This document shows positions 1 to 64,000 of a DNA stretch of 64,000 nucleotides, one piece after another. Position 1 is the stretch's first letter; the number at the start of each line of letters is the position of its first letter. The notes under the pieces are model-generated. The model had not been told where the DNA came from. It was given only the letters and a program-made list of their open reading frames with translations, and searched no databases. Location: contig DVKR01000028.1 in the NCBI GenBank assembly GCA_018715935.1, positions 1-64,000 on the forward strand. The letters run 5' to 3'. The stretch is from Candidatus Aphodovivens excrementavium (lineage in GTDB: Bacteria; Actinomycetota; Coriobacteriia; Coriobacteriales; Eggerthellaceae). Made by a program: the position numbers and the translations under genes.

Positions 1-1864
1 TCAGTTTGTCACTGCTCCAAAACTTGCAATCAGGATCAGGTGGTAGCCTCTTGGTTTGATTACCAGTCAGTTTGTCACTGCTCCAAAACAGCAGTACCGA
101 CCAACGAAGAGACGGGCAGTTTGATTACCAGTCAGTTTGTCACTGCTCCAAAACCGAACTTCCGGTGCCGAACGCCTTCGCGCTGTTTGATTACCAGTCA
201 GTTTGTCACTGCTCCAAAACGGAGCCTGCGACGGCAAATACCGCTGCTTCGTTTGATTACCAGTCAGTTTGTCACTGCTCCAAAACGTACTGAACTGAAT
301 AATTATTATCAACTTGGTTTGATTACCAGTCAGTTTGTCACTGCTCCAAAACCGGTGTCTCGCTCCATCGAGCGGGCGACCGGTTTGATTACCAGTCAGT
401 TTGTCACTGCTCCAAAACGGATCATTTTGCTGGGGTCAGTAAGTTGAGTTTGATTACCAGTCAGTTTGTCACTGCTCCAAAACTCTCGTACCATCTGTCG
501 CGGTCCGACACGAGTTTGATTACCAGTCAGTTTGTCACTGCTCCAAAACGTCAGGCGCTTCCTGCCGTGCTGTCGGAGGTTTGATTACCAGTCAGTTTGT
601 CACTGCTCCAAAACAGGACGGCGAGCCGGTGAAGTTCGGCGATGGTTTGATTACCAGTCAGTTTGTCACTGCTCCAAAACAATAATAACAGTCCTGTACC
701 CACTCACAACGTTTGATTACCAGTCAGTTTGTCACTGCTCCAAAACAATCGAATGAGTAGCACATGCATCCTGCGGTTTGATTACCAGTCAGTTTGTCAC
801 TGCTCCAAAACGCTCATGCGGTACTCGGCTGAAGCCATTAGGTTTGATTACCAGTCAGTTTGTCACTGCTCCAAAACTGCTCAACGAGGCGTCGCCCGTC
901 TTCGTGTGTTTGATTACCAGTCAGTTTGTCACTGCTCCAAAACCGAGGATGCGCGCGCTCCATACCTCGGGGAGTTTGATTACCAGTCAGTTTGTCACTG
1001 CTCCAAAACTGTTGTATGGCGGATTCGATACTGCGCAAGTTTGATTACCAGTCAGTTTGTCACTGCTCCAAAACAGTCCGTCCCGGCATACCAAATGTGC
1101 CTGTGTTTGATTACCAGTCAGTTTGTCACTGCTCCAAAACCCGTATCTCCGCCCATAGGTTATCCATTTGTTTGATTACCAGTCAGTTTGTCACTGCTCC
1201 AAAACGAGCACGTTGCCCACGCTGCGATAGTTTTGGTTTGATTACCAGTCAGTTTGTCACTGCTCCAAAACAAGCCGCCACGGTTACGGCATTGTTTGCC
1301 GGTTTGATTACCAGTCAGTTTGTCACTGCTCCAAAACTGTATGTTTCATCGAAAGCGCCCGACGACGGTTTGATTACCAGTCAGTTTGTCACTGCTCCAA
1401 AACACTTGATTGAGTATTTCCCCCTAGCGTAGCGTTTGATTACCAGTCAGTTTGTCACTGCTCCAAAACCGAAGTGCAGCGCAGCCACGGTTTCGCGGGG
1501 TTTGATTACCAGTCAGTTTGTCACTGCTCCAAAACCCGCCTTGAGGTCGCGCCTGAGCGTGCCGGTTTGATTACCAGTCAGTTTGTCACTGCTCCAAAAC
1601 GTAATCGGCCATCTCGGGAATCTGGACGTTGTTTGATTACCAGTCAGTTTGTCACTGCTCCAAAACGATTATCGACGTTACTATTTCAGGGATGTAGTTT
1701 GATTACCAGTCAGTTTGTCACTGCTCCAAAACATTCAAGGATCAAACATTTCAGCAGACACAGTTTGATTACCAGTCAGTTTGTCACTGCTCCAAAACTG
1801 GCAAAGCACGGCATCGAGGTCGGCGAGGGTTTGATTACCAGTCAGTTTGTCACTGCTCCAAAAC
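1..1864 (-). CRISPR. Type II-A CRISPR array, left end cut by the window
   Basis: Twenty-eight full 36-bp repeats lie at 54-89, 119-154 and onward at 65-66 bp intervals to 1829-1864, preceded by the last 23 bases of a further repeat at 1-23. All appear identical. They separate 28 unique spacers of 29-30 bp. Read on the minus strand, each repeat begins GTTTTGGAGCAGTGACA and ends AATCAAAC, the usual polarity of type II-A repeats. The array is therefore read leftward, away from csn2. The newest spacer should be the one next to the leader at 1799-1828. The array continues beyond the left edge, so its full size is unknown. Repeat identity up to the cut edge suggests that the degenerate terminal repeat has not been reached. 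Confidence 0.99.
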
Positions 1865-1913
1865 CGATTGAAGCAAATTCCTTTCTGCACAAGGACAGAC
1901 AAACCAACCGAAA
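1865..1913 (-). promoter_or_regulatory. CRISPR leader (short), between csn2 stop and first repeat
   Basis: Only 49 bp separate the csn2 stop codon from the leader-side repeat. On the minus strand the leader ends in GCTTCAATCG directly before the repeat, the position where type II-A systems carry the leader-anchoring sequence used in spacer integration. I see no convincing promoter in these 49 bp, so the array is either cotranscribed with the cas operon or started from inside the 3' end of csn2. The role is inferred from position. Confidence 0.6.
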
Positions 1914-2603
1914 CTACGACGCATATTCAAGAAACTCCTGATCAACGTACAACTTTTTTGCATTTCTCAACGCAAGAGCGTCACTTCCTTGAACAAGCAT
2001 CAATGCAGCAATATTATGAAAAAACAACTGCGCTTCAAGCTCAATTAGCTCATTTCTTGTTAAATAATTATCGAGATTAACGAACAGTAAAGCCTTTTCA
2101 CACCCCACATCGTGAACAAATTCGACAAACCGTATTACGTTGTCAAGGAGCATATCGGAATCACTCCGATCAACGCCAAACGAGTAGGCTTTCAACGATT
2201 GGCTTACGTCCCATTCTAAACCAAAGGAGTAGCTTCCGTTCATAGTTAAGCTCAAGTCGGCTATCAAATGTTCGAATTCCCAGTGAGCCGCCTCTATCTT
2301 GTGCCTCAGTGCGTCGTCATCCCTGATCAGAATTCCGACCTTCTCATACAGCGCAGCCATCAAAGCACGGTCGCGCCACGGCAAATCGAAGGGGTTGAAC
2401 ACAGGTAGAAAAACGTTTCTGCTTGAAACTTCCTTACCGTCGTTGCCCCACAGCGTAAAGCTTTCCAAGCGCCTAGCCGGATCGTTCTCGAGAACAGACT
2501 GGCACACCCGAGAAAACAGCACTACCGGCTCAATCTGCAGTATCGACACCCTTCCTGGAACAACTTCCAAGATATGCTCAAGACCCGCAAACGAAAGCTT
2601 CAT
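1914..2603 (-). CDS. csn2: CRISPR-associated protein Csn2 (type II-A)
   Basis: This is a 229-residue protein encoded last in the cas operon and next to the array, the diagnostic place for Csn2. Csn2 forms a DNA-end-binding tetrameric ring that takes part in spacer acquisition with Cas1, Cas2 and Cas9. The N-terminal region begins MKLSFAGLE and the C-terminal half holds the segment KALLFVNLDNYLTRNEL, which resembles the conserved Csn2 core. The start overlaps the cas2 stop by 4 bp (ATGA), which implies translational coupling. The length fits the usual 220-230 residues. Position and general resemblance support the call more than any one catalytic motif, since the family has none. Confidence 0.9.
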   Translation of the reverse strand: MKLSFAGLEHILEVVPGRVSILQIEPVVLFSRVCQSVLENDPARRLESFTLWGNDGKEVSSRNVFLPVFNPFDLPWRDRALMAALYEKVGILIRDDDALRHKIEAAHWEFEHLIADLSLTMNGSYSFGLEWDVSQSLKAYSFGVDRSDSDMLLDNVIRFVEFVHDVGCEKALLFVNLDNYLTRNELIELEAQLFFHNIAALMLVQGSDALALRNAKKLYVDQEFLEYAS

Positions 2604-2935
2604 AGGATCACGAACTCTTCCATGGTATCCACTTCATCGTATGCTTCTCTGTTGCCCGTTATGTACACCATTGTCGCGAACTGCTTTTCCGTAACCTTGA
2701 GAACCTGCACAAGCCCTTGGGGCGGCCTGTGCTTCCTCAGTCTCATAATTGCAGCACCTGCCGCGCCATCGTTGGTCACCAGCTTTGCATACACCGACTC
2801 CTGAAGCATCAGATACCCTTCGCTTATGAGGTATTTTCTGAATATGCGGTACTGCTTTCTCTGCGCACTCGTCTCAACCGGCAAATCAAAAAACAAAATA
2901 AGTCTCATATAGCGAATCCGTTCTTTCGCCATCAC
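2600..2935 (-). CDS. cas2: CRISPR-associated endoribonuclease-fold protein Cas2
   Basis: This 111-residue Cas2 is the scaffold of the Cas1-Cas2 spacer integrase. The ferredoxin-like start MRLILFFDLPVET, with the conserved Asp after the first strand, is typical of type II Cas2, as is the YRIFRKYLISEGY segment. The start is either GTG at 2935 or the adjacent ATG at 2932. Both sit behind a GAGG on the minus strand and overlap the cas1 stop. The 3' end overlaps csn2 by 4 bp. Cas1, Cas2 and Csn2 are thus one coupled translational unit. Confidence 0.96.
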   Translation of the reverse strand: MMAKERIRYMRLILFFDLPVETSAQRKQYRIFRKYLISEGYLMLQESVYAKLVTNDGAAGAAIMRLRKHRPPQGLVQVLKVTEKQFATMVYITGNREAYDEVDTMEEFVIL

Positions 2936-3807
2936 AAAACCTCAAACGGCTCTATATCCTCAACGCTGATCTTTTTGTTCAGCGCGTTAAAGCAGTCTTG
3001 GATATAAAGCGACAAAACCGAGGAAAAGCGATAGGATCCCTCCCGATAGCACATCCCTTTATTGGCAAGGTCTGCCAGCGCCCGTTTCGTATCGGAGTCG
3101 AATTCGCTTGGAAGGTAGTCCACCACCAGCTGGTCCACCGCAGGACGAAACGGCTCCATGAAATCGCAGGCTAGGTTGAAAGCGTTGTACTCGCTTCTGT
3201 GGCAGATTCCCTGTTGAGTTAAATACCCCCGCGAAACGATCTCGCGGTTGGTCATCGACAGCAAAATCGCGTATCCGTAATTCAGCGCGGCGTTTACCGG
3301 CGAATCCTGATCGCGCGTGAATTCTTTTCCGAACAGAGCCTGGAAATAGATGCGCGCGGCCTGCGCTTCTCTGTTGGTGGTGTCTCCCGAACGAACCTCA
3401 GGGACAATTTGGTACAGCGTCTTTGCCTCAGCATAGTCGCGCTCTTCGAGAAAGCGCGCTTGCTGACGAATCTTGTCGCGCACAATCCGCTGCCAAACGC
3501 GCTTTTTTATCGGCTCTCCCCAGGCAAGTTGCTCCCCCACCCTCTTGCTGACGTTGTGAGCGCCGTACAAGGGAAGATACTGCCCAATTGGGTTGCATTT
3601 CTCATCGGAGGCAACCAACGAGATCTTATGCTTGGCAAGTTCGGACAAAAGATACACGCTAATGTTTACCTGCATGGTTTGGAGAATGACCGACGAAACT
3701 TCAGACAAATGAATTTTCGCCGTGTCATCCTCCTTGCGTACCACCATGTACCCGCTTTGATAGTACAGACGGCAGGGGCTTTCTATGAAAACCGTCCGAA
3801 AGCTCAT
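2932..3807 (-). CDS. cas1: CRISPR-associated integrase Cas1 (type II)
   Basis: This 291-residue Cas1 is the metal-dependent integrase that inserts new spacers at the leader end of the array. The three expected metal ligands are visible as Glu147 in NREAQAAR, His203 in GICHRSEYNAF and Glu218 in DFMEPFRP, close in number to those of the Streptococcus pyogenes protein. The length is normal for the subtype. The start overlaps the cas9 stop (3804-3807), and the stop overlaps the cas2 start. Nothing is missing, so adaptation looks functional. Confidence 0.97.
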   Translation of the reverse strand: MSFRTVFIESPCRLYYQSGYMVVRKEDDTAKIHLSEVSSVILQTMQVNISVYLLSELAKHKISLVASDEKCNPIGQYLPLYGAHNVSKRVGEQLAWGEPIKKRVWQRIVRDKIRQQARFLEERDYAEAKTLYQIVPEVRSGDTTNREAQAARIYFQALFGKEFTRDQDSPVNAALNYGYAILLSMTNREIVSRGYLTQQGICHRSEYNAFNLACDFMEPFRPAVDQLVVDYLPSEFDSDTKRALADLANKGMCYREGSYRFSSVLSLYIQDCFNALNKKISVEDIEPFEVL

Positions 3808-6800
3808 ACCCGCGTCCTGCGTTCGAACATGCCGGTGACAGATTGGTCAACGAATACTAAGTTGCGCACGTCATTCCTGATGAAGCCGTTGGTAATCTTC
3901 CCCGCATTAGGAGCCCCTTCAACGGAGGAAAGATTGACGGTCGACTTAGTGCCTTTGTAGAATTCGAGCACCGACACTAGCAGCGAGCATTTATCGTCCA
4001 TCGACAATTGCTGGAACTTGCCTCTTCCTTCCCTCATCGCCGTTTGCACAACTGAGAATCGGGAGCAGAGGGCGGAAGCCTTCTCCACGAGTTCATCATA
4101 TAAGGCCAAAGCATCTTTTTCGGCTTGAGCGTCAGATCCAAGTTGACGTTTCGCCGCCAAAGCCGCTGTCTCGGTGATGTTTGAATCGAATGCGGGCTGA
4201 CGCGAGGAATATACAGCTCCAAGCGCCGGAACATAGTACTCGTCATCCCCGTAGCATATTTTACTGTACTTCAGAATCCGGCTTCTTAGAGCCTTAGCAA
4301 ACACCAACCCCTTTTCTTCCGCCTCGCGCGCGAAAAACCCATCGGGGCTCATTTTCCCCAGCGCTATTTCGCGCGCTGTAGGGACGGGAACGCCGATGAA
4401 CTCAATTTGCTGCTTTCCCTTCGCGGTTTTGGCTTCATACAGCGCAAAGTAGGCAAACTTTTCACTTGAGTAGCTACCGTATTTCTGCGGGTCTAGACCC
4501 TTCTTCAACGGCAGGGCAAGCTTCTTTTTGCTCTGTTTGGGAGAGTAAATTGTCGCATCCCAAAACGCGCCTGACGTCTCTTCGGGCATGCGAGAGATAA
4601 AGCAATCTTTCCTCCCAAGCGCACTGTGAAGGCGCGCCGCTTCCCGTTCGGCGCTCCACGTGTCCTGGAAGATTTCCCCCGTCTCGGCATCGAACCCCGA
4701 AGTCAAAAAGCTCGAAACAACAAAACTCGAAGACCCCGGCAGCCCCGACGTGCGCATAGGCCTGCCGTGATCGTTGGCGTATTTTGCCTGACGCTCGATG
4801 TAGCTTCTCACCGCCCGCGCGTATCCCACCGGGTTTTCGTAGAGCCCGTCGTGACGCATCGAGATAAAGCGGCCCACTTCGCAGGCCAAATACGCATCGT
4901 GGGCATGATGGAAGTCGTTGACCTCGCGACACTTCACCAAACCGAGACGCTTCCTCAGGTCGGAAGAGAACCCCGCTTTAACAGGCCGGATATTCGTGTC
5001 CGGGTACATTTTCTCAAGAAGAAGCTCAGTCAGCTTCATGCTCTGACTCGTTTCCACCATCTGCCGAGCGATAAACCCACCGAGCTCCTTGTCGCCCACG
5101 CGATCACGCGTAAGGTTTTTGTACTTCTTATCGCCAATCAGCCCTGCAGAATGCAACGCCTCCCAATACGAGCGCATTTTTCTCACGATGCCCCTGTCGA
5201 GAAGCATCGTGTCCGACTTCCGCTGGTTGTCTTCACTGTGAACAAGCGCCTTGTTTTCAAAGCTGTCGTCTTTGATATACGACTGCGGGAGAATATGGTC
5301 CACCTGGTATTTGTCTAGCTGGCTGATATCGAGCTCGCGCCCGCAATACAAGCACTTGCCGTTTTGCATGAAATACAGTGCCAGGCGCTCATCGTCTAAA
5401 TCGGAAGGAGCCGCTGCGTTAAGACGATCGGCGACATCCTTGTCGAAGTGCTCCTTATGCTCTCTCTTCAAGTTGCCAATTGCCTCTTTGATCGCATCGT
5501 AACGACGCTTGGTGCGGCGTCCCTTATTGCGACCGTCTTCCTCACGCGCAACCTCGACAAAGATATTCTTCGGCGCCGCTCCTGCGATAGACACGATCTC
5601 TTCCACGATGCGCTTTGCCTGGTTTACCGTTCGTCTAACTGCCGGCGACCCGGGCAAGTCGTTGATATCGAACTCCGCGATGTCGGGTATGAGCTTTTGG
5701 TTCTCCTCTTCGATCTTCTCGCTGAACCCCAGCTTGTCGTCACGAATGATTTCCATGAACACCATGGCGTCGGAACGGGCGCTGTTGTTCGGGTTGCCTT
5801 CGCGAAGGATATCCATGATGGACTTAGGACCGTTGTCGGTAGCGACTTTTATCCCGCACAGCAGCTTTTTCGACAGCCTGCCCCACCCGGTAAAGCGTTT
5901 CTTGCAGATAGCTTTTATTTGCCCGGCATCCAAACGGTCGCCGTACTTCTCCTCGATGCTCTCACGAAGAATGTCGCGGTCTTCAAAAAGCGTGTTCCAC
6001 CAGATGATCTCCTCAATCATCGGAATGTCGGCTTCGTCGATCTCGTCAACGCGCAGCACGTCTTTGAAGAACATGTACGAGGACAGCTTCGACTCAAACC
6101 CAGTTTCGCCCTGACCTCCGCGCACGTGAGCGAACGACTGGTGGCACTCGCACTTTAGCCAGTCCTCTACGTCTTTGTACTTTACCGAACCTTTTTTCTT
6201 CTTGAATGTATCCTCGATGATCCCCATGCGATCGTCGTAGGAGAAGCGATACCACGTGTCGCCGTCACTGCTGTACCGCGCGCCGTTCAGCTCGTTCAAT
6301 ACGCAATACTCCTCGTAGAGCAGCGAGTTGCGCGGTAGCACGGGCTCGTCAAGCAAGTAGGTGCACGTGCCCGTCAGACGCTCCATGAACTTAGCGGCGC
6401 TTTGCTTGCGGTCGATGACCTCTTCCCAGTTCCAAGGGTAAATGCGCGCTCCTTCCTTGCCTTCGCGACGAACCGACCATGCAAAACGAGCGTTGCCGTG
6501 CGCGTCTTTGGCGGCGTTTTTCTGGGTTAGAGGGCCAACGTAGTAGGGAATGCGGAACTCGACCAACGACCTGAGCTTTTCCCTGTTCTCCTCCAAAAAC
6601 GGATAGAAGCGCTTCTGACTCTGGATGATAGCCTCCATCTCCTCTAAATGAAGCTGGTAGGGAATACTTCCATTGTCGCTCGTCTTCAAACGGCGCAGGA
6701 ACGCTCCCTCTTCGAAGCGCTTCATCATCGAACGGTAGCGCTCGTCCGACTCGGCCGACGTGCCTTTGAACAGCTTTGCTACCTCGCTTTTGAAATCGTC

Positions 6801-8051
6801 GTATTTCATTCCACGAACTGCGTTGTACTTTGTATAGCCTTTCGCTGTAGCAGGATTGTAGTTTCTCGCGCGAAATCCCTTTTTGGCGTCGAAGACATCG
6901 CCACGGAAAAACGAATCGTAGCTCTGTGGAGCATAGGTACGTACCAGGGATTTTAGGAGGGCAAGATCTTCTTTGTAGCGATCGTAGGCAGCTTTCTTGC
7001 AGCTGGAAATAGTGCCCCCGTTGGCATCATCCAAAATGCTCATGAGCACATATGCGGAATGAACTGTTTGCAGCGCCTCGAAAAGAGAGACGCCGTAATC
7101 GGGGCACACGTCGTAGAATGCCTCCACTTGCTCGTCGTTGTTGAGCCGTATTTTTTGATCTTCCTCAAGCTCAACGAACACTTTCTTCATGTTCGCCTGC
7201 AGGCCAAACAACGCCGACGCAATTTCTTTCGAGGCGTCCTTCACCTGCTTGGCGTCAAGCGTCTCGCTCGGTTCAATAGTCAGCATGCCGGCTATTGCCG
7301 CCGCCTTGTCTTTACGGGATGCGCGAGAAGGGTCGAAGGGCTCCTTGAGCCCGTTTGTTGTCGACGGGCTTACCGCGTTGTTTTCCAAAATGGCGCGAAT
7401 GTCGTTTTGGTTCTGCCGAACACCGCACTCCAATTCGCCGAACGCGCACCAGTCCTCGAGAGCGGAGCACAGCTTATCAACCGCATCCGCCATATTGGCG
7501 TTCGAGGCGGAGAGGTTTTTGTTGTCTTGGTGCAAGAAATTACCGCGAGTTTTAACGATGTTATGAAACGCCAGGTAGATTAAACGGATATCCGCCCTTT
7601 CATCAGACTCAATCAACGCTCGACGCAAATGATAGATTGTGGGGTATTTTTCATAATAGGCAACTTCTTCTTCATCGTTGGCAAAAAGCGGACGCGCGGC
7701 TCCTTTTGCAGAAAGCGCCACCGAATAGGTTTTATCGTCTTTGAGAAGGTGGGATTGACGCAGACGAACGAAAAACTCGGGATCAACTTTGTTGACCTCC
7801 TCTTCGAAGAGGCCTTGCAGCAGATCGAGGCGCCAACGCCTTCGCGCATACCGACGTCTCTGACCGCGATTGACACGCGTGCTTGCGGCCGTCTCCGCCG
7901 TCGGGAATAGGCGGCTTCCCCACGTGGTCTTGCCTTTGAAGTGGAACAGCTCGCCATCTCCGTCCGCTACCGCCCATCCAACGGATCCGGTGCCTAAATC
8001 CAAGCCAATGTTGTACTCGATTCCTTTTTTGCCTGCGTCACGTAAATTCAT
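3804..8051 (-). CDS. cas9: CRISPR-associated endonuclease Cas9 (type II-A)
   Basis: This is a 1415-residue RNA-guided DNA nuclease. RuvC-I holds Asp18 (NIGLDLGTGSVGWAV), followed by the Arg-rich bridge helix at about 58-80 (NRGQRRRYARRRW). RuvC-II has Glu833 (IFVEVAREE). The HNH domain has a CLYC pair (Cys900, Cys903), catalytic His919 (QVDHILPQS) and Asn942. RuvC-III has His1049 and Asp1052 (FHHAHDAYLA). All catalytic residues are present, so both strands should be cut. The C-terminal 300 residues hold the PAM-interacting region, whose specificity cannot be read by eye. The start is set by GAGGAG 8 bp before the ATG. The protein is slightly longer than the well-known 1368-residue relative. 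It is first in the cas9-cas1-cas2-csn2 operon. Confidence 0.99.
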   Translation of the reverse strand: MNLRDAGKKGIEYNIGLDLGTGSVGWAVADGDGELFHFKGKTTWGSRLFPTAETAASTRVNRGQRRRYARRRWRLDLLQGLFEEEVNKVDPEFFVRLRQSHLLKDDKTYSVALSAKGAARPLFANDEEEVAYYEKYPTIYHLRRALIESDERADIRLIYLAFHNIVKTRGNFLHQDNKNLSASNANMADAVDKLCSALEDWCAFGELECGVRQNQNDIRAILENNAVSPSTTNGLKEPFDPSRASRKDKAAAIAGMLTIEPSETLDAKQVKDASKEIASALFGLQANMKKVFVELEEDQKIRLNNDEQVEAFYDVCPDYGVSLFEALQTVHSAYVLMSILDDANGGTISSCKKAAYDRYKEDLALLKSLVRTYAPQSYDSFFRGDVFDAKKGFRARNYNPATAKGYTKYNAVRGMKYDDFKSEVAKLFKGTSAESDERYRSMMKRFEEGAFLRRLKTSDNGSIPYQLHLEEMEAIIQSQKRFYPFLEENREKLRSLVEFRIPYYVGPLTQKNAAKDAHGNARFAWSVRREGKEGARIYPWNWEEVIDRKQSAAKFMERLTGTCTYLLDEPVLPRNSLLYEEYCVLNELNGARYSSDGDTWYRFSYDDRMGIIEDTFKKKKGSVKYKDVEDWLKCECHQSFAHVRGGQGETGFESKLSSYMFFKDVLRVDEIDEADIPMIEEIIWWNTLFEDRDILRESIEEKYGDRLDAGQIKAICKKRFTGWGRLSKKLLCGIKVATDNGPKSIMDILREGNPNNSARSDAMVFMEIIRDDKLGFSEKIEEENQKLIPDIAEFDINDLPGSPAVRRTVNQAKRIVEEIVSIAGAAPKNIFVEVAREEDGRNKGRRTKRRYDAIKEAIGNLKREHKEHFDKDVADRLNAAAPSDLDDERLALYFMQNGKCLYCGRELDISQLDKYQVDHILPQSYIKDDSFENKALVHSEDNQRKSDTMLLDRGIVRKMRSYWEALHSAGLIGDKKYKNLTRDRVGDKELGGFIARQMVETSQSMKLTELLLEKMYPDTNIRPVKAGFSSDLRKRLGLVKCREVNDFHHAHDAYLACEVGRFISMRHDGLYENPVGYARAVRSYIERQAKYANDHGRPMRTSGLPGSSSFVVSSFLTSGFDAETGEIFQDTWSAEREAARLHSALGRKDCFISRMPEETSGAFWDATIYSPKQSKKKLALPLKKGLDPQKYGSYSSEKFAYFALYEAKTAKGKQQIEFIGVPVPTAREIALGKMSPDGFFAREAEEKGLVFAKALRSRILKYSKICYGDDEYYVPALGAVYSSRQPAFDSNITETAALAAKRQLGSDAQAEKDALALYDELVEKASALCSRFSVVQTAMREGRGKFQQLSMDDKCSLLVSVLEFYKGTKSTVNLSSVEGAPNAGKITNGFIRNDVRNLVFVDQSVTGMFERRTRV

Positions 8052-8074
8052 GCCCCACTCCTCACTGAACGTGG

Positions 8075-8107
8075 TAAACTAAGCGCATCTTGATACCAGT
8101 CAAGATG
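8075..8107. promoter_or_regulatory. Overlapping divergent control region of cas9 and tracrRNA
   Basis: On the plus strand, TAAACT at 8075-8080 is a plausible -10 box placing the tracrRNA start near 8087; no good -35 is seen. On the minus strand, TTGACT (8098-8103) is a possible cas9 -35 box, with a weak -10 (AGTTTA or TAGTTT) 16-17 bp further on. A perfect 8-bp dyad, CATCTTGA (8086-8093) and TCAAGATG (8100-8107), covers both. The cas9 -35 therefore lies inside the tracrRNA anti-repeat. Promoter assignments are inferred. Confidence 0.45.
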
Positions 8108-8207
8108 TCACTGCGAGTCAAAATAACGGCCTAGCCTAAAAAGCCTTTTGGCGCCGCGTAGGCGGCAAATTTGACTCAGGAGGGAGTCCATTCGGGCTCC
8201 CTTTTCT
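8087..8207 (+). ncRNA. tracrRNA
   Basis: The stretch 8090-8124 is an anti-repeat that matches the plus-strand repeat over TGAT-ACCAGTCA and TGTCACTG and then diverges at a bulge before CAAAAT. It would pair with the crRNA repeat to give an upper stem, a bulge and a lower stem, as in known type II-A guides. Downstream come a short nexus-like segment (AACGGCCTAGCC), a GCCGC/GCGGC hairpin at about 8153-8166, and a terminator hairpin at 8182-8201 (8-bp stem including one G-U pair, loop ATTC) followed by TTTTCT. It is transcribed away from cas9. The 5' end is inferred from the -10 box, and a longer form is possible. The anti-repeat match and terminator make the identity firm. Confidence 0.92.
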
Positions 8208-8807
8208 ATAGTACCTATTTTCTTCCTTAAAAAACTTAGCTCCCAGTTAAATTGGACAGTAAGTTTCGCCAGATGGCATCACCCACCCGAAACCGACAAG
8301 CGCCGCGCCCGCGCGCTACGGCCCGAAAAAGCTGCCCGCCTTTCTGACATGCCGAAAGCCTACTCCACTGATATTGATTGCGTGTCCCGCAATAGGGACA
8401 GAGCGAAAACGAGCGTGAAAAAGTGGGCTGGATTCTTGCCTTATCGTGCAGTTCACCGAAAAATTCTGTTGTTATTTCGTGAAGTGGGATGGTATACTAT
8501 CTCCCGACATACGCGAGAAGCTACACAGCTTCGAAACAACAGAAGAGGGACACCGTTTATGGAGGGGACGGTGCCCCTCTTCTGCATTTTGGATCAACTT
8601 GATAGACGCCTAACTTGACCGGCGCACCGACGCGCAGAGCCCCTGCGCTGTCCTCGGACCCTCGCAACGCGCTCTCAAGCCCCGCGCTGCGTCACGAAAT
8701 GCGCTAACAAGCTTCGCCCTCGGCGCGCCCCGGCAAATCAGCTAGAGCGGCTGGAGGCACCTCCAACATCGTCGGCACCTGCACCTCGGCGCGCCCTGGC
8801 AAATCAA
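8208..8807. other. Gene-free interval between tracrRNA and recR
   Basis: No convincing coding region is seen in this 600-bp stretch. An 89-codon open frame at 8349-8618 lacks a ribosome binding site and crosses two strong hairpins, so I do not call it. The interval holds a small inverted repeat, TGTCCC and GGGACA, at about 8385-8402, a promoter followed by a long hairpin at 8469-8590, and one copy of a duplicated recR 3' end at 8718-8754. Confidence 0.6.
8469..8590 (+). ncRNA. Candidate small transcript: promoter, small hairpin and long hairpin
   Basis: TTGTTA at 8469-8474 and TATACT at 8493-8498, 18 bp apart, form a good vegetative promoter on the plus strand. The predicted RNA starts near 8505. 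It contains a GAAGCT/AGCTTC hairpin (8517-8532), then a 17-bp stem with one mismatch (8540-8556 with 8568-8584), followed by CATTTT. The long stem could be a terminator or a mobile palindromic element of REP type; its core GGGACACCGT/ACGGTGCCCC has the look of such repeats. No gene follows in the same direction. The existence of a transcript is inferred, and the hairpins are directly visible. Confidence 0.45.
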
Positions 8808-8820
8808 CTAGAGCGGCTGG
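8718..8820. repeat. 66-bp-period direct duplication of the recR 3' end
   Basis: A segment of about 37 bp at 8784-8820 spans the last codons and stop of recR. It recurs at 8718-8754 with two mismatches, 66 bp downstream of the gene end. The copied part includes the sequence around the stop codon (CTAGAGCGGCTGG on the plus strand). The 29 bp between copies is not similar. This looks like an old tandem duplication. Confidence 0.85.
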
Positions 8821-9404
8821 CGCGCCTCGAGCGCACGGCCGAGCGTTACCTCGTCGGCGAACTCGAGGTCTCCCCCCACGGGCAAGCCGCTTGCCAGGCG
8901 CGTCACTGTGATGCCCAGCGGCTTGATAAGGCGCGCGAGGTAGGCAGCGGTTGTCTCGCCCTCGATGTTGGGATTGGTCGCAAGCACGACCTCCTGAACG
9001 TCCTCCGAACCAAGGCGCTTAAGCAGCTCGGCGATATGGAGGTCGTCAGGCCCGATGCCCTCCATAGGCGACAGCGCGCCGCCCAGCACGTGGTATGTGC
9101 CCTGAAACACACCCGTCCGCTCAATTGGCGGAATGTCGCGCGGCTCGCTTACCACGCAAAGCAGCGAGCCGTCGCGTTTGCCGGACAAGCAGATGTCGCA
9201 CAACTCTCCCTCGGCGTAATTGAAGCACCGCGAGCAAAACCTCACGGTGTCCTTAACCTCAACGATGGCGTCCGCCAAGCGCAGCGCCGAGGCCTTGTCG
9301 GCGTTGAGCAGCCAGTAGGCAATTCGCTGAGCGGACTTGGGGCCAATGCCCGGCAAGCGCTCGAGTTCGTCGAGAAGTTTTTGTATCGAAGGAGCCGATT
9401 GCAT
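8808..9404 (-). CDS. recR: Recombination mediator protein RecR
   Basis: This 198-residue RecR helps RecF and RecO load RecA at gapped DNA. A helix-hairpin-helix (LPGIGPKSAQRIA, 17-29) is followed by a four-Cys zinc finger (Cys57, Cys60, Cys69, Cys72) and a Toprim domain (LCVVSEPRDI at about 82 and ATNPNIEGETTA at about 142). The length is normal. It is the last gene of the conserved dnaX-ybaB-recR set, 24 bp after ybaB. The 3' end carries a direct duplication. Confidence 0.98.
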   Translation of the reverse strand: MQSAPSIQKLLDELERLPGIGPKSAQRIAYWLLNADKASALRLADAIVEVKDTVRFCSRCFNYAEGELCDICLSGKRDGSLLCVVSEPRDIPPIERTGVFQGTYHVLGGALSPMEGIGPDDLHIAELLKRLGSEDVQEVVLATNPNIEGETTAAYLARLIKPLGITVTRLASGLPVGGDLEFADEVTLGRALEARQPL

Positions 9405-9428
9405 AAGAGTCGTTAAACGATAGATCGA

Positions 9429-9776
9429 CTACATCAGACCGGGAATGTTCATGCCGCCCGTTACGGAGCTCATGCGCTGGTTGCTCAGCTCTTGGATGCC
9501 GCGCAGCGCCTCGTTGACGGCGGCGCAAACCATGTCTTGCAGCATCTCCACATCCTCGGGATCCACTGCCTCGGGGGCAATCTCAATGCTTTCAATGGTT
9601 TGGTCGCCCAGCGCGGTTGCCTTCACCATGCCGCCACCAGAAGTGCCGGTGAAGGTGAGCTCTTTGATTTCGTCCTGGGCCTTGGCAAGCTCGGCCTGCA
9701 TCTTTTGAGCCTGCTTCAACATGGCGTTCATGTTGCCGCCGCCCATACCGCCCGGGAATCCACCTCGTCTTGCCAT
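9429..9776 (-). CDS. ybaB: YbaB/EbfC-family nucleoid-associated protein
   Basis: This is a 115-residue homodimeric DNA-binding protein of the YbaB/EbfC family, which is found between dnaX and recR in most bacteria. The core begins NAMLKQAQKMQAELAKAQ, a helix rich in Gln and Lys, and is followed by the strand segment MVKATALGDQTIESIEI. The N terminus has a Gly-rich lead (RRGGFPGGMGGGNM). AAGGAG precedes the ATG by 8 bp. It sits 91 bp downstream of dnaX and is presumably cotranscribed with it. The exact physiological role of the family is not settled. Confidence 0.95.
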   Translation of the reverse strand: MARRGGFPGGMGGGNMNAMLKQAQKMQAELAKAQDEIKELTFTGTSGGGMVKATALGDQTIESIEIAPEAVDPEDVEMLQDMVCAAVNEALRGIQELSNQRMSSVTGGMNIPGLM

Positions 9777-9829
9777 TCTTGTTTCTCCTTGTCGTCAGGG
9801 GTGCAGTATGCATCTTTGCTTGTACTGCG

Positions 9830-9869
9830 TTACGTGCAGTTGCCTTTTTTCTCTTACGTGCAGTTGCCT
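9830..9869. repeat. 16-bp direct repeat across the dnaX stop codon
   Basis: TTACGTGCAGTTGCCT occurs at 9830-9845 and again at 9854-9869, a 24-bp period. The second copy runs into the dnaX stop codon (9868-9870). It is one of several stop-proximal duplications in the window. Confidence 0.85.
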
Positions 9870-12228
9870 ATTCTCTCACTTCTTCAAACGAGACGCCATC
9901 GCCAAACCCGGCAGACAGAATAGCTTGAAGGTCGCTCGGGTCTGCGGGAGACGGCGCCGAAGAGCCTGCTGCAGAATCGGCCACAGACGGAGCCGAGGAA
10001 CCTGCCACAGAACCAGAAGAAGACGAAACTGAAGAGCCTGCTGCGGGGTCAGAAGAAGACGGAGCCGAAAAGCCTGGCGCGGGGTCAGCAGAATGCTGAG
10101 CTGAAGAGCCTGCCGCCGGATCTGCCTGCCAGCCTGCGGAAGGATTAGCGGACGCAGCGTCGACGCCGTAAGGCAAGACCTCGTCGTAAGGAACAACGTC
10201 GTCGTAGGGCACCGCGTCGTCATCGTAGGGGACAACGTCGTCGTAGGGGACGACCTCCTCGTAAGGAACCGGCTCGTTGTAGCGCGCGGCATCGCCGTAG
10301 GATCCTTCGCGAGAAGACGCAGCAGACGCAGCAATAGGTTGAGAAGATGCCGTTTCGGAATGCGCCGAAGCCGGCTGAGCTGCCGCCGCTTGCTGCACCT
10401 CCGCATGACGAACAGCCGCCTGCGCCGACGGCTGAGGCTCATGCACCTCCGCACGCGCCGCAGACTCATCGGAAGCATGCAGCTCCACGCGCTTTCCCGC
10501 TTGAACATAGGAGAAAGCCAACTGCTCTCCGCACGCGCGAACCAAAGCGGAAGACACCGCCGTTTGAACGTCGGGCTTTTGAGCCGCCTTGAACGCGAAG
10601 GTGTTTTCAGCGGGAAACTCTATGGAAAGCGCACCCGCTGCGGCGTCAAACACCGCCTTCGTATTGAGGAACAGCACGCCGTAAGCGGCTTTTTCTTTCT
10701 TGAGCGTTGAGAGCGCCGCCTGCCAGATGCGCTGAAGCGCTGCGGGGTTCGCCAGGTTTTGCGCGAGCTGAGCAGAGACAGCCGCTCCACCCGAAGCAGA
10801 AACCCCTGCAGCGGCCACTGCTCCTGTCGCTTGAACCGCCGCGTGTGCAGCATCCTGAGCTTCGGCCTGCGCGGCGGCAGGCCGAGCTGTATGAGCAGCC
10901 TGCGCCACCTGGCTTGGAACCACCTGGGCGGATGTCGCTTGCGCTGCCTGCCCGGCATGCATGGACGCAGGCTCTACGACGCCAGTCACAACACTCGAAG
11001 CAGTATCCGCAACAGCAATACCCGCAGCGACGCTATCTGCGCCAACCGCAGCCGCTGCCGCGCCGCGAGGCACGTGAGCAACGGCTGAATAGCCCTCCTC
11101 CAACGCCTCTACGCGCTCGGCAAGCGACTCCAGCGTGAGGTCGGAATCGGGACGCACCATGCGCGTGAGCGCAATCTCAAACGACAGGCGCGTATTCGTG
11201 GAAAACTTAAGCTCCTGCATCAGATCGCCCAGTATGCCCAGCAAGCGGGCCAACCTATCGGGGGCGAACAGGGGCAGCTCCGCCTCCAGCTCCCTGCGCT
11301 CCGTTGCGCTCACTTCAAGCGCAACATCGGCGCCGGCAAGCGTCATCACGTAGAGATTACGCACATGCGTCGCCAAATCGCGCGTGAACTGAGCCAGGTC
11401 GGCTCCGGTCTCAACGAAGTTCGCCGTCCAGGTAAAGCACGCCGCAACGTCTCTGTGACCAATGGCGCTTACTATCTCGTTCATGTCGCTTGAGGTAAGC
11501 GAACCCAAAAGACGCTCGGTGTTCTCGAGGGTCACCGCGCCTTCGGAAAAGGCGATGACCTGCTCCAGCGACGTCAGCGCGTTACGCATTCCGCCTTCCG
11601 CTCGATGCGCAATCAGATCCAGCGCCTCGCCCTCGAACTCCACTCCTTCGGCAACACACACCGCGCCCAAGCGCGACACCAGCGCCTCGTTCGAGATACG
11701 CCTGAAATCGAACCGCTGGCAACGGGAGTGGATGGTTTCCGGAACCATCTGGGGGTCGGTCGTACACAGGATGAACACGACGTGGCTAGGCGGCTCTTCC
11801 AGCGTTTTCAGCAGCGCGTTGAACGCCGCGTCGGAGAGCATGTGAACCTCGTCGATGATATAGATCTTGTAGCGACCTCGCGTCGGAGCAAACTGCACGC
11901 GACGGATGATCTCTTCGCGCACGTTCTCTACGCCCGTGCGGCTTGCGGCGTCTAGCTCGTTGACATCGGGGTGCTCCCCGTCGGCGATAAGCCGGCAATC
12001 TTCGCAGGTGCCGTCGGGGTCGGGCGTAGGCCCGCGCTCGCACAGCAACGCTTTGGCAAGAAGGCGCGCAGTGGTTGTTTTGCCCGTGCCGCGCGGGCCG
12101 CAAAACAGGTAGGCATGGCTTACTTTGTCGTGCTCGACAGCGTTTTTCAGCGTACGCTCAATGTGCTCTTGCCCGACAACGTCCTCAAAGATCTGCGGTC
12201 GGTACTTTCTATACAGCGACTCCGCCAT
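9868..12228 (-). CDS. dnaX: DNA polymerase III subunit gamma/tau (DnaX)
   Basis: This 786-residue clamp-loader ATPase assembles the sliding clamp and links polymerase cores. The ATG at 12228 was chosen because MAESLYRKYRP is the conserved family N terminus, AAAGGTGA precedes it, and the longer open frame would run into dedA. The AAA+ domain shows the Walker A GPRGTGKTT, zinc-binding Cys residues around CEDC and the Walker B IDEVHM. The C-terminal third is low complexity. It includes an Ala/Gln/Val-rich tract, a run of VVPYDD-like hexapeptides at about 670-715, and Ala/Ser/Pro/Gly repeats (AAGSSAPS) before the end. No canonical A-AAA-AAG slippery site was seen, so a separate gamma form is not predicted. 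Confidence 0.97.
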   Translation of the reverse strand: MAESLYRKYRPQIFEDVVGQEHIERTLKNAVEHDKVSHAYLFCGPRGTGKTTTARLLAKALLCERGPTPDPDGTCEDCRLIADGEHPDVNELDAASRTGVENVREEIIRRVQFAPTRGRYKIYIIDEVHMLSDAAFNALLKTLEEPPSHVVFILCTTDPQMVPETIHSRCQRFDFRRISNEALVSRLGAVCVAEGVEFEGEALDLIAHRAEGGMRNALTSLEQVIAFSEGAVTLENTERLLGSLTSSDMNEIVSAIGHRDVAACFTWTANFVETGADLAQFTRDLATHVRNLYVMTLAGADVALEVSATERRELEAELPLFAPDRLARLLGILGDLMQELKFSTNTRLSFEIALTRMVRPDSDLTLESLAERVEALEEGYSAVAHVPRGAAAAAVGADSVAAGIAVADTASSVVTGVVEPASMHAGQAAQATSAQVVPSQVAQAAHTARPAAAQAEAQDAAHAAVQATGAVAAAGVSASGGAAVSAQLAQNLANPAALQRIWQAALSTLKKEKAAYGVLFLNTKAVFDAAAGALSIEFPAENTFAFKAAQKPDVQTAVSSALVRACGEQLAFSYVQAGKRVELHASDESAARAEVHEPQPSAQAAVRHAEVQQAAAAQPASAHSETASSQPIAASAASSREGSYGDAARYNEPVPYEEVVPYDDVVPYDDDAVPYDDVVPYDEVLPYGVDAASANPSAGWQADPAAGSSAQHSADPAPGFSAPSSSDPAAGSSVSSSSGSVAGSSAPSVADSAAGSSAPSPADPSDLQAILSAGFGDGVSFEEVRE

Positions 12229-12331
12229 GCACGTCACCTTTCCCACCATCGCATCAGTTGCAGCCACACCGGCTTTGCCGCGCACGCCTTCATCGCGCAG
12301 TTGCCGTGCAGCAGTGCGCCCCTGATGCGCC

Positions 12332-13024
12332 TTACGCCTGGAGGTCTTTTTCTCCCTCGGCTCCTTCCGCCTTCTTCTTGCGCGATGAAAGTGCAGCCTT
12401 AACAGCGCCAATGACAGCGGGCGCTACCGAAACCGCCACAATGCCCAGCACGATGACTTCAAAATGCTCCTGCACAAACGGCACGCCGCCGAAGAAATAG
12501 CCCACCAGCACGAACAGGCTCACCCAAGCAAAGCCTCCAATGCAGTTGAACAGCGTGAACTTGCCGAAGTTCATATGCCCCGTGCCTGCGATGAACGGGG
12601 CAAACGTGCGGAAAAACGGCATGAAACGCGTGATGACGATGGTAAGCCCACCGTACTTCGCAAAGAAGTGATCGAGCTTTTCCATACGCTCGGGGGTGAG
12701 CGCCTTTACCTTGCCCGAATCGATGATGCGGCTGCCAAACAGGCGCGCGATCCAATAGTTCGACGTGTTCCCCAAAATGGCCGCCGTGTAAAAGACGATC
12801 AGCGTTGCAAAGACGTTGAGGCCACCGCCGTCGGCAGAGAACACGCCAGCGGCGAACAAAAGCGAATCGCCCGGCAAGAAGGGGAAGAACACCAAGCCCG
12901 TTTCCACGAATACGATCAGCCACAAAGGCGTGTACACCATAACCGGGCCTAGGGTGATAATCCATCCCGCGATGGCGCCGCGCGGATCGGACAGCAAGTT
13001 AACGAAGAAATCGATGATCTCCAT
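12332..13024 (-). CDS. DedA-family membrane protein
   Basis: This 230-residue integral membrane protein of the DedA (SNARE-associated/VTT) family is thought to act in membrane lipid handling and proton-motive-force homeostasis. Family signatures are the FVETGLVFFPFLPGDSLLF segment (about 41-59), with the acidic and Pro-Gly-Asp residues, and the RFMPFFRTFAPFIAGTGHM segment (about 133-151) with conserved Arg and Pro. Several hydrophobic helices follow and the C-terminal tail is highly charged (RKKKAEGAEGEKD). It lies between the SRP RNA and dnaX on the same strand. Confidence 0.93.
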   Translation of the reverse strand: MEIIDFFVNLLSDPRGAIAGWIITLGPVMVYTPLWLIVFVETGLVFFPFLPGDSLLFAAGVFSADGGGLNVFATLIVFYTAAILGNTSNYWIARLFGSRIIDSGKVKALTPERMEKLDHFFAKYGGLTIVITRFMPFFRTFAPFIAGTGHMNFGKFTLFNCIGGFAWVSLFVLVGYFFGGVPFVQEHFEVIVLGIVAVSVAPAVIGAVKAALSSRKKKAEGAEGEKDLQA

Positions 13025-13047
13025 AAAAGCCTTTCGCTCATATGTGC

Positions 13048-13075
13048 GTGTCGCCGGTCAAACGGCCGGCGACAC
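13048..13075 (-). terminator. Hairpin downstream of the SRP RNA
   Basis: A perfect 10-bp GC-rich stem, GTGTCGCCGG and CCGGCGACAC, lies 4 bp past the 3' end of the SRP RNA. It is not followed by a clear U-tract, so it may act as a processing or weak termination signal ahead of dedA. Confidence 0.55.
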
Positions 13076-13079
13076 GAGA

Positions 13080-13184
13080 GTGCCTCGAATAGGCGTGGGC
13101 GCTCGTCAGCGGTCCCTTATGGCTGCTTCCTCCCGGACCTGACCAGGTTCGGAACTTGGCGCCGCCCAAGCCCATTCGAGGCAC
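13080..13184 (-). ncRNA. ffs: Signal recognition particle RNA, small bacterial type (4.5S)
   Basis: The minus strand carries the SRP domain IV core, including GGTCAGGTCCGGGAGGAAGC, which is the GGAA-type tetraloop region and the asymmetric loop bound by Ffh. The ends GTGCCTCGAA and TTCGAGGCAC are perfectly complementary and close a single long hairpin of about 105 nt. It lies close to dnaX and recR, a common arrangement. A TATACT -10 box stands 18-23 bp upstream. Confidence 0.97.
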
Positions 13185-13201
13185 TTAAAACTGCAAAAGA
13201 C

Positions 13202-13207
13202 AGTATA
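13202..13207 (-). promoter_or_regulatory. -10 box of the SRP RNA promoter
   Basis: TATACT on the minus strand predicts a start near 13195, about 11 nt before the mature 5' end at 13184. No strong -35 hexamer is visible at 16-18 bp. Confidence 0.55.
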
Positions 13208-13339
13208 GCCAAGCCAAGCCGCCACTCGGCGATGCTGCACAACTCAAACTAAAATAACACAGGCACACCACGACGCCGCGCGATGCGCCCCTGTAAGCAC
13301 GCACGCATAGCTCCCCACAAGCGCCATACCAGAAGCCGA

Positions 13340-13984
13340 CTAAACACGGAGCGGAGCATCCACCCCCTGCAGCCCTTCAAACACCAGCGTCTGCAAGAGC
13401 GCCGCAACCCGATCCACCGACGCCTTGCCGTCCATGTCCATAACCCAGCGGCGGTACGCCGCCAATATCCCGCCCGACACGAACGATGCGCACAGCAGCT
13501 TGTATTCGTCGGGCATGTTGCTGACGATGCGCCCGTCCTCCACGAATGCCTCGGTAAGCAGCTCCGGCATGTTGTCCAAAAGCATATCAAAGGGGATATG
13601 GCGCAATTGGCTGCGCAGCCGCGATGCATCGGTGCTCATCTCATCGCAAAACGCGGTGATGAGCTGAGCGATTTTCAACGATCCGCTCTTTCCGCTGGCG
13701 TCTTCGTCTTCCAGGCTCGCAACGAGCGTCCCAACCAACGCGCGGGTGTGCTCGCGCAAAATGCCGCAGGCTAAATCGTCCACAGAGCCGTAGTGCAGGT
13801 AGAACGTCTTTCGGTCGATCCCCGCCTCGCGCGCCAACGCCGACACAGTGATCTTCTCGTAGTCGCGCTCCTGTAGCAGCTTGAAAAACGCCGTTCGCAT
13901 CGCCTTCTCGGTTCGCGCGACGCGCTTGTCCGTGCTGCGTGCCGAAATGCCGCCCGACCCCGCAGTCACTCCATATCCTGCCAC
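13340..13984 (-). CDS. TetR/AcrR-family transcriptional regulator
   Basis: This 214-residue one-component repressor has its helix-turn-helix at about 46-70 (ITVSALAREAGIDRKTFYLHYG), a clear TetR signature. The C-terminal ligand-binding half is helical and not assignable to a known ligand. The start is GTG at 13984, with AGGGGGAG just upstream. It is divergent from the radical SAM gene. The 17-bp palindrome at 14008-14024 lies 24 bp upstream and is the likely operator, so the protein probably represses itself and possibly its neighbour. Confidence 0.93.
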   Translation of the reverse strand: MAGYGVTAGSGGISARSTDKRVARTEKAMRTAFFKLLQERDYEKITVSALAREAGIDRKTFYLHYGSVDDLACGILREHTRALVGTLVASLEDEDASGKSGSLKIAQLITAFCDEMSTDASRLRSQLRHIPFDMLLDNMPELLTEAFVEDGRIVSNMPDEYKLLCASFVSGGILAAYRRWVMDMDGKASVDRVAALLQTLVFEGLQGVDAPLRV

Positions 13985-14007
13985 AGCGCTCCCCCTTCTA
14001 CTAATTA

Positions 14008-14024
14008 TTCTCCAATTTGGAGAA
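14008..14024. promoter_or_regulatory. Palindromic operator, probably bound by the adjacent TetR protein
   Basis: TTCTCCAATTTGGAGAA is a perfect 8+1+8 palindrome between the TetR gene and the divergent radical SAM gene, the size and position expected for a TetR dimer site. Binding is inferred. Confidence 0.75.
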
Positions 14025-14083
14025 ATCCGTTGAACAATCTGCTCGGTTTCTGTGAGTTGTCACTTTCATTCACTTGTTCTCAT

Positions 14084-14101
14084 TATAATCCACACCTGTG
14101 G
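14084..14101 (+). promoter_or_regulatory. Promoter -10 box with adjoining small dyad, radical SAM gene
   Basis: TATAAT at 14084-14089 is a perfect -10 box on the plus strand, followed at once by the dyad CCACACCTGTGG (14090-14101) covering the predicted start. The nearest -35-like hexamer, TTGTCA (14057-14062), is 21 bp away, longer than ideal. An activator or a second repressor site could explain this. Confidence 0.5.
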
Positions 14102-14252
14102 ATATTCCACACCTGATGCGTAACATTCAAGAGAAAGCGACGATCTGCAACAAAACGCAGGCAAACCAAAGGTGAAACCCGCGCCGTTACGTTCCCACCC
14201 TCCAATGCGGCGCGGGATTTCCCAGGCTTTCCGAAAGAAAGGAGCGCCCAAA

Positions 14253-15668
14253 ATGAAGGCAACCGACCTTGTGAAACGAGCTGCTTACAACAAAGCGGTG
14301 GACTACCTTTTGGAAGATCCCGAAAACCACGTTCGGAAAATCATGGATCTTCTTGACAAGGCAGCCCCCGACGACCTGTTCCCCAGCCAGCGCAAGGCGT
14401 TTCGCACCGCCATCGACACGCAGAACAACTGGTACCAGCTCATCATGAAGGTGCTCGACCTTAACCCGCAGGTGCGCGATACGCTGATGCACACGTTCAT
14501 CGTGGACGCCAACCTGATGGCATGGCCCAAGCAGGAGGCAAACCGCACGCAGCACGGCTGCAACATTCCCTGGGCAGTGCTCATGGATCCCACCAGCGCC
14601 TGCAACCTGCACTGCACCGGCTGCTGGGCTGCCGAATACGGACACAACCTCAACCTCAGCTACGACGACCTCGATTCCATCATCAACCAAGGCATTGAGC
14701 TGGGCACTCACATCTACATCTACACCGGCGGCGAGCCGCTTGTACGCAAAAAGGACCTCATGCGCCTCTGCGAAGCGCATCCTGACTGCGCGTTTTTGTC
14801 GTTTACCAACGGCACGCTCATCGACGAGGAGTTCTGCCAGGAGATGATCCGCGTTAAGAATTTCATCCCCGCCATCAGCGTCGAGGGTTTCGAGGCCGCA
14901 ACCGACGCGCGCCGCGGCGACGGCACGTTCGGCAAGGTCGCCGAGGCGATGCGGCTTCTGCGCGAGCACGGACTGCCGTTCGGCGTGTCGTGCTGCTACA
15001 CCAGCGCCAATGCAAGCTCCCTCGCCAGCGAGGAGTTCTTCGACTGGATGATCGACCAAGGGGTGCTGTTCGCGTGGATCTTCACGTACTTCCCCGTGGG
15101 TGCGGGCGCTCCGACCGACCTCATGGTCACGCCCGAGCAGCGCGAGCATCTCTACAACTTCGTCCGCGAGATGCGCCTGACCAAGCCTCTGTTCACGCTG
15201 GACTTCCAAAACGATGGGGAATTCGTGGGCGGCTGCATCGCCGGCGGGCGGCGCTACCTGCATATCAATGCGGCGGGCGATGTGGAACCGTGTGTGTTCG
15301 CACATTACGCCAACGTCAACATCCACGACACGTCGCTACTCGACGCGCTCAAATCGCCGCTTTTCATGGAGTACTACCAGGGTCAGCCGTTCAACGACAA
15401 CCTGCTGCGCCCCTGCCCCATCCTCGAGAACAAAAACCGCCTGGCAGAGATGGTCGAGCGCGCCGGTGCTCACTCCACCGATCTTCAGGCCAAAGAGGAC
15501 GCGCGCGATCTGTGCGCCAAGTGCGCCGACTCGATTGACGCGTGGGCGCCGGTGGCCGAGCGCATCTGGAACAACCCCGACGACCCGATGCACGCCAAAC
15601 GCCAGGAGCCGACCCAGGGCATGGCCGACACCGACATGGACAAGCTCCGCGCACAAGGGCGACGGTAG
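14253..15668 (+). CDS. Radical SAM protein with C-terminal Cys-rich (SPASM-like) region
   Basis: This is a 471-residue iron-sulfur enzyme of the radical SAM superfamily. The CxxxCxxC motif is SACNLHCTGCW (Cys117, Cys121, Cys124), followed by the GGEPL motif. A second Cys-rich area (GGCIAGG, EPCVF, LRPCP, LCAKC) suggests auxiliary clusters of the SPASM/twitch kind. The start at 14253 follows AAGGAG by 11 bp; an upstream in-frame ATG lacks one. The N-terminal 90 residues before the radical domain are not recognised. The substrate is unknown. The gene is paired with a divergent TetR regulator, suggesting induced expression. Confidence 0.88.
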   Translation: MKATDLVKRAAYNKAVDYLLEDPENHVRKIMDLLDKAAPDDLFPSQRKAFRTAIDTQNNWYQLIMKVLDLNPQVRDTLMHTFIVDANLMAWPKQEANRTQHGCNIPWAVLMDPTSACNLHCTGCWAAEYGHNLNLSYDDLDSIINQGIELGTHIYIYTGGEPLVRKKDLMRLCEAHPDCAFLSFTNGTLIDEEFCQEMIRVKNFIPAISVEGFEAATDARRGDGTFGKVAEAMRLLREHGLPFGVSCCYTSANASSLASEEFFDWMIDQGVLFAWIFTYFPVGAGAPTDLMVTPEQREHLYNFVREMRLTKPLFTLDFQNDGEFVGGCIAGGRRYLHINAAGDVEPCVFAHYANVNIHDTSLLDALKSPLFMEYYQGQPFNDNLLRPCPILENKNRLAEMVERAGAHSTDLQAKEDARDLCAKCADSIDAWAPVAERIWNNPDDPMHAKRQEPTQGMADTDMDKLRAQGRR

Positions 15669-15770
15669 GGAGATGCAGCGTCGGCTCGTTGCAAACGGAT
15701 TGACAGAGCCCCATCATCAGCAAAGTCAGCGAGCAGAGCTACGGACTTCCATTTTCGGCAACGTCAGCGA

Positions 15771-15870
15771 GCGGGACTCTGACGAGTGCAGAAGACGAGA
15801 AAGCCCGCCTCGATTGGACTTTGGTCCATCGAGGCGGGCTTGAACGTCTTGTGCGCCGTCAGAGTCCCGC
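15771..15870. terminator. 100-bp nested palindrome, bidirectional terminator
   Basis: The inner 14-bp stem (AAGCCCGCCTCGAT at 15801-15814 with ATCGAGGCGGGCTT at 15828-15841) is perfect and has a further GGAC/GTCC pairing in its loop. It is flanked by AAGACG/CGTCTT and by the outer 14-bp arms GCGGGACTCTGACG (15771-15784) and CGTCAGAGTCCCGC (15857-15870). It lies between the convergent radical SAM and aspS genes and should stop transcription from both sides. Its length is unusual for a terminator. Confidence 0.8.
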
Positions 15871-15880
15871 GCAGCGTCGG

Positions 15881-15914
15881 GTAGTTCCGACGGCCGGCAG
15901 GCCGTCGGAACTAC
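15881..15914 (-). terminator. Perfect 15-bp hairpin overlapping the aspS stop codon
   Basis: GTAGTTCCGACGGCC and GGCCGTCGGAACTAC form a perfect stem with a 4-base loop. The aspS stop codon (15911-15913) is inside the stem. There is no U-tract, so it may stabilise the mRNA 3' end ahead of the larger terminator. Confidence 0.6.
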
Positions 15915-17689
15915 AACAACCTCAGCGACACGTCCTTCAGCTGGCGACCCGTCACTTCGGACGGAGCACCCGTCATCGGATCGCTTGCCGAACTCGTCTT
16001 CGGGAAGGCAATAACGTCGCGGATGGAATCGACACGTGCAAGCAGCATCACCAGGCGGTCGAGGCCCAGCGCGATGCCGCCGTGCGGGGGCGCGCCCAGC
16101 TCAAGCGCATGGATGAGGTGGCCGAACTTCTCTTCGATCTGCTCGTCGTCAAGTCCGCAGCAGCGCAGCACGCGGCGCTGCAGATCCGCGTTGTGAATAC
16201 GGATGGTGCCGCCGCCCACCTCAAAGCCGTCCATGACCAAGTCGTAGCTGTAGCTGCCCACGGAAAGCGGGTCGCTCTCAAGCTTGTCGAGATCCTCAGC
16301 CGCCGGCATAGTGAACGGATGATGCTCGGCGGAGAGCTTCTTCTCGTCTTCCTCGTAATGGAACATCGGGAAGTCCACTACCCACAAAAGCGCGTGACCC
16401 TCGCGCGGAATATCCATCGCATCGGCCATGTGCAGGCGCAGGGCAGACAGCACCGTGTTGGCAACCTTGGCGGTATCTGCCGCAAAGAGCACCAGATCGC
16501 CCGGCTCCACGCCCAGCGCCTCTTTCATCTTCGCGTAGGTCTCCTCTTCGAAGAACTTGATGATGGGGCTTTTCTCCTTGCCGTCGGTGGTGTAGGCAAT
16601 CCACGCCATGCCCTTGGCGCCGTTAGCCGAAGCGATGTTGCCCAGCTTCTCGATCTCGCCGCGACTCCAATCGCCGGCGCCCTTCACATTGATGGCCTTA
16701 ACCACTCCGCCCGCCTCGACTGCCTTGGCAAACACGCCAAAACCGCAGCCGCGCACGATGTCGGTAAGATTGACAAGCTCCATGCCGAAACGCACGTCCG
16801 GACGGTCGCAACCGTAGCGCTCCATCGCCTCGGCGTAGGGCATGCGCTGCAAGGGGAACTCATGCTCAACGCCAACGGCCTTGAGTACCTCGGCCATGAC
16901 GCCTTCCATCATATCCATCACGTCTTCGCCCTCGACGAACGACATCTCGATGTCCACCTGCGTAAACTCAGGCTGGCGGTCGGCGCGCAGGTCCTCGTCG
17001 CGGAAACAGCGCGCAATCTGGTAATAGCGCTCGACACCCGCGCACATCAGCATTTGCTTGAACTGCTGAGGGCTTTGCGGCAGCGCGAAGAACTTCCCCG
17101 GGTTGGTGCGGCTGGGCACAATGTAATCGCGTGCGCCTTCCGGAGTGGAGTTCGCCAAAATGGGAGTTTCCACCTCCATGAACCCTCGCTCGTTAAGCGC
17201 CGTGCGCATTGCCTGGGCGACTTTATGGCGAAGCATCAGGTTCGCCATCATCTCAGGACGACGAATGTCGAGATAGCGCCACTTCATGCGCATGGTCTCG
17301 TCGGTGCCAATGCCGTCTTCGATGGAGAACGGCGGCGTCACCGAGGTGTTCAGAACTTCAAGCGAGGTGCACAGCACTTCGATTTCCCCCGTAGCCATGT
17401 TGGGGTTCACGCCCTCATCGCCACGATAGCGCACGCGGCCGGTTGCCTTCAAAACGTACTCGCGCCCCAGATGCTCCGCAACGGCGAACTCATCGCCCGT
17501 CACGCAATCGGGATCGACAACCACCTGGGTGTAACCGTCGCGGTCACGCAGGTCGATGAAGATCAGTCCGCCATGGTCGCGCGTATGCCACGCCCAGCCG
17601 CACAGCACCACTTCGCGGTCGATGTCGTCGCGGCGAAGCTCGCCGCAGGTGGCGGTGTGCATGCAGTATTCGTTCGTAAAATCGGTCAT
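15911..17689 (-). CDS. aspS: Aspartate--tRNA ligase
   Basis: This 592-residue class IIb aminoacyl-tRNA synthetase charges tRNA-Asp (and possibly tRNA-Asn). An N-terminal OB-fold anticodon domain ([23 protein letters not shown]) is followed by the catalytic core with motif 2 ([19 protein letters not shown]), a GAD insertion domain and motif 3 ([13 protein letters not shown]). The start [16 protein letters not shown] is set by GAGGAAAAG upstream; a longer open frame has no support. Two hairpins follow the gene. Confidence 0.98.
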
Positions 17690-17717
17690 GATTGCTTTTC
17701 CTCGCATGTGTTTCGTA

Positions 17718-17737
17718 ATCCAAACTTGGATATTGTA
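17718..17737 (-). promoter_or_regulatory. aspS promoter region with small dyad
   Basis: On the minus strand a -10-like TACAAT (17732-17737) is followed by the dyad ATCCAAACTTGGAT (17718-17731), which would cover the transcription start. The TCCAA/TTGGA half-sites resemble those of the TetR operator at 14008, differing by one centre base. No good -35 is visible. Confidence 0.35.
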
Positions 17738-17825
17738 CTCGACTCGAGAACACGCACGTTGAGAATGTCGTCTTTTCAGGCGCCTTTTCATGCAAAATGC
17801 GCGAAAAGAAGCCGCAGGGCATCCC

Positions 17826-20009
17826 CTACATCACTTTCGTGCTCTCCACTTTCTCAACGAAGCGCTGCACAATTGGAGCGAGCGGCTTTCGCAGCACAAA
17901 CCCCAAAACAATGAAGGGGAGCGCAAAGCCCAAAAGAACGCCGATCTCTGCCCAAAAATCGTTCATATAGACGCCAAACATGGCTGCGCGCATGGCGTTC
18001 ACCGCATGGGTAATGGGAAGAAACGGACTTACCGCCTGGAAGAAGTCAGGCAGAAGCGCCAGCGGGTAACTCCCGCCGCCGCCCGACACTTGCACGATGA
18101 GAAGCAGCACCGACAGCGCCTTGCCGAAGTTCCCAAACGTTGCAACCAGGGTATAGATGATAAACGCGAATACCAGCCCCGACACCCATAGACACAAAAG
18201 ATAGAGCGCCGGATTATCTGCCTGCACGCCCAAAAACAGCAGGCACCCAAGCCCCATGCATGTGCTTTGCAACAAAGACAATGCCGCCACCGTTACAAAT
18301 CGTCCCGCAAACAGCTGAGCCGAGGTGGGGCTATCGAGCGCGGTCAGCGCACGATGGCTGGGCGACATCTTCAACGCCACCATGATAAGCAGCGCCCCAA
18401 TCCAAAGGGCAAGGGTGGTGTAGAGCGGCGACATGGCAGAACCGAAGTTGTCCACCGGGTACACCGCCTGTCGCTCAAGCTGAATTGGCGCCGAAAGATC
18501 CTGCGCAAGCGAGGCCGGGTCAGACGACAAAACCTCCCTCAGAGCCGAAGCGTCCCCCTCTTCCAGCGCCTGCGCCATGGCAGAAGAAAGCTCCCTCATG
18601 TTTGCCGCCTGCTCTTCCAGATCGTCTGCGCTTGCCGTAAGAGTCTGCTCAAACTCCCCCATGCGCGCAGAAATCGATTCCGCCGAAGCCGACAGATCGC
18701 TCCCCGCAGACTCCAGAAGCGAAGCAACGGAAGGAAGCGCAGATACCACGTATTCGAGTTTTTCCGACAGCTGCGCAAGCGTAGGAGCAACGCTATCATC
18801 GTAGGTTGCCTTCGCCTGCTGCAGGCTGTCGTACGCCTGCGCGGCAAGGCCCTTTGCCTCATCGCGCGCAACCTGCGCATCGCTTCCGCCCGCCTCCAAG
18901 GCGCTGGCAGCATCGACGAGAGAGTCGCGAAGATCCGCCTGCAGCGAAATCGACGCGTTCAGCTGATCGATAAGCGCCTGCAACGCAGGCTGCGATTCCT
19001 CCGGCATGGAGGGCAGCGCGGCCTCCAAACGCGAAACAACCTCTTGGTAGGAAGCGATGCGCGCGTCAGCGTCGCTCGCGAGCGTGCGCAGCGAATCGGC
19101 GGAAGAAGCAGACGTGGCCAGAGCCGAATCGAACGCCGCGTCAAGCGCCTGCGGAACCCCCTCGAAGCCTTCTGCGCTCGCCGCCAGCGCTTGGGCGAAC
19201 GCATCGGCGGCATCGTCGAGCGCACCGGGGATTTCTGAAGCCGCCGTGCGGGCATCGGCAATCTCCCCGGACGTCGCGCGCGCAAGCTCGCCTGATTGCG
19301 AAAGCAACCCGCCCGATCCGTCAATCAAAACCCGAGTTGATCCGATGAGCTGGGCATACAGACGCACTGCCCGAGCCCCCTCTTCCATATCGGTTCCCAC
19401 GTCGTCAAGATTTGCCGCCACATGCTGCAACGCGCCCGATGCGTCGGCGTTATCCAAGTAGTTCAAAAGAGCAGACGACACGCCCAGCGCCACTTCGGTG
19501 AGCGTCTGGGCGAACGTTCTATTGACCTGAGCGGCTATCGCATCGGCACCCTGTCCGGTTACTTTGGGCGCAATAGCGTTTTTCTTCTCGTTCGAGTAGT
19601 AGGTGAGGCTTGCATGTTCCATGTCTTTGGAATAAAACGTCATCATATCGGCACTGAAACTCGGAGGAATAACCACTGCCGCGTAGTAACGCCCCGACCG
19701 CACTCCCTCTATGGCCTCTTCCTCGGACGTGAACTCCCAATCCATCTGGTCGTTTGCACGAAGAGCCGACACCACCTGCTCGCCGATAGTAACGCGCAGC
19801 GGCACAAGCTCGCTTTGATAGCCCTCGTCGGTGTTGGCAACAGCCACCTTCAAATTGCCCGTGTTGTTGAACACGTCCCAGCAGGCGAGCACGTTATACC
19901 AGGTAAACAGCGAGGGGAGCAGCACAAGGCCAAGCACGATGATCACCGTGATAGTGCTGGAGAACAAGCGCTTGATGTCGTCGAAGGCGAGGCGGAACAC
20001 GTTTTTCAT
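17826..20009 (-). CDS. YhgE/Pip-family membrane protein (first of a pair)
   Basis: This 727-residue protein belongs to the YhgE/Pip (phage infection protein) family, related to ABC-2-type membrane proteins. A first transmembrane helix ([21 protein letters not shown], about 20-41) leads to a large extracytoplasmic region of about 480 residues rich in Ala, Ser and Leu with heptad-like helices, and then a C-terminal block of five or six membrane helices (from [13 protein letters not shown]). Family members serve as phage receptors, in secretion of LXG-type toxins or in lipid export; which applies here is unknown. The start overlaps the stop of the paralogue upstream by 4 bp. Confidence 0.9.
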
Positions 20010-22729
20010 CGCGGCTCCTCCCCACTCGAAACGCCAGCTTCCGTGGAGGTTTTAGCGCCACGGCCATGTAGAGAGTCTTTTGGCTTTGCACTCGAAACGC
20101 CAGCCTCCGCAGGGGTTTTGGCGCTGTCGCGAGAGCCGGCTCCCTCCCCTTCTTCAACGCGTTTGCCGCCACCAAGGCCACAGTCACCCGCATGCGCATG
20201 GTCGGATAATTCCGCATACAGCGCATACACCTGGGAATCGTCAAGCTGCCCCAAGAACGCTCTCCGCTGCAGGCCATCGCGCACGTATTCAATCGCAATC
20301 AGGAATGCGATTATTGCCACGAGCCACACCAGCCAAAGCGTCAGCAAAATCACCTTTTCTGCCTGCGTAACGGAAAGCACCACAGTCAACAGCGCCGGAA
20401 CCGCAATGCCCACCACAAGCGCGCCGCGCTTTATGCGCGGGTACCATCGGAAAAACCGCTCGGCCTGCTTGATAAGCTCGAAACGGTATTCTTTCCTGTC
20501 GGCAAGCACCCGAAGAAGCTGGGCAACCCTGAAACGGCGCGGCGGGAGCGAAACCTTCTCCCCCATGAGAACGCCGCTCTGGTGAATATGGCTCGCAAAG
20601 AGTCGGTTCAAATTAACCATCCGCGGCCGCAAAAGAGCGCCTGCCGCCATGGCCACCGCAAAGAAGACCCCCAAAACCGCCATATCCGATGCCCAAGCCC
20701 CATCGTAGAACCCGCCTATCACTTCGCGCATTGCGTTGATGCCGTAGGTGAAGGGAAACGCCGGGTACACTGCCTGGAAAAACGGAGAAGTCATTTCTAT
20801 GGGGTAGAGCCCTGTTGCAGCCGGAATCTGAACGAACACCAGCAAAACGCACAGCCCTTTGCCCACATGCTGAAACAGGGTTGACATCGTATATTGAATG
20901 GCGAGATAGGCCTGAGAGGCGCCCACCGCCGTGAGGAAAAAGAGCGGGGCGCTGTGCGTCTGAACGCCCATGAGAAGGCATCCCGCACAGCACACGCACG
21001 CTTGAATGGCGGCCATAAGAGCCAGCAGGAGCCACCGTCCAAAATGCCTCTGCACTGCCGTAAGGTTCTTGATGCCGCTTTCATCGACCTCAAGACGCAC
21101 GATAACCATCAGCATGAAAACGCCAATCCACAGCGTAAGGTTGATGAACAGCGGAGCCATCGCCGAACCGTAGGAGTTCAGCGAATACAGCGTTTCTGTC
21201 TCAACCTGCGTAGGCGCAAGCATGAAATCGGCAACGGAAGACGAATCGAGTGGGCCGCCCAGCAGCTCGGTAAGAGCGTCGGAGGTGCCCAGCGCCGTTA
21301 CGTCGGTGCGGGCGCGCTCGAACGAATCGATAAGATTCGCAAGCACGGCATCCGTTTCCGAACAGGCGTCCTGCGCAACGCCGAGGGTTTCTTCGAGGTG
21401 AGCAAGCGCCGCTTGGCACTGCTCGATAAGCATTTGCTGCCCGGACACTACCGAAGAAAGATTGCTTGACGCTTCGGACAAGTCTCCCAGCGCGCTCCCC
21501 AAAGCAGGAACGGTGTCCGATGCCAAAATCTCCCGAAACGAGGTTCCGGCCTGCAGCGCGTCCTGCACGGCAGTGTTCACCGAATCGGACGCGCCCGACG
21601 CCGACGACGCCGCCTCTGAAATGTTCGACGAAGTTTGCGAAACCTCGTCGATAAGTCCTGAAGCGGCGGCGCTATTCTGTCGAAGCGTTGAAACAGCCTG
21701 GCTGAGCGCGTCTTTCATTTCGCCTTCGGGAAGACTGGTTTCAAGGCGCGAGAGCTCGTTGGCCACGCTATCGGTGCCGGAAACTATCGCCTCCGCATGC
21801 GCCAACGCTGCGTCTACATTACCCTGCGCCGTTAAGGCGCCGGACGCCGCCTTGCCAATTACCTCGTTCGCCTTTACCGACGACTGCGAGAGCAATAGCG
21901 TCGCGTCGTCAAGCGAGGAGCTGAACGTGACGGGGATCCCTGCAACCCCTGCGCTTGCCTCCCCGGTGAGCCGGGCGATATCCTCCAAGGCCGCAGACAT
22001 CGCGTCTACGCGCGATTTCGCGTCCTCAAGCGACGCAGAGAGCTCGTCTGCCCGGGCGGAGGCGGAGCCAATTTCATCCTCTACCTGGGAAAGAGCTTCA
22101 CGCGACCCCTCCAGGAGTTCTCCCGCCTCGCGTAGGCGAGAGCTCGCGTCGTCCCTTGCTGCGGCAAGCTGCGCGTCTCCCGCCGACAGCGTATCGTCGA
22201 TGGTTTGCGCCACCGCCTCGCTTACCTGGGAAACAAAAGCGTCGTTGGTGGCGGTGTCCAGCTCGCTGGCTCCCGTGTCGGTGATCTTCGGAGACACCGG
22301 GCCTGTTTTTTCGTTGACATAGTATTCCAGTTTCGGCAGGTGAGGGTCTGCCGAACCCAACGTGGCAATGTCGGAACTGAAGGAGGAGGGGATGACTATC
22401 ACCGCGTATGCCTGCCCCGCCCGCAAGGCCTCCATCGCCGTATCGCGCGTGGTGAAATCCCAACCGAGCTGATGGTCGTCGCGCAGCCGAGCTTCCACTT
22501 CATCGCCGAGCTGCAAACTGCCAAACGGGGAATCGGCCTCTCCGGCATCCTCGTTCACCACGCAAATGCGCAGATTCTGGGTGTTTCCGTATGGATCCCA
22601 AAACCCGGCAACGTTAAACCACGTGTACAGCGATGGCAAGACCAGCAGAAACAGCACGACAAGCCATGCTGCGGGAACTTTCGCAATGCGCTTCGCATCA
22701 CGGAAAAAGACACGCGCAACGTTTCTCAT
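20006..22729 (-). CDS. YhgE/Pip-family membrane protein (second of a pair, C-terminally extended)
   Basis: This is a 907-residue paralogue of the downstream gene with the same architecture: an N-terminal helix (AAWLVVLFLLVLPSLYTWFNV), a long helical extracytoplasmic region, and a C-terminal membrane block starting TLWIGVFMLMVIV. It has about 180 extra residues. These include two more membrane helices (VVGIAVPALLTVVLSV, LTLWLVWLVAIIAFLIAI) and a charged tail with a duplicated 22-residue unit (EAGVSS motif twice). The two overlapping genes probably make a heteromeric complex. No regulator is directly adjacent. Confidence 0.9.
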   Translation of the reverse strand: MRNVARVFFRDAKRIAKVPAAWLVVLFLLVLPSLYTWFNVAGFWDPYGNTQNLRICVVNEDAGEADSPFGSLQLGDEVEARLRDDHQLGWDFTTRDTAMEALRAGQAYAVIVIPSSFSSDIATLGSADPHLPKLEYYVNEKTGPVSPKITDTGASELDTATNDAFVSQVSEAVAQTIDDTLSAGDAQLAAARDDASSRLREAGELLEGSREALSQVEDEIGSASARADELSASLEDAKSRVDAMSAALEDIARLTGEASAGVAGIPVTFSSSLDDATLLLSQSSVKANEVIGKAASGALTAQGNVDAALAHAEAIVSGTDSVANELSRLETSLPEGEMKDALSQAVSTLRQNSAAASGLIDEVSQTSSNISEAASSASGASDSVNTAVQDALQAGTSFREILASDTVPALGSALGDLSEASSNLSSVVSGQQMLIEQCQAALAHLEETLGVAQDACSETDAVLANLIDSFERARTDVTALGTSDALTELLGGPLDSSSVADFMLAPTQVETETLYSLNSYGSAMAPLFINLTLWIGVFMLMVIVRLEVDESGIKNLTAVQRHFGRWLLLALMAAIQACVCCAGCLLMGVQTHSAPLFFLTAVGASQAYLAIQYTMSTLFQHVGKGLCVLLVFVQIPAATGLYPIEMTSPFFQAVYPAFPFTYGINAMREVIGGFYDGAWASDMAVLGVFFAVAMAAGALLRPRMVNLNRLFASHIHQSGVLMGEKVSLPPRRFRVAQLLRVLADRKEYRFELIKQAERFFRWYPRIKRGALVVGIAVPALLTVVLSVTQAEKVILLTLWLVWLVAIIAFLIAIEYVRDGLQRRAFLGQLDDSQVYALYAELSDHAHAGDCGLGGGKRVEEGEGAGSRDSAKTPAEAGVSSAKPKDSLHGRGAKTSTEAGVSSGEEPR
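20023..20124. repeat. 66-bp-period direct repeat in the 3' end of the second YhgE/Pip gene
   Basis: A 36-bp segment at 20023-20058 recurs at 20089-20124 with five mismatches; the period is 66 bp (22 codons). It encodes the repeated peptide AKTxxEAGVSS at the extreme C terminus and leaves the frame intact. Confidence 0.85.
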
Positions 22730-22865
22730 TCCCTTCCTTTCACACTGCCGATCTTCCCATCAGACGATCATCGCGCGCGAAAGGAATCCGAGCTGTCCGG
22801 ACAACGCGCCGTTACGCTTCCGTTACCTAAAGCCTTCTGCGGAAAAGCGACGGCTTCCCTTCTCG

Positions 22866-24194
22866 CTAGCCGACCTGCCGCTCCCCCAAAAAGCGTTCCA
22901 TAACCGACTTCAAAGTTTTAAGCTCCACTTTGCGCTCGTGGTGCGTCTGCATGTTGCGCACCGTGACTACGCCCTCTTCAAGCTCGTCGGGCCCGACCAC
23001 GGCAACCAGCACCGCATTCAGCTTGTCTGCCAACTTGAACTGGCTTTTCAGGCTGCGATGCTGATGGTCAATCTCGGCAGTAAGCCCCATATCGCGCGCC
23101 GCCTGCACAATGCGGAAGCTCATATCGCGCACAGAGTCGTCAACGCTTGCAACGAACACGTCGCACGGGGGCTTGCCCGGAAGCTCCATTCCTGCAGCTT
23201 GCAGCGCCAAAAGACAGCGCTCGTAGCCAAGAGCGAACCCGAAACCGGGCGTGGGGCGGCCGCCCACTTCCTCCACCAGCTTGTCGTAGCGTCCGCCTCC
23301 GCCGATGGCGTTTTGGCTTCCCATTCCCTCGACAACCTGCACCTCGAACACCGTGCGCGTATAGTAATCAAGGCCGCGCACCAAACGAGGCTCCTCTATA
23401 AACGCAATACCCGCATCGGCAACCAGCTGCTTCACCGTTTCGTAGTGCGCGCGGCAGTTATCGCACAGGTAATCGGAAATCTTAGGGGCGCCGTCCATCA
23501 CCTCAGAGCATGCGGGGTTCTTGCAGTCGAACGCGCGCAGCGGGTTGACCTCTGCGCGTCGGTTGCACTCGTCGCACAACTCGGCAGCATGCTCATCCAT
23601 GTATGCCTTCACCGCGTCGCGATATGCCGGACGGCACTCAGAACAGCCCATCGAATTGACAAGCAGGCGCGTACTCGCAACAGGAATGCCCATTGCCTCG
23701 AAAAAGCGCATGAGCATGATGATGCCCTCGGCATCTACCGTGGGCTCCTCTGCCCCAAGGCACTCGATGCCCACCTGGTTGAACTGGCGCTGGCGGCCTT
23801 TCTGTGGACGCTCGGCGCGAAACATAGGCCCTGCGTACATCAGCTTGGCCGGCGCGGCGCCTTGCGGCACCAAATCGTGCTGAACCACGGCGCGCACGAC
23901 ACCGGCGGTGCCCTCCGGACGCAGGCTCAGACGACTCTTCGCCTTGATAGTGCCGCCCTCGACGAGCGTCTTAAGATTCTCGCCCGAAATAGCCGTGAAC
24001 ATCTCTTTCGACACGACATCGGTAGCCTCGCCGATACCGCGCACGAACAGCTCGGTTTGCTCGAACAGCGGGGTCTCTATCGGCTGGTAGCCGTACCTGC
24101 CGAAAATGGTTGCCGCCGTGTTCTTGAAGGTCGTCCAAAACCGCTGCTCGTCGGGAAGGAGGTCTCTTGTCCCCTCTGGTGCGCGCACTGCCAT
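22866..24194 (-). CDS. hisS: Histidine--tRNA ligase
   Basis: This 442-residue class IIa synthetase charges tRNA-His. It begins MAVRAPEGTRDLLPDE, the family start with the GTRD motif. Motif 2 is GPMFRAERPQKGRQRQFNQ, the histidine loop is RGLDYYTRTVFE, and motif 3 is GFGFALGYERCLL. The C-terminal anticodon-binding domain holds QAARDMGLTAEIDHQ. AAAGGACAGGT precedes the chosen ATG; the longer open frame is unsupported. Confidence 0.98.
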   Translation of the reverse strand: MAVRAPEGTRDLLPDEQRFWTTFKNTAATIFGRYGYQPIETPLFEQTELFVRGIGEATDVVSKEMFTAISGENLKTLVEGGTIKAKSRLSLRPEGTAGVVRAVVQHDLVPQGAAPAKLMYAGPMFRAERPQKGRQRQFNQVGIECLGAEEPTVDAEGIIMLMRFFEAMGIPVASTRLLVNSMGCSECRPAYRDAVKAYMDEHAAELCDECNRRAEVNPLRAFDCKNPACSEVMDGAPKISDYLCDNCRAHYETVKQLVADAGIAFIEEPRLVRGLDYYTRTVFEVQVVEGMGSQNAIGGGGRYDKLVEEVGGRPTPGFGFALGYERCLLALQAAGMELPGKPPCDVFVASVDDSVRDMSFRIVQAARDMGLTAEIDHQHRSLKSQFKLADKLNAVLVAVVGPDELEEGVVTVRNMQTHHERKVELKTLKSVMERFLGERQVG

Positions 24195-24287
24195 ACCTGT
24201 CCTTTCGAAAGCCCTGGAACCGCAAGCGATTCGCAAAATGCCTATACGGGCGAATAGTCAACCGTGCCATTGTAGCGCAGGATATCG

Positions 24288-27200
24288 TCAGTCCATCAGA
24301 TCGACAAGCGAACGGTACACGCCCATCAGCGCATCATCGGGACGGTAGTTCAAGCACGTGACGAGAAGCGAGCGCCCCACCGAAAACACTCCGGCGTCCA
24401 CTGCGCGCTTCGCCGCTTCGAACAGCGCGTCGAGCACCTCGCCAACAGGCGCAACCGGCACGCTCGCCTCTTTTAGCAGCGCGTCTACCTCTCCGCGCTC
24501 GGGAAGCTTGACGCTCTCTTCGGTAAGCAGACCCTGAAGCTCCGTTGCCGCCTGCCCCGCCATCACAGGCGACGCTGCAATGGACTTCACATAGCTTGCC
24601 GCGCCAAGCCGCGCATCCCCCGCCTTCCAGCGCGTATAGGCAAGCTGGTAATACGCTACGGCTATCTCGTGAGGCTGCGTTGCCAAAGACAACCCCATCT
24701 CAAGCGACTTCGAGGCACTGGTCATGTCGCCCATAAGCATGTAGATGCGCGCCAGCAGGCAATGCGCCGCAGTGACCGTCGGCGCCAGTTCAACCGCACG
24801 CTTGGCATGAGCCAACGCGTCGTCCATGCCCGCAAACGAGCGCTCGAGCAAGCGAGATGCCTCCATGTGGCATTGGAGCAGCGTGGCGGGGACCAGCTCA
24901 ACGCGCTTGTCGTGGTCTGGCTCCACCGGAGAAACCTTCCTTTCGCGCATAAGGTTGTAGAGCACGCGAGACGGGTAGGTTTCGAAAGCGCGGTGCACCA
25001 CCTCGGCGCCGTCGGCGTAGCGCCCGCTGGCCTCTGCCTCCCACGCCGCGTTCGACAGCAAACGCCCCGCTTCCTCAACACGGCCCGTCTGTGCAAACGA
25101 GCGCGCCTGCAGCAAGGCGTCTTGGCATTTGTCCTGCCCCAAATAGTTGCTTATGACGGTGTTTTGGTCGTCTGGGTCGGCCTTGCCTTCGGCAAGGGCT
25201 GCCATCAAGCGAGTGCACGCCTTTTCAACGAAAGGATCATCGGCGCGACGCTGATACCTCCGCACGGTCTGAATGGCCTCCGTCGCCGAGGAAGCCGGCC
25301 CAAGACGTGCGGCAAGTCGCTCTGCTTGACGGCGGTGCAGCGCCTCGGCATCGATGCGCAGATCGCGCGCCCACCGGGCGCCCAGCGCAGCCCGCGACTC
25401 CAGCGGAAGCTCCGCGTCGGCGCATTCGGGCAAGTTACGCCGCAAGCCCGCCGACTGAGCTTGCGCCACTAAACGGAAAGGGTCTTTTTGCAAGTCCTGG
25501 TTCGACGCCTGTCCCGCCGCGTACGCGTCGTGCGCGTCTGCTGCGTTGCGGTAGAGAAAAGCGTCCTGTGCGCATACCGCGCTCCACGTGCGGAAATAGG
25601 GTTCCGGACGGCCTTTCGCAGCTGCAACTGCATCTGCCACAAACGACTCGCGCGCAAACGTCACCGACAAATGGGCTTGCGGCAAAAGCTGCATGAAGCC
25701 TGAGGGCGCGCCGTCAGACCCGCTTTCTCGCTCGCCTGCCGCCGCCAGCATATCGCCAAGGGAGAACGGCCCGCCCTCCTGGAGGGTATAGCCGCTGAAC
25801 TCGACATGACGCACCGCGCTTGAGGCGCTGAACGCCGCCGCAGCCAGGAAGACCGCAACATGCTGAGCGTACCGCAGCGCCTCTGCCGCCCGCTCCGACG
25901 ACGAAACCTCAACGACCGCCTGAGCGCTTTCGTCCCATCGCTTGGAAGGCATCATGTCGGAATCAGGAAGAACCGCCATAAACGACACCACGCCTGCCTG
26001 GACATCGGCGCGAAACTCCAAATCGAACCGAAGCGGCATGGCAAGGTTTTCCACCGCTCGGGCAATGGCGCAGCGCGCGTCCCATTCTCCCTGGCCAGCA
26101 GCGGCCTGCGAAAGCAGTCGCTCGGTTTCCTTGGCGACAACGGCATCAATGAGACGTCCGTCCCAGCGAACAACATCCTCAATGCGCCCGACGGAAGCCT
26201 CTTCGGAAAACGAGCGCTTGATCAGCAGATACCTGTTGAGCGCGTTTTGCAGTTTCCAAATCACACGCGAGGAGAGCCCCATACCCTCCTCGGTGGGAGC
26301 CAAGTAGAAGATATCGGCATACCGTATTGTGCGCACCAAGCGCAGCGCCCCCGACGGAGCAAGCATCAGCTGGTCGAGCCCCGCCTCGCCAAGCCACCGC
26401 GCAAGCGCTTGCGCAAGAACGGGAGGCCTCAGAGCCGGATCCCATTGAGCCTGAACGATGATGCTTTGAACCGCGCGCAATGCCGGCAGCGCGGGCATTG
26501 CGTCAAGCGGGGCCCCAACGCCGTCAAGCCCACGCGAAGGAACATCGGGGGCGCCCAGCGACGGCCGATAGACAAACGCGAGGTAGGCGCGCGCCAATGC
26601 GTCTGGATACGCCAAGTCGTGCGCGTGCTCGCCAAAGTTGAACCACGAGTCGAACAGCGAATAGCGATCCTTCACCCGGCGAAAACGCGAAACTTCGCGC
26701 CATGCCCCCTGAGAATCCTTCACCTCGACGCACCCCGACAGGACAGAGGGGCTCTCTTGCTTTTCATAGCGCGCGAACCTCAAATCGGGTTCACGCGTCG
26801 GATGCGAATCGAGTGGCGTATCGGTAGTGAACGCGCGTCCGAATCTGTCGAGGTAGGCAAGCAGTTTTACCGCGCGCTTTTCCACAAACTCCACGATGTA
26901 GCGCCCTTCAGGATCGGGAGAAGGAACAGACCCCGCAACCCATCCGTAGCGCTTGGGAGACCGGGACGGGGAGAGCATTTCGGAAACCGTTTTGTGCTGC
27001 GACGGAGACGCCGCAGACTCATCGGGCGCCGCCAGCGCCGCAATAAGCTTCGCCAAATCGACCGGATAGCGCTCCTTGCCCGAAATCGGAAGCGAGGCAA
27101 GCGCGCCGCTCAGGTCGGGGGCGTCGCGCAAGTCGGAAACGCTGTGGTAGCCGGAGGTTTCCTGAGGGGCTTCGATGCCGCCCCAGGGCGAAACATGCGC

Positions 27201-27311
27201 ACCAGAAGACAGCGGCGGCACCGCATCGGGCAGTTCGCGCGAGACGTTGCGGAAGAACTTCATGGCAGGGAGCCGATAAATTCCCTCGTCTGCCGTTTGC
27301 GAATCCATCAT
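24288..27311 (-). CDS. Large TPR-like protein of unknown function
   Basis: This 1007-residue soluble protein has no catalytic signature I recognise. The C-terminal third holds tetratricopeptide-like helical pairs, such as DALAHAKRAVELAPTVTAAH and ASKSLEMGLSLATQPHEIA, which suggest protein-protein contacts. The N-terminal 150 residues are Pro- and Ser-rich and probably disordered. The middle (about 150-620) is Ala-rich and mixed, without an evident signal peptide or membrane helix. It lies downstream of a PadR-type regulator on the same strand, 160 bp away. I do not assign a function. Confidence 0.75.
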   Translation of the reverse strand: MMDSQTADEGIYRLPAMKFFRNVSRELPDAVPPLSSGAHVSPWGGIEAPQETSGYHSVSDLRDAPDLSGALASLPISGKERYPVDLAKLIAALAAPDESAASPSQHKTVSEMLSPSRSPKRYGWVAGSVPSPDPEGRYIVEFVEKRAVKLLAYLDRFGRAFTTDTPLDSHPTREPDLRFARYEKQESPSVLSGCVEVKDSQGAWREVSRFRRVKDRYSLFDSWFNFGEHAHDLAYPDALARAYLAFVYRPSLGAPDVPSRGLDGVGAPLDAMPALPALRAVQSIIVQAQWDPALRPPVLAQALARWLGEAGLDQLMLAPSGALRLVRTIRYADIFYLAPTEEGMGLSSRVIWKLQNALNRYLLIKRSFSEEASVGRIEDVVRWDGRLIDAVVAKETERLLSQAAAGQGEWDARCAIARAVENLAMPLRFDLEFRADVQAGVVSFMAVLPDSDMMPSKRWDESAQAVVEVSSSERAAEALRYAQHVAVFLAAAAFSASSAVRHVEFSGYTLQEGGPFSLGDMLAAAGERESGSDGAPSGFMQLLPQAHLSVTFARESFVADAVAAAKGRPEPYFRTWSAVCAQDAFLYRNAADAHDAYAAGQASNQDLQKDPFRLVAQAQSAGLRRNLPECADAELPLESRAALGARWARDLRIDAEALHRRQAERLAARLGPASSATEAIQTVRRYQRRADDPFVEKACTRLMAALAEGKADPDDQNTVISNYLGQDKCQDALLQARSFAQTGRVEEAGRLLSNAAWEAEASGRYADGAEVVHRAFETYPSRVLYNLMRERKVSPVEPDHDKRVELVPATLLQCHMEASRLLERSFAGMDDALAHAKRAVELAPTVTAAHCLLARIYMLMGDMTSASKSLEMGLSLATQPHEIAVAYYQLAYTRWKAGDARLGAASYVKSIAASPVMAGQAATELQGLLTEESVKLPERGEVDALLKEASVPVAPVGEVLDALFEAAKRAVDAGVFSVGRSLLVTCLNYRPDDALMGVYRSLVDLMD

Positions 27312-27471
27312 GCACCCCCTTTTCTTCCGATTACCTGCACGTCAGCGCGCTTCCAGCGATGTAAACACTGCATTCTGAGCAGCGAGAAACCAGTTCTCAC
27401 GCGCCTTCACACGCGCTGCTCGCGCATATCTTACTCTCGGCGCCTCTTGCGAGCGGTTGCGCAAGCTGAAC

Positions 27472-28005
27472 CTAGTGACTGGCGCCGTCGTCAGGCCGTT
27501 TTGACGCTTCCCCTAGGCCCGTTTCCAGCAAATCGACCAAAAGCTCATCGAGCCGTTTGCGCGAACGCAGCGCAGCAAGCCATTGCTGCGCGAGGTCGAT
27601 GCCTGCCTGTGTGAGCTCGTATTCGCGGCGACGCGGACCTGCGCAATCCTCTACCCAGCGCGATATAACCGCTCCTTCGTCTTCCAACTTGCGCAAGCTG
27701 CGGTACAAGCCGCCAGAATCAACGTCCACCACGCCGCCCGACATCTCGAGAATAGTGCGGCGCATGTCGTAACCGTAGCCACCCGCCGCCAACAGAGCTG
27801 CTAACGCCGCCGGCTCCACCAAGGCGCCGCCACCGCCACCGCGTCTCCGACAGCACGGACGCCGCATCGGCTGGCCAGGGCAGCTTGCGCCAGCGCCGTC
27901 TGCGGGCGCGCTTTTCGCAGGGCTGCCAGACGCTTCTTCCACGGAACCCGCAAAGCCCTGCCCAGACAAGGGCGCCTGCTTTGGCTCATGCTGCATATCG
28001 GACAT
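27472..28005 (-). CDS. PadR-family transcriptional regulator with Cys/Arg/Gly-rich N-terminal extension
   Basis: This is a 177-residue winged-helix regulator. The PadR-type domain covers about 60-165, with GGYGYDMRRTILEMSGGVVDVDSGGLYRSLRKLEDEG as the recognition region, RRREYELTQAG as the wing, and a short C-terminal dimerisation helix. The first 60 residues are an unusual low-complexity extension containing RRPCCRRRGGGGG. Its two adjacent Cys could bind metal or sense redox state, but this is speculative. An internal start is possible, because the extension has weak coding support. Confidence 0.82.
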   Translation of the reverse strand: MSDMQHEPKQAPLSGQGFAGSVEEASGSPAKSAPADGAGASCPGQPMRRPCCRRRGGGGGALVEPAALAALLAAGGYGYDMRRTILEMSGGVVDVDSGGLYRSLRKLEDEGAVISRWVEDCAGPRRREYELTQAGIDLAQQWLAALRSRKRLDELLVDLLETGLGEASKRPDDGASH

Positions 28006-28094
28006 ACAGAGCGCCCCCTTCTCGTTACGCGTGTCGCTTCCTGCATTATAAAGCGATTATAGAGCGGCGCATGCCGTTAGCGTGAACAGAAAGG

Positions 28095-29201
28095 CTAGAG
28101 GTGCGCTACCACTAAATCGCCCATGGCCGCAGTGCCCACCACGCGATCGGCAGCGGTGCCAGCGTCTTTGATGTCGCTTGTGCGCCATCCCTCGTCGAGC
28201 ACGGCAGTCACCGCCCTGCGCACGTCATCGGCAGCCGCAGTGAGATTGAAGCTGTAGCGCAGCATCATCTCCACTGACAGAATCTGTGCCAAGGGGTTTG
28301 CGACGCCCGCGCCCGCGATATCGGGGGCGCTTCCGTGGCTTGGTTCGTAGAGCGCCGCGCCGTCACCGAGGCTCGCGCTTGCGAGCATGCCAAGCGAACC
28401 GGTGATCTGCGCCGCTTCGTCCGACAGAATGTCGCCAAACATGTTCTCGGTCACCACCACGTCGAAATCGGCAGGACGGTTGATAAGCTGCATGGCGGCG
28501 TTGTCTACCAACAGGTCTTCCAGCTCGATATCGACGTATTCCTGCTCGTGCACGCGATGAACGACCTCTCGCCACAGACGGCTTGTTTCCAAAACGTTGG
28601 CCTTGTCGACGCTCGTCACCTTCTTCTTGCGCTTACGCGCCGCCTCGAACGCCTGCCGCGCAATGCGCTCTATCTCGTATTCGCGGTATTCAAGCGTGTC
28701 GTATGCGCGTTGACCAGGTGTTCCTTGCGATCCGCACCCCGGTTCGTCGTAGAAGCGCGCACGCTCGCCAAAATACAGGCCGCCCGTCAGCTCGCGCACG
28801 ATCATCATATCCACGCCGTCCACCACCTCCGGCTTCAGCGTAGAAGCTTCCGCCAGCGCGGGAAAGATCTGCACCGGGCGCAGGTTCGTATAGAGCCCAA
28901 GCTCTTTTCTGATCCCCAAAAGACCTTGCTCGGGACGCGGCTTTGCCGGATCGGTGGTGTCCCACTTCGGCCCTCCCACAGCAGCGAGCAAGACCGCATC
29001 GGCGCCTTTTGCGGTGGCCAGCGTTGCCTCGGGCAACGCCGTAGCGCATGCGTCGATTGCCGCGCCGCCGATGAGCGCCTCGTCGTAAGAGAACGACACG
29101 CCGTGCTTGGCTCCCACCGCGTCAAGCACCTTTACGCCTTCGGCTATTATTTCTGGCCCGATGCCGTCGCCCGGCAGAAGGCAGATGCGATACGAAGCCA
29201 T
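28095..29201 (-). CDS. leuB: 3-isopropylmalate dehydrogenase
   Basis: This 368-residue NAD-dependent oxidative decarboxylase catalyses the third step of leucine synthesis. Family features are GDGIGPEI (about 10-17), the substrate Arg segment [11 protein letters not shown], the metal-binding Asp stretch [15 protein letters not shown] and [13 protein letters not shown]. The length is normal. It is separated from leuC and leuD by an oppositely oriented membrane-protein gene, so the three are not one transcript here. Confidence 0.97.
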
Positions 29202-29581
29202 GCGCGCAGCGCTCCTTTCGTGAGATGCCCGCCTTTCCGAAGAGGGCTTTTCCGATAGATGGGTCGATGGGGAACCGAGTCATGGTTGCCCGTTCGTCCA
29301 AATCAATTGTAAGCGCGAAGAAAGCGACGGGCTCAAACGCAGCCGACTTATCACGAGTTGTTTACATTGCCGAAAAGCGGCGCGGTCCAGCGCGAAAAGG
29401 CACCGCACGGCACGACGCAGGTCAAACGCGCGCCGCACATGCCGCGCGCCTTCCGAGCCTCCGTTTCGCTAGGGAAGGCTCGGCGCAAACGCCCCTGCGA
29501 GCCCCTGCGCACGCTGCGGGAATGTCCGTCTCGTGTATAATAAGCGGGTTTTCAAGCACCTTGCCGTCGATAGGAAGCCCC
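29202..29581. promoter_or_regulatory. Divergent intergenic region between leuB and the membrane protein
   Basis: No gene is called in these 380 bp. A TATAAT at 29536-29541 is a good -10 box for the rightward gene, 41 bp before its GTG start. The in-frame extension upstream of that box (29225-29581) has no ribosome binding site and would precede the promoter. I saw no leucine-rich leader peptide or T-box-like structure for leuB. Confidence 0.5.
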
Positions 29582-31639
29582 GTGGCATCGTTTATAGTAG
29601 CCTGCCTCGCCGTTTGCGCGACGCTTTATCTTCCCGGCTACCTGTTCGGCCGCAGCCTTTCCCTTGCACGATGCGCCTCGCTTGCCGCAGCCCCCGCCTT
29701 GAGCATTGCGGTGCTGGTTGCTCTTGGCGCTGTGTTCGAAGCCGCCTCGGTCAGCTGCTCTGCGTTCGTCTTGGCTGTTGCGCTTGCCGCCCTGGCCTTG
29801 GCGGCGTACCTCCTCAGCAGCGCACTTCGACGCGTGCGCGCGAAGGAAACAGGGCAAGCCTTCTGCCGCAACGTCGGACATCCGTTTCCCGACAGAGTCT
29901 CCCATCGGTTCATTTGGAGCGCATTCGCGCTCTACGTCATCGTGGCTTTCGCTATCTGCGCAATCATGTTCCTAACCGCCATCGACGGCCTGGACTCCTT
30001 CGCGCGCAAAGACGACACCACGGTGCACTTGTCGATAGTTCGCTCGTTTCTCGACACCGGCACGTACTCGACGTTGCACAGCAATCCGTTTCTTGGACAG
30101 GGGTCCGTCGGCGCCTACTACCCCTCCGCATGGCACATCCTTACCGCCATCGCCGCATCCTGCGTCGGCAACAGCGTCACCATCGCCACCAATGCTGTAA
30201 CCCTTGTCTTCATTGCAGCCGTGCTCCCTGTCGGCATGTGCTACCTCTTGTGCTGGGCTCTTCCGCGCAAAAGGAACGCCATCCTCGCAGGATCGCTGTT
30301 TGTGCTGGGTTTTGCCATTCTGCCCTGGGGCTTTCTCACAAAGGGACAGCTTCTTCCCAACCTTGCATCGTATGTGCTCATTCCCGGCGCTATCGCGCTG
30401 TTCATAGCCGCTCTGGAATCGAACGGCAGACGCCTGCGAATTCTTTCAGCAACCGCCGCCATCTGGGCGCTTATCGCCGTTGCGCTCTGCCAGCCAAACG
30501 GCGCTTTCACCTGCGTTATAGGCATGACGTCCTATGCCGTGATCCGCATCTTCCGCGCGCCCGACGACGATCGCGCCACGTTCGCGCGCAAGCGAGTTAT
30601 CGGGGCAGTCGCGCTGGTTGCCGTTGCCTGCACAGCATGGGTGGCGCTCTTCTACGCTCCCCCGTTGCGCAGCACGGTCACCTACGGCACGTGGGATGCG
30701 CTGCTTTCCTTTCCTGAAGCGCTGGTGTCGGGCTTGTCGTTCATGTACGTGGAGCAAGGCGGAATTCAGCCCGCTCTCTCCATCGTCGTGCTGTTTGGCG
30801 CCATCGCCGCGTTTCGCGACCGCCGCTACCTCTGGCTCAACGTCGCCTACCTCGTCACGCTTTTCATCTACCTCGGCAACGTGACCGCCGATGGTCTTGC
30901 CCGGCAGATGATTGCCGGTTTTTGGTATGCAGACTACTACCGCACGGCGGCCATGAACGCACTGTTCGCCATTCCGCTTGCCGCGCTTGGCTTCGCATGG
31001 CTGGCATCGCTTTTGACGGGAGCCTTGCAGCGCGTGTCGAACGGCAAGATACCCGCATCGACGACAGGCGTTATGGCCGGCGGCGTGCTGGTCGTGCTGC
31101 TCGCGGCAATTCAAGCTCTGCCGCTGAACGTCGACATAGGGAAGCGCACCATCGAATCGGGGCTGATCTCCATGCGAAACCAGGTTGTAAGCCTGTATTC
31201 GTGGGATTCGGTATACACCAGCGAAGAGCGAGCCTTCGTCCAAAAGGCGCAATCGCTGATGGACGACAGCTCCTTCGTCGCCAATCTTCCCAACGACGGC
31301 ACCGCGTGGAGTTATGGCACCGACGGGATTCGAGTGATGTTCCGTCGCACCGGCGACAACGGGGGCAACCCATTCCCCACCGAGTGGAACGCCATCGTGC
31401 GCACACGTCTTGCCGACGTCGCAACTGACGCCGAAGTGCAGCAGGTCGTGCGCGATCTTGGCATCCGCTACGTTATCCTGCTCGACGAGAAATCAAGCCA
31501 GAACCCCACAGTCGATTCGTCTCGCTACGAAGAGGAGAACTGGGTGGGAATCGAATCCATCACCGAGGAAACGCCGGGGTTCGAACTGCTGCTCAGTGAA
31601 GGCGATATGCGGCTCTACGAGATCACGGCAGTCGAATAA
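29582..31639 (+). CDS. Multi-pass membrane protein, DUF6541-like (GT-C-type fold suspected)
   Basis: This integral membrane protein of 685 residues has about 12 or more hydrophobic helices and a C-terminal extracytoplasmic domain of about 170 residues (from MRNQVVSLYSWDSVYTSEE). The first loop holds KDDTTVHLSIVRSFLDTG, an acidic site before a long loop, the layout seen in GT-C glycosyltransferases and in the actinobacterial DUF6541 proteins. The GTG start at 29582 follows AGGAAG by 6 bp and the TATAAT promoter. Upstream in-frame ATGs lie at or before the promoter. A cell-envelope glycan role is inferred. It is inserted between leuD and leuB on the opposite strand. Confidence 0.72.
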   Translation: MASFIVACLAVCATLYLPGYLFGRSLSLARCASLAAAPALSIAVLVALGAVFEAASVSCSAFVLAVALAALALAAYLLSSALRRVRAKETGQAFCRNVGHPFPDRVSHRFIWSAFALYVIVAFAICAIMFLTAIDGLDSFARKDDTTVHLSIVRSFLDTGTYSTLHSNPFLGQGSVGAYYPSAWHILTAIAASCVGNSVTIATNAVTLVFIAAVLPVGMCYLLCWALPRKRNAILAGSLFVLGFAILPWGFLTKGQLLPNLASYVLIPGAIALFIAALESNGRRLRILSATAAIWALIAVALCQPNGAFTCVIGMTSYAVIRIFRAPDDDRATFARKRVIGAVALVAVACTAWVALFYAPPLRSTVTYGTWDALLSFPEALVSGLSFMYVEQGGIQPALSIVVLFGAIAAFRDRRYLWLNVAYLVTLFIYLGNVTADGLARQMIAGFWYADYYRTAAMNALFAIPLAALGFAWLASLLTGALQRVSNGKIPASTTGVMAGGVLVVLLAAIQALPLNVDIGKRTIESGLISMRNQVVSLYSWDSVYTSEERAFVQKAQSLMDDSSFVANLPNDGTAWSYGTDGIRVMFRRTGDNGGNPFPTEWNAIVRTRLADVATDAEVQQVVRDLGIRYVILLDEKSSQNPTVDSSRYEEENWVGIESITEETPGFELLLSEGDMRLYEITAVE

Positions 31640-31774
31640 ACAGGCTCGATGCAGCGGCGGAGGGCCGAGTTCGCGCCCCAACCAGACGGCTACGCACTCC
31701 TTACAAGACCCGCATCTTGGCCGAGCGAACTTTTCGCCTTGGTCGGGCGCGCGCCTTTCCGCCGCGCAGGCACG

Positions 31775-32269
31775 CTACTGCGCCAGGCGCTTCTTCCAGC
31801 GGTTCACCAAGCCACCCGCCTCGATAATCTCAGTGATAAACGCCGAGAAAGGCTCGGCTTGGAAGGTCTGCCCGGTCGTCTCGTTGGTGATGACGCCGGT
31901 ATCGGCGTCGATGCTCACCTTGTCTCCCGCAGAGATCCCGTCTACCGCTTGAGGGCATTCGAAAATTGCCAGCCCGATATTGATGGCGTTGCGGTAGAAG
32001 ATGCGAGCGAACGACTTCGCGACCACCGCGCCGACCCCTGCCTCCTTGATGCACAAGGGGGCGTGCTCGCGCGACGATCCGCAACCGAAGTTCTCCTCCG
32101 CAACGATGATGTCTCCCGGCCGCACGCGTTCGACGAAGCCGGCGTCCAAATCCTCAAGGCAATGCTTGGCAAGCTCCGCCGGATCAGAAGAGTTCAAATA
32201 GCGCGCAGGAATAATAACGTCGGTGTCGACGTCGCGCCCGTAGCGATGCGCCGTGCCTTCGAATTTCAT
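31775..32269 (-). CDS. leuD: 3-isopropylmalate dehydratase small subunit
   Basis: This is the 164-residue swivel-domain subunit of isopropylmalate isomerase, partner of LeuC. The family segment GRDVDTDVIIPARYL (about 9-23) and the GCGSSREHAP loop (about 62-71), which contacts substrate, are both present. The short bacterial/archaeal-type length is normal. It starts 9 bp after leuC ends, so the two are cotranscribed. Confidence 0.97.
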   Translation of the reverse strand: MKFEGTAHRYGRDVDTDVIIPARYLNSSDPAELAKHCLEDLDAGFVERVRPGDIIVAEENFGCGSSREHAPLCIKEAGVGAVVAKSFARIFYRNAINIGLAIFECPQAVDGISAGDKVSIDADTGVITNETTGQTFQAEPFSAFITEIIEAGGLVNRWKKRLAQ

Positions 32270-32278
32270 GCGTGCCCC

Positions 32279-33562
32279 CTATTCAACGTGCGCCGCCGAC
32301 GCGACGTCTTCCGGCAACCCGATATGCCCAAGCACCGCGCTTGCCGCCGCCACCGCAGGCGAGGCTAGATACACTTCGCTTTGCGGGCTGCCCATGCGCC
32401 CCACAAAGTTTCTGTTGGTGGTTGCAATGGCGCGCTCCCCCGCCGCAAGCACGCCCATGTAGCCGCCAAGACACGGCCCGCACGTCGGCGTTGACACCAC
32501 GCAGTTGGCGTCAAGGAAGATGCCGGTCAGCCCTTCTTCTATGCACTGGCGATACACGCGCTGGGTTGCGGGAATAACGATGCAGCGCACGCCTGGCGCA
32601 ACTTTGCGCCCCTTGAGCACCGCCGCCGCCTGTCGCATGTCTTCGATGCGGCCGTTGGTGCAACTTCCAATTACCGCCTGGTCGATACGCACGTCGCGCG
32701 CTTGCGCCACCGGGCGCACGTTCGACGGCAGATGGGGAAACGCCACCGTAGGCACGATGTCTTCCGCATCGATTTCGACGACGTCGGCGTACTGAGCGTC
32801 TGGGTCGGAATAATATGCCGTATACGGGCGCTCTACGCGTTCGTCAAGATAAGCACGCGTCACATCGTCAACCGGAATAAGTCCGGCCTTGCCTCCTGCC
32901 TCAATTGCCATGTTGGAAATGGTGAGGCGCTCGTCCATGGAAAGGCCCTCTATGGCCTCTCCGGTGAACTCCATTGCTTTGTAGAGCGCACCGTCAACTC
33001 CAATGCGGCCGATGATATGCAAAATGACGTCTTTTCCCGTAACGCCCTTTGCAAGGGTTCCATTTATCTTGAACAGGATGGTTTCGGGAACCTTGAACCA
33101 CGCCCGACCCGTTGCCATGGCAACGCCGGCATCGGTTGACCCAACTCCAGTTGAAAACGCCCCCAATGCGCCATACGTGCACGTATGGCTATCGGCGCCG
33201 ATGATCAGATCGCCTGCCGCCACCACGCCTTGCTCGGGCAGCAAGGCGTGCTCAATTCCCATGCAGCCTGCCTCGTAGTAATGGGAAATGCCCTGCTCGC
33301 GAGCGAACTCGCGCACTATCTTCGCCTGCTCGGCGCTTTTGATGTCTTTATTGGGAACGTAATGATCGGGCACCAGCACCACCCGGTTAGGGTCGAACAC
33401 GCGTGATGCCACCTGGCGAAACACAGAGATGGCAAGCGGTGCGGTAACGTCGTTTGCCAAAACGCCATCGAGGTTGCATTCGATCAGTTGACCGGGCTTC
33501 ACTTCCTCAAGACCCGCATGGGCGGCAAGAATCTTTTCCGCCATAGTCATTGGACGCGCCAT
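32279..33562 (-). CDS. leuC: 3-isopropylmalate dehydratase large subunit
   Basis: This is a 427-residue aconitase-family subunit carrying a 4Fe-4S cluster. The cluster Cys are in [10 protein letters not shown] and in CGPCLGG. The [23 protein letters not shown] region is the family signature. The start [11 protein letters not shown] at 33562 has AGGGGG upstream; the longer open frame reaches into the preceding gene and is not credible. It forms a two-gene unit with leuD. The start lies 14 bp from the end of the Gln/Pro-rich membrane protein gene. Confidence 0.97.
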
Positions 33563-33576
33563 AGCTACCCCCTGCC

Positions 33577-34179
33577 CTACCAGGTAAAGCCAGAGGAGCC
33601 AAGCGTTGAAGTGGCAACGCCCATAATGCCGCCGAACACCACCGTCATGTAGAGCAGCGAAAAGACGATGTTTGCCACAGCGCCGACAATACTCCATTTC
33701 ATAGCGTCGCTTTTCACCTGGGGAGCCTTGTCAACGTTCACCAACCACGCAAGGATGATGCCCGCTATGCCCACCAAGAAGCTCACCGCAAACCAGCCGA
33801 ACTTCATGCCGCCCGTCAGCTTCTCGAGCGGAGCGGGCTGATAGTAGATCGGAGGGGTTTGCGCATAGCCAGGCTGCGGCTGGCCATAGGGTTGGTTGGG
33901 CATCTGGTTGGGTGCATACGAAAACCCGGGCGCCTGCTGCGCGTTTGGCATCTGGCCGTTGCCGGGTTGCGGCTGCCCGTAGAACTGTTGCCCAGACTGC
34001 GGCTGGCCGTAGGGCTGTTGCGGCTGACCGTAGGGCTGCGAGCCAGGTTGCGGCTGGCCAGGTTGCACTGGGGCTCCCTGCGGTTGACCAGAGGGCTGTG
34101 CAGCCTGCTGCTGTTCAAAACGGTCTTCTTGCCCTGGCTCGGCATTGCTGGAGCTGACGGGTTGCTTCTCATCTGACAT
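33577..34179 (-). CDS. Small membrane protein with Gln/Pro/Gly-rich repeat N terminus
   Basis: In this 200-residue protein, residues 1-115 are a disordered tract built on YGQPQ-like repeats (about seven copies). The C-terminal 80 residues hold two hydrophobic helices ([21 protein letters not shown] and [27 protein letters not shown]). This layout is common in actinobacterial small envelope proteins, whose function is unknown. It sits just upstream of leuC on the same strand, which may be coincidental. Confidence 0.72.
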
Positions 34180-34333
34180 GCGGCCACCTCAATCTTATCG
34201 CGAAATAACTACTCGATAGTATAGCCATAGCCGCCCCGCGCACGCAGCGCCCGAGAAACTGTAAGCAAGAATTAACCAGACCGATGCGAAAAGTACAACT
34301 GCCCTCTCCGCCGAGACTGCCCCTTTTCGCTCG

Positions 34334-35239
34334 CTAGGAAAGAGCCGAGCACAAAGCGTCAAGCAGCGTGATGGCGAAGTGCTGAGCCGAGCGGCCTTCA
34401 CCTGCATCTTCCCACATCTTGCCCGGAAGCTCGATAGCCAAACGCGACGGCCTTGCCGCACGCGCGGCAGCCACGGCCGACTCAAGGCGCAAAGGAAGCG
34501 TGTTGTCGTCGGCATAGGCGACACGCGGCACGTTTTCCGACGTGGTTTCCTCAGGCAACACGATATGAACCATGAGCATCGATTCGTCAGGAGCTATCAG
34601 CAAGCTATCCGCCGAAAGGATCTTAGACGCAGGCGTGGTTGCCAGCGCAAGGTTCGACATACGGGAAGCCACTCCGCGCGTGAAGGCATCGGTGCCGAAC
34701 AGGCACAGCGCGTTCTCCTCCAAAACGGTAGCCGCGCGCGCAAAGCCCAGATGAGCCCCTTCGCGCATAGCCTCTTTGCCTTCCCAGGAATGATGGAGGT
34801 TGCGAATTGCCGCATAGGTGTAAGCGCCGGCAATGCCATCGGACGGTAGACCCATGTTCATCTGGAAGCTACGCAAGGCGTCTTCGGTATAGGCGCCGAA
34901 AATTCCATCGGCGCCGCCGCAGGCAAAGCCCAACGCGCCTAGCGCCTGTTGAAGCTCCATTACGTCGTGCCCATGGAAATACGGCATGCGCAGATACAGG
35001 GTGCGATCGCCAAGCGAGTAGGAGGCGTCCACGAGCGCCGCCCACATTTTGTCGTCCACCTCTTCCACCGCCGGCAAGCCCGACTGTTTGCGGAATGCCA
35101 CCACGGCGCACGCGGTTGCGTCGTCGAACGCACCCGTCACATCTGCCTGGTCAAGAAGCCCTATCGTCACCAAGCGCTGCTGAACGTCTTCAACAGCCGC
35201 GCCAGAATCTTTTCGCGTAATCGTATCCATTGTGGCCAT
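34334..35239 (-). CDS. Protein with two peptidoglycan-binding domains and an unassigned C-terminal domain
   Basis: This is a 301-residue protein with two PG_binding_1-type domains, at about 8-72 (VEDVQQRLVTIGLL) and 85-148 (VMELQQALGALGFACGGADGIFG). The C-terminal half has no zinc-ligand pattern of amidases, though its tail (PSRLAIELPGKMWEDAGEGRSAQHFAITLLDAL) looks like a worn version of that fold. No signal peptide is evident, which is unusual for a wall-binding protein. It follows the polyprenyl synthetase closely (about 1 bp apart), pointing to cell-envelope work. Confidence 0.78.
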   Translation of the reverse strand: MATMDTITRKDSGAAVEDVQQRLVTIGLLDQADVTGAFDDATACAVVAFRKQSGLPAVEEVDDKMWAALVDASYSLGDRTLYLRMPYFHGHDVMELQQALGALGFACGGADGIFGAYTEDALRSFQMNMGLPSDGIAGAYTYAAIRNLHHSWEGKEAMREGAHLGFARAATVLEENALCLFGTDAFTRGVASRMSNLALATTPASKILSADSLLIAPDESMLMVHIVLPEETTSENVPRVAYADDNTLPLRLESAVAAARAARPSRLAIELPGKMWEDAGEGRSAQHFAITLLDALCSALS

Positions 35240-35240
35240 A

Positions 35241-36287
35241 CTAACGTAATCGCTTTACAAACCAATCTGCCATGCTTATCAACAGGTCGCGGGCCTTAGA
35301 CGGCGCAATCATGTCTACCAGCCTGTTTTTAGCTATGCTGGTGAGGTTTTCGGCATAATTGCGCGCGTAGTCTATGCTGCCCGCCTCTTCCATAATGCCC
35401 ACTGCCTCGGCCAACACCTCGGGGTCTTTTTCCTTGGAAGACAGGATGTCGATAAGACGCTGGCGCTTATCGCTGTTCTGCAGTGCATGCACCACCATAA
35501 GCGTGCGCTTGCCCTCGGTAATGTCGTTACGGAAGTCTTTCTTCGTGCTTTCCTCGCTGCCTACCAAATTTAGCAGGTCGTCTTGGATTTGGAACGCAAG
35601 ACCCGTATCTAAACCGTAATTACGCAAAGCCTCGATCTCGGTTTCGGAGCCGCCTCCGATGATAGCGCCAACCGCCAAGGGCACGGCACCAGAGTAATGA
35701 GCGGTTTTATGGGTTGCCATCACCAGGTAGTCTTCGGGCGTGATGTCGTAGCGGCCGTCGCGCGCCCATCCGATATCAAGCGCTTGGCCCTCGATGGTGC
35801 GGCGCGTCATTTCGGTAAGCTCGGTCAAAACGCGCACCTTGGTTTCGGCATCCAAATTTGCGTCGTGGACAACCGTGCCGTTCACCAGAGACAACGCCAA
35901 GTCTCCCATGTTGATGGCAAGGCCAACGCCCTCCGTGAGGTGCAAGCACGGCTCGCCGCGACGCAGCTCGGCTTCATCGGCGATGTCGTCGTGAATGAGC
36001 GCGGCGGTATGGAAGTGCTCGATTGCTGCTGCCGCACTGGTTGCGCGCTCCATGTCGCCCCCAACCGCCAGGCACGCCGCAAAACAGATAAGGGGACGGT
36101 GACGCTTGCCGCCGTTTTTGCTGTAAGCCTTCAGTGGGTCGTAAAGATACCGATCCATATCGGGATGAGTGCCGGTGGGCAAGTAGGAATTGACCAAATC
36201 CCCCACGCGATCAGCGTACGAATTGAGATATTCCTCGAACGAGGTGGGCGGGTTTTCCACAGCGGCAATTATCTCATTGATGTTCAC
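35241..36287 (-). CDS. Polyprenyl (isoprenoid) diphosphate synthase
   Basis: This 348-residue trans-prenyltransferase condenses isopentenyl diphosphate onto allylic primers. The first Asp-rich motif is HDDIADEAELRRG, of DDxxD type. The second is FQIQDDLLNLVG, followed by KKDFRNDITEGKRTLMV. The chain length of the product cannot be told. The GTG at 36287 was chosen because GGGGGAGA stands 7 bp before it. It probably supplies the quinone side chain or lipid carriers. It is cotranscribed with the downstream peptidoglycan-binding protein. Confidence 0.93.
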   Translation of the reverse strand: MNINEIIAAVENPPTSFEEYLNSYADRVGDLVNSYLPTGTHPDMDRYLYDPLKAYSKNGGKRHRPLICFAACLAVGGDMERATSAAAAIEHFHTAALIHDDIADEAELRRGEPCLHLTEGVGLAINMGDLALSLVNGTVVHDANLDAETKVRVLTELTEMTRRTIEGQALDIGWARDGRYDITPEDYLVMATHKTAHYSGAVPLAVGAIIGGGSETEIEALRNYGLDTGLAFQIQDDLLNLVGSEESTKKDFRNDITEGKRTLMVVHALQNSDKRQRLIDILSSKEKDPEVLAEAVGIMEEAGSIDYARNYAENLTSIAKNRLVDMIAPSKARDLLISMADWFVKRLR

Positions 36288-36451
36288 GCTAACGTCTCCC
36301 CCATAGAGCGGCATAGATAGGAAATGTATATATCTACTACCGGAACAGCGCCCGGCATGACCTCGTCTAACGCAAGTGCCCCTTTGGTTTTGCGGGGTTC
36401 AAGTCCCACCGGGACCTCCCCGAGGTTAACCCGCTTGCAACTCCGACGAAC

Positions 36452-36536
36452 TGGTAGGAGCGGTGGGACTCGAACCCACAAGCCAAAAGGCGGAGGATTT
36501 TAAGTCCTCTGCGTATGCCAATTCCGCCACGCTCCC
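36452..36536 (-). tRNA. tRNA-Leu (anticodon UAA)
   Basis: The minus strand folds as a class II tRNA. The acceptor stem is GGGAGCG with CGCTCCT, the anticodon loop CTTAAAA gives UAA, and there is a long variable arm (CCGCCTTTTGGCTTG). The T loop is GGTTCGAGTCC, and an encoded CCA ends at 36452. It reads UUA codons, which are rare in GC-rich genomes. Confidence 0.97.
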
Positions 36537-36675
36537 ACTTCAACCAAGAAGCAAGTGAATATGGTATCAAAATGCAACCCTTTAAGCACCCGCGAAACGC
36601 ATATTGGACATTTTTTCACGCGAGCTGCAGGCAGTGCGTTGGTTTATCGTGCAAACACGCCTCTGATCAGCGAAT

Positions 36676-37644
36676 CTACCATTCTCCACGCGCCTGCGCC
36701 ATCACGACGCCGTGCAGAATGTCGGTTTCGCTTGCCGTGTAGGAAGCAACCTCGGCGAGCGTAAGAACTTGAGACAAAATGAGCAAGCCGGCAACAATCA
36801 CGGGGGCTCGCTTAGGGTCGAGGCCAACTACGCCGCATCGCTGCGCCAAGGGCACAGAAGCCAGCTGGGCAAGCTGCCCTCCTAGAACCTCGGCAGTTAC
36901 CACGCTGCCGTGAACGAGGGCGGAGTCGTAGACCTCCATATGCTTTTGCACCGAAACCACCGTTGTTGCCGTTCCCGCAACTGCCACTAAGCGCGACCAC
37001 GAGATCCCCTCTTCGCGCAACTGCGCGAAATACGGCTGCATTTGATTTATCACCCAGCGCTTCGCAGCGTCCAACTCCTCGCGCGAAGGAGGATCTTCTC
37101 TCAAAAAACGCTCGGTCATGCGACGACAGCCCACATCAAACGAGCGGGAACGCACCGGATCGGCTCCGGCTTTGCCTGCTACCACTTCCGTCGAACCGCC
37201 GCCCACATCAACCACCAAAAGATCTTCGCCGGAATAATCCATCGAAGCTCCGGCGAACGAAAGGGAGGCCTCCTCTTTACCCGGGATGACGCGCAAAGAA
37301 ACCCCGTTTTGCGCAATGCGTGCGATGAGTTCGGCGCTATTGGAGGCATCGCGCGCAGCAGAGGTGGCAAACGCCGCCACTTGAACGGGTATGCCGTCGT
37401 CGGCTTCGAGCGCATCGAGCCGTTTGCGGTAGGATCCCAACGTCGTAGCGGCTCGCTCGATGGCATCGCGACGAAGGGATTTTGAAGAATCCACCCCTTC
37501 GCCCAAATTGACGATATCGTAAGCGCGCAAGCGTTCGTGCATGATGCCGCGCTCGTCTACATCTGTCACAAGCAAGCGACAGGTCACCGTGCCGAGATCC
37601 ATCGCCGCGTAACGACCGGCGCGAACCGACGAAGCAGCCAGCAT
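36676..37644 (-). CDS. Ppx/GppA-family phosphatase
   Basis: This 322-residue protein is of the exopolyphosphatase/guanosine pentaphosphatase family (ASKHA fold). The phosphate-1 loop is AAMDLGTVTCRLLVTDV (about 13-29) and the phosphate-2 loop is LLVVDVGGGSTEVV. It matches the short actinobacterial form (Ppx1/Ppx2-like) without the C-terminal HD domain. Its ATG overlaps the stop of the FtsB-like gene (TAATG), so the two are translationally coupled. This pairing near the cell-division gene is common in Actinobacteria. Confidence 0.92.
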   Translation of the reverse strand: MLAASSVRAGRYAAMDLGTVTCRLLVTDVDERGIMHERLRAYDIVNLGEGVDSSKSLRRDAIERAATTLGSYRKRLDALEADDGIPVQVAAFATSAARDASNSAELIARIAQNGVSLRVIPGKEEASLSFAGASMDYSGEDLLVVDVGGGSTEVVAGKAGADPVRSRSFDVGCRRMTERFLREDPPSREELDAAKRWVINQMQPYFAQLREEGISWSRLVAVAGTATTVVSVQKHMEVYDSALVHGSVVTAEVLGGQLAQLASVPLAQRCGVVGLDPKRAPVIVAGLLILSQVLTLAEVASYTASETDILHGVVMAQARGEW

Positions 37645-38786
37645 TATTCAACTCCAAACAACGGATCCAATATGCCCGAATACCAGGTGTCGGGAGGCTC
37701 CACGCTACCCGACGACACGTTCGGCGGAATAGACGAGCCTTCGTCGGAAGAGGAGTCAACTCCCGAAACGCTCACCGACACCTCTCCCTCTTTCACCCAG
37801 CCGTATTGATCGTGCGCCAGGTCTTCTATGCCGGCATCGCTCGATAAGGTATCGACGCTATCCTGCAGCGCATCGCCGCGCGCCTGCAAGGCAGCATACT
37901 CGGCGCTCAAGGCGTCGTGCTCGCGCATGGCTTGGTAGTATTGCTGGGCGGGCTGGTACAAAAACACGCACACCAGCGCAAGGCACGCCGCCACTGCAGC
38001 GGCTACGCGCATCTTCGGCCCAAAAGAAAAGCCCCGCTTTCTGCGCGCCTGCACGCCCTCGACAGGATTCTCCGAGGAGCCGTCTTGCATACGCGATGCA
38101 CGTCGCTGCGAAGACCCCATCTCCCCCTTGTAAAGAGCGGCGCGTGGGCCGCCCTCCCCTGCAGACGCAGAGGCGTCGTCGCGACCGAACACCTTGTCTG
38201 CTTTGCGCTTTGCCCTCAAACGGCGGAAAAGCTCTTTGGGGGAAGCTTTGGACGACTGCTCTTCGTCTTGCAGCTCGCGCGCTTCCTCATAGATTTGGGC
38301 GCGGCGCGCCGTCTCTTCCCGAAGGGCGCGCTCGTCGGGGCCTTTGTACCACGAAGGAGCCGACCGACGAGCAGAACGACCCTGTTCAAACGAGTCCTGC
38401 GCAAAAGGCTTCCGGGCAGAGGAGCTTTGAGCGAACCCGTTTTGTGCGGAAGCATTTTGAGCTATCGGGCTTCGAGACGCCCGCCTCTGATCCGGCACTC
38501 CTCGCTCGAGATGCGTGCCGGTGCGCTGAGCTCGCACCGAAGAGCGGCCGCGCGCAGGTGCAGAAGAGGTAACAAAGCGCGCGTCTGCGCCCGGATCGAA
38601 ATACACCAAAGGACGACTTGAGGCAGGAGGCTGCCCTGCGCGCGCACTGCGTTGAGCGCGCGAGCGCGCAGCGCGACTCGAGCGCTTTGCTTCGTCAAAA
38701 GATACGATTGTTGCTGAGCGGGTCAATGAAAACGCCCCTATCTGCATCGTGCTTCGTTTTTGGTTCATGTAATGCCGGGCTACCAA
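37644..38786 (-). CDS. FtsB/DivIC-like septum formation protein with long disordered N terminus
   Basis: This protein is up to 380 residues long. A single transmembrane helix (VAAAVAACLALVCVFLYQ, about 270-287) is followed by a short coiled coil (YYQAMREHDALSAEYAALQARGDALQDSVDTL) and the DIEDLAxxxYGW-type segment (AGIEDLAHDQYGWVKEGE) typical of FtsB/DivIC. The 265-residue cytoplasmic N terminus is Arg/Ser/Ala-rich, with repeats around FAQ and SAR. The open frame opens with TTG; in-frame ATGs 6 and 13 codons later are more likely starts, but no clear ribosome site decides between them. Confidence 0.82.
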   Translation of the reverse strand: MVARHYMNQKRSTMQIGAFSLTRSATIVSFDEAKRSSRAARSRAQRSARAGQPPASSRPLVYFDPGADARFVTSSAPARGRSSVRAQRTGTHLERGVPDQRRASRSPIAQNASAQNGFAQSSSARKPFAQDSFEQGRSARRSAPSWYKGPDERALREETARRAQIYEEARELQDEEQSSKASPKELFRRLRAKRKADKVFGRDDASASAGEGGPRAALYKGEMGSSQRRASRMQDGSSENPVEGVQARRKRGFSFGPKMRVAAAVAACLALVCVFLYQPAQQYYQAMREHDALSAEYAALQARGDALQDSVDTLSSDAGIEDLAHDQYGWVKEGEVSVSVSGVDSSSDEGSSIPPNVSSGSVEPPDTWYSGILDPLFGVE

Positions 38787-38874
38787 ATTATTGGCTCAAC
38801 TTGTACAGAATACCACACGAGCTAACCTAGGAAGGCGGCTCGATCATAAAAACCTCGCCCGCAGAATCTTTTCA

Positions 38875-39249
38875 TTATTTGAGGTCAAGCGACTTGATAT
38901 ACGTTACCCATTTTTCGAACGATGCGTCGCTTATCGCATGCTCCATCATGCAGGCCTCTTTATCGGCCTGCTCCTCAGGTATCCCAAGCGCCTTCGACAG
39001 AAACGTGAACAGCAGATGGTGCCTGTCTAGCACCGACTGCCCGTAAGAGTACCCTTCTTCGGTAAGCGTGATGTCTCCGTAGTAGGGCTGATCAACCAGG
39101 CCTTTTTCCTTGAGAGCGTTTACCGCCTTGTTGACCGACGCCTTCGACACTCCCAGCTTCGACGCTACGTCAACCGACCGAATAGGCGTGGTGGGGGTGC
39201 CGCCTAGCATCACGATTGCCTCAAGATAGTCCTCGTGGGATTTAGACAT
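38875..39249 (-). CDS. DtxR-family metal-dependent repressor
   Basis: This 124-residue short-form repressor has a winged helix (SVDVASKLGVSKASVNKAVNALKEKGLV, about 25-52) and a dimerisation domain with metal ligands Asp7, Glu10, His77/His78, Cys100, Glu103 and His104. The C-x-x-E-H pattern matches the iron-sensing DtxR type, while Glu10 is more like MntR; the SH3 domain is absent. The start follows GGAG. It lies downstream of the feo genes, which carry GGTTAAC-type boxes resembling DtxR sites, so it probably represses them when iron is plentiful. Confidence 0.9.
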   Translation of the reverse strand: MSKSHEDYLEAIVMLGGTPTTPIRSVDVASKLGVSKASVNKAVNALKEKGLVDQPYYGDITLTEEGYSYGQSVLDRHHLLFTFLSKALGIPEEQADKEACMMEHAISDASFEKWVTYIKSLDLK

Positions 39250-39599
39250 CTTCTCCAAGAAGATCACCCCTTCTGAGCGCGAAAAACAGGTAACCGGAAC
39301 CGGTGTTTCGATGATCATATCACGCCCACAGAGAAAAGGAGCTGAGCAGGCAGACAAAACCCCGTTTCCCGAATGGCCAATCCGCCGAGCGCTCAAGCGA
39401 CCGCCTTCCGCCCCCACCTTCTGTCCCCAGGGGCTTTCCCCAGTTCGATAGGGCGGCGTGCGTTCAACCTTCCGCCCCACCGCCTTCTGGCGCCAGGGGT
39501 TTGCGCGAGAATAAGACGGCGCTGCGGCAAGAACGCCGCATGATCGGACAGCATCTGACCCAAGGGGTCTACGTGAGAAAAAGAAGTTTACTTAAGAAA

Positions 39600-39761
39600 A
39601 AGAAAGAGCCAGCGAGGGAGAGGGGGAGACCCTCGCTGGCTTTTGGGTTGTGGTGAACGGCCAGACGAGAAAAAACCTTCACCACCGAGTCAACAAAGAG
39701 AGGAGGTTTCAGCAAGACGAGCTTGGCGCGTTCCTTCCGGCGTCGACCGCCTTGCTGACAT
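39600..39761 (-). ncRNA. Candidate iron-regulated small RNA or leaderless micro-gene
   Basis: A good promoter (39767-39795) overlapped by DtxR-type boxes directs transcription leftward to the strong terminator at 39608-39644, giving an RNA of about 160 nt with no recognisable gene. The predicted start falls on an ATG (39759-39761) that opens a 23-codon frame ending at 39690, so a leaderless peptide is an alternative. Promoter, boxes and terminator are seen directly; the transcript and its role are inferred. Confidence 0.5.
39608..39644 (-). terminator. Strong bidirectional intrinsic terminator
   Basis: An 11-bp perfect stem, GCCAGCGAGGG and CCCTCGCTGGC, is followed on the minus strand by TCTTTCTTTTTCTT and on the plus strand by TTTT. 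It separates the feo region from the DtxR-family gene. Confidence 0.9.
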
Positions 39762-39766
39762 TTGTT

Positions 39767-39809
39767 ATCTTAGGTTAACTCTCCTGCTACGTCAAGAAGT
39801 TTACCTAAG
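39767..39809 (-). promoter_or_regulatory. Promoter overlapped by paired DtxR-type boxes
   Basis: On the minus strand, TTGACG (39790-39795) and TAAGAT (39767-39772) are 17 bp apart, close to consensus. CTTAGGTTAACT (39769-39780) and AGTTTACCTAAG (39798-39809) form an inverted pair with one mismatch, flanking and overlapping the promoter. The TTAGGTTAAC core resembles half of the known DtxR box. Repression by iron is inferred. Confidence 0.7.
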
Positions 39810-39810
39810 T

Positions 39811-40026
39811 TTACAATTTCTTCACAAGCGCTGCGCGTTCCATGTCGGCAACCATCTTGTCGACAGCGGAGCAAGAGGAGCACCCTCCCGCCTTCCCGCA
39901 CGAGTCGCACGTCCCTCCGGAATCGCACAGGCCGCGCCTGACAATACGCCGCACCGCAAGGAAGGCAAGAGCGACTACCGCCAGCAGTACAACCAACGAT
40001 GAGAAGTTAAGATCTAAAGGAGCCAT
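39811..40026 (-). CDS. FeoB-associated Cys-rich membrane protein
   Basis: This is a 71-residue protein. One N-terminal membrane helix (LVVLLAVVALAFLAVRRIV) is followed by a Cys-rich segment (CDSGGTCDSCGKAGGCSSC) with five Cys and a short helix. This matches the small proteins encoded after feoB in many anaerobes and thought to assist ferrous iron uptake. It lies about 130 bp after feoB on the same strand. The biochemical role is not established. Confidence 0.88.
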   Translation of the reverse strand: MAPLDLNFSSLVVLLAVVALAFLAVRRIVRRGLCDSGGTCDSCGKAGGCSSCSAVDKMVADMERAALVKKL

Positions 40027-40133
40027 CGGTATCCTTCCATCCTTTCGTTTCCGATACTAGCATCCTGCAGCCGCCCTTGCTGAGCGCTTCGGTTAATCTT
40101 TCACACTTCCACAACTACACAAGGCCTGAAAAC

Positions 40134-40166
40134 GTCGAGCCCTAGGCCGGGTCGAGCCCTAGGCCG
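40134..40166. repeat. 17-bp tandem duplication across the feoB stop codon
   Basis: GTCGAGCCCTAGGCCG occurs at 40134-40149 and at 40151-40166. The feoB stop codon (40159-40161) is inside the second copy, so the duplication copied the stop and its surroundings. Confidence 0.9.
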
Positions 40167-42507
40167 CGTTCGTTTCGGCGGCAAGCTTGTTTGCCTTGGC
40201 CTTATCGTCGTAGTTGGGCATAGGTCGGAACAGCTGGAAGAGCATGGCGGCAAGGATGACGACTGCCACCACCGTCCACACGTTGAACGACACATCGCCG
40301 GTGATCAGGCCGCCGAACTGGAAGAACATCAAGCCAACGCACCATGCGAACACCGTCATGTAGCCAATGGCGAACCACGTCCACTTAGCTGATTCCATCT
40401 GACGGCGAATCGTGCCGATAGCCGCGAAACACGGCGCGCACAGCAGGTTGAATGCGCAGAATGCCAGGATGGCGGGGGTCATGCCGCCCATCATGCTTGC
40501 GAACATCGCCCATGTGGTGGGGTCGGTTTCGCTTGCGTCGAGGCTCGACAGAATACCCACCGTTGCCACTACGTTCTCCTTGGCAACCAGGCCGGTGATA
40601 GAGGTGACGGTTGCCTGCCAGTCGCCAAAACCGAGCGGTGCGAAAATCCAGCCGATCGCATTGCCCAAGCCCGCCATCAGGCTGTACTGGATGTAGTCGG
40701 GGACCTCGGTGTCAAGCAGCCCGAACTGACCTTCGTAGACGCCGAAGTTCATGAGGAACCAAATAACGATGGTAGACAGGAAGATGATCGTACCGGCTTT
40801 GACGATGTAGCTCTTGATGCGCTCCCACGTAGACATGAGCACCGTGCGCACGGTAGGAAGATGGTACGCCGGAAGCTCCATGACGAACGGCGACGCCTCG
40901 CCTGCGAACATGCGCGTCTTTTTCAGCATGATGCCCGAAACGATAATGGCAATTACGCCGAGGAAGTAGAACATGGGCGTGATCCACCACGTTCCCTCGG
41001 CGTCTGCTCCGGCAATGGCGCCGAACACCAAGGCGATGATGGGCATCTTGGCGCCGCACGGAATCATCGTGGTGGTCATAATGGTCATACGGCGGTCTTT
41101 TTCGTTCTCGATGGTCTTGGTTGCCATTACGGCAGGCACGCCGCAGCCGGATGCGATGAGCATGGGGATAAAGCTTTTGCCCGAAAGGCCGAAGCGGCGG
41201 AAGATGCGGTCCATGATAAACGCCACACGCGCGAGATAGCCACAGCTTTCCAGAAACGCCAACAGCAGGAACAGGATGATCATCTGCGGAATGAAGCCAA
41301 TGACTGCGCCCACGCCGGCAACAATGCCATCAACGACAAGGCTTTGGAGCCACGGTGCGCAGTTCACTGCGGTAAGCGCATCGGAGATGACCGGTGTTAG
41401 TCCAGGAATGAACAGGCCGAACTCAGACGGATCGGGTTCTTCTTCGGCGAGCTGGGCGGCCAGCGCCTCATCGCCCGCCTCTTCGGCGGCAGCCACTTCC
41501 TCTTCCCAGGCGCCCACGGCCTCCTCGTACTCGGCTCCGCCAGTGTAGAGCCAGCCGTCACCGGAAATGCCGTCGTTTGCCCAGTCGGTAACCGGCCCGG
41601 TGCCAATGGTGATGGCAAGCCAGTACACGAACGCCATGACAACAATGAAGATGGGGATGCCCAGCCAGCGGTTCGTCACCACGCGATCTATCTTTTGGGT
41701 GGTAGTAAGACCCTTTGCCGATTTCTTCACGCAGGAAGCGGAGACATGGGCAATGGCGCCGTAGCGCTCGGAAGTGATGATGCTCTCGATGTCGTCGTCC
41801 ATCTCCTCTTCCAGGCATTCGCGCACCGAGGCAATGGCAGACAGGTCGGAGGCAGAAAGCTCAAGAGCCTCCACGGTCTTCTGCTCGTTCTCAAGCAGCT
41901 TGATGGCATGCCAGCGCCGCACATGGGCAGGCACCTTGTCTCCCACTACGTCGATCACCTTGCCAACTGCCTCTTCGACAGCGGCGTCGAAGCGCATTTT
42001 TGGCGCCGCCAGCGTGCCGGCTTTTGCCACCTCGCCTGCTTTTTTGATCAGGTCGTCAAGGCCTCTGCCCTTCAAAGCCGAAGTGGGCACAACCGGACAG
42101 CCGAGCTGCTCGGACAGGGCGGCAACGTCGATCTTGTCGCCGTTTTTCTCCACCAGGTCCATCATGTTCAAAGCGATCACTACCGGAACGCCCAAATCGG
42201 CGATTTGCGTGGTTAGATACAGGTTGCGCTCGAGGTTGGTGGCATCAACCAGGTTGATGACCACATCGGGGCTTCCCTCCAGCAAATAATCCCGCGTGAC
42301 CACTTCTTCTGGAGAGTACGGCGAAAGCGAATACACACCTGGTAGGTCGGTAATGGTTATCGACTTATCGCGCGTGTATTTGCCTTCCTTCTTCTCGACG
42401 GTTACACCAGGCCAGTTGCCAACATACTGGTTCGCGCCAGTCATGCTGTTGAACATGGTCGTTTTACCGCAGTTCGGATTACCGGCAAGAGCAATGCGAA
42501 CACCCAT
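40159..42507 (-). CDS. feoB: Ferrous iron transport protein B
   Basis: This 782-residue inner-membrane Fe(II) transporter has an N-terminal GTPase domain: G1 GNPNCGKTT (9-17), G3 DLPG (54-57) and G4 NMMD (114-117). A GDI-like helical domain and two Gate-type membrane blocks follow, with the conserved Cys in FLESCGYLARVAFIMDR and the Gate repeats. An acidic, Ala-rich stretch of about 45 residues (AEYEEAVGAWEEEVAAAEEA) is inserted after the first membrane helix and would form a charged external coil. The start is ATG at 42507 behind AGGAAGG. It is the third gene after two feoA copies. Confidence 0.98.
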   Translation of the reverse strand: MGVRIALAGNPNCGKTTMFNSMTGANQYVGNWPGVTVEKKEGKYTRDKSITITDLPGVYSLSPYSPEEVVTRDYLLEGSPDVVINLVDATNLERNLYLTTQIADLGVPVVIALNMMDLVEKNGDKIDVAALSEQLGCPVVPTSALKGRGLDDLIKKAGEVAKAGTLAAPKMRFDAAVEEAVGKVIDVVGDKVPAHVRRWHAIKLLENEQKTVEALELSASDLSAIASVRECLEEEMDDDIESIITSERYGAIAHVSASCVKKSAKGLTTTQKIDRVVTNRWLGIPIFIVVMAFVYWLAITIGTGPVTDWANDGISGDGWLYTGGAEYEEAVGAWEEEVAAAEEAGDEALAAQLAEEEPDPSEFGLFIPGLTPVISDALTAVNCAPWLQSLVVDGIVAGVGAVIGFIPQMIILFLLLAFLESCGYLARVAFIMDRIFRRFGLSGKSFIPMLIASGCGVPAVMATKTIENEKDRRMTIMTTTMIPCGAKMPIIALVFGAIAGADAEGTWWITPMFYFLGVIAIIVSGIMLKKTRMFAGEASPFVMELPAYHLPTVRTVLMSTWERIKSYIVKAGTIIFLSTIVIWFLMNFGVYEGQFGLLDTEVPDYIQYSLMAGLGNAIGWIFAPLGFGDWQATVTSITGLVAKENVVATVGILSSLDASETDPTTWAMFASMMGGMTPAILAFCAFNLLCAPCFAAIGTIRRQMESAKWTWFAIGYMTVFAWCVGLMFFQFGGLITGDVSFNVWTVVAVVILAAMLFQLFRPMPNYDDKAKANKLAAETNAA

Positions 42508-42591
42508 ATTCTTTCCTTCCTAAAGTTAACTGTTACTAACTATGCCTCAAAAAGAAAGCGCCTTCGCGCCTACTCGTAAGACCGACTTCGA

Positions 42592-42828
42592 CTAATCGAC
42601 CAAAACGCAGGCCGCTTCGCTCTTTCGCAGCGAAAGCTCGTACCCGCGCACCGTGACTTCGATGGGGTCGCCCAAAGGAGCCACCTTACGAACGTAGACG
42701 TCGACACCTTTCGTGATGCCCATGTCCATGATGTGACGCTTAAGCGCCCCTTCGCCCGCAAGGCGGCGAACCGTTGCCGTTTGCCCGATAGGCACATCGC
42801 GCAACGTCTTGTCAGTGGTTTCTGCCAT
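42592..42828 (-). CDS. feoA: FeoA-domain protein (second copy)
   Basis: This 78-residue SH3-like FeoA protein has the family segment GALKRHIMDMGITKGVDVYV and the closing VTVRGYELSLRKSEA. FeoA-type proteins bind FeoB and are needed for full iron uptake. The ATG at 42828 follows AAAGGGAC. It lies 69 bp after the first feoA and 85 bp before feoB. It is acidic and lacks the N-terminal extension of the other copy. Confidence 0.94.
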   Translation of the reverse strand: MAETTDKTLRDVPIGQTATVRRLAGEGALKRHIMDMGITKGVDVYVRKVAPLGDPIEVTVRGYELSLRKSEAACVLVD

Positions 42829-42897
42829 GTTTGTCCCTTTCCGTACTTTCTCGAACGCGTACCTATGCATTCAGCTGCCTGTTCGGCCGCAGAATCA

Positions 42898-43200
42898 CTA
42901 GCTTGATGCGGAAGTGATTACGTGGGTGGCAACCTGCTGGCTTAGCGCCACCTGCGTGCCTTTTACCTCCACGATCATGTTCCCCGCCACCTGAGATACC
43001 ACCTTAATAGAGGCGCCGGCTACAAATCCCATCGTCCCGAGATGGCGCTGAAGATCCTCTTTGCCGCGAATCTTGACGATTACTGCCTGCTCGCCGGCTT
43101 GCAGGAACGACAGCGGAACCTGATGTCCCCTCGCACTTGCTGTTTGGGCGTTCGCCCCGGTCATTTGCTTGTTTGCATTCATGGAAATCACATTCTCCAT
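42898..43200 (-). CDS. feoA: FeoA-domain protein (first copy)
   Basis: This 100-residue protein has a polar N-terminal extension of about 25 residues, then the FeoA fold (VPLSFLQAGEQAVIVKIRGKEDLQRHLGTMGFVAGASIKVVS) ending VEVKGTQVALSQQVATHV. It is the first gene of the feoA-feoA-feoB operon. The ATG at 43200 follows AGGGGTG by 7 bp. The paired boxes upstream place it under the DtxR-type repressor. The extension is absent from the second copy. Confidence 0.93.
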   Translation of the reverse strand: MENVISMNANKQMTGANAQTASARGHQVPLSFLQAGEQAVIVKIRGKEDLQRHLGTMGFVAGASIKVVSQVAGNMIVEVKGTQVALSQQVATHVITSASS

Positions 43201-43212
43201 GCGTTCACCCCT

Positions 43213-43290
43213 AAGGTTAACCTTTTCTAACAAACGCATGATAACGCTAACAGTCAGAAAATGGAAGCTTAGGTTAACTTTTTTTGTCAA
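43213..43290 (-). promoter_or_regulatory. feo operon promoter region with two DtxR-type boxes
   Basis: AAGGTTAACCTT (43213-43224) is a perfect palindrome close to the start codon. CTTAGGTTAACT (43268-43279) repeats the same core. A consensus TTGACA (43285-43290, minus strand) stands just upstream, although no good -10 box is found 16-18 bp from it. A weaker related sequence, CCTAAAGTTAAC, lies before feoB (42519-42530). Regulation by iron is inferred from motif and neighbours. Confidence 0.65.
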
Positions 43291-43472
43291 AGGTATACGC
43301 TGTTGGCGCGAAACTGAAATCGAATCAAAACGAGTCATCGGTTTGAAACACATCGAAGCGGCGAGTCTGCTATCATTTCCGCCGTAAGAAGCGCGCTGTG
43401 AGGCGTCGCGCAAAACCGCATCTGCCCCTTCGTGACGGACTTTGCAGATGCCCCGCGAGAATCGAGTTCGCA

Positions 43473-43886
43473 ATGATCAAAGAGATTGTGAAAGATACCG
43501 AGTTTTTGAGCCAGCCCGCCGAACCGGCGACCTCAGACGACGCCCAGGTTGGCGAAGACCTTGTTGACACCATGCGCGCAGTAGACGGCGCCTGTCTCGC
43601 CGCGAATCAGATAGGCTCGCGCAAAGCCGTCATAGCCTATAACGACAACGGCCGCACGTTCGTGATGTACAACCCCCATCTCGATTCCGGCATGCAGCGC
43701 TTTAGCACTGCGGAGGACTGCCTTAGCCTAGACGAGCCCAGCGTTGTTGAGCGCTTCAAGATCATTCGCGTCTCGTATCAGGTGCTCGCAGGCGGCAAGC
43801 TGGGAAACCGCACGCGTAAGTTCACGGGCTGGTCGGCTCAGGCGGTTCAACACGCCATCGACCACTGCGAGGGCAAGCTCGTCTAA
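43473..43886 (+). CDS. Peptide deformylase-like protein lacking the catalytic glutamate
   Basis: This 137-residue member of the deformylase fold shows all three metal-site motifs in altered form. Motif 1 is GACLAANQIG (39-48). Motif 2 is EDCLSL with the metal ligand Cys83. Motif 3 is QHAIDH with ligands His127 and His131, but the catalytic Glu of the usual HExDH is Ala128. Metal binding looks intact while normal deformylase catalysis is doubtful. Codons were checked (CAC GCC ATC GAC CAC). Known variants of the family may behave similarly, so an altered activity or regulatory role is possible. No strong ribosome site precedes the ATG. Confidence 0.82.
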   Translation: MIKEIVKDTEFLSQPAEPATSDDAQVGEDLVDTMRAVDGACLAANQIGSRKAVIAYNDNGRTFVMYNPHLDSGMQRFSTAEDCLSLDEPSVVERFKIIRVSYQVLAGGKLGNRTRKFTGWSAQAVQHAIDHCEGKLV

Positions 43887-43948
43887 TACGCTCCATCGTG
43901 CACTGCGGGGACGAGCTCGTCCAATACGCGCCATCGGCCACCGCGGGG
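43876..43948. repeat. 38-bp-period duplication of the deformylase-like gene's 3' end
   Basis: About 35 bp at 43876-43910, including the stop codon, recur at 43914-43948 (AGCTCGTCCAATACGCGCC) with six mismatches. In the second copy the stop TAA is changed to CAA. Confidence 0.85.
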
Positions 43949-44030
43949 GGGTGCCGTCCAATCGAAAAGCATTCGCTTTTTCGCATTCCACCTCGTAGGG
44001 CGGGTTAAAAGCATAAAAATATCTTGATAA

Positions 44031-44074
44031 TGAGAATATTCTCAGATGCAATACGTTTCGGCGCACGGTATACT
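44031..44074 (+). promoter_or_regulatory. thrC promoter with upstream palindrome
   Basis: TGAGAATATTCTCA (44031-44044) is a perfect 14-bp palindrome. TATACT (44069-44074) is a good -10 box 38 bp before the start codon. The palindrome would lie at about -50 to -37, suitable for an activator or repressor. No strong -35 hexamer is present. Confidence 0.5.
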
Positions 44075-44111
44075 GGATTTGGATAATGAAGGCCAAATCC
44101 CGGGAGCGCCA

Positions 44112-45656
44112 ATGAACTCCAATCTCTACATCGACACGCGCGGCAAGGCGCCGCATCCAGTCTCTTTCACCGAAGCGGTTATCGACGGGCTCGCCCCGGG
44201 AGGCGGGCTCTACGTTCCGCAGCACATTCCACAGCTTACCATCGAGCAGATCGTCTCCCTCGCGCAGCTGCCCTACGCGCAGCGGGCCGCTTTGGTCTAC
44301 AAGGCGTTTGCCGTGGACCTTTCCTCCGAAGACATCGACGCGCTTATGGAGAAGGCGTACGGATCCAACTTCGACACCGCCGAAATATGCCCGCTTACCA
44401 CGCTTGACGCCAACACCCACGTGCTGGAGTTGTGGCATGGCCCCACGAGCGCCTTCAAGGACATGGCGCTGCAGTGCCTGCCCCATTTCTTCTCGGCAAG
44501 CGCCAAGAAGCTGCGCGCCGAAGGCAAGATAGACCACGACTTCCTTATCTTGGTTGCAACGTCGGGCGATACCGGCAAAGCGGCTTTGGAGGGATTCAAA
44601 GACGTCGACCATGTTCAGGTGGGCGTGCTGTATCCCGATGGCGGCGTAAGCGACATCCAACGCAAGCAGATGGTCACCCAGACGGGCGGCAATGTGCGCG
44701 TTTGGGGCGTGCGCGGGAATTTCGACGACTGCCAAACCGGCGTCAAGAACGTGTTTTCTGACGAAGGCTTCGCTGCAGCGCTGCTCGAAAAAAGCTCAAC
44801 GGCACTCTCAAGCGCCAATTCCATCAACTGGGGCCGCTTGATGCCGCAGATCGTTTACTACCTGTCTTCCTATGCACAGCTGGTTGCCCAGGGAAGCGTG
44901 GCGGCGGGAGACCCCGTTGACGTGTGCGTGCCCACAGGCAACTTCGGCAACATCCTTGCCGCCTACTACGCAAAGCGCATGGGCTGCCCCATTGAGATGC
45001 TGTATTGCGCCAGCAACGAAAACCGCGTGCTCACCGACTTCATTAACACGGGAACCTACGACATCTCGCATCGAGAGTTCATCCTCACGCCTTCGCCGTC
45101 GATGGACATCCTGGTGTCTTCCAACCTGGAGCGCCAGCTGTTCGAGCTCACCAACCGCAATGCACAGGCTATCGAGGGCTGGATGACCAGCTTGCGCACC
45201 ACCGGCTGCTTCCGCGTGGACGAGCACACGTTCTCGCAACTGCGCGAGGCATATCGCGCCGATTCCATAGACAACGAAACCTGCCTCGCGTCCATTCGGG
45301 AGGTATATCTCCGCCACCGTTACCTCATCGATCCGCATACCGCCGTCGCATGGAAAGCGGCAGAAAACCTACGCGGTCAAAACCCGCTGATCGTTGCCAG
45401 CACGGCTCATTGGGCGAAGTTCGGCGCGAACGTGTATCGCGCCTTGCACGGGCTTTCCGCCAAAGACGCCCTGCCCGCTGAAATAGCCTCCCTCACGGGG
45501 TGTCAGCTAAACCAGCGCATCGCAGAAGAAACCGACTCCACCGTTCCGCGCGGGCTTGCCAGCCTCGACGATATGCCCGTTCGCTTTACCGACGTCATCG
45601 ACGGAACGCCAGAAGCAATCGAACAGGTTGCCATGGAGTTTTCTCAAGGCAGATAG
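44112..45656 (+). CDS. thrC: Threonine synthase
   Basis: This is a 514-residue PLP enzyme converting O-phosphohomoserine to threonine. The N terminus LYIDTRGKAPHPVSFTEAVIDGLAPGGGLYVP is typical. The PLP Lys is in TSAFKDMALQ, and the phosphate-binding stretch is ATSGDTGKAALEGF. It belongs to the longer group of the family (about 500 residues). The ATG at 44112 follows GGGAG; an earlier in-frame ATG lies upstream of the -10 box. Confidence 0.96.
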   Translation: MNSNLYIDTRGKAPHPVSFTEAVIDGLAPGGGLYVPQHIPQLTIEQIVSLAQLPYAQRAALVYKAFAVDLSSEDIDALMEKAYGSNFDTAEICPLTTLDANTHVLELWHGPTSAFKDMALQCLPHFFSASAKKLRAEGKIDHDFLILVATSGDTGKAALEGFKDVDHVQVGVLYPDGGVSDIQRKQMVTQTGGNVRVWGVRGNFDDCQTGVKNVFSDEGFAAALLEKSSTALSSANSINWGRLMPQIVYYLSSYAQLVAQGSVAAGDPVDVCVPTGNFGNILAAYYAKRMGCPIEMLYCASNENRVLTDFINTGTYDISHREFILTPSPSMDILVSSNLERQLFELTNRNAQAIEGWMTSLRTTGCFRVDEHTFSQLREAYRADSIDNETCLASIREVYLRHRYLIDPHTAVAWKAAENLRGQNPLIVASTAHWAKFGANVYRALHGLSAKDALPAEIASLTGCQLNQRIAEETDSTVPRGLASLDDMPVRFTDVIDGTPEAIEQVAMEFSQGR

Positions 45657-45771
45657 ACTGCCGGCAAAAAAGCAGAAGCAAGAAAGGCAAGCAGCGGCGC
45701 CCGAGCCGATAGAAGAGAAGAACTGGACACGACGTCATTGAAAACAGCGCATGACGAAAGGAAAGGAAATC

Positions 45772-46116
45772 ATGAAAGACCTCAGCTGCCTGAAGCCCAC
45801 CATTAGGCTTTCGATCACCAACCCGGCATCCGAAAGCGGCTCGGTGTTTGGTAGGGGCATCGCCAACCTGTGCCTGGGCGTACGCGAAGCGGGCTCCCTC
45901 AATGCAGCCGCAAAGAGCATGGGAATGGCCTACAGCAAAGCGTGGCGCATCATCAAAGAAACCGAGGCGGCTCTTGACATTCAGCTGCTCAACCGAGACG
46001 GCGCCCATGGGAGCACCCTGACCGAAGAGGGCGACGCCTTGCTGGACTCGTATCTAAGCATCGATGCCCAAATGCAAAAAGAAGCTGAGAAGGCTTTCAA
46101 CAACCTCCTTTCTTAG
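45772..46116 (+). CDS. ModE-type winged-helix DNA-binding protein
   Basis: This 114-residue protein consists of a LysR-like N-terminal domain: GVREAGSLNAAAKSMGMAYSKAWRIIKETE (about 42-71) then a wing with LLNRDGAHGSTLTEEG. It lacks the molybdate-binding domain of full ModE, so it is a stand-alone regulator. AAGGAAATC precedes the ATG at 45772; an ATG seven codons earlier has no such site. It follows thrC by about 115 bp on the same strand. Ligand and targets are unknown. Confidence 0.88.
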   Translation: MKDLSCLKPTIRLSITNPASESGSVFGRGIANLCLGVREAGSLNAAAKSMGMAYSKAWRIIKETEAALDIQLLNRDGAHGSTLTEEGDALLDSYLSIDAQMQKEAEKAFNNLLS

Positions 46117-46151
46117 ATCTAATGCCTTGGTGCGGGCTTGCCAAGCAGCAA

Positions 46152-47000
46152 CTAGCACGCCAGCGCGGCACCCGCACCAACCCATAGCCAAAGACAGAAG
46201 TAGGGCGCAAGCGGCATAGCGTCGCGCCTGTCCATCTTCCCCAACGCGCATCCAACAAGCGCCACGAAGGCAGCGCAGGCAAAGCAGGCTGCGCACCCGA
46301 AAGGGGCGGCACGCCCCGACGCCACTGAAAGCGCAACCATGCAGCGAACGTCGCCGCCGCCTACCATGGGAGCCTGGCGGTTCGACCTCCCCCATTTGTT
46401 GACCATGCGGCAGCCTGCCATCAACGCCAAACCGAAGCATGCTCCCCACGCAAGAGATTCAAAGCCCTGCGAAATCCCCTGCGTCACTGCACCCGCAAGC
46501 CCAAGAAGCGCACACGTTTCTTTCGGTATCACACGCTCACCCAAATCGCATACCACTGCAACGAGCAGCGCCCCCCACATCGTCAGCCAAATCGCGCCCG
46601 CAACCAGCACGTAGAGGAGCTCTTCTGCGGCAAGCGCCGTGCGGCTGGGCAACCCGGCGCAGCTTATCGCCAAAACAACCCCCGCCATATACGCCGCGCC
46701 GCCGCCAAACGCGGTTGCGCACAGCGAAACTACGCCTGGCGACGCCGCATCGGGGAAACCGGCGTCTGGCACCGAGCCTCCCGCTGCCATCTGCCGCCTC
46801 GTCAAGGCAGACGACAATGCGGGCAGAACCGACGCTAACCTCACCTGCCCCGTAGCGCCAGCCTCGCCCGACCGACGCTGACGCTCGCGAACGCGAGAGA
46901 GCAGAAAGGCGCTCAACCGAGGTAATGCCGCCAGCGCCAAGCGCCTTGCGACGACAAAGGCGGCAGCACACGCCCCTGCAGTACAAAGCAGAACAAGCAT
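46152..47000 (-). CDS. tadV: Prepilin peptidase of the Tad locus (TadV/CpaA type, A24 family)
   Basis: This 282-residue membrane aspartic protease processes prepilins. The two catalytic Asp are in CDLGERVIPKE and GGGDV, the latter the GxGD motif. Several hydrophobic helices surround them, and there is no N-terminal methylase domain, as usual for Tad peptidases. The start at 47000 follows AGGAG by 10 bp; the longer open frame upstream is not supported. It is the last gene of the Tad operon and matches the processing motifs of the pilins encoded upstream. Confidence 0.9.
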   Translation of the reverse strand: MLVLLCTAGACAAAFVVARRLALAALPRLSAFLLSRVRERQRRSGEAGATGQVRLASVLPALSSALTRRQMAAGGSVPDAGFPDAASPGVVSLCATAFGGGAAYMAGVVLAISCAGLPSRTALAAEELLYVLVAGAIWLTMWGALLVAVVCDLGERVIPKETCALLGLAGAVTQGISQGFESLAWGACFGLALMAGCRMVNKWGRSNRQAPMVGGGDVRCMVALSVASGRAAPFGCAACFACAAFVALVGCALGKMDRRDAMPLAPYFCLWLWVGAGAALAC

Positions 47001-47035
47001 CGTTTTCACTCTCCTGCCGTCGTGCCGCAAACAGT

Positions 47036-47608
47036 CTAGCCGGTAGCCGACGTAGAGCGCCCCGCCACAATGGCGTTTCTTCTCGCACGACGCCTCAGAA
47101 CCGAACGCGACGCACGATGCGGGGGCAATTGCCTCTGTGCCGGCAATGCGCACGTTCCTTCATGAGCTAATCCTGCCGACTCCAACGCCACAACAAACCC
47201 TTCGTCGGTAACCACAACGCGGGGAACAAAACGGCTCGCGCCCCGTATTCGGTCGTCTTCGCCCGGTTGGCTCGGTGCCCCTGCGCCTTGACGCGTGGGG
47301 TACACGCCCTGAAACTCCACGCGCATCACCCACCCGTTCGAGTTTGGCAGCACGTCCTGCTTCGCGTCGAGCGGATAGGCGCGCGACAGTGGCGAAGGCG
47401 CCGAGGCGTCCTTTGGCGCGTGCTCTGCACGAGGCGCCACGGATTGTCGATCCTGCACAGCTTGGGCACGCGAGGCCTCATGTTCCTGACCTTTGCCCTC
47501 TTCGCACGCCGAAGCCAGCTCCTCTTTTCGTTCGAAGCGATGAAGACAGCCGTAGCACACTTCCGCATCATCGAATGCTTTTGCCTGGCAGATGGGGCAC
47601 GTTTTCAT
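47036..47608 (-). CDS. Zinc-ribbon protein in the Tad operon, function unknown
   Basis: In this 190-residue protein an N-terminal zinc ribbon (CPICQAKAFDDAEVCYGC, two CxxC pairs) is followed by a charged linker. A small beta-rich segment (WVMRVEFQGVYP, RFVPRVVVTDEGFVVAL) and an Arg-rich tail come next. It overlaps the upstream DUF192 gene by about 40 bp. Its place inside the pilus operon suggests a role in assembly or regulation, but no function is known to me. Confidence 0.7.
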   Translation of the reverse strand: MKTCPICQAKAFDDAEVCYGCLHRFERKEELASACEEGKGQEHEASRAQAVQDRQSVAPRAEHAPKDASAPSPLSRAYPLDAKQDVLPNSNGWVMRVEFQGVYPTRQGAGAPSQPGEDDRIRGASRFVPRVVVTDEGFVVALESAGLAHEGTCALPAQRQLPPHRASRSVLRRRARRNAIVAGRSTSATG

Positions 47609-48083
47609 AGTTGTTCCTCTCTTCCAATCGTTGCGGTCGGCCGTTTATCGAAAGCTGTAGACGCGAGCTGCCCGAAAGCATTACCCGATCTCCCGGAGCC
47701 ACCCACCTCGCCTGCCCCCGAGAAAAACGTTCGAGCACAAAAGACGCCTTTCCGTTTCTCAACCTACGGAAAGGACCCACCGCACGATGCGATTCCAACA
47801 CGACGCCCTCCCTGTCGATGAAGGCGATATCGATAGGCTCGCCCATGCCCATCGTATGAACGTCTTTACAGGGAGCCAACACCAGCACCCCCGAAAACCC
47901 CCGATGGGCGAAAAGCCCTTTTGCCCTCTGCCGCGCATTGAGGGCGAATCTGACCTGCGAAGCCCCAAGCGATGCGTTCTTCACGCGCAGCGCGTGCTTC
48001 CCTCTCAAACTGCCGCCCATGTGACCCCACCTGCCCTCTTCGCCCATGTGCCCCACCTGCTCCCTTCGCTCATGCGTCCTCAC
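47568..48083 (-). CDS. DUF192-family protein in the Tad operon
   Basis: This protein of up to 171 residues carries the DUF192 core (RAKGLFAHRGFSGVLVLAPCKDVHTMGMGEPIDIAFIDREG), a family of small beta-barrel proteins of unknown function often found near secretion genes. Three start codons are possible: GTG at 48083, ATG at 48047 and ATG at 48020. Each sits behind its own copy of a purine-rich ribosome-site repeat, so the true start is undecided. The shortest gives a 150-residue protein that begins close to the DUF192 core. Confidence 0.78.
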   Translation of the reverse strand: MRTHERREQVGHMGEEGRWGHMGGSLRGKHALRVKNASLGASQVRFALNARQRAKGLFAHRGFSGVLVLAPCKDVHTMGMGEPIDIAFIDREGVVLESHRAVGPFRRLRNGKASFVLERFSRGQARWVAPGDRVMLSGSSRLQLSINGRPQRLEERNNYENVPHLPGKSIR

Positions 48084-48094
48084 CTGCTCCCTTC
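48015..48094 (-). repeat. Threefold 26-27-bp tandem repeat containing ribosome site and start codon
   Basis: Units at 48015-48041, 48042-48067 and 48068-48094 are nearly identical. On the minus strand each reads GAAGGGAGCAGGTGGGG, or close to it, then an ATG. The array covers the start region of the DUF192 gene and the stop of the preceding gene. Confidence 0.85.
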
Positions 48095-48613
48095 ATTTTG
48101 CGTGCTTACGGGGCAATAGATCACAATCGAGGTTTCCTCCCCCACTTGCACGCAGTTCACGAACAGCCACGTAAAGGCTCCCTCGTCTTTCACGAACGAC
48201 CCGCAGTCAGACCGTCCGCTATCGACCGCGCGCCACGACCGCTCCTGCAGGTCGCCAGCGAGCGCAGAGAACGCCTCGGTCGCTAGGCCTTGCTCCACAA
48301 ACCCCACGACCGACCCTTCTGCACCCACCCGCACAGACGAGCGCGACCCCAGACTTACCACTTCCTCTTGGAACCCTTCCAGCAAACGCCCCTCGTACCC
48401 CCTGCTGTCTGTCGAGTTTTCGGCGCCTTCTTGGGTAGAATCGGGCTGCGGGGCTGCCGTAGCAAACACCTCCTGCATATCGTCCAGATGACGAGATGCC
48501 GCAAGCACTCCATCAATGCCGCAACAGACAACCGCCCCTGCAACAACAACGGCAAGCGCCTTGATTGCGCGGCGTCGCAAGATGCCTGCGTTGCCGTGTT
48601 TCTTTCCGCTCAT
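48080..48613 (-). CDS. Membrane-anchored protein of the Tad operon, function unknown
   Basis: This 177-residue protein has a basic N terminus and one hydrophobic segment (ALAVVVAGAVVCCGIDGVLAA, about 19-39), either an anchor or a signal peptide. The extracytoplasmic part of about 130 residues contains two Cys (DCGSF, VNCVQ) that could pair. It overlaps the TadE-like gene upstream by 4 bp and the DUF192 gene downstream by 4 bp. It probably belongs to the pilus assembly. No family was recognised. Confidence 0.72.
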   Translation of the reverse strand: MSGKKHGNAGILRRRAIKALAVVVAGAVVCCGIDGVLAASRHLDDMQEVFATAAPQPDSTQEGAENSTDSRGYEGRLLEGFQEEVVSLGSRSSVRVGAEGSVVGFVEQGLATEAFSALAGDLQERSWRAVDSGRSDCGSFVKDEGAFTWLFVNCVQVGEETSIVIYCPVSTQNEGSR

Positions 48614-49059
48614 ATCACCACCCCTGGCTTATACCGGTCGACGGTCAGCGAGGCGGTATGGGAGAGCTTCGGGAGCGCCACCCCAAAAAACTCCGACCGC
48701 ATCCCCAAGCCAAACAACGTGGGAGCGAACTCCAAAGTCGCATCAAAGCGCAGCATGCCGCCCGACACCGTTCGCACCGCCACCGAAACGGAAAGGTTTT
48801 CTTTGTCGAACTCCTCTTGGAGCTGGCTTTCGATGAGGCTTTTTGCCTGCTGGGCGTCTTGTCCGTAGGAAGGAGACGCCGCGTGAACGCGCACAGCCTG
48901 GGGGACCATGCGATCAAACGATGCGCACTCCGATAAAAACAGCGTCGCATTCATGACAATGAACGCCACCGCCAGCAAAACGGGAAACACGACAACAAGC
49001 TCGATGGTCGCTTGGCCCGCCTCACCATACAGACGCCTGCTCGCCCTTGTCACTCCCAT
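48610..49059 (-). CDS. tadE: TadE-like minor pilin
   Basis: This is a 149-residue pseudopilin. The processing motif is EAGQATIELVVVFPVLLAVAF, with predicted cleavage after Gly15 and the conserved Glu at +5, followed by the hydrophobic helix. The remaining 100 residues form the exposed domain. It overlaps the TadG-like gene upstream by 10 bp. Confidence 0.85.
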   Translation of the reverse strand: MGVTRASRRLYGEAGQATIELVVVFPVLLAVAFIVMNATLFLSECASFDRMVPQAVRVHAASPSYGQDAQQAKSLIESQLQEEFDKENLSVSVAVRTVSGGMLRFDATLEFAPTLFGLGMRSEFFGVALPKLSHTASLTVDRYKPGVVI

Positions 49060-51206
49060 GCCCTCACCCCCACTATCGACGCGTGAAGATCGCGTAAGGC
49101 ATTCGCCGCGCCTTCAACCCAATCCTGAGCACCTTGAGCAAGGGAAGCGGGAAGCGCAATTCGGATAGTGAAAGACGGGCCACCTTCGAAAAGCTCAATT
49201 TCAGCTAGCTCCATACCGTCAGCCAGACCCTCGACGCGCGTTAGCAAGCCCGTCTCCGCTGCACCGACAAGAGACGAAAAGATGCTGGTACTGTCGGATG
49301 GATGAGCTATTGCCTCCTGCTTAACCGCAACCAATTTGGCGCCGAAGCCGGAGGTGTCTTTTCCGGCAACATGAGCAGAGTTCACCACTATGGGCTTCAG
49401 CGCATCGAGCTTTGCTGGCTCAAGCCCAACCGATTTCACTGCGCTGCCAAATGAGCTCGAGGCCCACGTTCCCAACCCGCTCGCGCTTGCGAACGGAAGC
49501 GCGTCTGTCGCGTGCGACAGAGCCTCGTCTAGCGCAGACTGGCCGCTTGCATAGGCTTTAAGCAAACCCGCCCAGCAGTCGAGCACGATGCCCAATGGCC
49601 CGGAAACCACCGGAACATCCAGCCCATCGAGAATTGACGAGATCACGTCGCCTTGTTGATCGGCCTCGTCGGCTAACAGGGTTGCCGACGAAAGCGCGAC
49701 CCGCGCACCAAGCGCTCCAGAAGACGACACGAATGCGTTTGAGAAGCCGGCAGAGGAAGGCATCTCCTCCAGGCAAACCGCCAAAACAACCACGCCGAAC
49801 CGACCCGGAGGCTGCGCGTCGATGCGCACGTCGGCAGAAAGCCCCACCAGCTCGGCACATTGGTCAAGCAGCGCTCCTGCCTCGTCCTTCACCTGCCGAG
49901 CAATGGGAGCCAGCTCCTCCATTGCCTGCTGGTAGCGCTCCGCAGCGTCGGCTACCGCAGCGTAGTGATACTCAAACCCGTTTTCTATCGAGCTTGAAGC
50001 AGCTGCCACTTTTCCCAAACTTGCAGCAGACAACTCGCACTGGGGGCAGACGGGATAGTCTCCTTGTTCCATCTGCTGGATGGAACCGTACGAAACCTGC
50101 CCCACCATGCCCGGACATCCGCTCCATGCGTGCATGACGGCCTTGTCGCCCTCAACGGAAACCGGATACGCCTGTTCGGTGTAGAGGCTCGTGTCGCGCA
50201 TCTCGTCGGTGTTGCGCGGAAGGTCCGGGAAATACGCCTCGAACGAGTCGTCTTGCTCGTGAACGTACCCGGCGTCGAGCTCTTGCGCAGCATACTGGTA
50301 GAACCGCTTGCGCAAAACCGAGCGCGCTTCCTCCTCCACCGAATCGTTCAGGGGATGCTCCTGCGCGAGGCGCGCGCTATAGTAGTTGCGCGCTCGTTCA
50401 AGCGCAACGGAAAACGACCATGCGTCAACGCTGTGATAGGCAGGGTTGTTTGACCCCTGCACCCCCGCCAACGTAGAGGCTCTCTCATACATGCAATATC
50501 CCGGAGCCGCTCCGCAATCACGCATGAACGCCTCTTCCTTTATTTTGGAAGATTCTGCAGCCAGCTCTTCGGCGCGCTCACCCGCCTGTTGAATCTTGTC
50601 GGCGCTCGAGTCGACATCGCTCAAAAACTCTTCCGTGCCCTCTACGGATTCGAAATCGGCATCTTCTCCCGTTGAAGGGCACAAAAGAGCCAATGCCAAA
50701 TACGATGCTCCCTCCTGTCCGTTCGCCTGCGCCACCGAGGCAGCATTTACCGCAGACAGAAACGGCAGCGCCTTCTGGAGAAGCGCCAGACCCTCAGAGG
50801 CTTTGTCAGAAAACGCATCGCGTGCATCCAAGATGCTTTTTCCGGCATCTATCAGCGGCTTTGAGGCGAATGCGGTAGCCGGCGTGCACAGCGCAGCAAT
50901 GCCGAGCCCCGTAGCCGTAAGCCCTGTGAGCGACATCGTGAGCACCACCGCGTCGCATACGCGAACAAGCGTCATGTATTCGGCGACCTCGTTTTCCGCC
51001 GCTAGCGCCGCCGCGTCTGCCACGTCTTGCACCTGAGCCGCCACGGAGTTTATCCGCTGTATCTGCGCAGCAGAAAACAACAGCGAAAGGGCAATGAGAA
51101 GAGCCAGCACCGCGCCGATGGTCGTAAAGCCGTATTCGTCGCGGAAAGCGCTGTCAGCAGAGCGTCTCGCACGTTGCGACTTGCTTAAGAAACGACGCGA
51201 TCTCAT
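49050..51206 (-). CDS. TadG-like protein of the Tad pilus
   Basis: This 718-residue protein has an N-terminal hydrophobic segment (TIGAVLALLIALSLLFSAA) followed by QVQDVADAAALAAENEVAEYM, the pattern of TadG-type proteins. A very long extracytoplasmic domain follows, including a CxxC pair (YPVCPQCELS) near residue 395. A second hydrophobic stretch (LVRVCDAVVLTMSLTGLTATGLGIAAL) follows the first. Unlike the other pilins it lacks Glu at +5. The ATG at 51206 overlaps the stop of tadE by 4 bp, so the longer open frame is rejected. It may anchor the pilus or contact the wall. Confidence 0.78.
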   Translation of the reverse strand: MRSRRFLSKSQRARRSADSAFRDEYGFTTIGAVLALLIALSLLFSAAQIQRINSVAAQVQDVADAAALAAENEVAEYMTLVRVCDAVVLTMSLTGLTATGLGIAALCTPATAFASKPLIDAGKSILDARDAFSDKASEGLALLQKALPFLSAVNAASVAQANGQEGASYLALALLCPSTGEDADFESVEGTEEFLSDVDSSADKIQQAGERAEELAAESSKIKEEAFMRDCGAAPGYCMYERASTLAGVQGSNNPAYHSVDAWSFSVALERARNYYSARLAQEHPLNDSVEEEARSVLRKRFYQYAAQELDAGYVHEQDDSFEAYFPDLPRNTDEMRDTSLYTEQAYPVSVEGDKAVMHAWSGCPGMVGQVSYGSIQQMEQGDYPVCPQCELSAASLGKVAAASSSIENGFEYHYAAVADAAERYQQAMEELAPIARQVKDEAGALLDQCAELVGLSADVRIDAQPPGRFGVVVLAVCLEEMPSSAGFSNAFVSSSGALGARVALSSATLLADEADQQGDVISSILDGLDVPVVSGPLGIVLDCWAGLLKAYASGQSALDEALSHATDALPFASASGLGTWASSSFGSAVKSVGLEPAKLDALKPIVVNSAHVAGKDTSGFGAKLVAVKQEAIAHPSDSTSIFSSLVGAAETGLLTRVEGLADGMELAEIELFEGGPSFTIRIALPASLAQGAQDWVEGAANALRDLHASIVGVRAWE

Positions 51207-51781
51207 TCCAACCACGCCCCAACCAGATCCTCGGGAGACCGTCCGGCAAGCGCTTCCGTTGCCCAATCCGGTTGAATCGGCGCCGAAGCGCTTACCTCCA
51301 CCACAAGGTTCCCGTTTTCGTTTACCAGGTTCAGCAAAGCTGCCGCAGCGTCGAGAAGGGGAAGGGGACGCAGCTCGTTGCGGATGCTCACTTCCACCGT
51401 TTGCGCGCGTTCGTCTCCCGAGCAGGCAATATCCCAGCTGCAGCCCAAAGCGCCGTCGTGAACATGAAAGCAGTCCTGCTGAGGAACCGAGCCAAGCCTG
51501 TGGCGAACATATGCCTCCACCGCCGCATCCATAGACCCCAAAGTGCTTGTTTTAGTTGCTAGAAGCCTACACCCCTCGGCAGCGGCGGCTTGCATGACCA
51601 TACGATCGTAGAGCACGATGCCAGGCTGCAAGATAAGCAGAAGGCACAGCAAAAGGACTGGCAGCGCGAAAGCCGCCTCAACCGTACCTTGCCCTCGTTC
51701 GCTTTCGTCAGAACAGCAGGACGTCGGCGATGGCTCCGGCGGCCGCAAGCTGAACATGATGCGATGCAGAAATGAGCGCAT
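51203..51781 (-). CDS. tadE: TadE-like minor pilin
   Basis: This 192-residue pseudopilin has the processing site SERGQGTVEAAFALPVLLL, cleaved after Gly with Glu at +5. The hydrophobic helix is LPVLLLCLLLILQPGIVL. The exposed region has three Cys (EGCRLL, QDCFH and GCSWDIACSG). The ATG at 51781 is preferred over a TTG 8 codons earlier because GGAAGGAC precedes it. It overlaps the next pilin gene by 74 bp, an unusually long overlap. Confidence 0.83.
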   Translation of the reverse strand: MRSFLHRIMFSLRPPEPSPTSCCSDESERGQGTVEAAFALPVLLLCLLLILQPGIVLYDRMVMQAAAAEGCRLLATKTSTLGSMDAAVEAYVRHRLGSVPQQDCFHVHDGALGCSWDIACSGDERAQTVEVSIRNELRPLPLLDAAAALLNLVNENGNLVVEVSASAPIQPDWATEALAGRSPEDLVGAWLE

Positions 51782-51932
51782 GTTCGACCACTTGTCCTTC
51801 CCCAAACATCCTCCACAAGGCGGAAAACCCTATTACTACCGCAAGAAAAGCAAAGGTGATGAGGGCAAACTCCAGCGTCCCTTGCCCTTGCTCGTCAGAA
51901 GCGCGCGAGAATCTACAGGCTGTTGATTCCAT
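51708..51932 (-). CDS. Small TadE-like pilin
   Basis: This 74-residue protein carries the processing motif EQGQGTLEFALITFAFLAVVIGF (Gly cleavage, Glu at +5, Phe at +6). Only about 35 residues follow the helix, so it resembles a second minor Flp or short TadE. It overlaps the end of the long Flp gene by 20 bp and the next tadE by 74 bp. Confidence 0.78.
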   Translation of the reverse strand: MESTACRFSRASDEQGQGTLEFALITFAFLAVVIGFSALWRMFGEGQVVEHALISASHHVQLAAAGAIADVLLF

Positions 51933-52506
51933 CGGAAATCGCCGTCCAAAGCTCTTGGAGGCGCGGGCGAAACAAGGTGATTGCCAATATGGCAATCACA
52001 ACCAGCACTCCCACCAAGATGGCGTACTCCGTTGTGCCTTGGCCGCTTTCGCCCAAAGAGTTTCGGCGCGTGAGGAACGCAGGGGCGTTGTGACGGCGGG
52101 CGGAAAGCGACCTGGAGGCATCGCGATTTGCGGCAGGCTGACTGGCGGCATTGCGACGCGCGGAAAGCATACGTGTCGCATCGTGGCGCGTCTGCCCTAC
52201 GACCGAGCGCACGAGTTCCCGCTCTCGCGCAAGCATGTGCCGTCCACGGCATGCTCCTGCGTTCAGCGCCGCTGTAACTGCGTTTGCGCCTGCGAGGAGC
52301 TTCTCAGTAATCTTCGTACCCAAGCGGAGCTTCGCCGCAACCTTTGTCGTACCCGAGCGGAACTTCGCCGCTAGCGAGGCTTTTGCTTTCGTTTCGCTAC
52401 GCATAACCGTTTCGTTGCGCACGACAGACCCACTAGCAGGGCATACCGCGATTTGGCAATCGCGCTCGGCGTCGGCTTTATCGCCATGGACAACGTTGGT
52501 TTTCAT
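51913..52506 (-). CDS. flp: Flp-type pilin with an exceptionally long N-terminal region
   Basis: This is a 197-residue protein. The C-terminal 42 residues are a full Flp pilin: cleavage after Gly155 (ESG/QGTTEY) gives Gln1, Glu5, Tyr6 and a hydrophobic helix (AILVGVLVVIAILAITLF). The first 155 residues are strongly basic and Ala/Arg-rich, with repeated SARRN/SARRH units, three Cys, and no membrane segment. Ordinary Flp leaders are about 10-25 residues. AAGGAG 7 bp before the ATG at 52506 supports the long form, and internal Met codons lack ribosome sites. This is probably the major pilin, since no other Flp is seen. Confidence 0.8.
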   Translation of the reverse strand: MKTNVVHGDKADAERDCQIAVCPASGSVVRNETVMRSETKAKASLAAKFRSGTTKVAAKLRLGTKITEKLLAGANAVTAALNAGACRGRHMLARERELVRSVVGQTRHDATRMLSARRNAASQPAANRDASRSLSARRHNAPAFLTRRNSLGESGQGTTEYAILVGVLVVIAILAITLFRPRLQELWTAISDGINSL

Positions 52507-52582
52507 ATTGTGCTCCTTCCCCTTAAGGTTTCCTTCGCGTGCTTCAAATGCAGAAGTGCAGCGTCTGTTTCGCATTGACGCG

Positions 52583-53578
52583 TTAGCTGTTCATCAGTTC
52601 AAGCAGGACAGGCCCAAGCACCATGATGAGCATTGCCGGCAAGATAAGCGCACCGGTAGGAACCATCATCTTTACCGGCGCCTTTGCAACCCGCTCCTCA
52701 ACCTGCGCACGTCGGCGCGCACGCGCCTCCGCCGCGGCAGACTCAAGGTCGGGCGCCAATGCCGACCCGAATCGCAAGGAGCGGATGATGCGTTCGATCG
52801 TGCGTTCCAGCTGATCCGACCGATACGATTTCACAAGTTCGCGTAGAGCCTCTTCCCTTGTGCGCAAACCAAGCGACCAGCTTTTCTGTGCAGACGAGCA
52901 CGCTTGCGCGAACGACGAGGGAAAATGCGCGCTGTAGAGCTGCAGGCTGCGGTCGAATGACAGGCCGCTTCTCAAGCCCAACGCCACTACCTCAAGCATT
53001 TCCGGGAGACTTTTTTCTAGCTCGATCGCGCGTTTCCGCTCGAAACGGCGCAGCGCCCCTTCGGGAGCAAGCCACCCTCCCAGCAAGCCCAAACACGCAA
53101 TCACAAGCCCCAGCTCAGGGGAAATCGCCGCCCCGAGCAAACCACCTGCAACCCCTAATCCACCCGAAAGTTTCCGCTGGGCAGCGCCGATGCATCGCGG
53201 ATCCAATTGCCCGGCAAAACCCGCCCGCCGGATAAGATCATGCAGCGAGGCACTCTTTTTCCCGGAGGACACGAGACTTCGCTGTTCGCAAGCGAAGGAG
53301 TCATGAAAACGCTGGTCGTTGTTTCGTTGGTCGATGATCGGCTGATCGTGCGACCGCATTCCCGACTGCTCTTGAAGACGCCACGCAAACGCAAGGATGC
53401 GTCCTTCGACGCCCTCCCTGCCAAAGGGGGCGCGTCCTTCGGAAAACCCCCGCATGCGCGTGACTTTTCGCTGGGCCTCTGCCCGTAGGCCAACAAAATG
53501 CGCCGCCCCCAACACTCCGGCGCAAAACGCGGAGCAGCAAGCGCCTATCGCGAGAAGCAAAGCTGCGGCCCCACTCAT
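52583..53578 (-). CDS. tadC: Tad pilus inner-membrane platform protein TadC
   Basis: This 331-residue protein of the GspF/T2SS-F family has membrane helices near the N terminus (AAALLLAIGACCSAFCAGVLG), in the middle (VAGGLLGAAISPELGLVIACLGLLGGWL) and at the C terminus (MVPTGALILPAMLIMVLGPVLLEL). The conserved cytoplasmic stretch ELEKSLPEMLEVVALGLRSGLSFDRSL is the F-domain signature. It pairs with TadB, whose stop overlaps this start. A 110-residue linker after the first helix is variable. Confidence 0.9.
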   Translation of the reverse strand: MSGAAALLLAIGACCSAFCAGVLGAAHFVGLRAEAQRKVTRMRGFSEGRAPFGREGVEGRILAFAWRLQEQSGMRSHDQPIIDQRNNDQRFHDSFACEQRSLVSSGKKSASLHDLIRRAGFAGQLDPRCIGAAQRKLSGGLGVAGGLLGAAISPELGLVIACLGLLGGWLAPEGALRRFERKRAIELEKSLPEMLEVVALGLRSGLSFDRSLQLYSAHFPSSFAQACSSAQKSWSLGLRTREEALRELVKSYRSDQLERTIERIIRSLRFGSALAPDLESAAAEARARRRAQVEERVAKAPVKMMVPTGALILPAMLIMVLGPVLLELMNS

Positions 53579-54552
53579 AATGCCACCTCCATCGAGAGCA
53601 TGCGGTGCACGGCAAGTACACCCGCCACCTGCATGACCACCGCAACAAGGAGAAGCGCGAATCCTGCGGCGCTTTCGAAAAACGGCTGCAAAAACCCTTC
53701 GCTCATCACCGAGAACAACGCAACAAGCACAAGGGGCATGACGCTTACGATGCGCGCCGAAAGCTTTGCCTGCGCAGTGTGCACGCGCAGCGACCGTTTT
53801 AACTCGATTTCTCCTTCGATAGTGTCGCGCGCGGCGGCAAGCACCTGCTTCATGCTTCCTCCCGATTCATGCTGAACCTGCAAGGCAACGGCCACGAACG
53901 ACAGCTCTGAGATATCGGTTGCGTCACGCAGTGAAGACAACGCCTCACTTGCAGGACGCCCCGCCTCAAGCACATGCGCCGCCTGAGAAAACGCGCGCTC
54001 TAACGGCCTGGTTGTTTCTTTCGCCACCTGGCTGAACGTCTGCATGAGCGTGTAGCCCGACTGCAGGCACGTTTCAATCGAGCGCAGCGCCTCGGGAACC
54101 AGCTCTCGCACCGCTTCGCTGCGCTTGTCACGCGCCGTGCGCGCCGCCGTTGCCAATACCGCCACACAGCAGGCAGGAACCGCAAGCGCCGCTATAGCCG
54201 ATTGCGCAAGCAAGCCTGCTCCAGTCGCAAGCACGGCGCAACCCGCCATCACAGCCGAAAGAAACTGTTCTGGGGCAGTGCGGTATCCTTTTCGATCGCA
54301 AAGCAGCACCCCTTCACGCACCCAGCATGCCACGCGGCGGTTTTTACAGAGAGCCCTTGCCGCACCCTGCGTCCACGGCACGCCGTTGCGCAACAAGGAC
54401 GCCAGGGGGCTCACGCGCATTTCATCAGGCGCTGCTGCCGCAACCGCAGCTTTACGCGGACGGTTTTTACCCATGACGGCACGCAGCGCGAACATGCCTG
54501 CGAAAAAGGAAGACAGGAGCGCTAAACCGCCAAAGGCAGCGACGTTGCCCAT
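53575..54552 (-). CDS. tadB: Tad pilus inner-membrane platform protein TadB
   Basis: This 325-residue GspF-family protein has the signature ELVPEALRSIETCLQSGYTLMQTF followed by FVAVALQVQHESGGSMKQVL, and C-terminal helices (IVSVMPLVLVALFSV, FALLLVAVVMQVAGVLAV). The start at 54552 follows GAGGAGG and overlaps the tadA 3' end by about 30 bp. Longer open frames are not supported. Confidence 0.9.
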   Translation of the reverse strand: MGNVAAFGGLALLSSFFAGMFALRAVMGKNRPRKAAVAAAAPDEMRVSPLASLLRNGVPWTQGAARALCKNRRVACWVREGVLLCDRKGYRTAPEQFLSAVMAGCAVLATGAGLLAQSAIAALAVPACCVAVLATAARTARDKRSEAVRELVPEALRSIETCLQSGYTLMQTFSQVAKETTRPLERAFSQAAHVLEAGRPASEALSSLRDATDISELSFVAVALQVQHESGGSMKQVLAAARDTIEGEIELKRSLRVHTAQAKLSARIVSVMPLVLVALFSVMSEGFLQPFFESAAGFALLLVAVVMQVAGVLAVHRMLSMEVAL

Positions 54553-55850
54553 GCTTCCACCTCCTCTCCGCGTATCTCCTCGCGCTCTGATGCCGCCTGC
54601 CCAGGCCACACGGGTACGCTTTTCCATACAACCTCGTCGGTTTTCGCATCCCGCCAAAACACCGGCTTTGCCACACAGCGCCTCGCTACGGGGTCGAAGT
54701 GCAGCTGAGCAGCCGAAGAAACACGCCGCCTTCCGTCAACGCAGCGCTCAACCTGCACCACCAAATCAAGCGCATGGGCAATGTTTTCCTCAATCACGTC
54801 GATGGGAAGGTCGGCACCGAAGCGAACCAGCATGGTCAAGCGCGAAACCGCCTCTTCCGGCGAGTTCGCATGCAAAGTGGTGAGCGAGCCGTCGTGCCCG
54901 GTGTTCATGGCCTGGAGCATGTCAAGCGCCTCCGCTCCACGGCACTCCCCCACCACGATGCGGTCCGGCCTCATGCGCAGCGCGTTGGCGACCAGATCGC
55001 GAATGGTCACCTCTCCGGTTCCTTCCGCGTTACGTGGGCGGGCCTCAAGCCGCACTACGTGAGGATGCTCCAAAAAACGCAGTTCGGCAGAGTCTTCGAT
55101 GGTGATGATTCGCTCGCTTGTGGGAATCTTGCAAGACAGCGCGTTAAGCAAGGTGGTTTTCCCGCTGCCGGTTCCCCCCGAAACCGCAATGCTCTTGCGC
55201 GCAACCACTGCCCAGGTGAGAAACTTCCGCACAGACTCCGGCACCGATCCAGCCGCCTGCATTTCTTCGAGCGTCATCACATGCTCGGTGAACTTTCGAA
55301 TCGTCAGGAGCGGCCCTTCGAGCGAAAGCGGGGGAATTATCGCATGCACGCGATGCCCCTGCGGCAACCGGGCGTCAACCATAGGCGACGCCTCGTCAAT
55401 GCGACGCCCCAAAGGCCCCAAGATGCGATCGATGAGCGCGCGAAGCTGTGAGGCGTCGGAAAAAGACTGGCTACTCCGCTCCAGCACGCCGTTTCTCTCG
55501 ACATAGATTGCGGAAGGGCCGTTTACCATCACCTCGGTAACCTCGGAGTCTTGCAGCATTCCCTCCAGCGGACCGAACCCGAAGATATCGTCGAGAAGAC
55601 GCTCGACAAGCTCTTCCTTACCGTGGGCGTCGGTCGATGCCCACGTAGGATCATCAAACACCTGGCGGCATGCGCTGCGAACCTCGTTGCGCGCCCGCTG
55701 GGGATTCACCGCGAATATCGCCGCAACCTCGTCGGCAGGAAGCACCGCCTGCATCTGGTCGCGCAGCGCATCCAAATCGGGTCGACGGCGCCAGTCGACC
55801 ACCTCGCGTGCAGCATTGCCGGCTCGCTCTACCCGTTCCCGCAAACTCAT
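54522..55850 (-). CDS. tadA: Tad pilus assembly ATPase TadA/CpaF
   Basis: This 442-residue hexameric secretion ATPase powers pilus assembly. The Walker A is [15 protein letters not shown] (about 224-238), the Asp box is [11 protein letters not shown], Walker B is [17 protein letters not shown], and a His box follows at [17 protein letters not shown]. The N-terminal domain carries [16 protein letters not shown] and VMVNGP, typical of CpaF. All catalytic elements are intact. It overlaps the tadZ stop by 4 bp. Confidence 0.97.
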
Positions 55851-57298
55851 GCAAACCCCCGCCTTCTTCTCCTTCGCCTCTTAAACAGCAACCCGAACAC
55901 CGATTGCGCGGCAAACTGCTCTTGAGACACCTCTTCGGTTGCCGGCAAGACGCTGTGCAAAAACCCTCCGATACTCAGGGCAAGCGGGTTTCCCCCCTCC
56001 ACCAAATCAAACGGCCTCGATTCGCTCAGCAGCTCTTCGACCTCGGCTCCCCCATCCGCAAATTCCACGACTTCGGATCCTCGCAGCGCACATGACACGT
56101 CTATGGAGGTAAAAGGGGCCCCTTTTGCGCAAAAGTTGACGGCGAACATGAACGGGCTTACGGCTATTCCGCATCGCGCGCAAAGATCCAGGGCCTTCTT
56201 GCATGCACGTAGCGACGACACTCGCTGGTCAACGAGGAAAAGCGCTTTCGAACACCGCTCGAGAAGCACCGCATGATGCTCTGCCCACGCCGCGCCGGTG
56301 TTTGCCACAATCACATCGAACATGCCACGCAATGCATCGAGCAGCGCAGGTGCGCGCCGCGCCAGCGCCTCGGCTTCCTCTAAATGCCGCGGAGCGCCCA
56401 GTACGACAGGCATTCCAAACGACGGGGTCAGCTGGGAGAGGCGCGCGGGGTCGTCGAGCACCTCGTCGATTCCCAGCGCTTCGGGCTGACCCATAACCTC
56501 TCGCATGTCCCCGAACTGAAGATCGAAGTCAAGGAGAAGCGTCTTAAACCCTCTGCGTTGAGCTATGGTTGCAGCCAAAGCGGCAACGGCGCTTTTCCCG
56601 GCTCCGCCGCTGCCGCTCACAACGGGCAAGAGCAAAGCTTGGCGAGACGCTTCTCCCGACATCTGCACCGTAATGGTTTGAGGAACGTCCTCCGAATGCT
56701 CCGATGCCGGAGAGGCGGCCGTCTGAGCCGATGCGCGATTCGAATCGTCGTCGCGCACTTTCCCCTTATCCGATGCAGCGGTTTTGCGATCCTGCCCAAA
56801 GGACGCCCCCGCGTGTCCTTGCGCAAGAGGCTCCTTGGCTCGATCGGGCGCTTCTTCGGGCACGAACGGCAACGGTAGATCGCCCGACGACTCCGCTCGG
56901 TCTCGTGCCACATGGGGAATGGGCAACTGCGTCGCACGAACCCGTTTGAAAGCGGCATAGCGCGTAGCAAACGCCTGACGGGTAAGCGTCGCGTCTATCG
57001 ACGCGGCGGAAGCACGGCTTCGCAACGATCCCGTTCCTTGGAACACCACCAGGCACACCCGCATCTCTTTGCGATCACGCTTGAGGGTTGCCGCAAGATT
57101 GATGGGCTCTACGTCGTCGCAGGACACCACCCACACTTCATCCACCAGGCGATCATTCCGCAAAAAGGCGCGCGCCTCCTCTCCGGAAGAGAACAGCCGC
57201 AGCCACGCTTGCGAAGCAAGCTCTTCGCCCTCCAGCCCAATAAGCTCAGGATGCCTCATGCTCGTTTCGTCGGTACAGAGCGCTACAAGGGAAGTCAT
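55847..57298 (-). CDS. tadZ: Tad localisation ATPase TadZ/CpaE
   Basis: This 483-residue protein has a receiver-like N-terminal part (about 1-110) and a Pro/Ala-rich linker, followed by a MinD/ParA-type domain from about 215 (VVSGSGGAGKSAVAALAATIAQRRGFKTLLLDFDLQFGD). The P-loop lacks the leading signature Lys of MinD/ParA proteins, as in other atypical TadZ proteins, so its ATP cycle may differ. It should mark the site of the pilus machine. It overlaps the neighbouring genes at both ends by 4 bp. Confidence 0.9.
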   Translation of the reverse strand: MTSLVALCTDETSMRHPELIGLEGEELASQAWLRLFSSGEEARAFLRNDRLVDEVWVVSCDDVEPINLAATLKRDRKEMRVCLVVFQGTGSLRSRASAASIDATLTRQAFATRYAAFKRVRATQLPIPHVARDRAESSGDLPLPFVPEEAPDRAKEPLAQGHAGASFGQDRKTAASDKGKVRDDDSNRASAQTAASPASEHSEDVPQTITVQMSGEASRQALLLPVVSGSGGAGKSAVAALAATIAQRRGFKTLLLDFDLQFGDMREVMGQPEALGIDEVLDDPARLSQLTPSFGMPVVLGAPRHLEEAEALARRAPALLDALRGMFDVIVANTGAAWAEHHAVLLERCSKALFLVDQRVSSLRACKKALDLCARCGIAVSPFMFAVNFCAKGAPFTSIDVSCALRGSEVVEFADGGAEVEELLSESRPFDLVEGGNPLALSIGGFLHSVLPATEEVSQEQFAAQSVFGLLFKRRRRRRRGFA

Positions 57299-57993
57299 TG
57301 CATGTCCCCTCCGTCCTCGGTAGAGTCCCCATTGGTTTTCGGCAAGGTTTCCGTTTCGGAACCCGCCGGCAAAACGAAATACAGTTGGGATTTTTGGGAA
57401 GCGTCGATGATCTCCTGAACCGACTCGGGCGCCACCGCGACAGTGACCCAGGCGAGTTCTGCTGAGCTCCCCTCGGAATCGGAAGAACTCGTGGCCAATA
57501 TGAGCACGTCTTGGGCAAGAAGCGCCGTCGCGGTTCCGCCTACTGCATACAGGTCTGCCGCAGCGCCCGCCGTCAGCGAACCTCCCACCGCCTGAACATC
57601 CTTTGCCGGAACGCTCAGTGCCGCCAAGCCGTCCGGAACGTCGAGCGAGGACGCCGAGCCTTCAAAGCGCTTCAGCACCACCACTTCCCCTTCCATGATG
57701 GGCGATGCCGGAGTGCGCCCCTGCACCTCTTCAACAGTGCGGGCGGCGTCGGCAGGAAGCAGGTCGGCAACCCACATCTTAAGCTCAACATCGGATGCTT
57801 CTATGGTTTGACCTGCCGCAATATCGTGTTTGGCTACACAGACCTCAAGCTGTTCTCCCCCATAGCGCGCAAGCGCCTCGGCTCGCGCCGCCTCCGCCTC
57901 GCCGCGCACCGATTGCATGAACAAAAACACGCACACCACGCAGACGACGCCGCATGCAACAGACAGGAGTGCCGTTTTTCGCTTCCGTTTCAT
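57295..57993 (-). CDS. rcpC: CpaB/RcpC-family Tad protein (SAF domain)
   Basis: This 232-residue protein is the first gene of the Tad operon. A basic N terminus and one membrane helix (ALLSVACGVVCVVCVFLFM) are followed by a SAF domain (LEVCVAKHDIAAGQTIEASDVELKMW) and a RcpC-like beta domain (LAALSVPAKDVQAVGGSLTAGAAADLYAV). In Gram-negatives RcpC works with the secretin. No secretin gene is present here, so it may contact the wall or pilin instead. Confidence 0.9.
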   Translation of the reverse strand: MKRKRKTALLSVACGVVCVVCVFLFMQSVRGEAEAARAEALARYGGEQLEVCVAKHDIAAGQTIEASDVELKMWVADLLPADAARTVEEVQGRTPASPIMEGEVVVLKRFEGSASSLDVPDGLAALSVPAKDVQAVGGSLTAGAAADLYAVGGTATALLAQDVLILATSSSDSEGSSAELAWVTVAVAPESVQEIIDASQKSQLYFVLPAGSETETLPKTNGDSTEDGGDMQ

Positions 57994-58433
57994 AAACCCC
58001 TCCCCATCCGCTCTCGCAATCAGCGAGATGAGAACGTTTGGCAGGAGAAAGTATTGCTCCGCCGCCTTTCGGGGCAGTCGCAGGTTCGTCGTTGCAGTGC
58101 GGCAAACACTCCCGCTCGCTTACTGCGCTCGGAAATCAAAATCCCGCGCACTTCTTTCGCAAAGCTTACGCAGGCCTAGCAACCAACGAACTTAAGGCGA
58201 AAATGAACCGGAGCTGTCGAGCAGCAACACGTTTTGGCCAACTGGATATAGATGCATCGGGACAACTTGGAATCGAAAATTGCCGAGGATGAACTGGGAT
58301 GACGCCTCGAAACAGCAACACGTTTTGGCCGGCTGCGTAGATACACCAGGATATTCGACCCCATCCGCGCCGCACGTAGCCGACACTTCAACAGGAAGCG
58401 CTCTTGGTTTGCTTTTGATTAAAACTGGATTCG
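57994..58433. other. Region upstream of the Tad operon
   Basis: No gene is called in these 440 bp. They hold the two-copy 18-bp motif at 58222-58330 and presumably the Tad operon promoter on the minus strand, which I could not place with confidence. Open frames of 70-150 codons here cross tRNA-Val or the repeats and lack ribosome sites. Confidence 0.5.
58222..58330. repeat. Two copies of an 18-bp motif upstream of the Tad operon
   Basis: CAGCAACACGTTTTGGCC occurs at 58222-58239 and 58313-58330, 91 bp apart, with no further similarity of note between copies beyond a short flank. Position 230-340 bp upstream of the first Tad gene suggests regulator sites or a small dispersed repeat. Confidence 0.7.
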
Positions 58434-58464
58434 AAAAAAACGAGAGGGGCATGTGCCCCTCTCG
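58434..58464 (-). terminator. Intrinsic terminator of tRNA-Val
   Basis: A perfect 10-bp stem, CGAGAGGGGC and GCCCCTCTCG, with a 4-base loop is followed on the minus strand by seven T. It begins 11 bp past the encoded CCA. Confidence 0.95.
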
Positions 58465-58474
58465 TCGAAATTCA

Positions 58475-58549
58475 TGGTGGGCGCTGAGGGATTTGAACCC
58501 CCGACCTTGACCTTGTAAGGGTCCTGCGCTCCCGCTGCGCCAAGCGCCC
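58475..58549 (-). tRNA. tRNA-Val (anticodon UAC)
   Basis: This is a 75-nt tRNA on the minus strand. The acceptor GGGCGCT pairs with AGCGCCC, the anticodon loop CTTACAA gives UAC, the T loop is GTTCAAATC, and the CCA is encoded. The closing pair of the anticodon stem (27-43) appears to be a G-A mismatch. Confidence 0.96.
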
Positions 58550-58566
58550 ATAGGTAGTGCCGAGAA

Positions 58567-58595
58567 AGTGTACCAACAAACCGTTCTCGACGCAA
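58567..58595 (-). promoter_or_regulatory. tRNA-Val promoter
   Basis: TTGCGT (58590-58595) and TACACT (58567-58572) on the minus strand are separated by 17 bp, placing the start about 11 nt before the mature tRNA. Confidence 0.75.
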
Positions 58596-58804
58596 GAACG
58601 CATTTTCTCACACTGCAACCCTCCTGGCAAGATCTCACTACAGAGAAGAAACGCTTGCGCGAGGAAAATAGGATTCCAACCCCTCAATTTGCGCTATAGT
58701 TGATCGGCTCGGGTTTTCTACGTCCCCCGCGAACGCCTATGGCGCGCGGTGCGCAAGACCCCACGTGCACAACCAACGGCAATGCGCGCATGAGAAAATA
58801 GCGA

Positions 58805-58844
58805 GCCCGCAGAAGATGTTTCTTGCCCGCAGAAGATGCGGCTT
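58805..58844 (+). repeat. 20-bp tandem repeat upstream of the permease gene
   Basis: GCCCGCAGAAGATG starts units at 58805 and 58825, and a worn third unit (GCCCACAGA) follows at 58845. The tract lies 50-90 bp before the permease start, downstream of a TATAGT -10-like box at 58695-58700, and so would be in the mRNA leader. Confidence 0.75.
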
Positions 58845-58896
58845 GCCCACAGACGCGCGACCCGAGCAAGAACGCCACCTCGTACAAGGAGCCCGC

Positions 58897-60201
58897 ATGG
58901 CGCTGCGCCGCATAGTTCGCTTCATACGGCAAAACGCGACCGCGTCTATCGCTGCCGTCGCCGCGCTCGCCACCATGTTTTTCGTGCCTCCCGACGCGCT
59001 ATACCTCGATTACTTTGACATCAACACCCTCGCCTGCCTTTTTGCCTTACTTGCAGTTATAAGGGCACTGCGCAATATCGGTTTTTTCGAAGCCATTGCC
59101 AAAACGGTTGTCCACCGATTCAAAACGCTGCGCGGACTGGGCTGCGCGCTCATTGCTGTCACGCTCGTATGCTCGATGTTCGCGACAAACGACATGGCGC
59201 TCCTCATGCTTTTGCCCCTTTCTACCGTAATGCTGGCAAGCACGAACAACGAGCAAGCCATTCCCTTCACGTTCACCATGCAAGCGATCGCCGCCAACCT
59301 TGGCGGCATGATCCTGCCGTTTGGCAACCCGCAAAACATTTTTCTGAACTCGCGCTTCGCCATCGCCTTTCCCGATTTTTTGTCGACGATGGCGTTGCCT
59401 TTCGCGCTCTCGGTTGCGCTTATCGCCCTGTGCTGCGCTCTGGGCTACAAGCCCATCCCACTTCAAGAGGGAGCACTGGTCCGCACTGCCGACGCCGCAT
59501 CGGGCGCTTCACCTGCAGGCGGCAACGCCTCCGCATTGAACGCCTCGTCTTCCACAGAGGGCATGGCAAACGCATCGCAAGCCCACAAGACGACCGCCAG
59601 TGGCGCGGGGCAGGCGTCCCCCGCCCCCGGGCGCTCAAGCCTTCCACGCGGACGCACCGCACTCTATATCGTTTTGTTTTTTGTCTCGCTGGGCATGGTG
59701 TTTCGCACCGTTCCCGCAGGAGCGGGCGTTGCCGTCGTGCTCGTCTCGTTACTTCTCGCAGACCGAAAGGCGCTTGCCCACGTCGATTGGGGGCTTCTTG
59801 CTACGTTCGCCCTCTTCTTCGTGTTCTCGGGAAACATGGCGCGCATCCCGGAAGTGCAGATGTTTTTCTCTACGCTGCTCTCGCAAAGCACGCTCATTAC
59901 CAGTGCGCTTGCCAGCCAAGTGATAAGCAACGTGCCGGCAGCCATTCTGCTTGCGCCATTCGTGGACGGGTACCAAGAACTGCTCGTTGGCGTGAACATC
60001 GGCGGCGCGGGCACGCTCATTGCGTCGCTGGCAAGCCTTATCGCATTCAACCATTTTCGAGCCATCAAGCGCGGGATGAAGCGTCCTGGCATCGCGGCGC
60101 TTTCCACTAAACGATACCTCGCCCTTTTCAGTGCGCTGAACTTCGGCTTCCTTGCGGTGCTGCTAGCGGCATGCTCGGCGGCTCCCTGCTTGCTGCCCTA
60201 G
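58897..60201 (+). CDS. Ion-transporter-superfamily permease (SLC13/ArsB/NhaD-like)
   Basis: This 434-residue membrane protein has about 10-11 hydrophobic helices in two halves, each with an IT-superfamily signature: MFATNDMALLMLLPLS in the first half and ALASQVISNVPAAILLAPF in the second. A hydrophilic loop of about 70 residues (GASPAGGNASALNASSSTEG) joins the halves. AAGGAG precedes the ATG at 58897. Members export arsenite or move dicarboxylates or sodium; the substrate here cannot be read. It is convergent with the cysteine desulfidase gene. Confidence 0.87.
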   Translation: MALRRIVRFIRQNATASIAAVAALATMFFVPPDALYLDYFDINTLACLFALLAVIRALRNIGFFEAIAKTVVHRFKTLRGLGCALIAVTLVCSMFATNDMALLMLLPLSTVMLASTNNEQAIPFTFTMQAIAANLGGMILPFGNPQNIFLNSRFAIAFPDFLSTMALPFALSVALIALCCALGYKPIPLQEGALVRTADAASGASPAGGNASALNASSSTEGMANASQAHKTTASGAGQASPAPGRSSLPRGRTALYIVLFFVSLGMVFRTVPAGAGVAVVLVSLLLADRKALAHVDWGLLATFALFFVFSGNMARIPEVQMFFSTLLSQSTLITSALASQVISNVPAAILLAPFVDGYQELLVGVNIGGAGTLIASLASLIAFNHFRAIKRGMKRPGIAALSTKRYLALFSALNFGFLAVLLAACSAAPCLLP

Positions 60202-60309
60202 CTAACCGACAGCGCATCGGCTTGTGTTGCGTTCGCTTTCCGCGAAGCGTCCGCTGCCCTCCCGGGCGCTCGAGCCGACGCGTCCGCCGCCCTTCCGGGA
60301 ACCCGTTCC

Positions 60310-60398
60310 GACGCGTCGCCGCCAGCCCAGCGTCGCCACCAGCCGACGCGTCGCTGCCCGCCGAAGCGTCACTGCCCGCCGACGCCTCGCTGCCGTTA
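60310..60398. repeat. 18-bp tandem repeats abutting the cysteine desulfidase stop codon
   Basis: Five units (60310-60327, 60328-60344, 60345-60362, 60363-60380, 60381-60398) follow the pattern GACGCGTCGCTGCCCGCC. Degenerate, longer units extend leftward to about 60242. The last unit includes the stop codon (60396-60398). Confidence 0.85.
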
Positions 60399-61691
60399 GT
60401 TCCCCAGCATAATGCGAATTATTTCGTCGTTGGTGGCACGCATCCCGTCTCTGCCCACCCGACATACGTTGCCGATGGTGTTCTCCACGCCTTTTTTCAC
60501 GATGCCGTCGCCGTCATAGAACTGCTGGCCTGCCCGGTACATCTCATATCCCAGAATGCCGGCGTTCACCGACATGGCAATCTTCGCCGCGCAAGACGGC
60601 TTGGCTCCGTCGCATACGATGCCCGACACAATGGAAAGCGCGTTAACCACTGCATGGACGGCGTCTTTGTACCCACCACCGTTCAGATACGCAATGCCGG
60701 CACCTGCCGCCGCACCCGCGCACACTGCCCCGCAGAATGCAGAAAGACGTCCGATGCCCGTCTTTTGATGAATGGCCGTAAGGTTCGACAGCACCAACGC
60801 GCGATACAGCTCTTCTTCGGAAGAGCCCAGTTCGCGTGCGTATACGATAATTGGCATCGAGGCGGTAAGCCCCTGGTTGCCACTGCCCGAGTTAATGACC
60901 ACGGGAAGCTCGCACCCGCTCATGCGCGCGTCCGATCCTGCTGCAGCCCATGCGCACGCACGCGTCTTTACGTCGTCTCCGTAAGACGCAAGAAGCACGC
61001 TGCCGATGTTGGCGCCCCAGTTCCCCGACAAGCCCTCTTCCGCAATAGCGGAATTGCAAGCAATTTGGCGGCCTATGACGTCGCGAATGTCGTCTATGTC
61101 CACCGTGGTGGCGAAATCCCATATCCCTTCCATCGAAAGCAGCGACCTGTCGGTAAGACCCTCGGCGGTTTGGCCGTCGCTCGCCACGGGAACCTCGCGC
61201 AGCACAACGCCGTCTTGGTGCTCGCAGACGATGTTGGTGTGGTATTCCGCAATGCGCACCGTACCCGAGTGCGTAGCGCCGCCTTCGTTGCGATACGCAT
61301 GAACAACCAGGTCGAAATCGAGATCGGTATCGGCACGCCGAACCTCAATAGGCGTTGTGTCAAGATAGCGGACGATGCGCTCGATTGCGTTGTCGTCGAC
61401 GTGCGCAATAACCTCAAGCCACGCGCCGGCATCGCCTGCAACCGCCCCCGCGGCAGCAGCCGCCTCGATGCCCTTCAGGCCGCCGGTATGCGGCACCACC
61501 ACGCTCTTTGCGTTTTTGACGATGCTGCCGCTCACCTCAAGCTCCATGCGGTCAGGCACGCCGCCTGCCAAATCGCGCGCACGCGCCGCCGCAAGCGCAA
61601 TCGCAATGGGCTCGGTGCACCCCATTGCGGGAATGAGTTCTTCTTCGAGAACGGCGACATAAGCGCGGTAGCGTTTGTCAGCCTTTTCCAT
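60396..61691 (-). CDS. L-cysteine desulfidase family protein (CyuA/UPF0597)
   Basis: This 431-residue protein is of the serine dehydratase-alpha-like family that carries an oxygen-sensitive 4Fe-4S cluster and degrades cysteine to pyruvate, ammonia and sulfide. The Cys ligands are probably those in MGCTEPIA (Cys25), FCGAVCAGAAAG and GIVCDGAKPSCAAKI. NSGSGNQGLTASMPI is the family loop. It is suited to an anaerobe. No dedicated cysteine permease is adjacent, the nearest transporter being the convergent permease. Confidence 0.92.
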   Translation of the reverse strand: MEKADKRYRAYVAVLEEELIPAMGCTEPIAIALAAARARDLAGGVPDRMELEVSGSIVKNAKSVVVPHTGGLKGIEAAAAAGAVAGDAGAWLEVIAHVDDNAIERIVRYLDTTPIEVRRADTDLDFDLVVHAYRNEGGATHSGTVRIAEYHTNIVCEHQDGVVLREVPVASDGQTAEGLTDRSLLSMEGIWDFATTVDIDDIRDVIGRQIACNSAIAEEGLSGNWGANIGSVLLASYGDDVKTRACAWAAAGSDARMSGCELPVVINSGSGNQGLTASMPIIVYARELGSSEEELYRALVLSNLTAIHQKTGIGRLSAFCGAVCAGAAAGAGIAYLNGGGYKDAVHAVVNALSIVSGIVCDGAKPSCAAKIAMSVNAGILGYEMYRAGQQFYDGDGIVKKGVENTIGNVCRVGRDGMRATNDEIIRIMLGN

Positions 61692-61813
61692 ATACGCTCC
61701 TGCTCCACATACAGCGAATGCAATCCCTTGATCATGATAGCAATATCACGCCAGAAAGCGTATGGCTAAGCCGACGCCCCAAAGTGAATGCCCCGTCGCC
61801 ACATCGGTGCCGC

Positions 61814-62461
61814 TTATTGGTAAAAACGCGGCTCCTCAACGCGCAGCCCGCGCGCATCGCGGACGCCCTCTAGGCTCAAGCGCGTAAGGCGCGCGAGTCC
61901 TTGGTAGAACGGGTGTGTCGTCTCCTGCTCCATCTCCGTCAGAAAATGCGGCGCCCAGGTAAGGAGGTGCAAGCGCAGGTATTCGTCCAAATCGGCGGGT
62001 CGGTTCCGGGCGAGCCAGGTCATGAGCTCCAGCATCAGCCCGATATGGTCTTCAGGGTCTTTCGGGTCGCCCTGCCGCTCTATACCGCGCTCGCGCATCC
62101 ACTGCCGCAGTTCGAGCGTCGTCAGGCCGAATATCACCCGGTCGTGGTCGGTGTAGACCGAACCCCAAGGAGGAGCCGCCTTATGTCCAGGACCCACGAA
62201 CAGCCTGCGGTACTCCCACATCAACGCATCGTCGGCGTCTGAAGCCAGCCCGCCTTGCATGCTCCGCAGGCACCACAGCGCCTCGTCGGCAGAAACAAAA
62301 GGCCACTCTGCAGCAGCTTCGCGCGCATCGAGTTCGGCTATCGCCTGAAACGAAGGCCCAGCGCTGCCCAGCTTCGGATCTTGCAGGAAGAAAGGCGCGA
62401 GCGCTTCCCCGATGAACGCCGCAGCGGAAAGCTCCTCGCGCGTCCAGCTTGCGTTTGTCAT
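61814..62461 (-). CDS. TorD/DmsD-family molybdoenzyme chaperone
   Basis: This 215-residue all-helical chaperone is of the type that binds Tat signal peptides of DMSO/TMAO-reductase-family enzymes during cofactor loading. The family core EYRRLFVGPGHKAAPPWGSVYTDHDRVIFG (about 86-115) and PEDHIGLMLELMTWLA are well conserved. GGAGG precedes the ATG at 62461. No molybdoenzyme gene is in the window, so its client is elsewhere. Confidence 0.93.
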   Translation of the reverse strand: MTNASWTREELSAAAFIGEALAPFFLQDPKLGSAGPSFQAIAELDAREAAAEWPFVSADEALWCLRSMQGGLASDADDALMWEYRRLFVGPGHKAAPPWGSVYTDHDRVIFGLTTLELRQWMRERGIERQGDPKDPEDHIGLMLELMTWLARNRPADLDEYLRLHLLTWAPHFLTEMEQETTHPFYQGLARLTRLSLEGVRDARGLRVEEPRFYQ

Positions 62462-62531
62462 GGGATCCCTCCGTACCATCCGTATTCTGCGTCGTCTTCG
62501 CTACGCCTCTGCGTCAGCTAGTCTATCGTGC

Positions 62532-64000
62532 CTACACATCCAGATCCATGTAGGTGTCGAACTCTTCTTTGACCTCTTTCGGAGGCTCTTTCGTCAGAAG
62601 CGACACTATCACGATAACAGCCAGCGCGCACACGAAACCCGGAAGGAGCTCATATACCGCAAACCATCCGCCCAGCGGCTTGACGAACATGTTCCAAGCA
62701 ACCACCACCGCAGCGCCGGTGATCATGCCCGCCACCGCACCGGGCAGAGTCGTGCGCTTCCAGTAGAGCGACAGCAGCATCAACGGGCCAAACGATGCGC
62801 CGAACCCTGCCCACGCGTAAGAAACGATGTTGAAAATGGACGAGTTCTGGTCAAGCGAAATAAACACGCCGAAAAACAGGATAACCACCAGCGTCAGGCG
62901 CGCCACAATCATGACCTGCTGGTCGGTCGCGTCGCGCTTGAGCAGGCCTTTGAAGATGTTGGTTGCCACCGCCGAGCTTGAAATGAGCAGGTACGACGAA
63001 GACGAGCTCATGGCTGCAGCGAAAATACCCGACACCACCAAGCCGCACATAAACGACGGCAACAGCATACGCGAAAGCACGATAAAGATGTTTTCCGCAG
63101 CCGATTGCGTGAGGAAAGCGTCGGGTATGACTGCGCGTCCGATAAGGCCGATGCACACCGCCGACGACAAAGAGATGACCAGCCAGATCATCGCGATAAT
63201 ACGCGACTTCTTGATCTCGTCGGAATGACGCACCGACATAAAGCGAACGAGCACCTGCGGCATGCCAAAATAGCCAAGACCCCAAGCCAAACCCGAAACG
63301 ATAGTAACAATGCCGTACGAAGCAGGGTCGCCGAATTGCGGCATGCCGTTTTCGACGATCTGGTTTCCCGTTTCGTCGAGCAAGGGAGTGGCCATCTGCG
63401 TGCCGGACAGGAACCCGGGGATGCTCTGGAGAAACGCAACCGTGTTCTCAACGCCGCCCGCTGCTGTAACAGAGCCGATAAACACCGTTGCCAGCGCAAA
63501 GAACATCAACGTGCCCTGAATAAGGTCGGTGGTGCAAACCGACAGATAGCCGCCCAAAAACGTGTAGAGAAACACGATGATGGCGCCAACCACCATCATG
63601 GTGGCGTAATCCCATCCGAACAGAGTGGAGAACAGTTTTCCGCAGGTCACAAAGCAGCTGCCAGTATAAATGCTGAAAAACAGCAGGATGATGAGGGCTG
63701 CGATGGTCATGAGGATGTGCTTGTTGTCGTGGAAGCGGTTTGAAAAGAAGTCGGGCACAGTGATGGCGTTGTTTGCCTTCTCGGAGTACTTGCGCAAACG
63801 CTTGGCGACGAACTTCCAGTTGAGATACGTGCCGATGATCAGGCCGATTGCCGTCCACATCGCGTCTGACGCGCCGGTAAAGTACGCAATGCCCGGCAGA
63901 CCCATTAACAGCCAGCCCGACATGTCCGACGCCTCGGCAGAAAGGGCGGTAAGCCAAGGGCCAAGCCCGCGCCCGCCTAGGAAGTACTCCTCGCTCGACG
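62532..64000 (-). CDS. Sodium/solute symporter (PutP-like), 5' end beyond the window
   Basis: At least 489 codons are present, with the N terminus cut by the right edge. The frame is open to 64000 and encodes EYFLGGRGLGPWLTALSAEASDMSGWLLMGLPG, the sodium-binding first helices of the SSS family. Later segments such as GGYLSVCTTDLIQGTLMFFA and SSSSSYLLISSS match PutP. It ends with a charged tail (KEVKEEFDTYMDLDV). Proline is the most likely substrate, but this is a guess from family resemblance. Confidence 0.92.
   Translation of the reverse strand, partial: SSEEYFLGGRGLGPWLTALSAEASDMSGWLLMGLPGIAYFTGASDAMWTAIGLIIGTYLNWKFVAKRLRKYSEKANNAITVPDFFSNRFHDNKHILMTIAALIILLFFSIYTGSCFVTCGKLFSTLFGWDYATMMVVGAIIVFLYTFLGGYLSVCTTDLIQGTLMFFALATVFIGSVTAAGGVENTVAFLQSIPGFLSGTQMATPLLDETGNQIVENGMPQFGDPASYGIVTIVSGLAWGLGYFGMPQVLVRFMSVRHSDEIKKSRIIAMIWLVISLSSAVCIGLIGRAVIPDAFLTQSAAENIFIVLSRMLLPSFMCGLVVSGIFAAAMSSSSSYLLISSSAVATNIFKGLLKRDATDQQVMIVARLTLVVILFFGVFISLDQNSSIFNIVSYAWAGFGASFGPLMLLSLYWKRTTLPGAVAGMITGAAVVVAWNMFVKPLGGWFAVYELLPGFVCALAVIVIVSLLTKEPPKEVKEEFDTYMDLDV

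Follow-up and report, generated by a model that had tools for sequence, protein, structure and literature searches.

The window, that is, the whole 64,000-nucleotide stretch of DNA that was analysed, belongs to an Eggerthellaceae genome of 2.08 Mb. Read along the minus strand, the locus consists of feoA, feoA, feoB and a FeoB-associated gene; then comes a stretch without genes, and after it a DtxR-family gene. The FeoB-associated gene (39811–40026, minus strand) putatively encodes a Cys-rich protein; its PF12669 match of 21.1 bits is below the 27-bit cut-off. The DtxR-family regulator gene (38875–39249, minus strand) was recognised by PF02742 (E 5e-16) and PF01325 (E 2e-10); its start codon is uncertain, at 39249 or slightly upstream. 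Elsewhere the window holds an ordinary bacterial small SRP RNA gene (RF00169; 13084–13177, minus strand).

In the gene-free stretch, all on the minus strand, a −35 hexamer TTGACG (39790–39795) and a −10 hexamer TAAGAT (39767–39772) are separated by a spacer of 17 bp. Two DtxR-type boxes straddle this promoter. The distal box, the near-palindrome GTAAACTTAGGTAAAC (39799–39814), lies upstream of the −35 hexamer and is overlapped by the stop codon of the FeoB-associated gene, and the proximal box, GTTAACCTAAGATAAC (39764–39779), overlaps the −10 hexamer. Transcription is predicted to start at 39761–39759, coinciding with an ATG, and to end at about 39598, giving a small RNA of about 164 nt with its own promoter and terminator (39598–39761, minus strand). 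The intrinsic terminator (39607–39641, minus strand) has a 12-bp stem with a C-rich loop, UCUCCCCCUCU (39629–39619), and is followed by a U-rich tail to about 39596; it was missed by the terminator scan because its loop is 11 nt long. The initial annotation had described a promoter with a 17-bp spacer, two straddling boxes and a strong terminator between the feo and dtxR genes, and all of these are present as placed. By itself the promoter pattern is weak evidence, with 5 sites against 3.2 expected in the 8 kb around it.

The predicted 164-nt RNA folds with −63.5 kcal/mol (z = −4.0 against shuffled sequences), forming a 5' hairpin and a middle hairpin ahead of the terminator. The middle hairpin, P2 (39650–39686, minus strand), has 12 consensus pairs, 8 of them with compensatory changes, and 98.5% of its cells are paired. 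Its loop carries the predicted seed CUCGUCUG (39662–39669, minus strand), which is invariant in all 29 aligned copies. The variable 5' domain contains CCUCCUCUC (39698–39706, minus strand), a patch resembling an anti-Shine-Dalgarno sequence that is unpaired in the predicted fold; CCUCC or CUCCUC occupies this position in many homologues, though not in all. A 5' closing stem, GUCAGC/GCUGAC, was seen in several members; it is not conserved and is not claimed here.

A DNA similarity search found related sequence in 40 of 140 genomes of the family. Thirty loci, one per genome, were examined in full; all had the same layout, with promoter, boxes, hairpins and terminator recurring. Covariation was assessed in an alignment of the 3' part of the RNA from 29 copies. 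Standard pairs made up 97.8% of the pair cells, and compensatory changes were found in 20 of 24 pairs, including every one of the 12 terminator pairs. None of 500 shuffles reached the observed level and slid structures scored far lower. A covariance model, run on 400 genomes of the class, detected the RNA at E ≤ 0.01 in 61 from Eggerthellaceae, of which two or three are marginal; six matches outside the family scored about 23 bits and resembled noise. Within the class genomes that the search covered, the family model is confined to Eggerthellaceae. A genome can have as many as three copies. That the gene-free stretch encodes a small RNA conserved across Eggerthellaceae is strongly supported by these sequence comparisons.

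The promoter is shared by the relatives as well. TTGAC recurs in most of the homologous loci, and TAnnnT is found at the same place as the −10 hexamer, a recurrence that is partly by construction since a loose pattern was used to find it. In 24 of the 30 loci the best upstream box lies 35–38 or 47–48 bp from the proximal box; these two spacing classes differ by one helical turn, the pattern expected of proteins bound to one face of the DNA. The boxes are 16 bp long and of the type GTWAACCnnGGTWAAC, whereas the classic DtxR/IdeR operator is of the 19-bp TTAGGTTAGSCTAACCTAA type. The 14-mer TTAGGTTAACCTAA, with three mismatches allowed, gave a match at feoA and none at the RNA promoter. Of the earlier description of these sequences as DtxR-type boxes, the pair itself stands, but the similarity of the boxes to one another and to the feo boxes (GTWAACC..GGTWAAC type) is closer than that to the 19-bp DtxR/IdeR consensus. 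The 2.08-Mb genome has three occurrences of the box core GTTAACCTAA: at the small RNA, ahead of the feoA-feoA-feoB operon within its promoter region (43269–43278, minus strand) and in one coding sequence, the translation of which resembles mraY. By sequence, then, the putative iron-repressor site is shared between feoA and the RNA and is otherwise seen in a single coding sequence. The feoA promoter region (43212–43278) contains two GGTTAACC-centred boxes, which are likely sites of the RNA promoter's repressor too. Directly upstream of the distal box (39814–39826, minus strand, in the window) many copies, paralogues included, carry a conserved TGTGRAGRAATTG; in the window it forms the end of the FeoB-associated gene, and paralogous copies keep it next to different upstream genes.

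The sequence AGACGAG is the complement of the CUCGUCUG loop. When sampled translation-initiation regions were ranked, the rubrerythrin gene stood out; about 35 nt ahead of the ATG, this gene of the own genome has AGACGAGAAA, which matches the loop perfectly. AGACGAG followed by a ribosome-binding site and ATG gave 14 matches in the own genome, against 5 for a reversed-pattern control, and 25 against 4 in a second genome of 3,632,260 bp (G053), which from its size we take to be that of Eggerthella lenta DSM 2243. This control is weak because a reversed ribosome-binding site is not enriched before ATG, and functional class and genomes lacking the RNA were therefore used for comparison instead.

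Ten of the 14 own-genome matches precede genes for iron or Fe-S proteins, namely rubrerythrin, seven molybdopterin oxidoreductases (an Fe4S4 domain was detected in all seven), an Nbp35/Mrp-type iron-transfer NTPase and the small subunit of a NiFe hydrogenase. The tagged genes of G053 include those for rubrerythrin, NiFe hydrogenase, ferredoxin, at least four Mo oxidoreductases and a SufC-like ATPase, the latter named from its sequence, Pfam giving ABC_tran alone. A moaA gene is also among those preceded by AGACGAG. The distance from site to ATG is 13–42 nt.

A k-mer scan of the 40 nt before the start codons of Mo/Fe-S genes and of sampled background genes gave GACGAG as the top 6-mer in both genomes, and the scan for one letter more gave AGACGAG as the top 7-mer in both. 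Within 40 nt, AGACGAG was present in 6 of 17 Mo/Fe-S genes against 2 of 284 background genes in the own genome, and in 8 of 30 against 3 of 334 in G053. Within 60 nt these counts were 8 of 17 against 3 of 289 other genes (p 2e-9) and 8 of 30 against 4 of 336 (p 3e-7), respectively. One of the three background carriers in the own genome is the rubrerythrin gene and one of the four in G053 is the SufC-like gene. The background is a gene sample, about a sixth to a fifth of the own genome and 11% of G053; genes were called by a hexamer-based method, with a rule to choose the starts in unannotated genomes. The tag is absent from about half of the Mo/Fe-S genes.

Among 20 species that bear the RNA, 14 have AGACGAG in the 5' region of rubrerythrin, usually close before the ribosome-binding site and with differing flanks; it is missing in four, and two more have near-variants. 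We also compared unselected matches to CAGACGAG plus a ribosome-binding site, taking 20 from four RNA-bearing genomes and 20 from four genomes in which no RNA was detected. Iron, Fe-S or Fe-S-associated genes followed 8 of the 20 in the former and 1 of the 20 in the latter (p 0.01); the eighth case is a LUD-domain gene, and leaving it out gives 7 of 20 (p 0.02). Some CAGACGAG matches are antisense to the RNA itself and were rejected as targets (e.g. G066:C1:3001617-3001672). Judged on these sequence patterns, the AGACGAG signal is specific to iron genes, the seed being complementary to translation-initiation regions of iron proteins.

Predicted co-folding of the RNA with its candidate targets gained −12 to −27 kcal/mol, values that stand without a background comparison. 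Generic anti-Shine-Dalgarno targeting was rejected: against the translation-initiation regions of 290 and 337 sampled genes, the loops reached no better energies than shuffled loops did, so the choice of target would rest on the seed. Permuted seeds, run on 20% genome samples, showed no overall excess of the tag-plus-ribosome-binding-site pattern; with only one or two matches, this result is uninformative.

A structurally different short RNA was found in four genomes without a first-form match (G046, G048, G051 and G070). Its hairpin has the loop CACCUCCUUCUCGUCUGC, where an anti-Shine-Dalgarno sequence is contiguous with CUCGUCUG; it also has a terminator, and its promoter carries TTAGnnnnnnCTAA-type boxes. 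This second form was found via its loop and then modelled as R2; a relaxed search of the first-form-negative genomes with the first-form model, R1, returned noise only. The R2 model detected the second form in eight genomes from five genera, all Eggerthellaceae (loci L321–L324 and L341–L348), and these eight do not overlap with the first-form genomes. In G051 and G046, sites were seen ahead of a gene for a multi-ferredoxin (Pfam) and, as named from sequence alone, genes for a putative Fe-S subunit and an aldehyde:ferredoxin oxidoreductase. In the four genomes first mentioned, CAGACGAG matches antisense to the second-form RNA were discarded as targets. A thrC-like gene adjoins the second form at two loci (L323 and L324).

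Taken together, the locus very likely encodes a stand-alone, trans-acting, iron-sparing small RNA repressed by a DtxR-family protein. This reading, proposed by the initial annotation as an RNA of the RyhB kind, draws its support from the covariation, the conserved operators, the stand-alone copies described below and, above all, the predicted set of Fe-S targets. When iron is plentiful, an Fe2+-loaded DtxR-family repressor, probably the product of the adjoining gene, would occupy both boxes and block the RNA promoter, as at feo. When iron falls, the RNA would be made and would end at its own terminator. The C-rich P2 loop, with its invariant CUCGUCUG, would then pair with AGACGAG at 13–42 nt before the start codons of messages that encode iron-rich proteins, such as Mo/Fe-S oxidoreductases, rubrerythrin, NiFe hydrogenase and ferredoxin. 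The pairing may extend over the Shine-Dalgarno sequence via the CCUC of the loop, or via the 5' anti-Shine-Dalgarno patch and the terminator loop; it would block translation and so spare iron. In sum, the RNA most likely shuts the tagged iron-enzyme genes down when iron is scarce.

Among the alternatives, the one that fares best keeps the small RNA but gives it a different remit, in which it would respond to Mn2+ or redox through another regulator and its Fe-S targets would reflect anaerobic respiration. DtxR-family proteins include Mn sensors, and the protein encoded here could sense Mn2+; the Mo/Fe-S targets are respiratory, and a further conserved element, TGTGRAGRAATTG, lies upstream of the distal box. 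On the other hand, the box core marks the promoter of feo, for ferrous iron, and little else in the genome, and what the rubrerythrin, ferredoxin, SufC-like and Nbp35-type targets have in common is iron, not respiration. We regard this alternative as unlikely.

Still less probable is that AGACGAG is a DNA element or is read by a protein, the match to the RNA loop being coincidental or the RNA serving to titrate that protein. Such a tag might belong to anaerobic-respiration genes, and the invariance of the loop is stricter than pairing with varied targets might need. Against this, AGACGAG adjoins the ribosome-binding site, the structurally different second form retains CUCGUCUG, and where both forms are absent from a genome the tag has no Fe-S bias beyond the 1 in 20 given above.

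We attach about the same low probability to a third possibility, that the RNA is a cis-acting leader controlling the dtxR gene downstream, either a riboswitch or an attenuator, with the terminator serving for attenuation. Many copies do lie directly upstream of a co-directional dtxR-family gene, and one second copy precedes feoAB, but several have neither dtxR nor feo among the adjoining genes. At five loci (L100, L106, L107, L108 and L111) the neighbours are unrelated while the RNA and its U-tailed terminator are kept, and in the first four of these the boxes are visible. The terminator and dtxR lie about 350 nt apart in the window, and in other species a TGTGGTACCAT-like extended −10 recurs right before dtxR, suggesting a separate promoter. 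Moreover, every copy has a strong terminator stem, no alternative antiterminator was seen in them, and the complement of the loop recurs upstream of unrelated Fe-S genes. On account of the stand-alone copies we reject a dtxR leader or attenuator as the main function; they also speak against the possibility, raised at the outset, that the transcript is merely the leader of the DtxR gene. The promoter and terminator in 30 loci, together with these copies, point to an independent transcription unit. Second RNA copies were observed directly upstream of a second feoA-feoB locus in G053 (L096; contig 1, 2736.2 kb) and before a second dtxR gene in other genomes (L098, L099, L102 and L103). The two predicted copies of G053 span about 727.5–727.7 kb and 2736.2–2736.4 kb. 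In G067 a third copy, diverged in sequence, is located upstream of genes for a DUF6110 protein and a P-type ATPase (L112; contig 1, 1323.9 kb).

Finally, a leaderless or short-leader peptide of 23 codons from 39761, which the initial annotation had offered as a second possibility, is highly improbable as the product: the window and many relatives have an ATG at the predicted start and AACAAATGTC is well conserved, but 7 of the 30 loci have no ATG, GTG or TTG there, the frames elsewhere vary in length, the shortest having 5 codons and the longest 100 or more, without a common value, and conservation sits in the pairs and loops of the RNA. Over the 30 loci, where a small protein gene would keep its start and reading frame, it is the RNA structure that is kept and not the frame.

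The preferred reading, an iron-sparing small RNA, has several known counterparts. RyhB and PrrF of Proteobacteria are Fur-controlled RNAs with the same iron-sparing function, and PrrF is duplicated, like the Eggerthellaceae RNA in several genomes; no RyhB-type family of Rfam matched the RNA in the window or in the homologous loci. Both RyhB and PrrF are Hfq-dependent (PMC9410917). FsrA of Bacillus subtilis is likewise iron-repressed and binds Shine-Dalgarno sequences of iron-enzyme mRNAs with a C-rich motif (PMC9410917), but it is controlled by Fur and works with the FbpABC chaperones, and no Rfam match connects it with the RNA described here. The iron-repressed IsrR of Staphylococcus directs several exposed C-rich regions at Shine-Dalgarno regions, has two repressor boxes at its promoter and targets the Fe-S/Mo enzyme genes fdhA, narG, nasD and gltB2 (PMC9410917). 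It differs in being under Fur instead of DtxR control, in being an AT-rich Firmicute RNA and in having no specific CUCGUCUG seed. Like the present RNA, MrsI (ncRv11846) of Mycobacterium is an actinobacterial, highly structured iron-sparing RNA; it is about 100 nt long, with a site for IdeR, a DtxR-family protein, near its start, an apical-loop seed of 6–8 nt and targets that include a NiFe-hydrogenase maturation factor (PMC11188477, PMC9410917). At the level of published descriptions no homology was seen, and seed, targets, neighbours and lineage differ.

A search of Rfam 15 gave no family at or above its gathering score at the window locus or in seven homologous loci. The best sub-threshold scores were those of ftsZ-DE (28 of 72.2 bits) and of the alphaproteobacterial RNA ar14 (RF02344; 27.1 bits). 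The latter and ar7 (RF02342; 20.4 bits) show weak covariance similarity and share a general hairpin layout, but they belong to another lineage and the scores are far under their gathering scores of 58.8 and 60. Our literature search on small RNAs of Eggerthella, Gordonibacter and Coriobacteriia turned up no relevant work, and no report of an iron-sparing small RNA in this class. The RNA would thus act like RyhB, PrrF, FsrA, IsrR and MrsI while matching no described RNA family found here. New as well is the occurrence of the seed complement as the top 7-mer before the start codons of Mo/Fe-S oxidoreductase genes in two genomes.

On balance we favour the view that this is a new small RNA family, with two forms and one seed, that lets gut Eggerthellaceae (Eggerthella, Gordonibacter, Paraeggerthella, Ellagibacter and Enteroscipio, among others) switch off their many Mo/Fe-S reductases when iron in the gut is low. 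It would be a second actinobacterial case, next to MrsI, of a DtxR-family regulator working through a small RNA, and it would come from the Coriobacteriia, a class rich in gut bacteria for which there is little RNA biology. The Mo/Fe-S reductase class performs transformations of catechols, polyphenols and drugs. If the view is true, iron supply acts on the enzyme class behind the drug and polyphenol chemistry of Eggerthella and its relatives, and local iron could set xenobiotic metabolism via one RNA. The targets are predicted in concrete terms, by a 7-nt tag ahead of the genes for rubrerythrin, hydrogenase, ferredoxin and many Mo/Fe-S reductases, and two RNA architectures with one seed offer a clear evolutionary test. 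In two of the stand-alone copies, from genus g2 (L107 and L108, in G001 and G002), the loop reads CUCCUCGUCUCGC and the context of the seed is slightly altered, which would permit a natural test of co-variation between seed and site.
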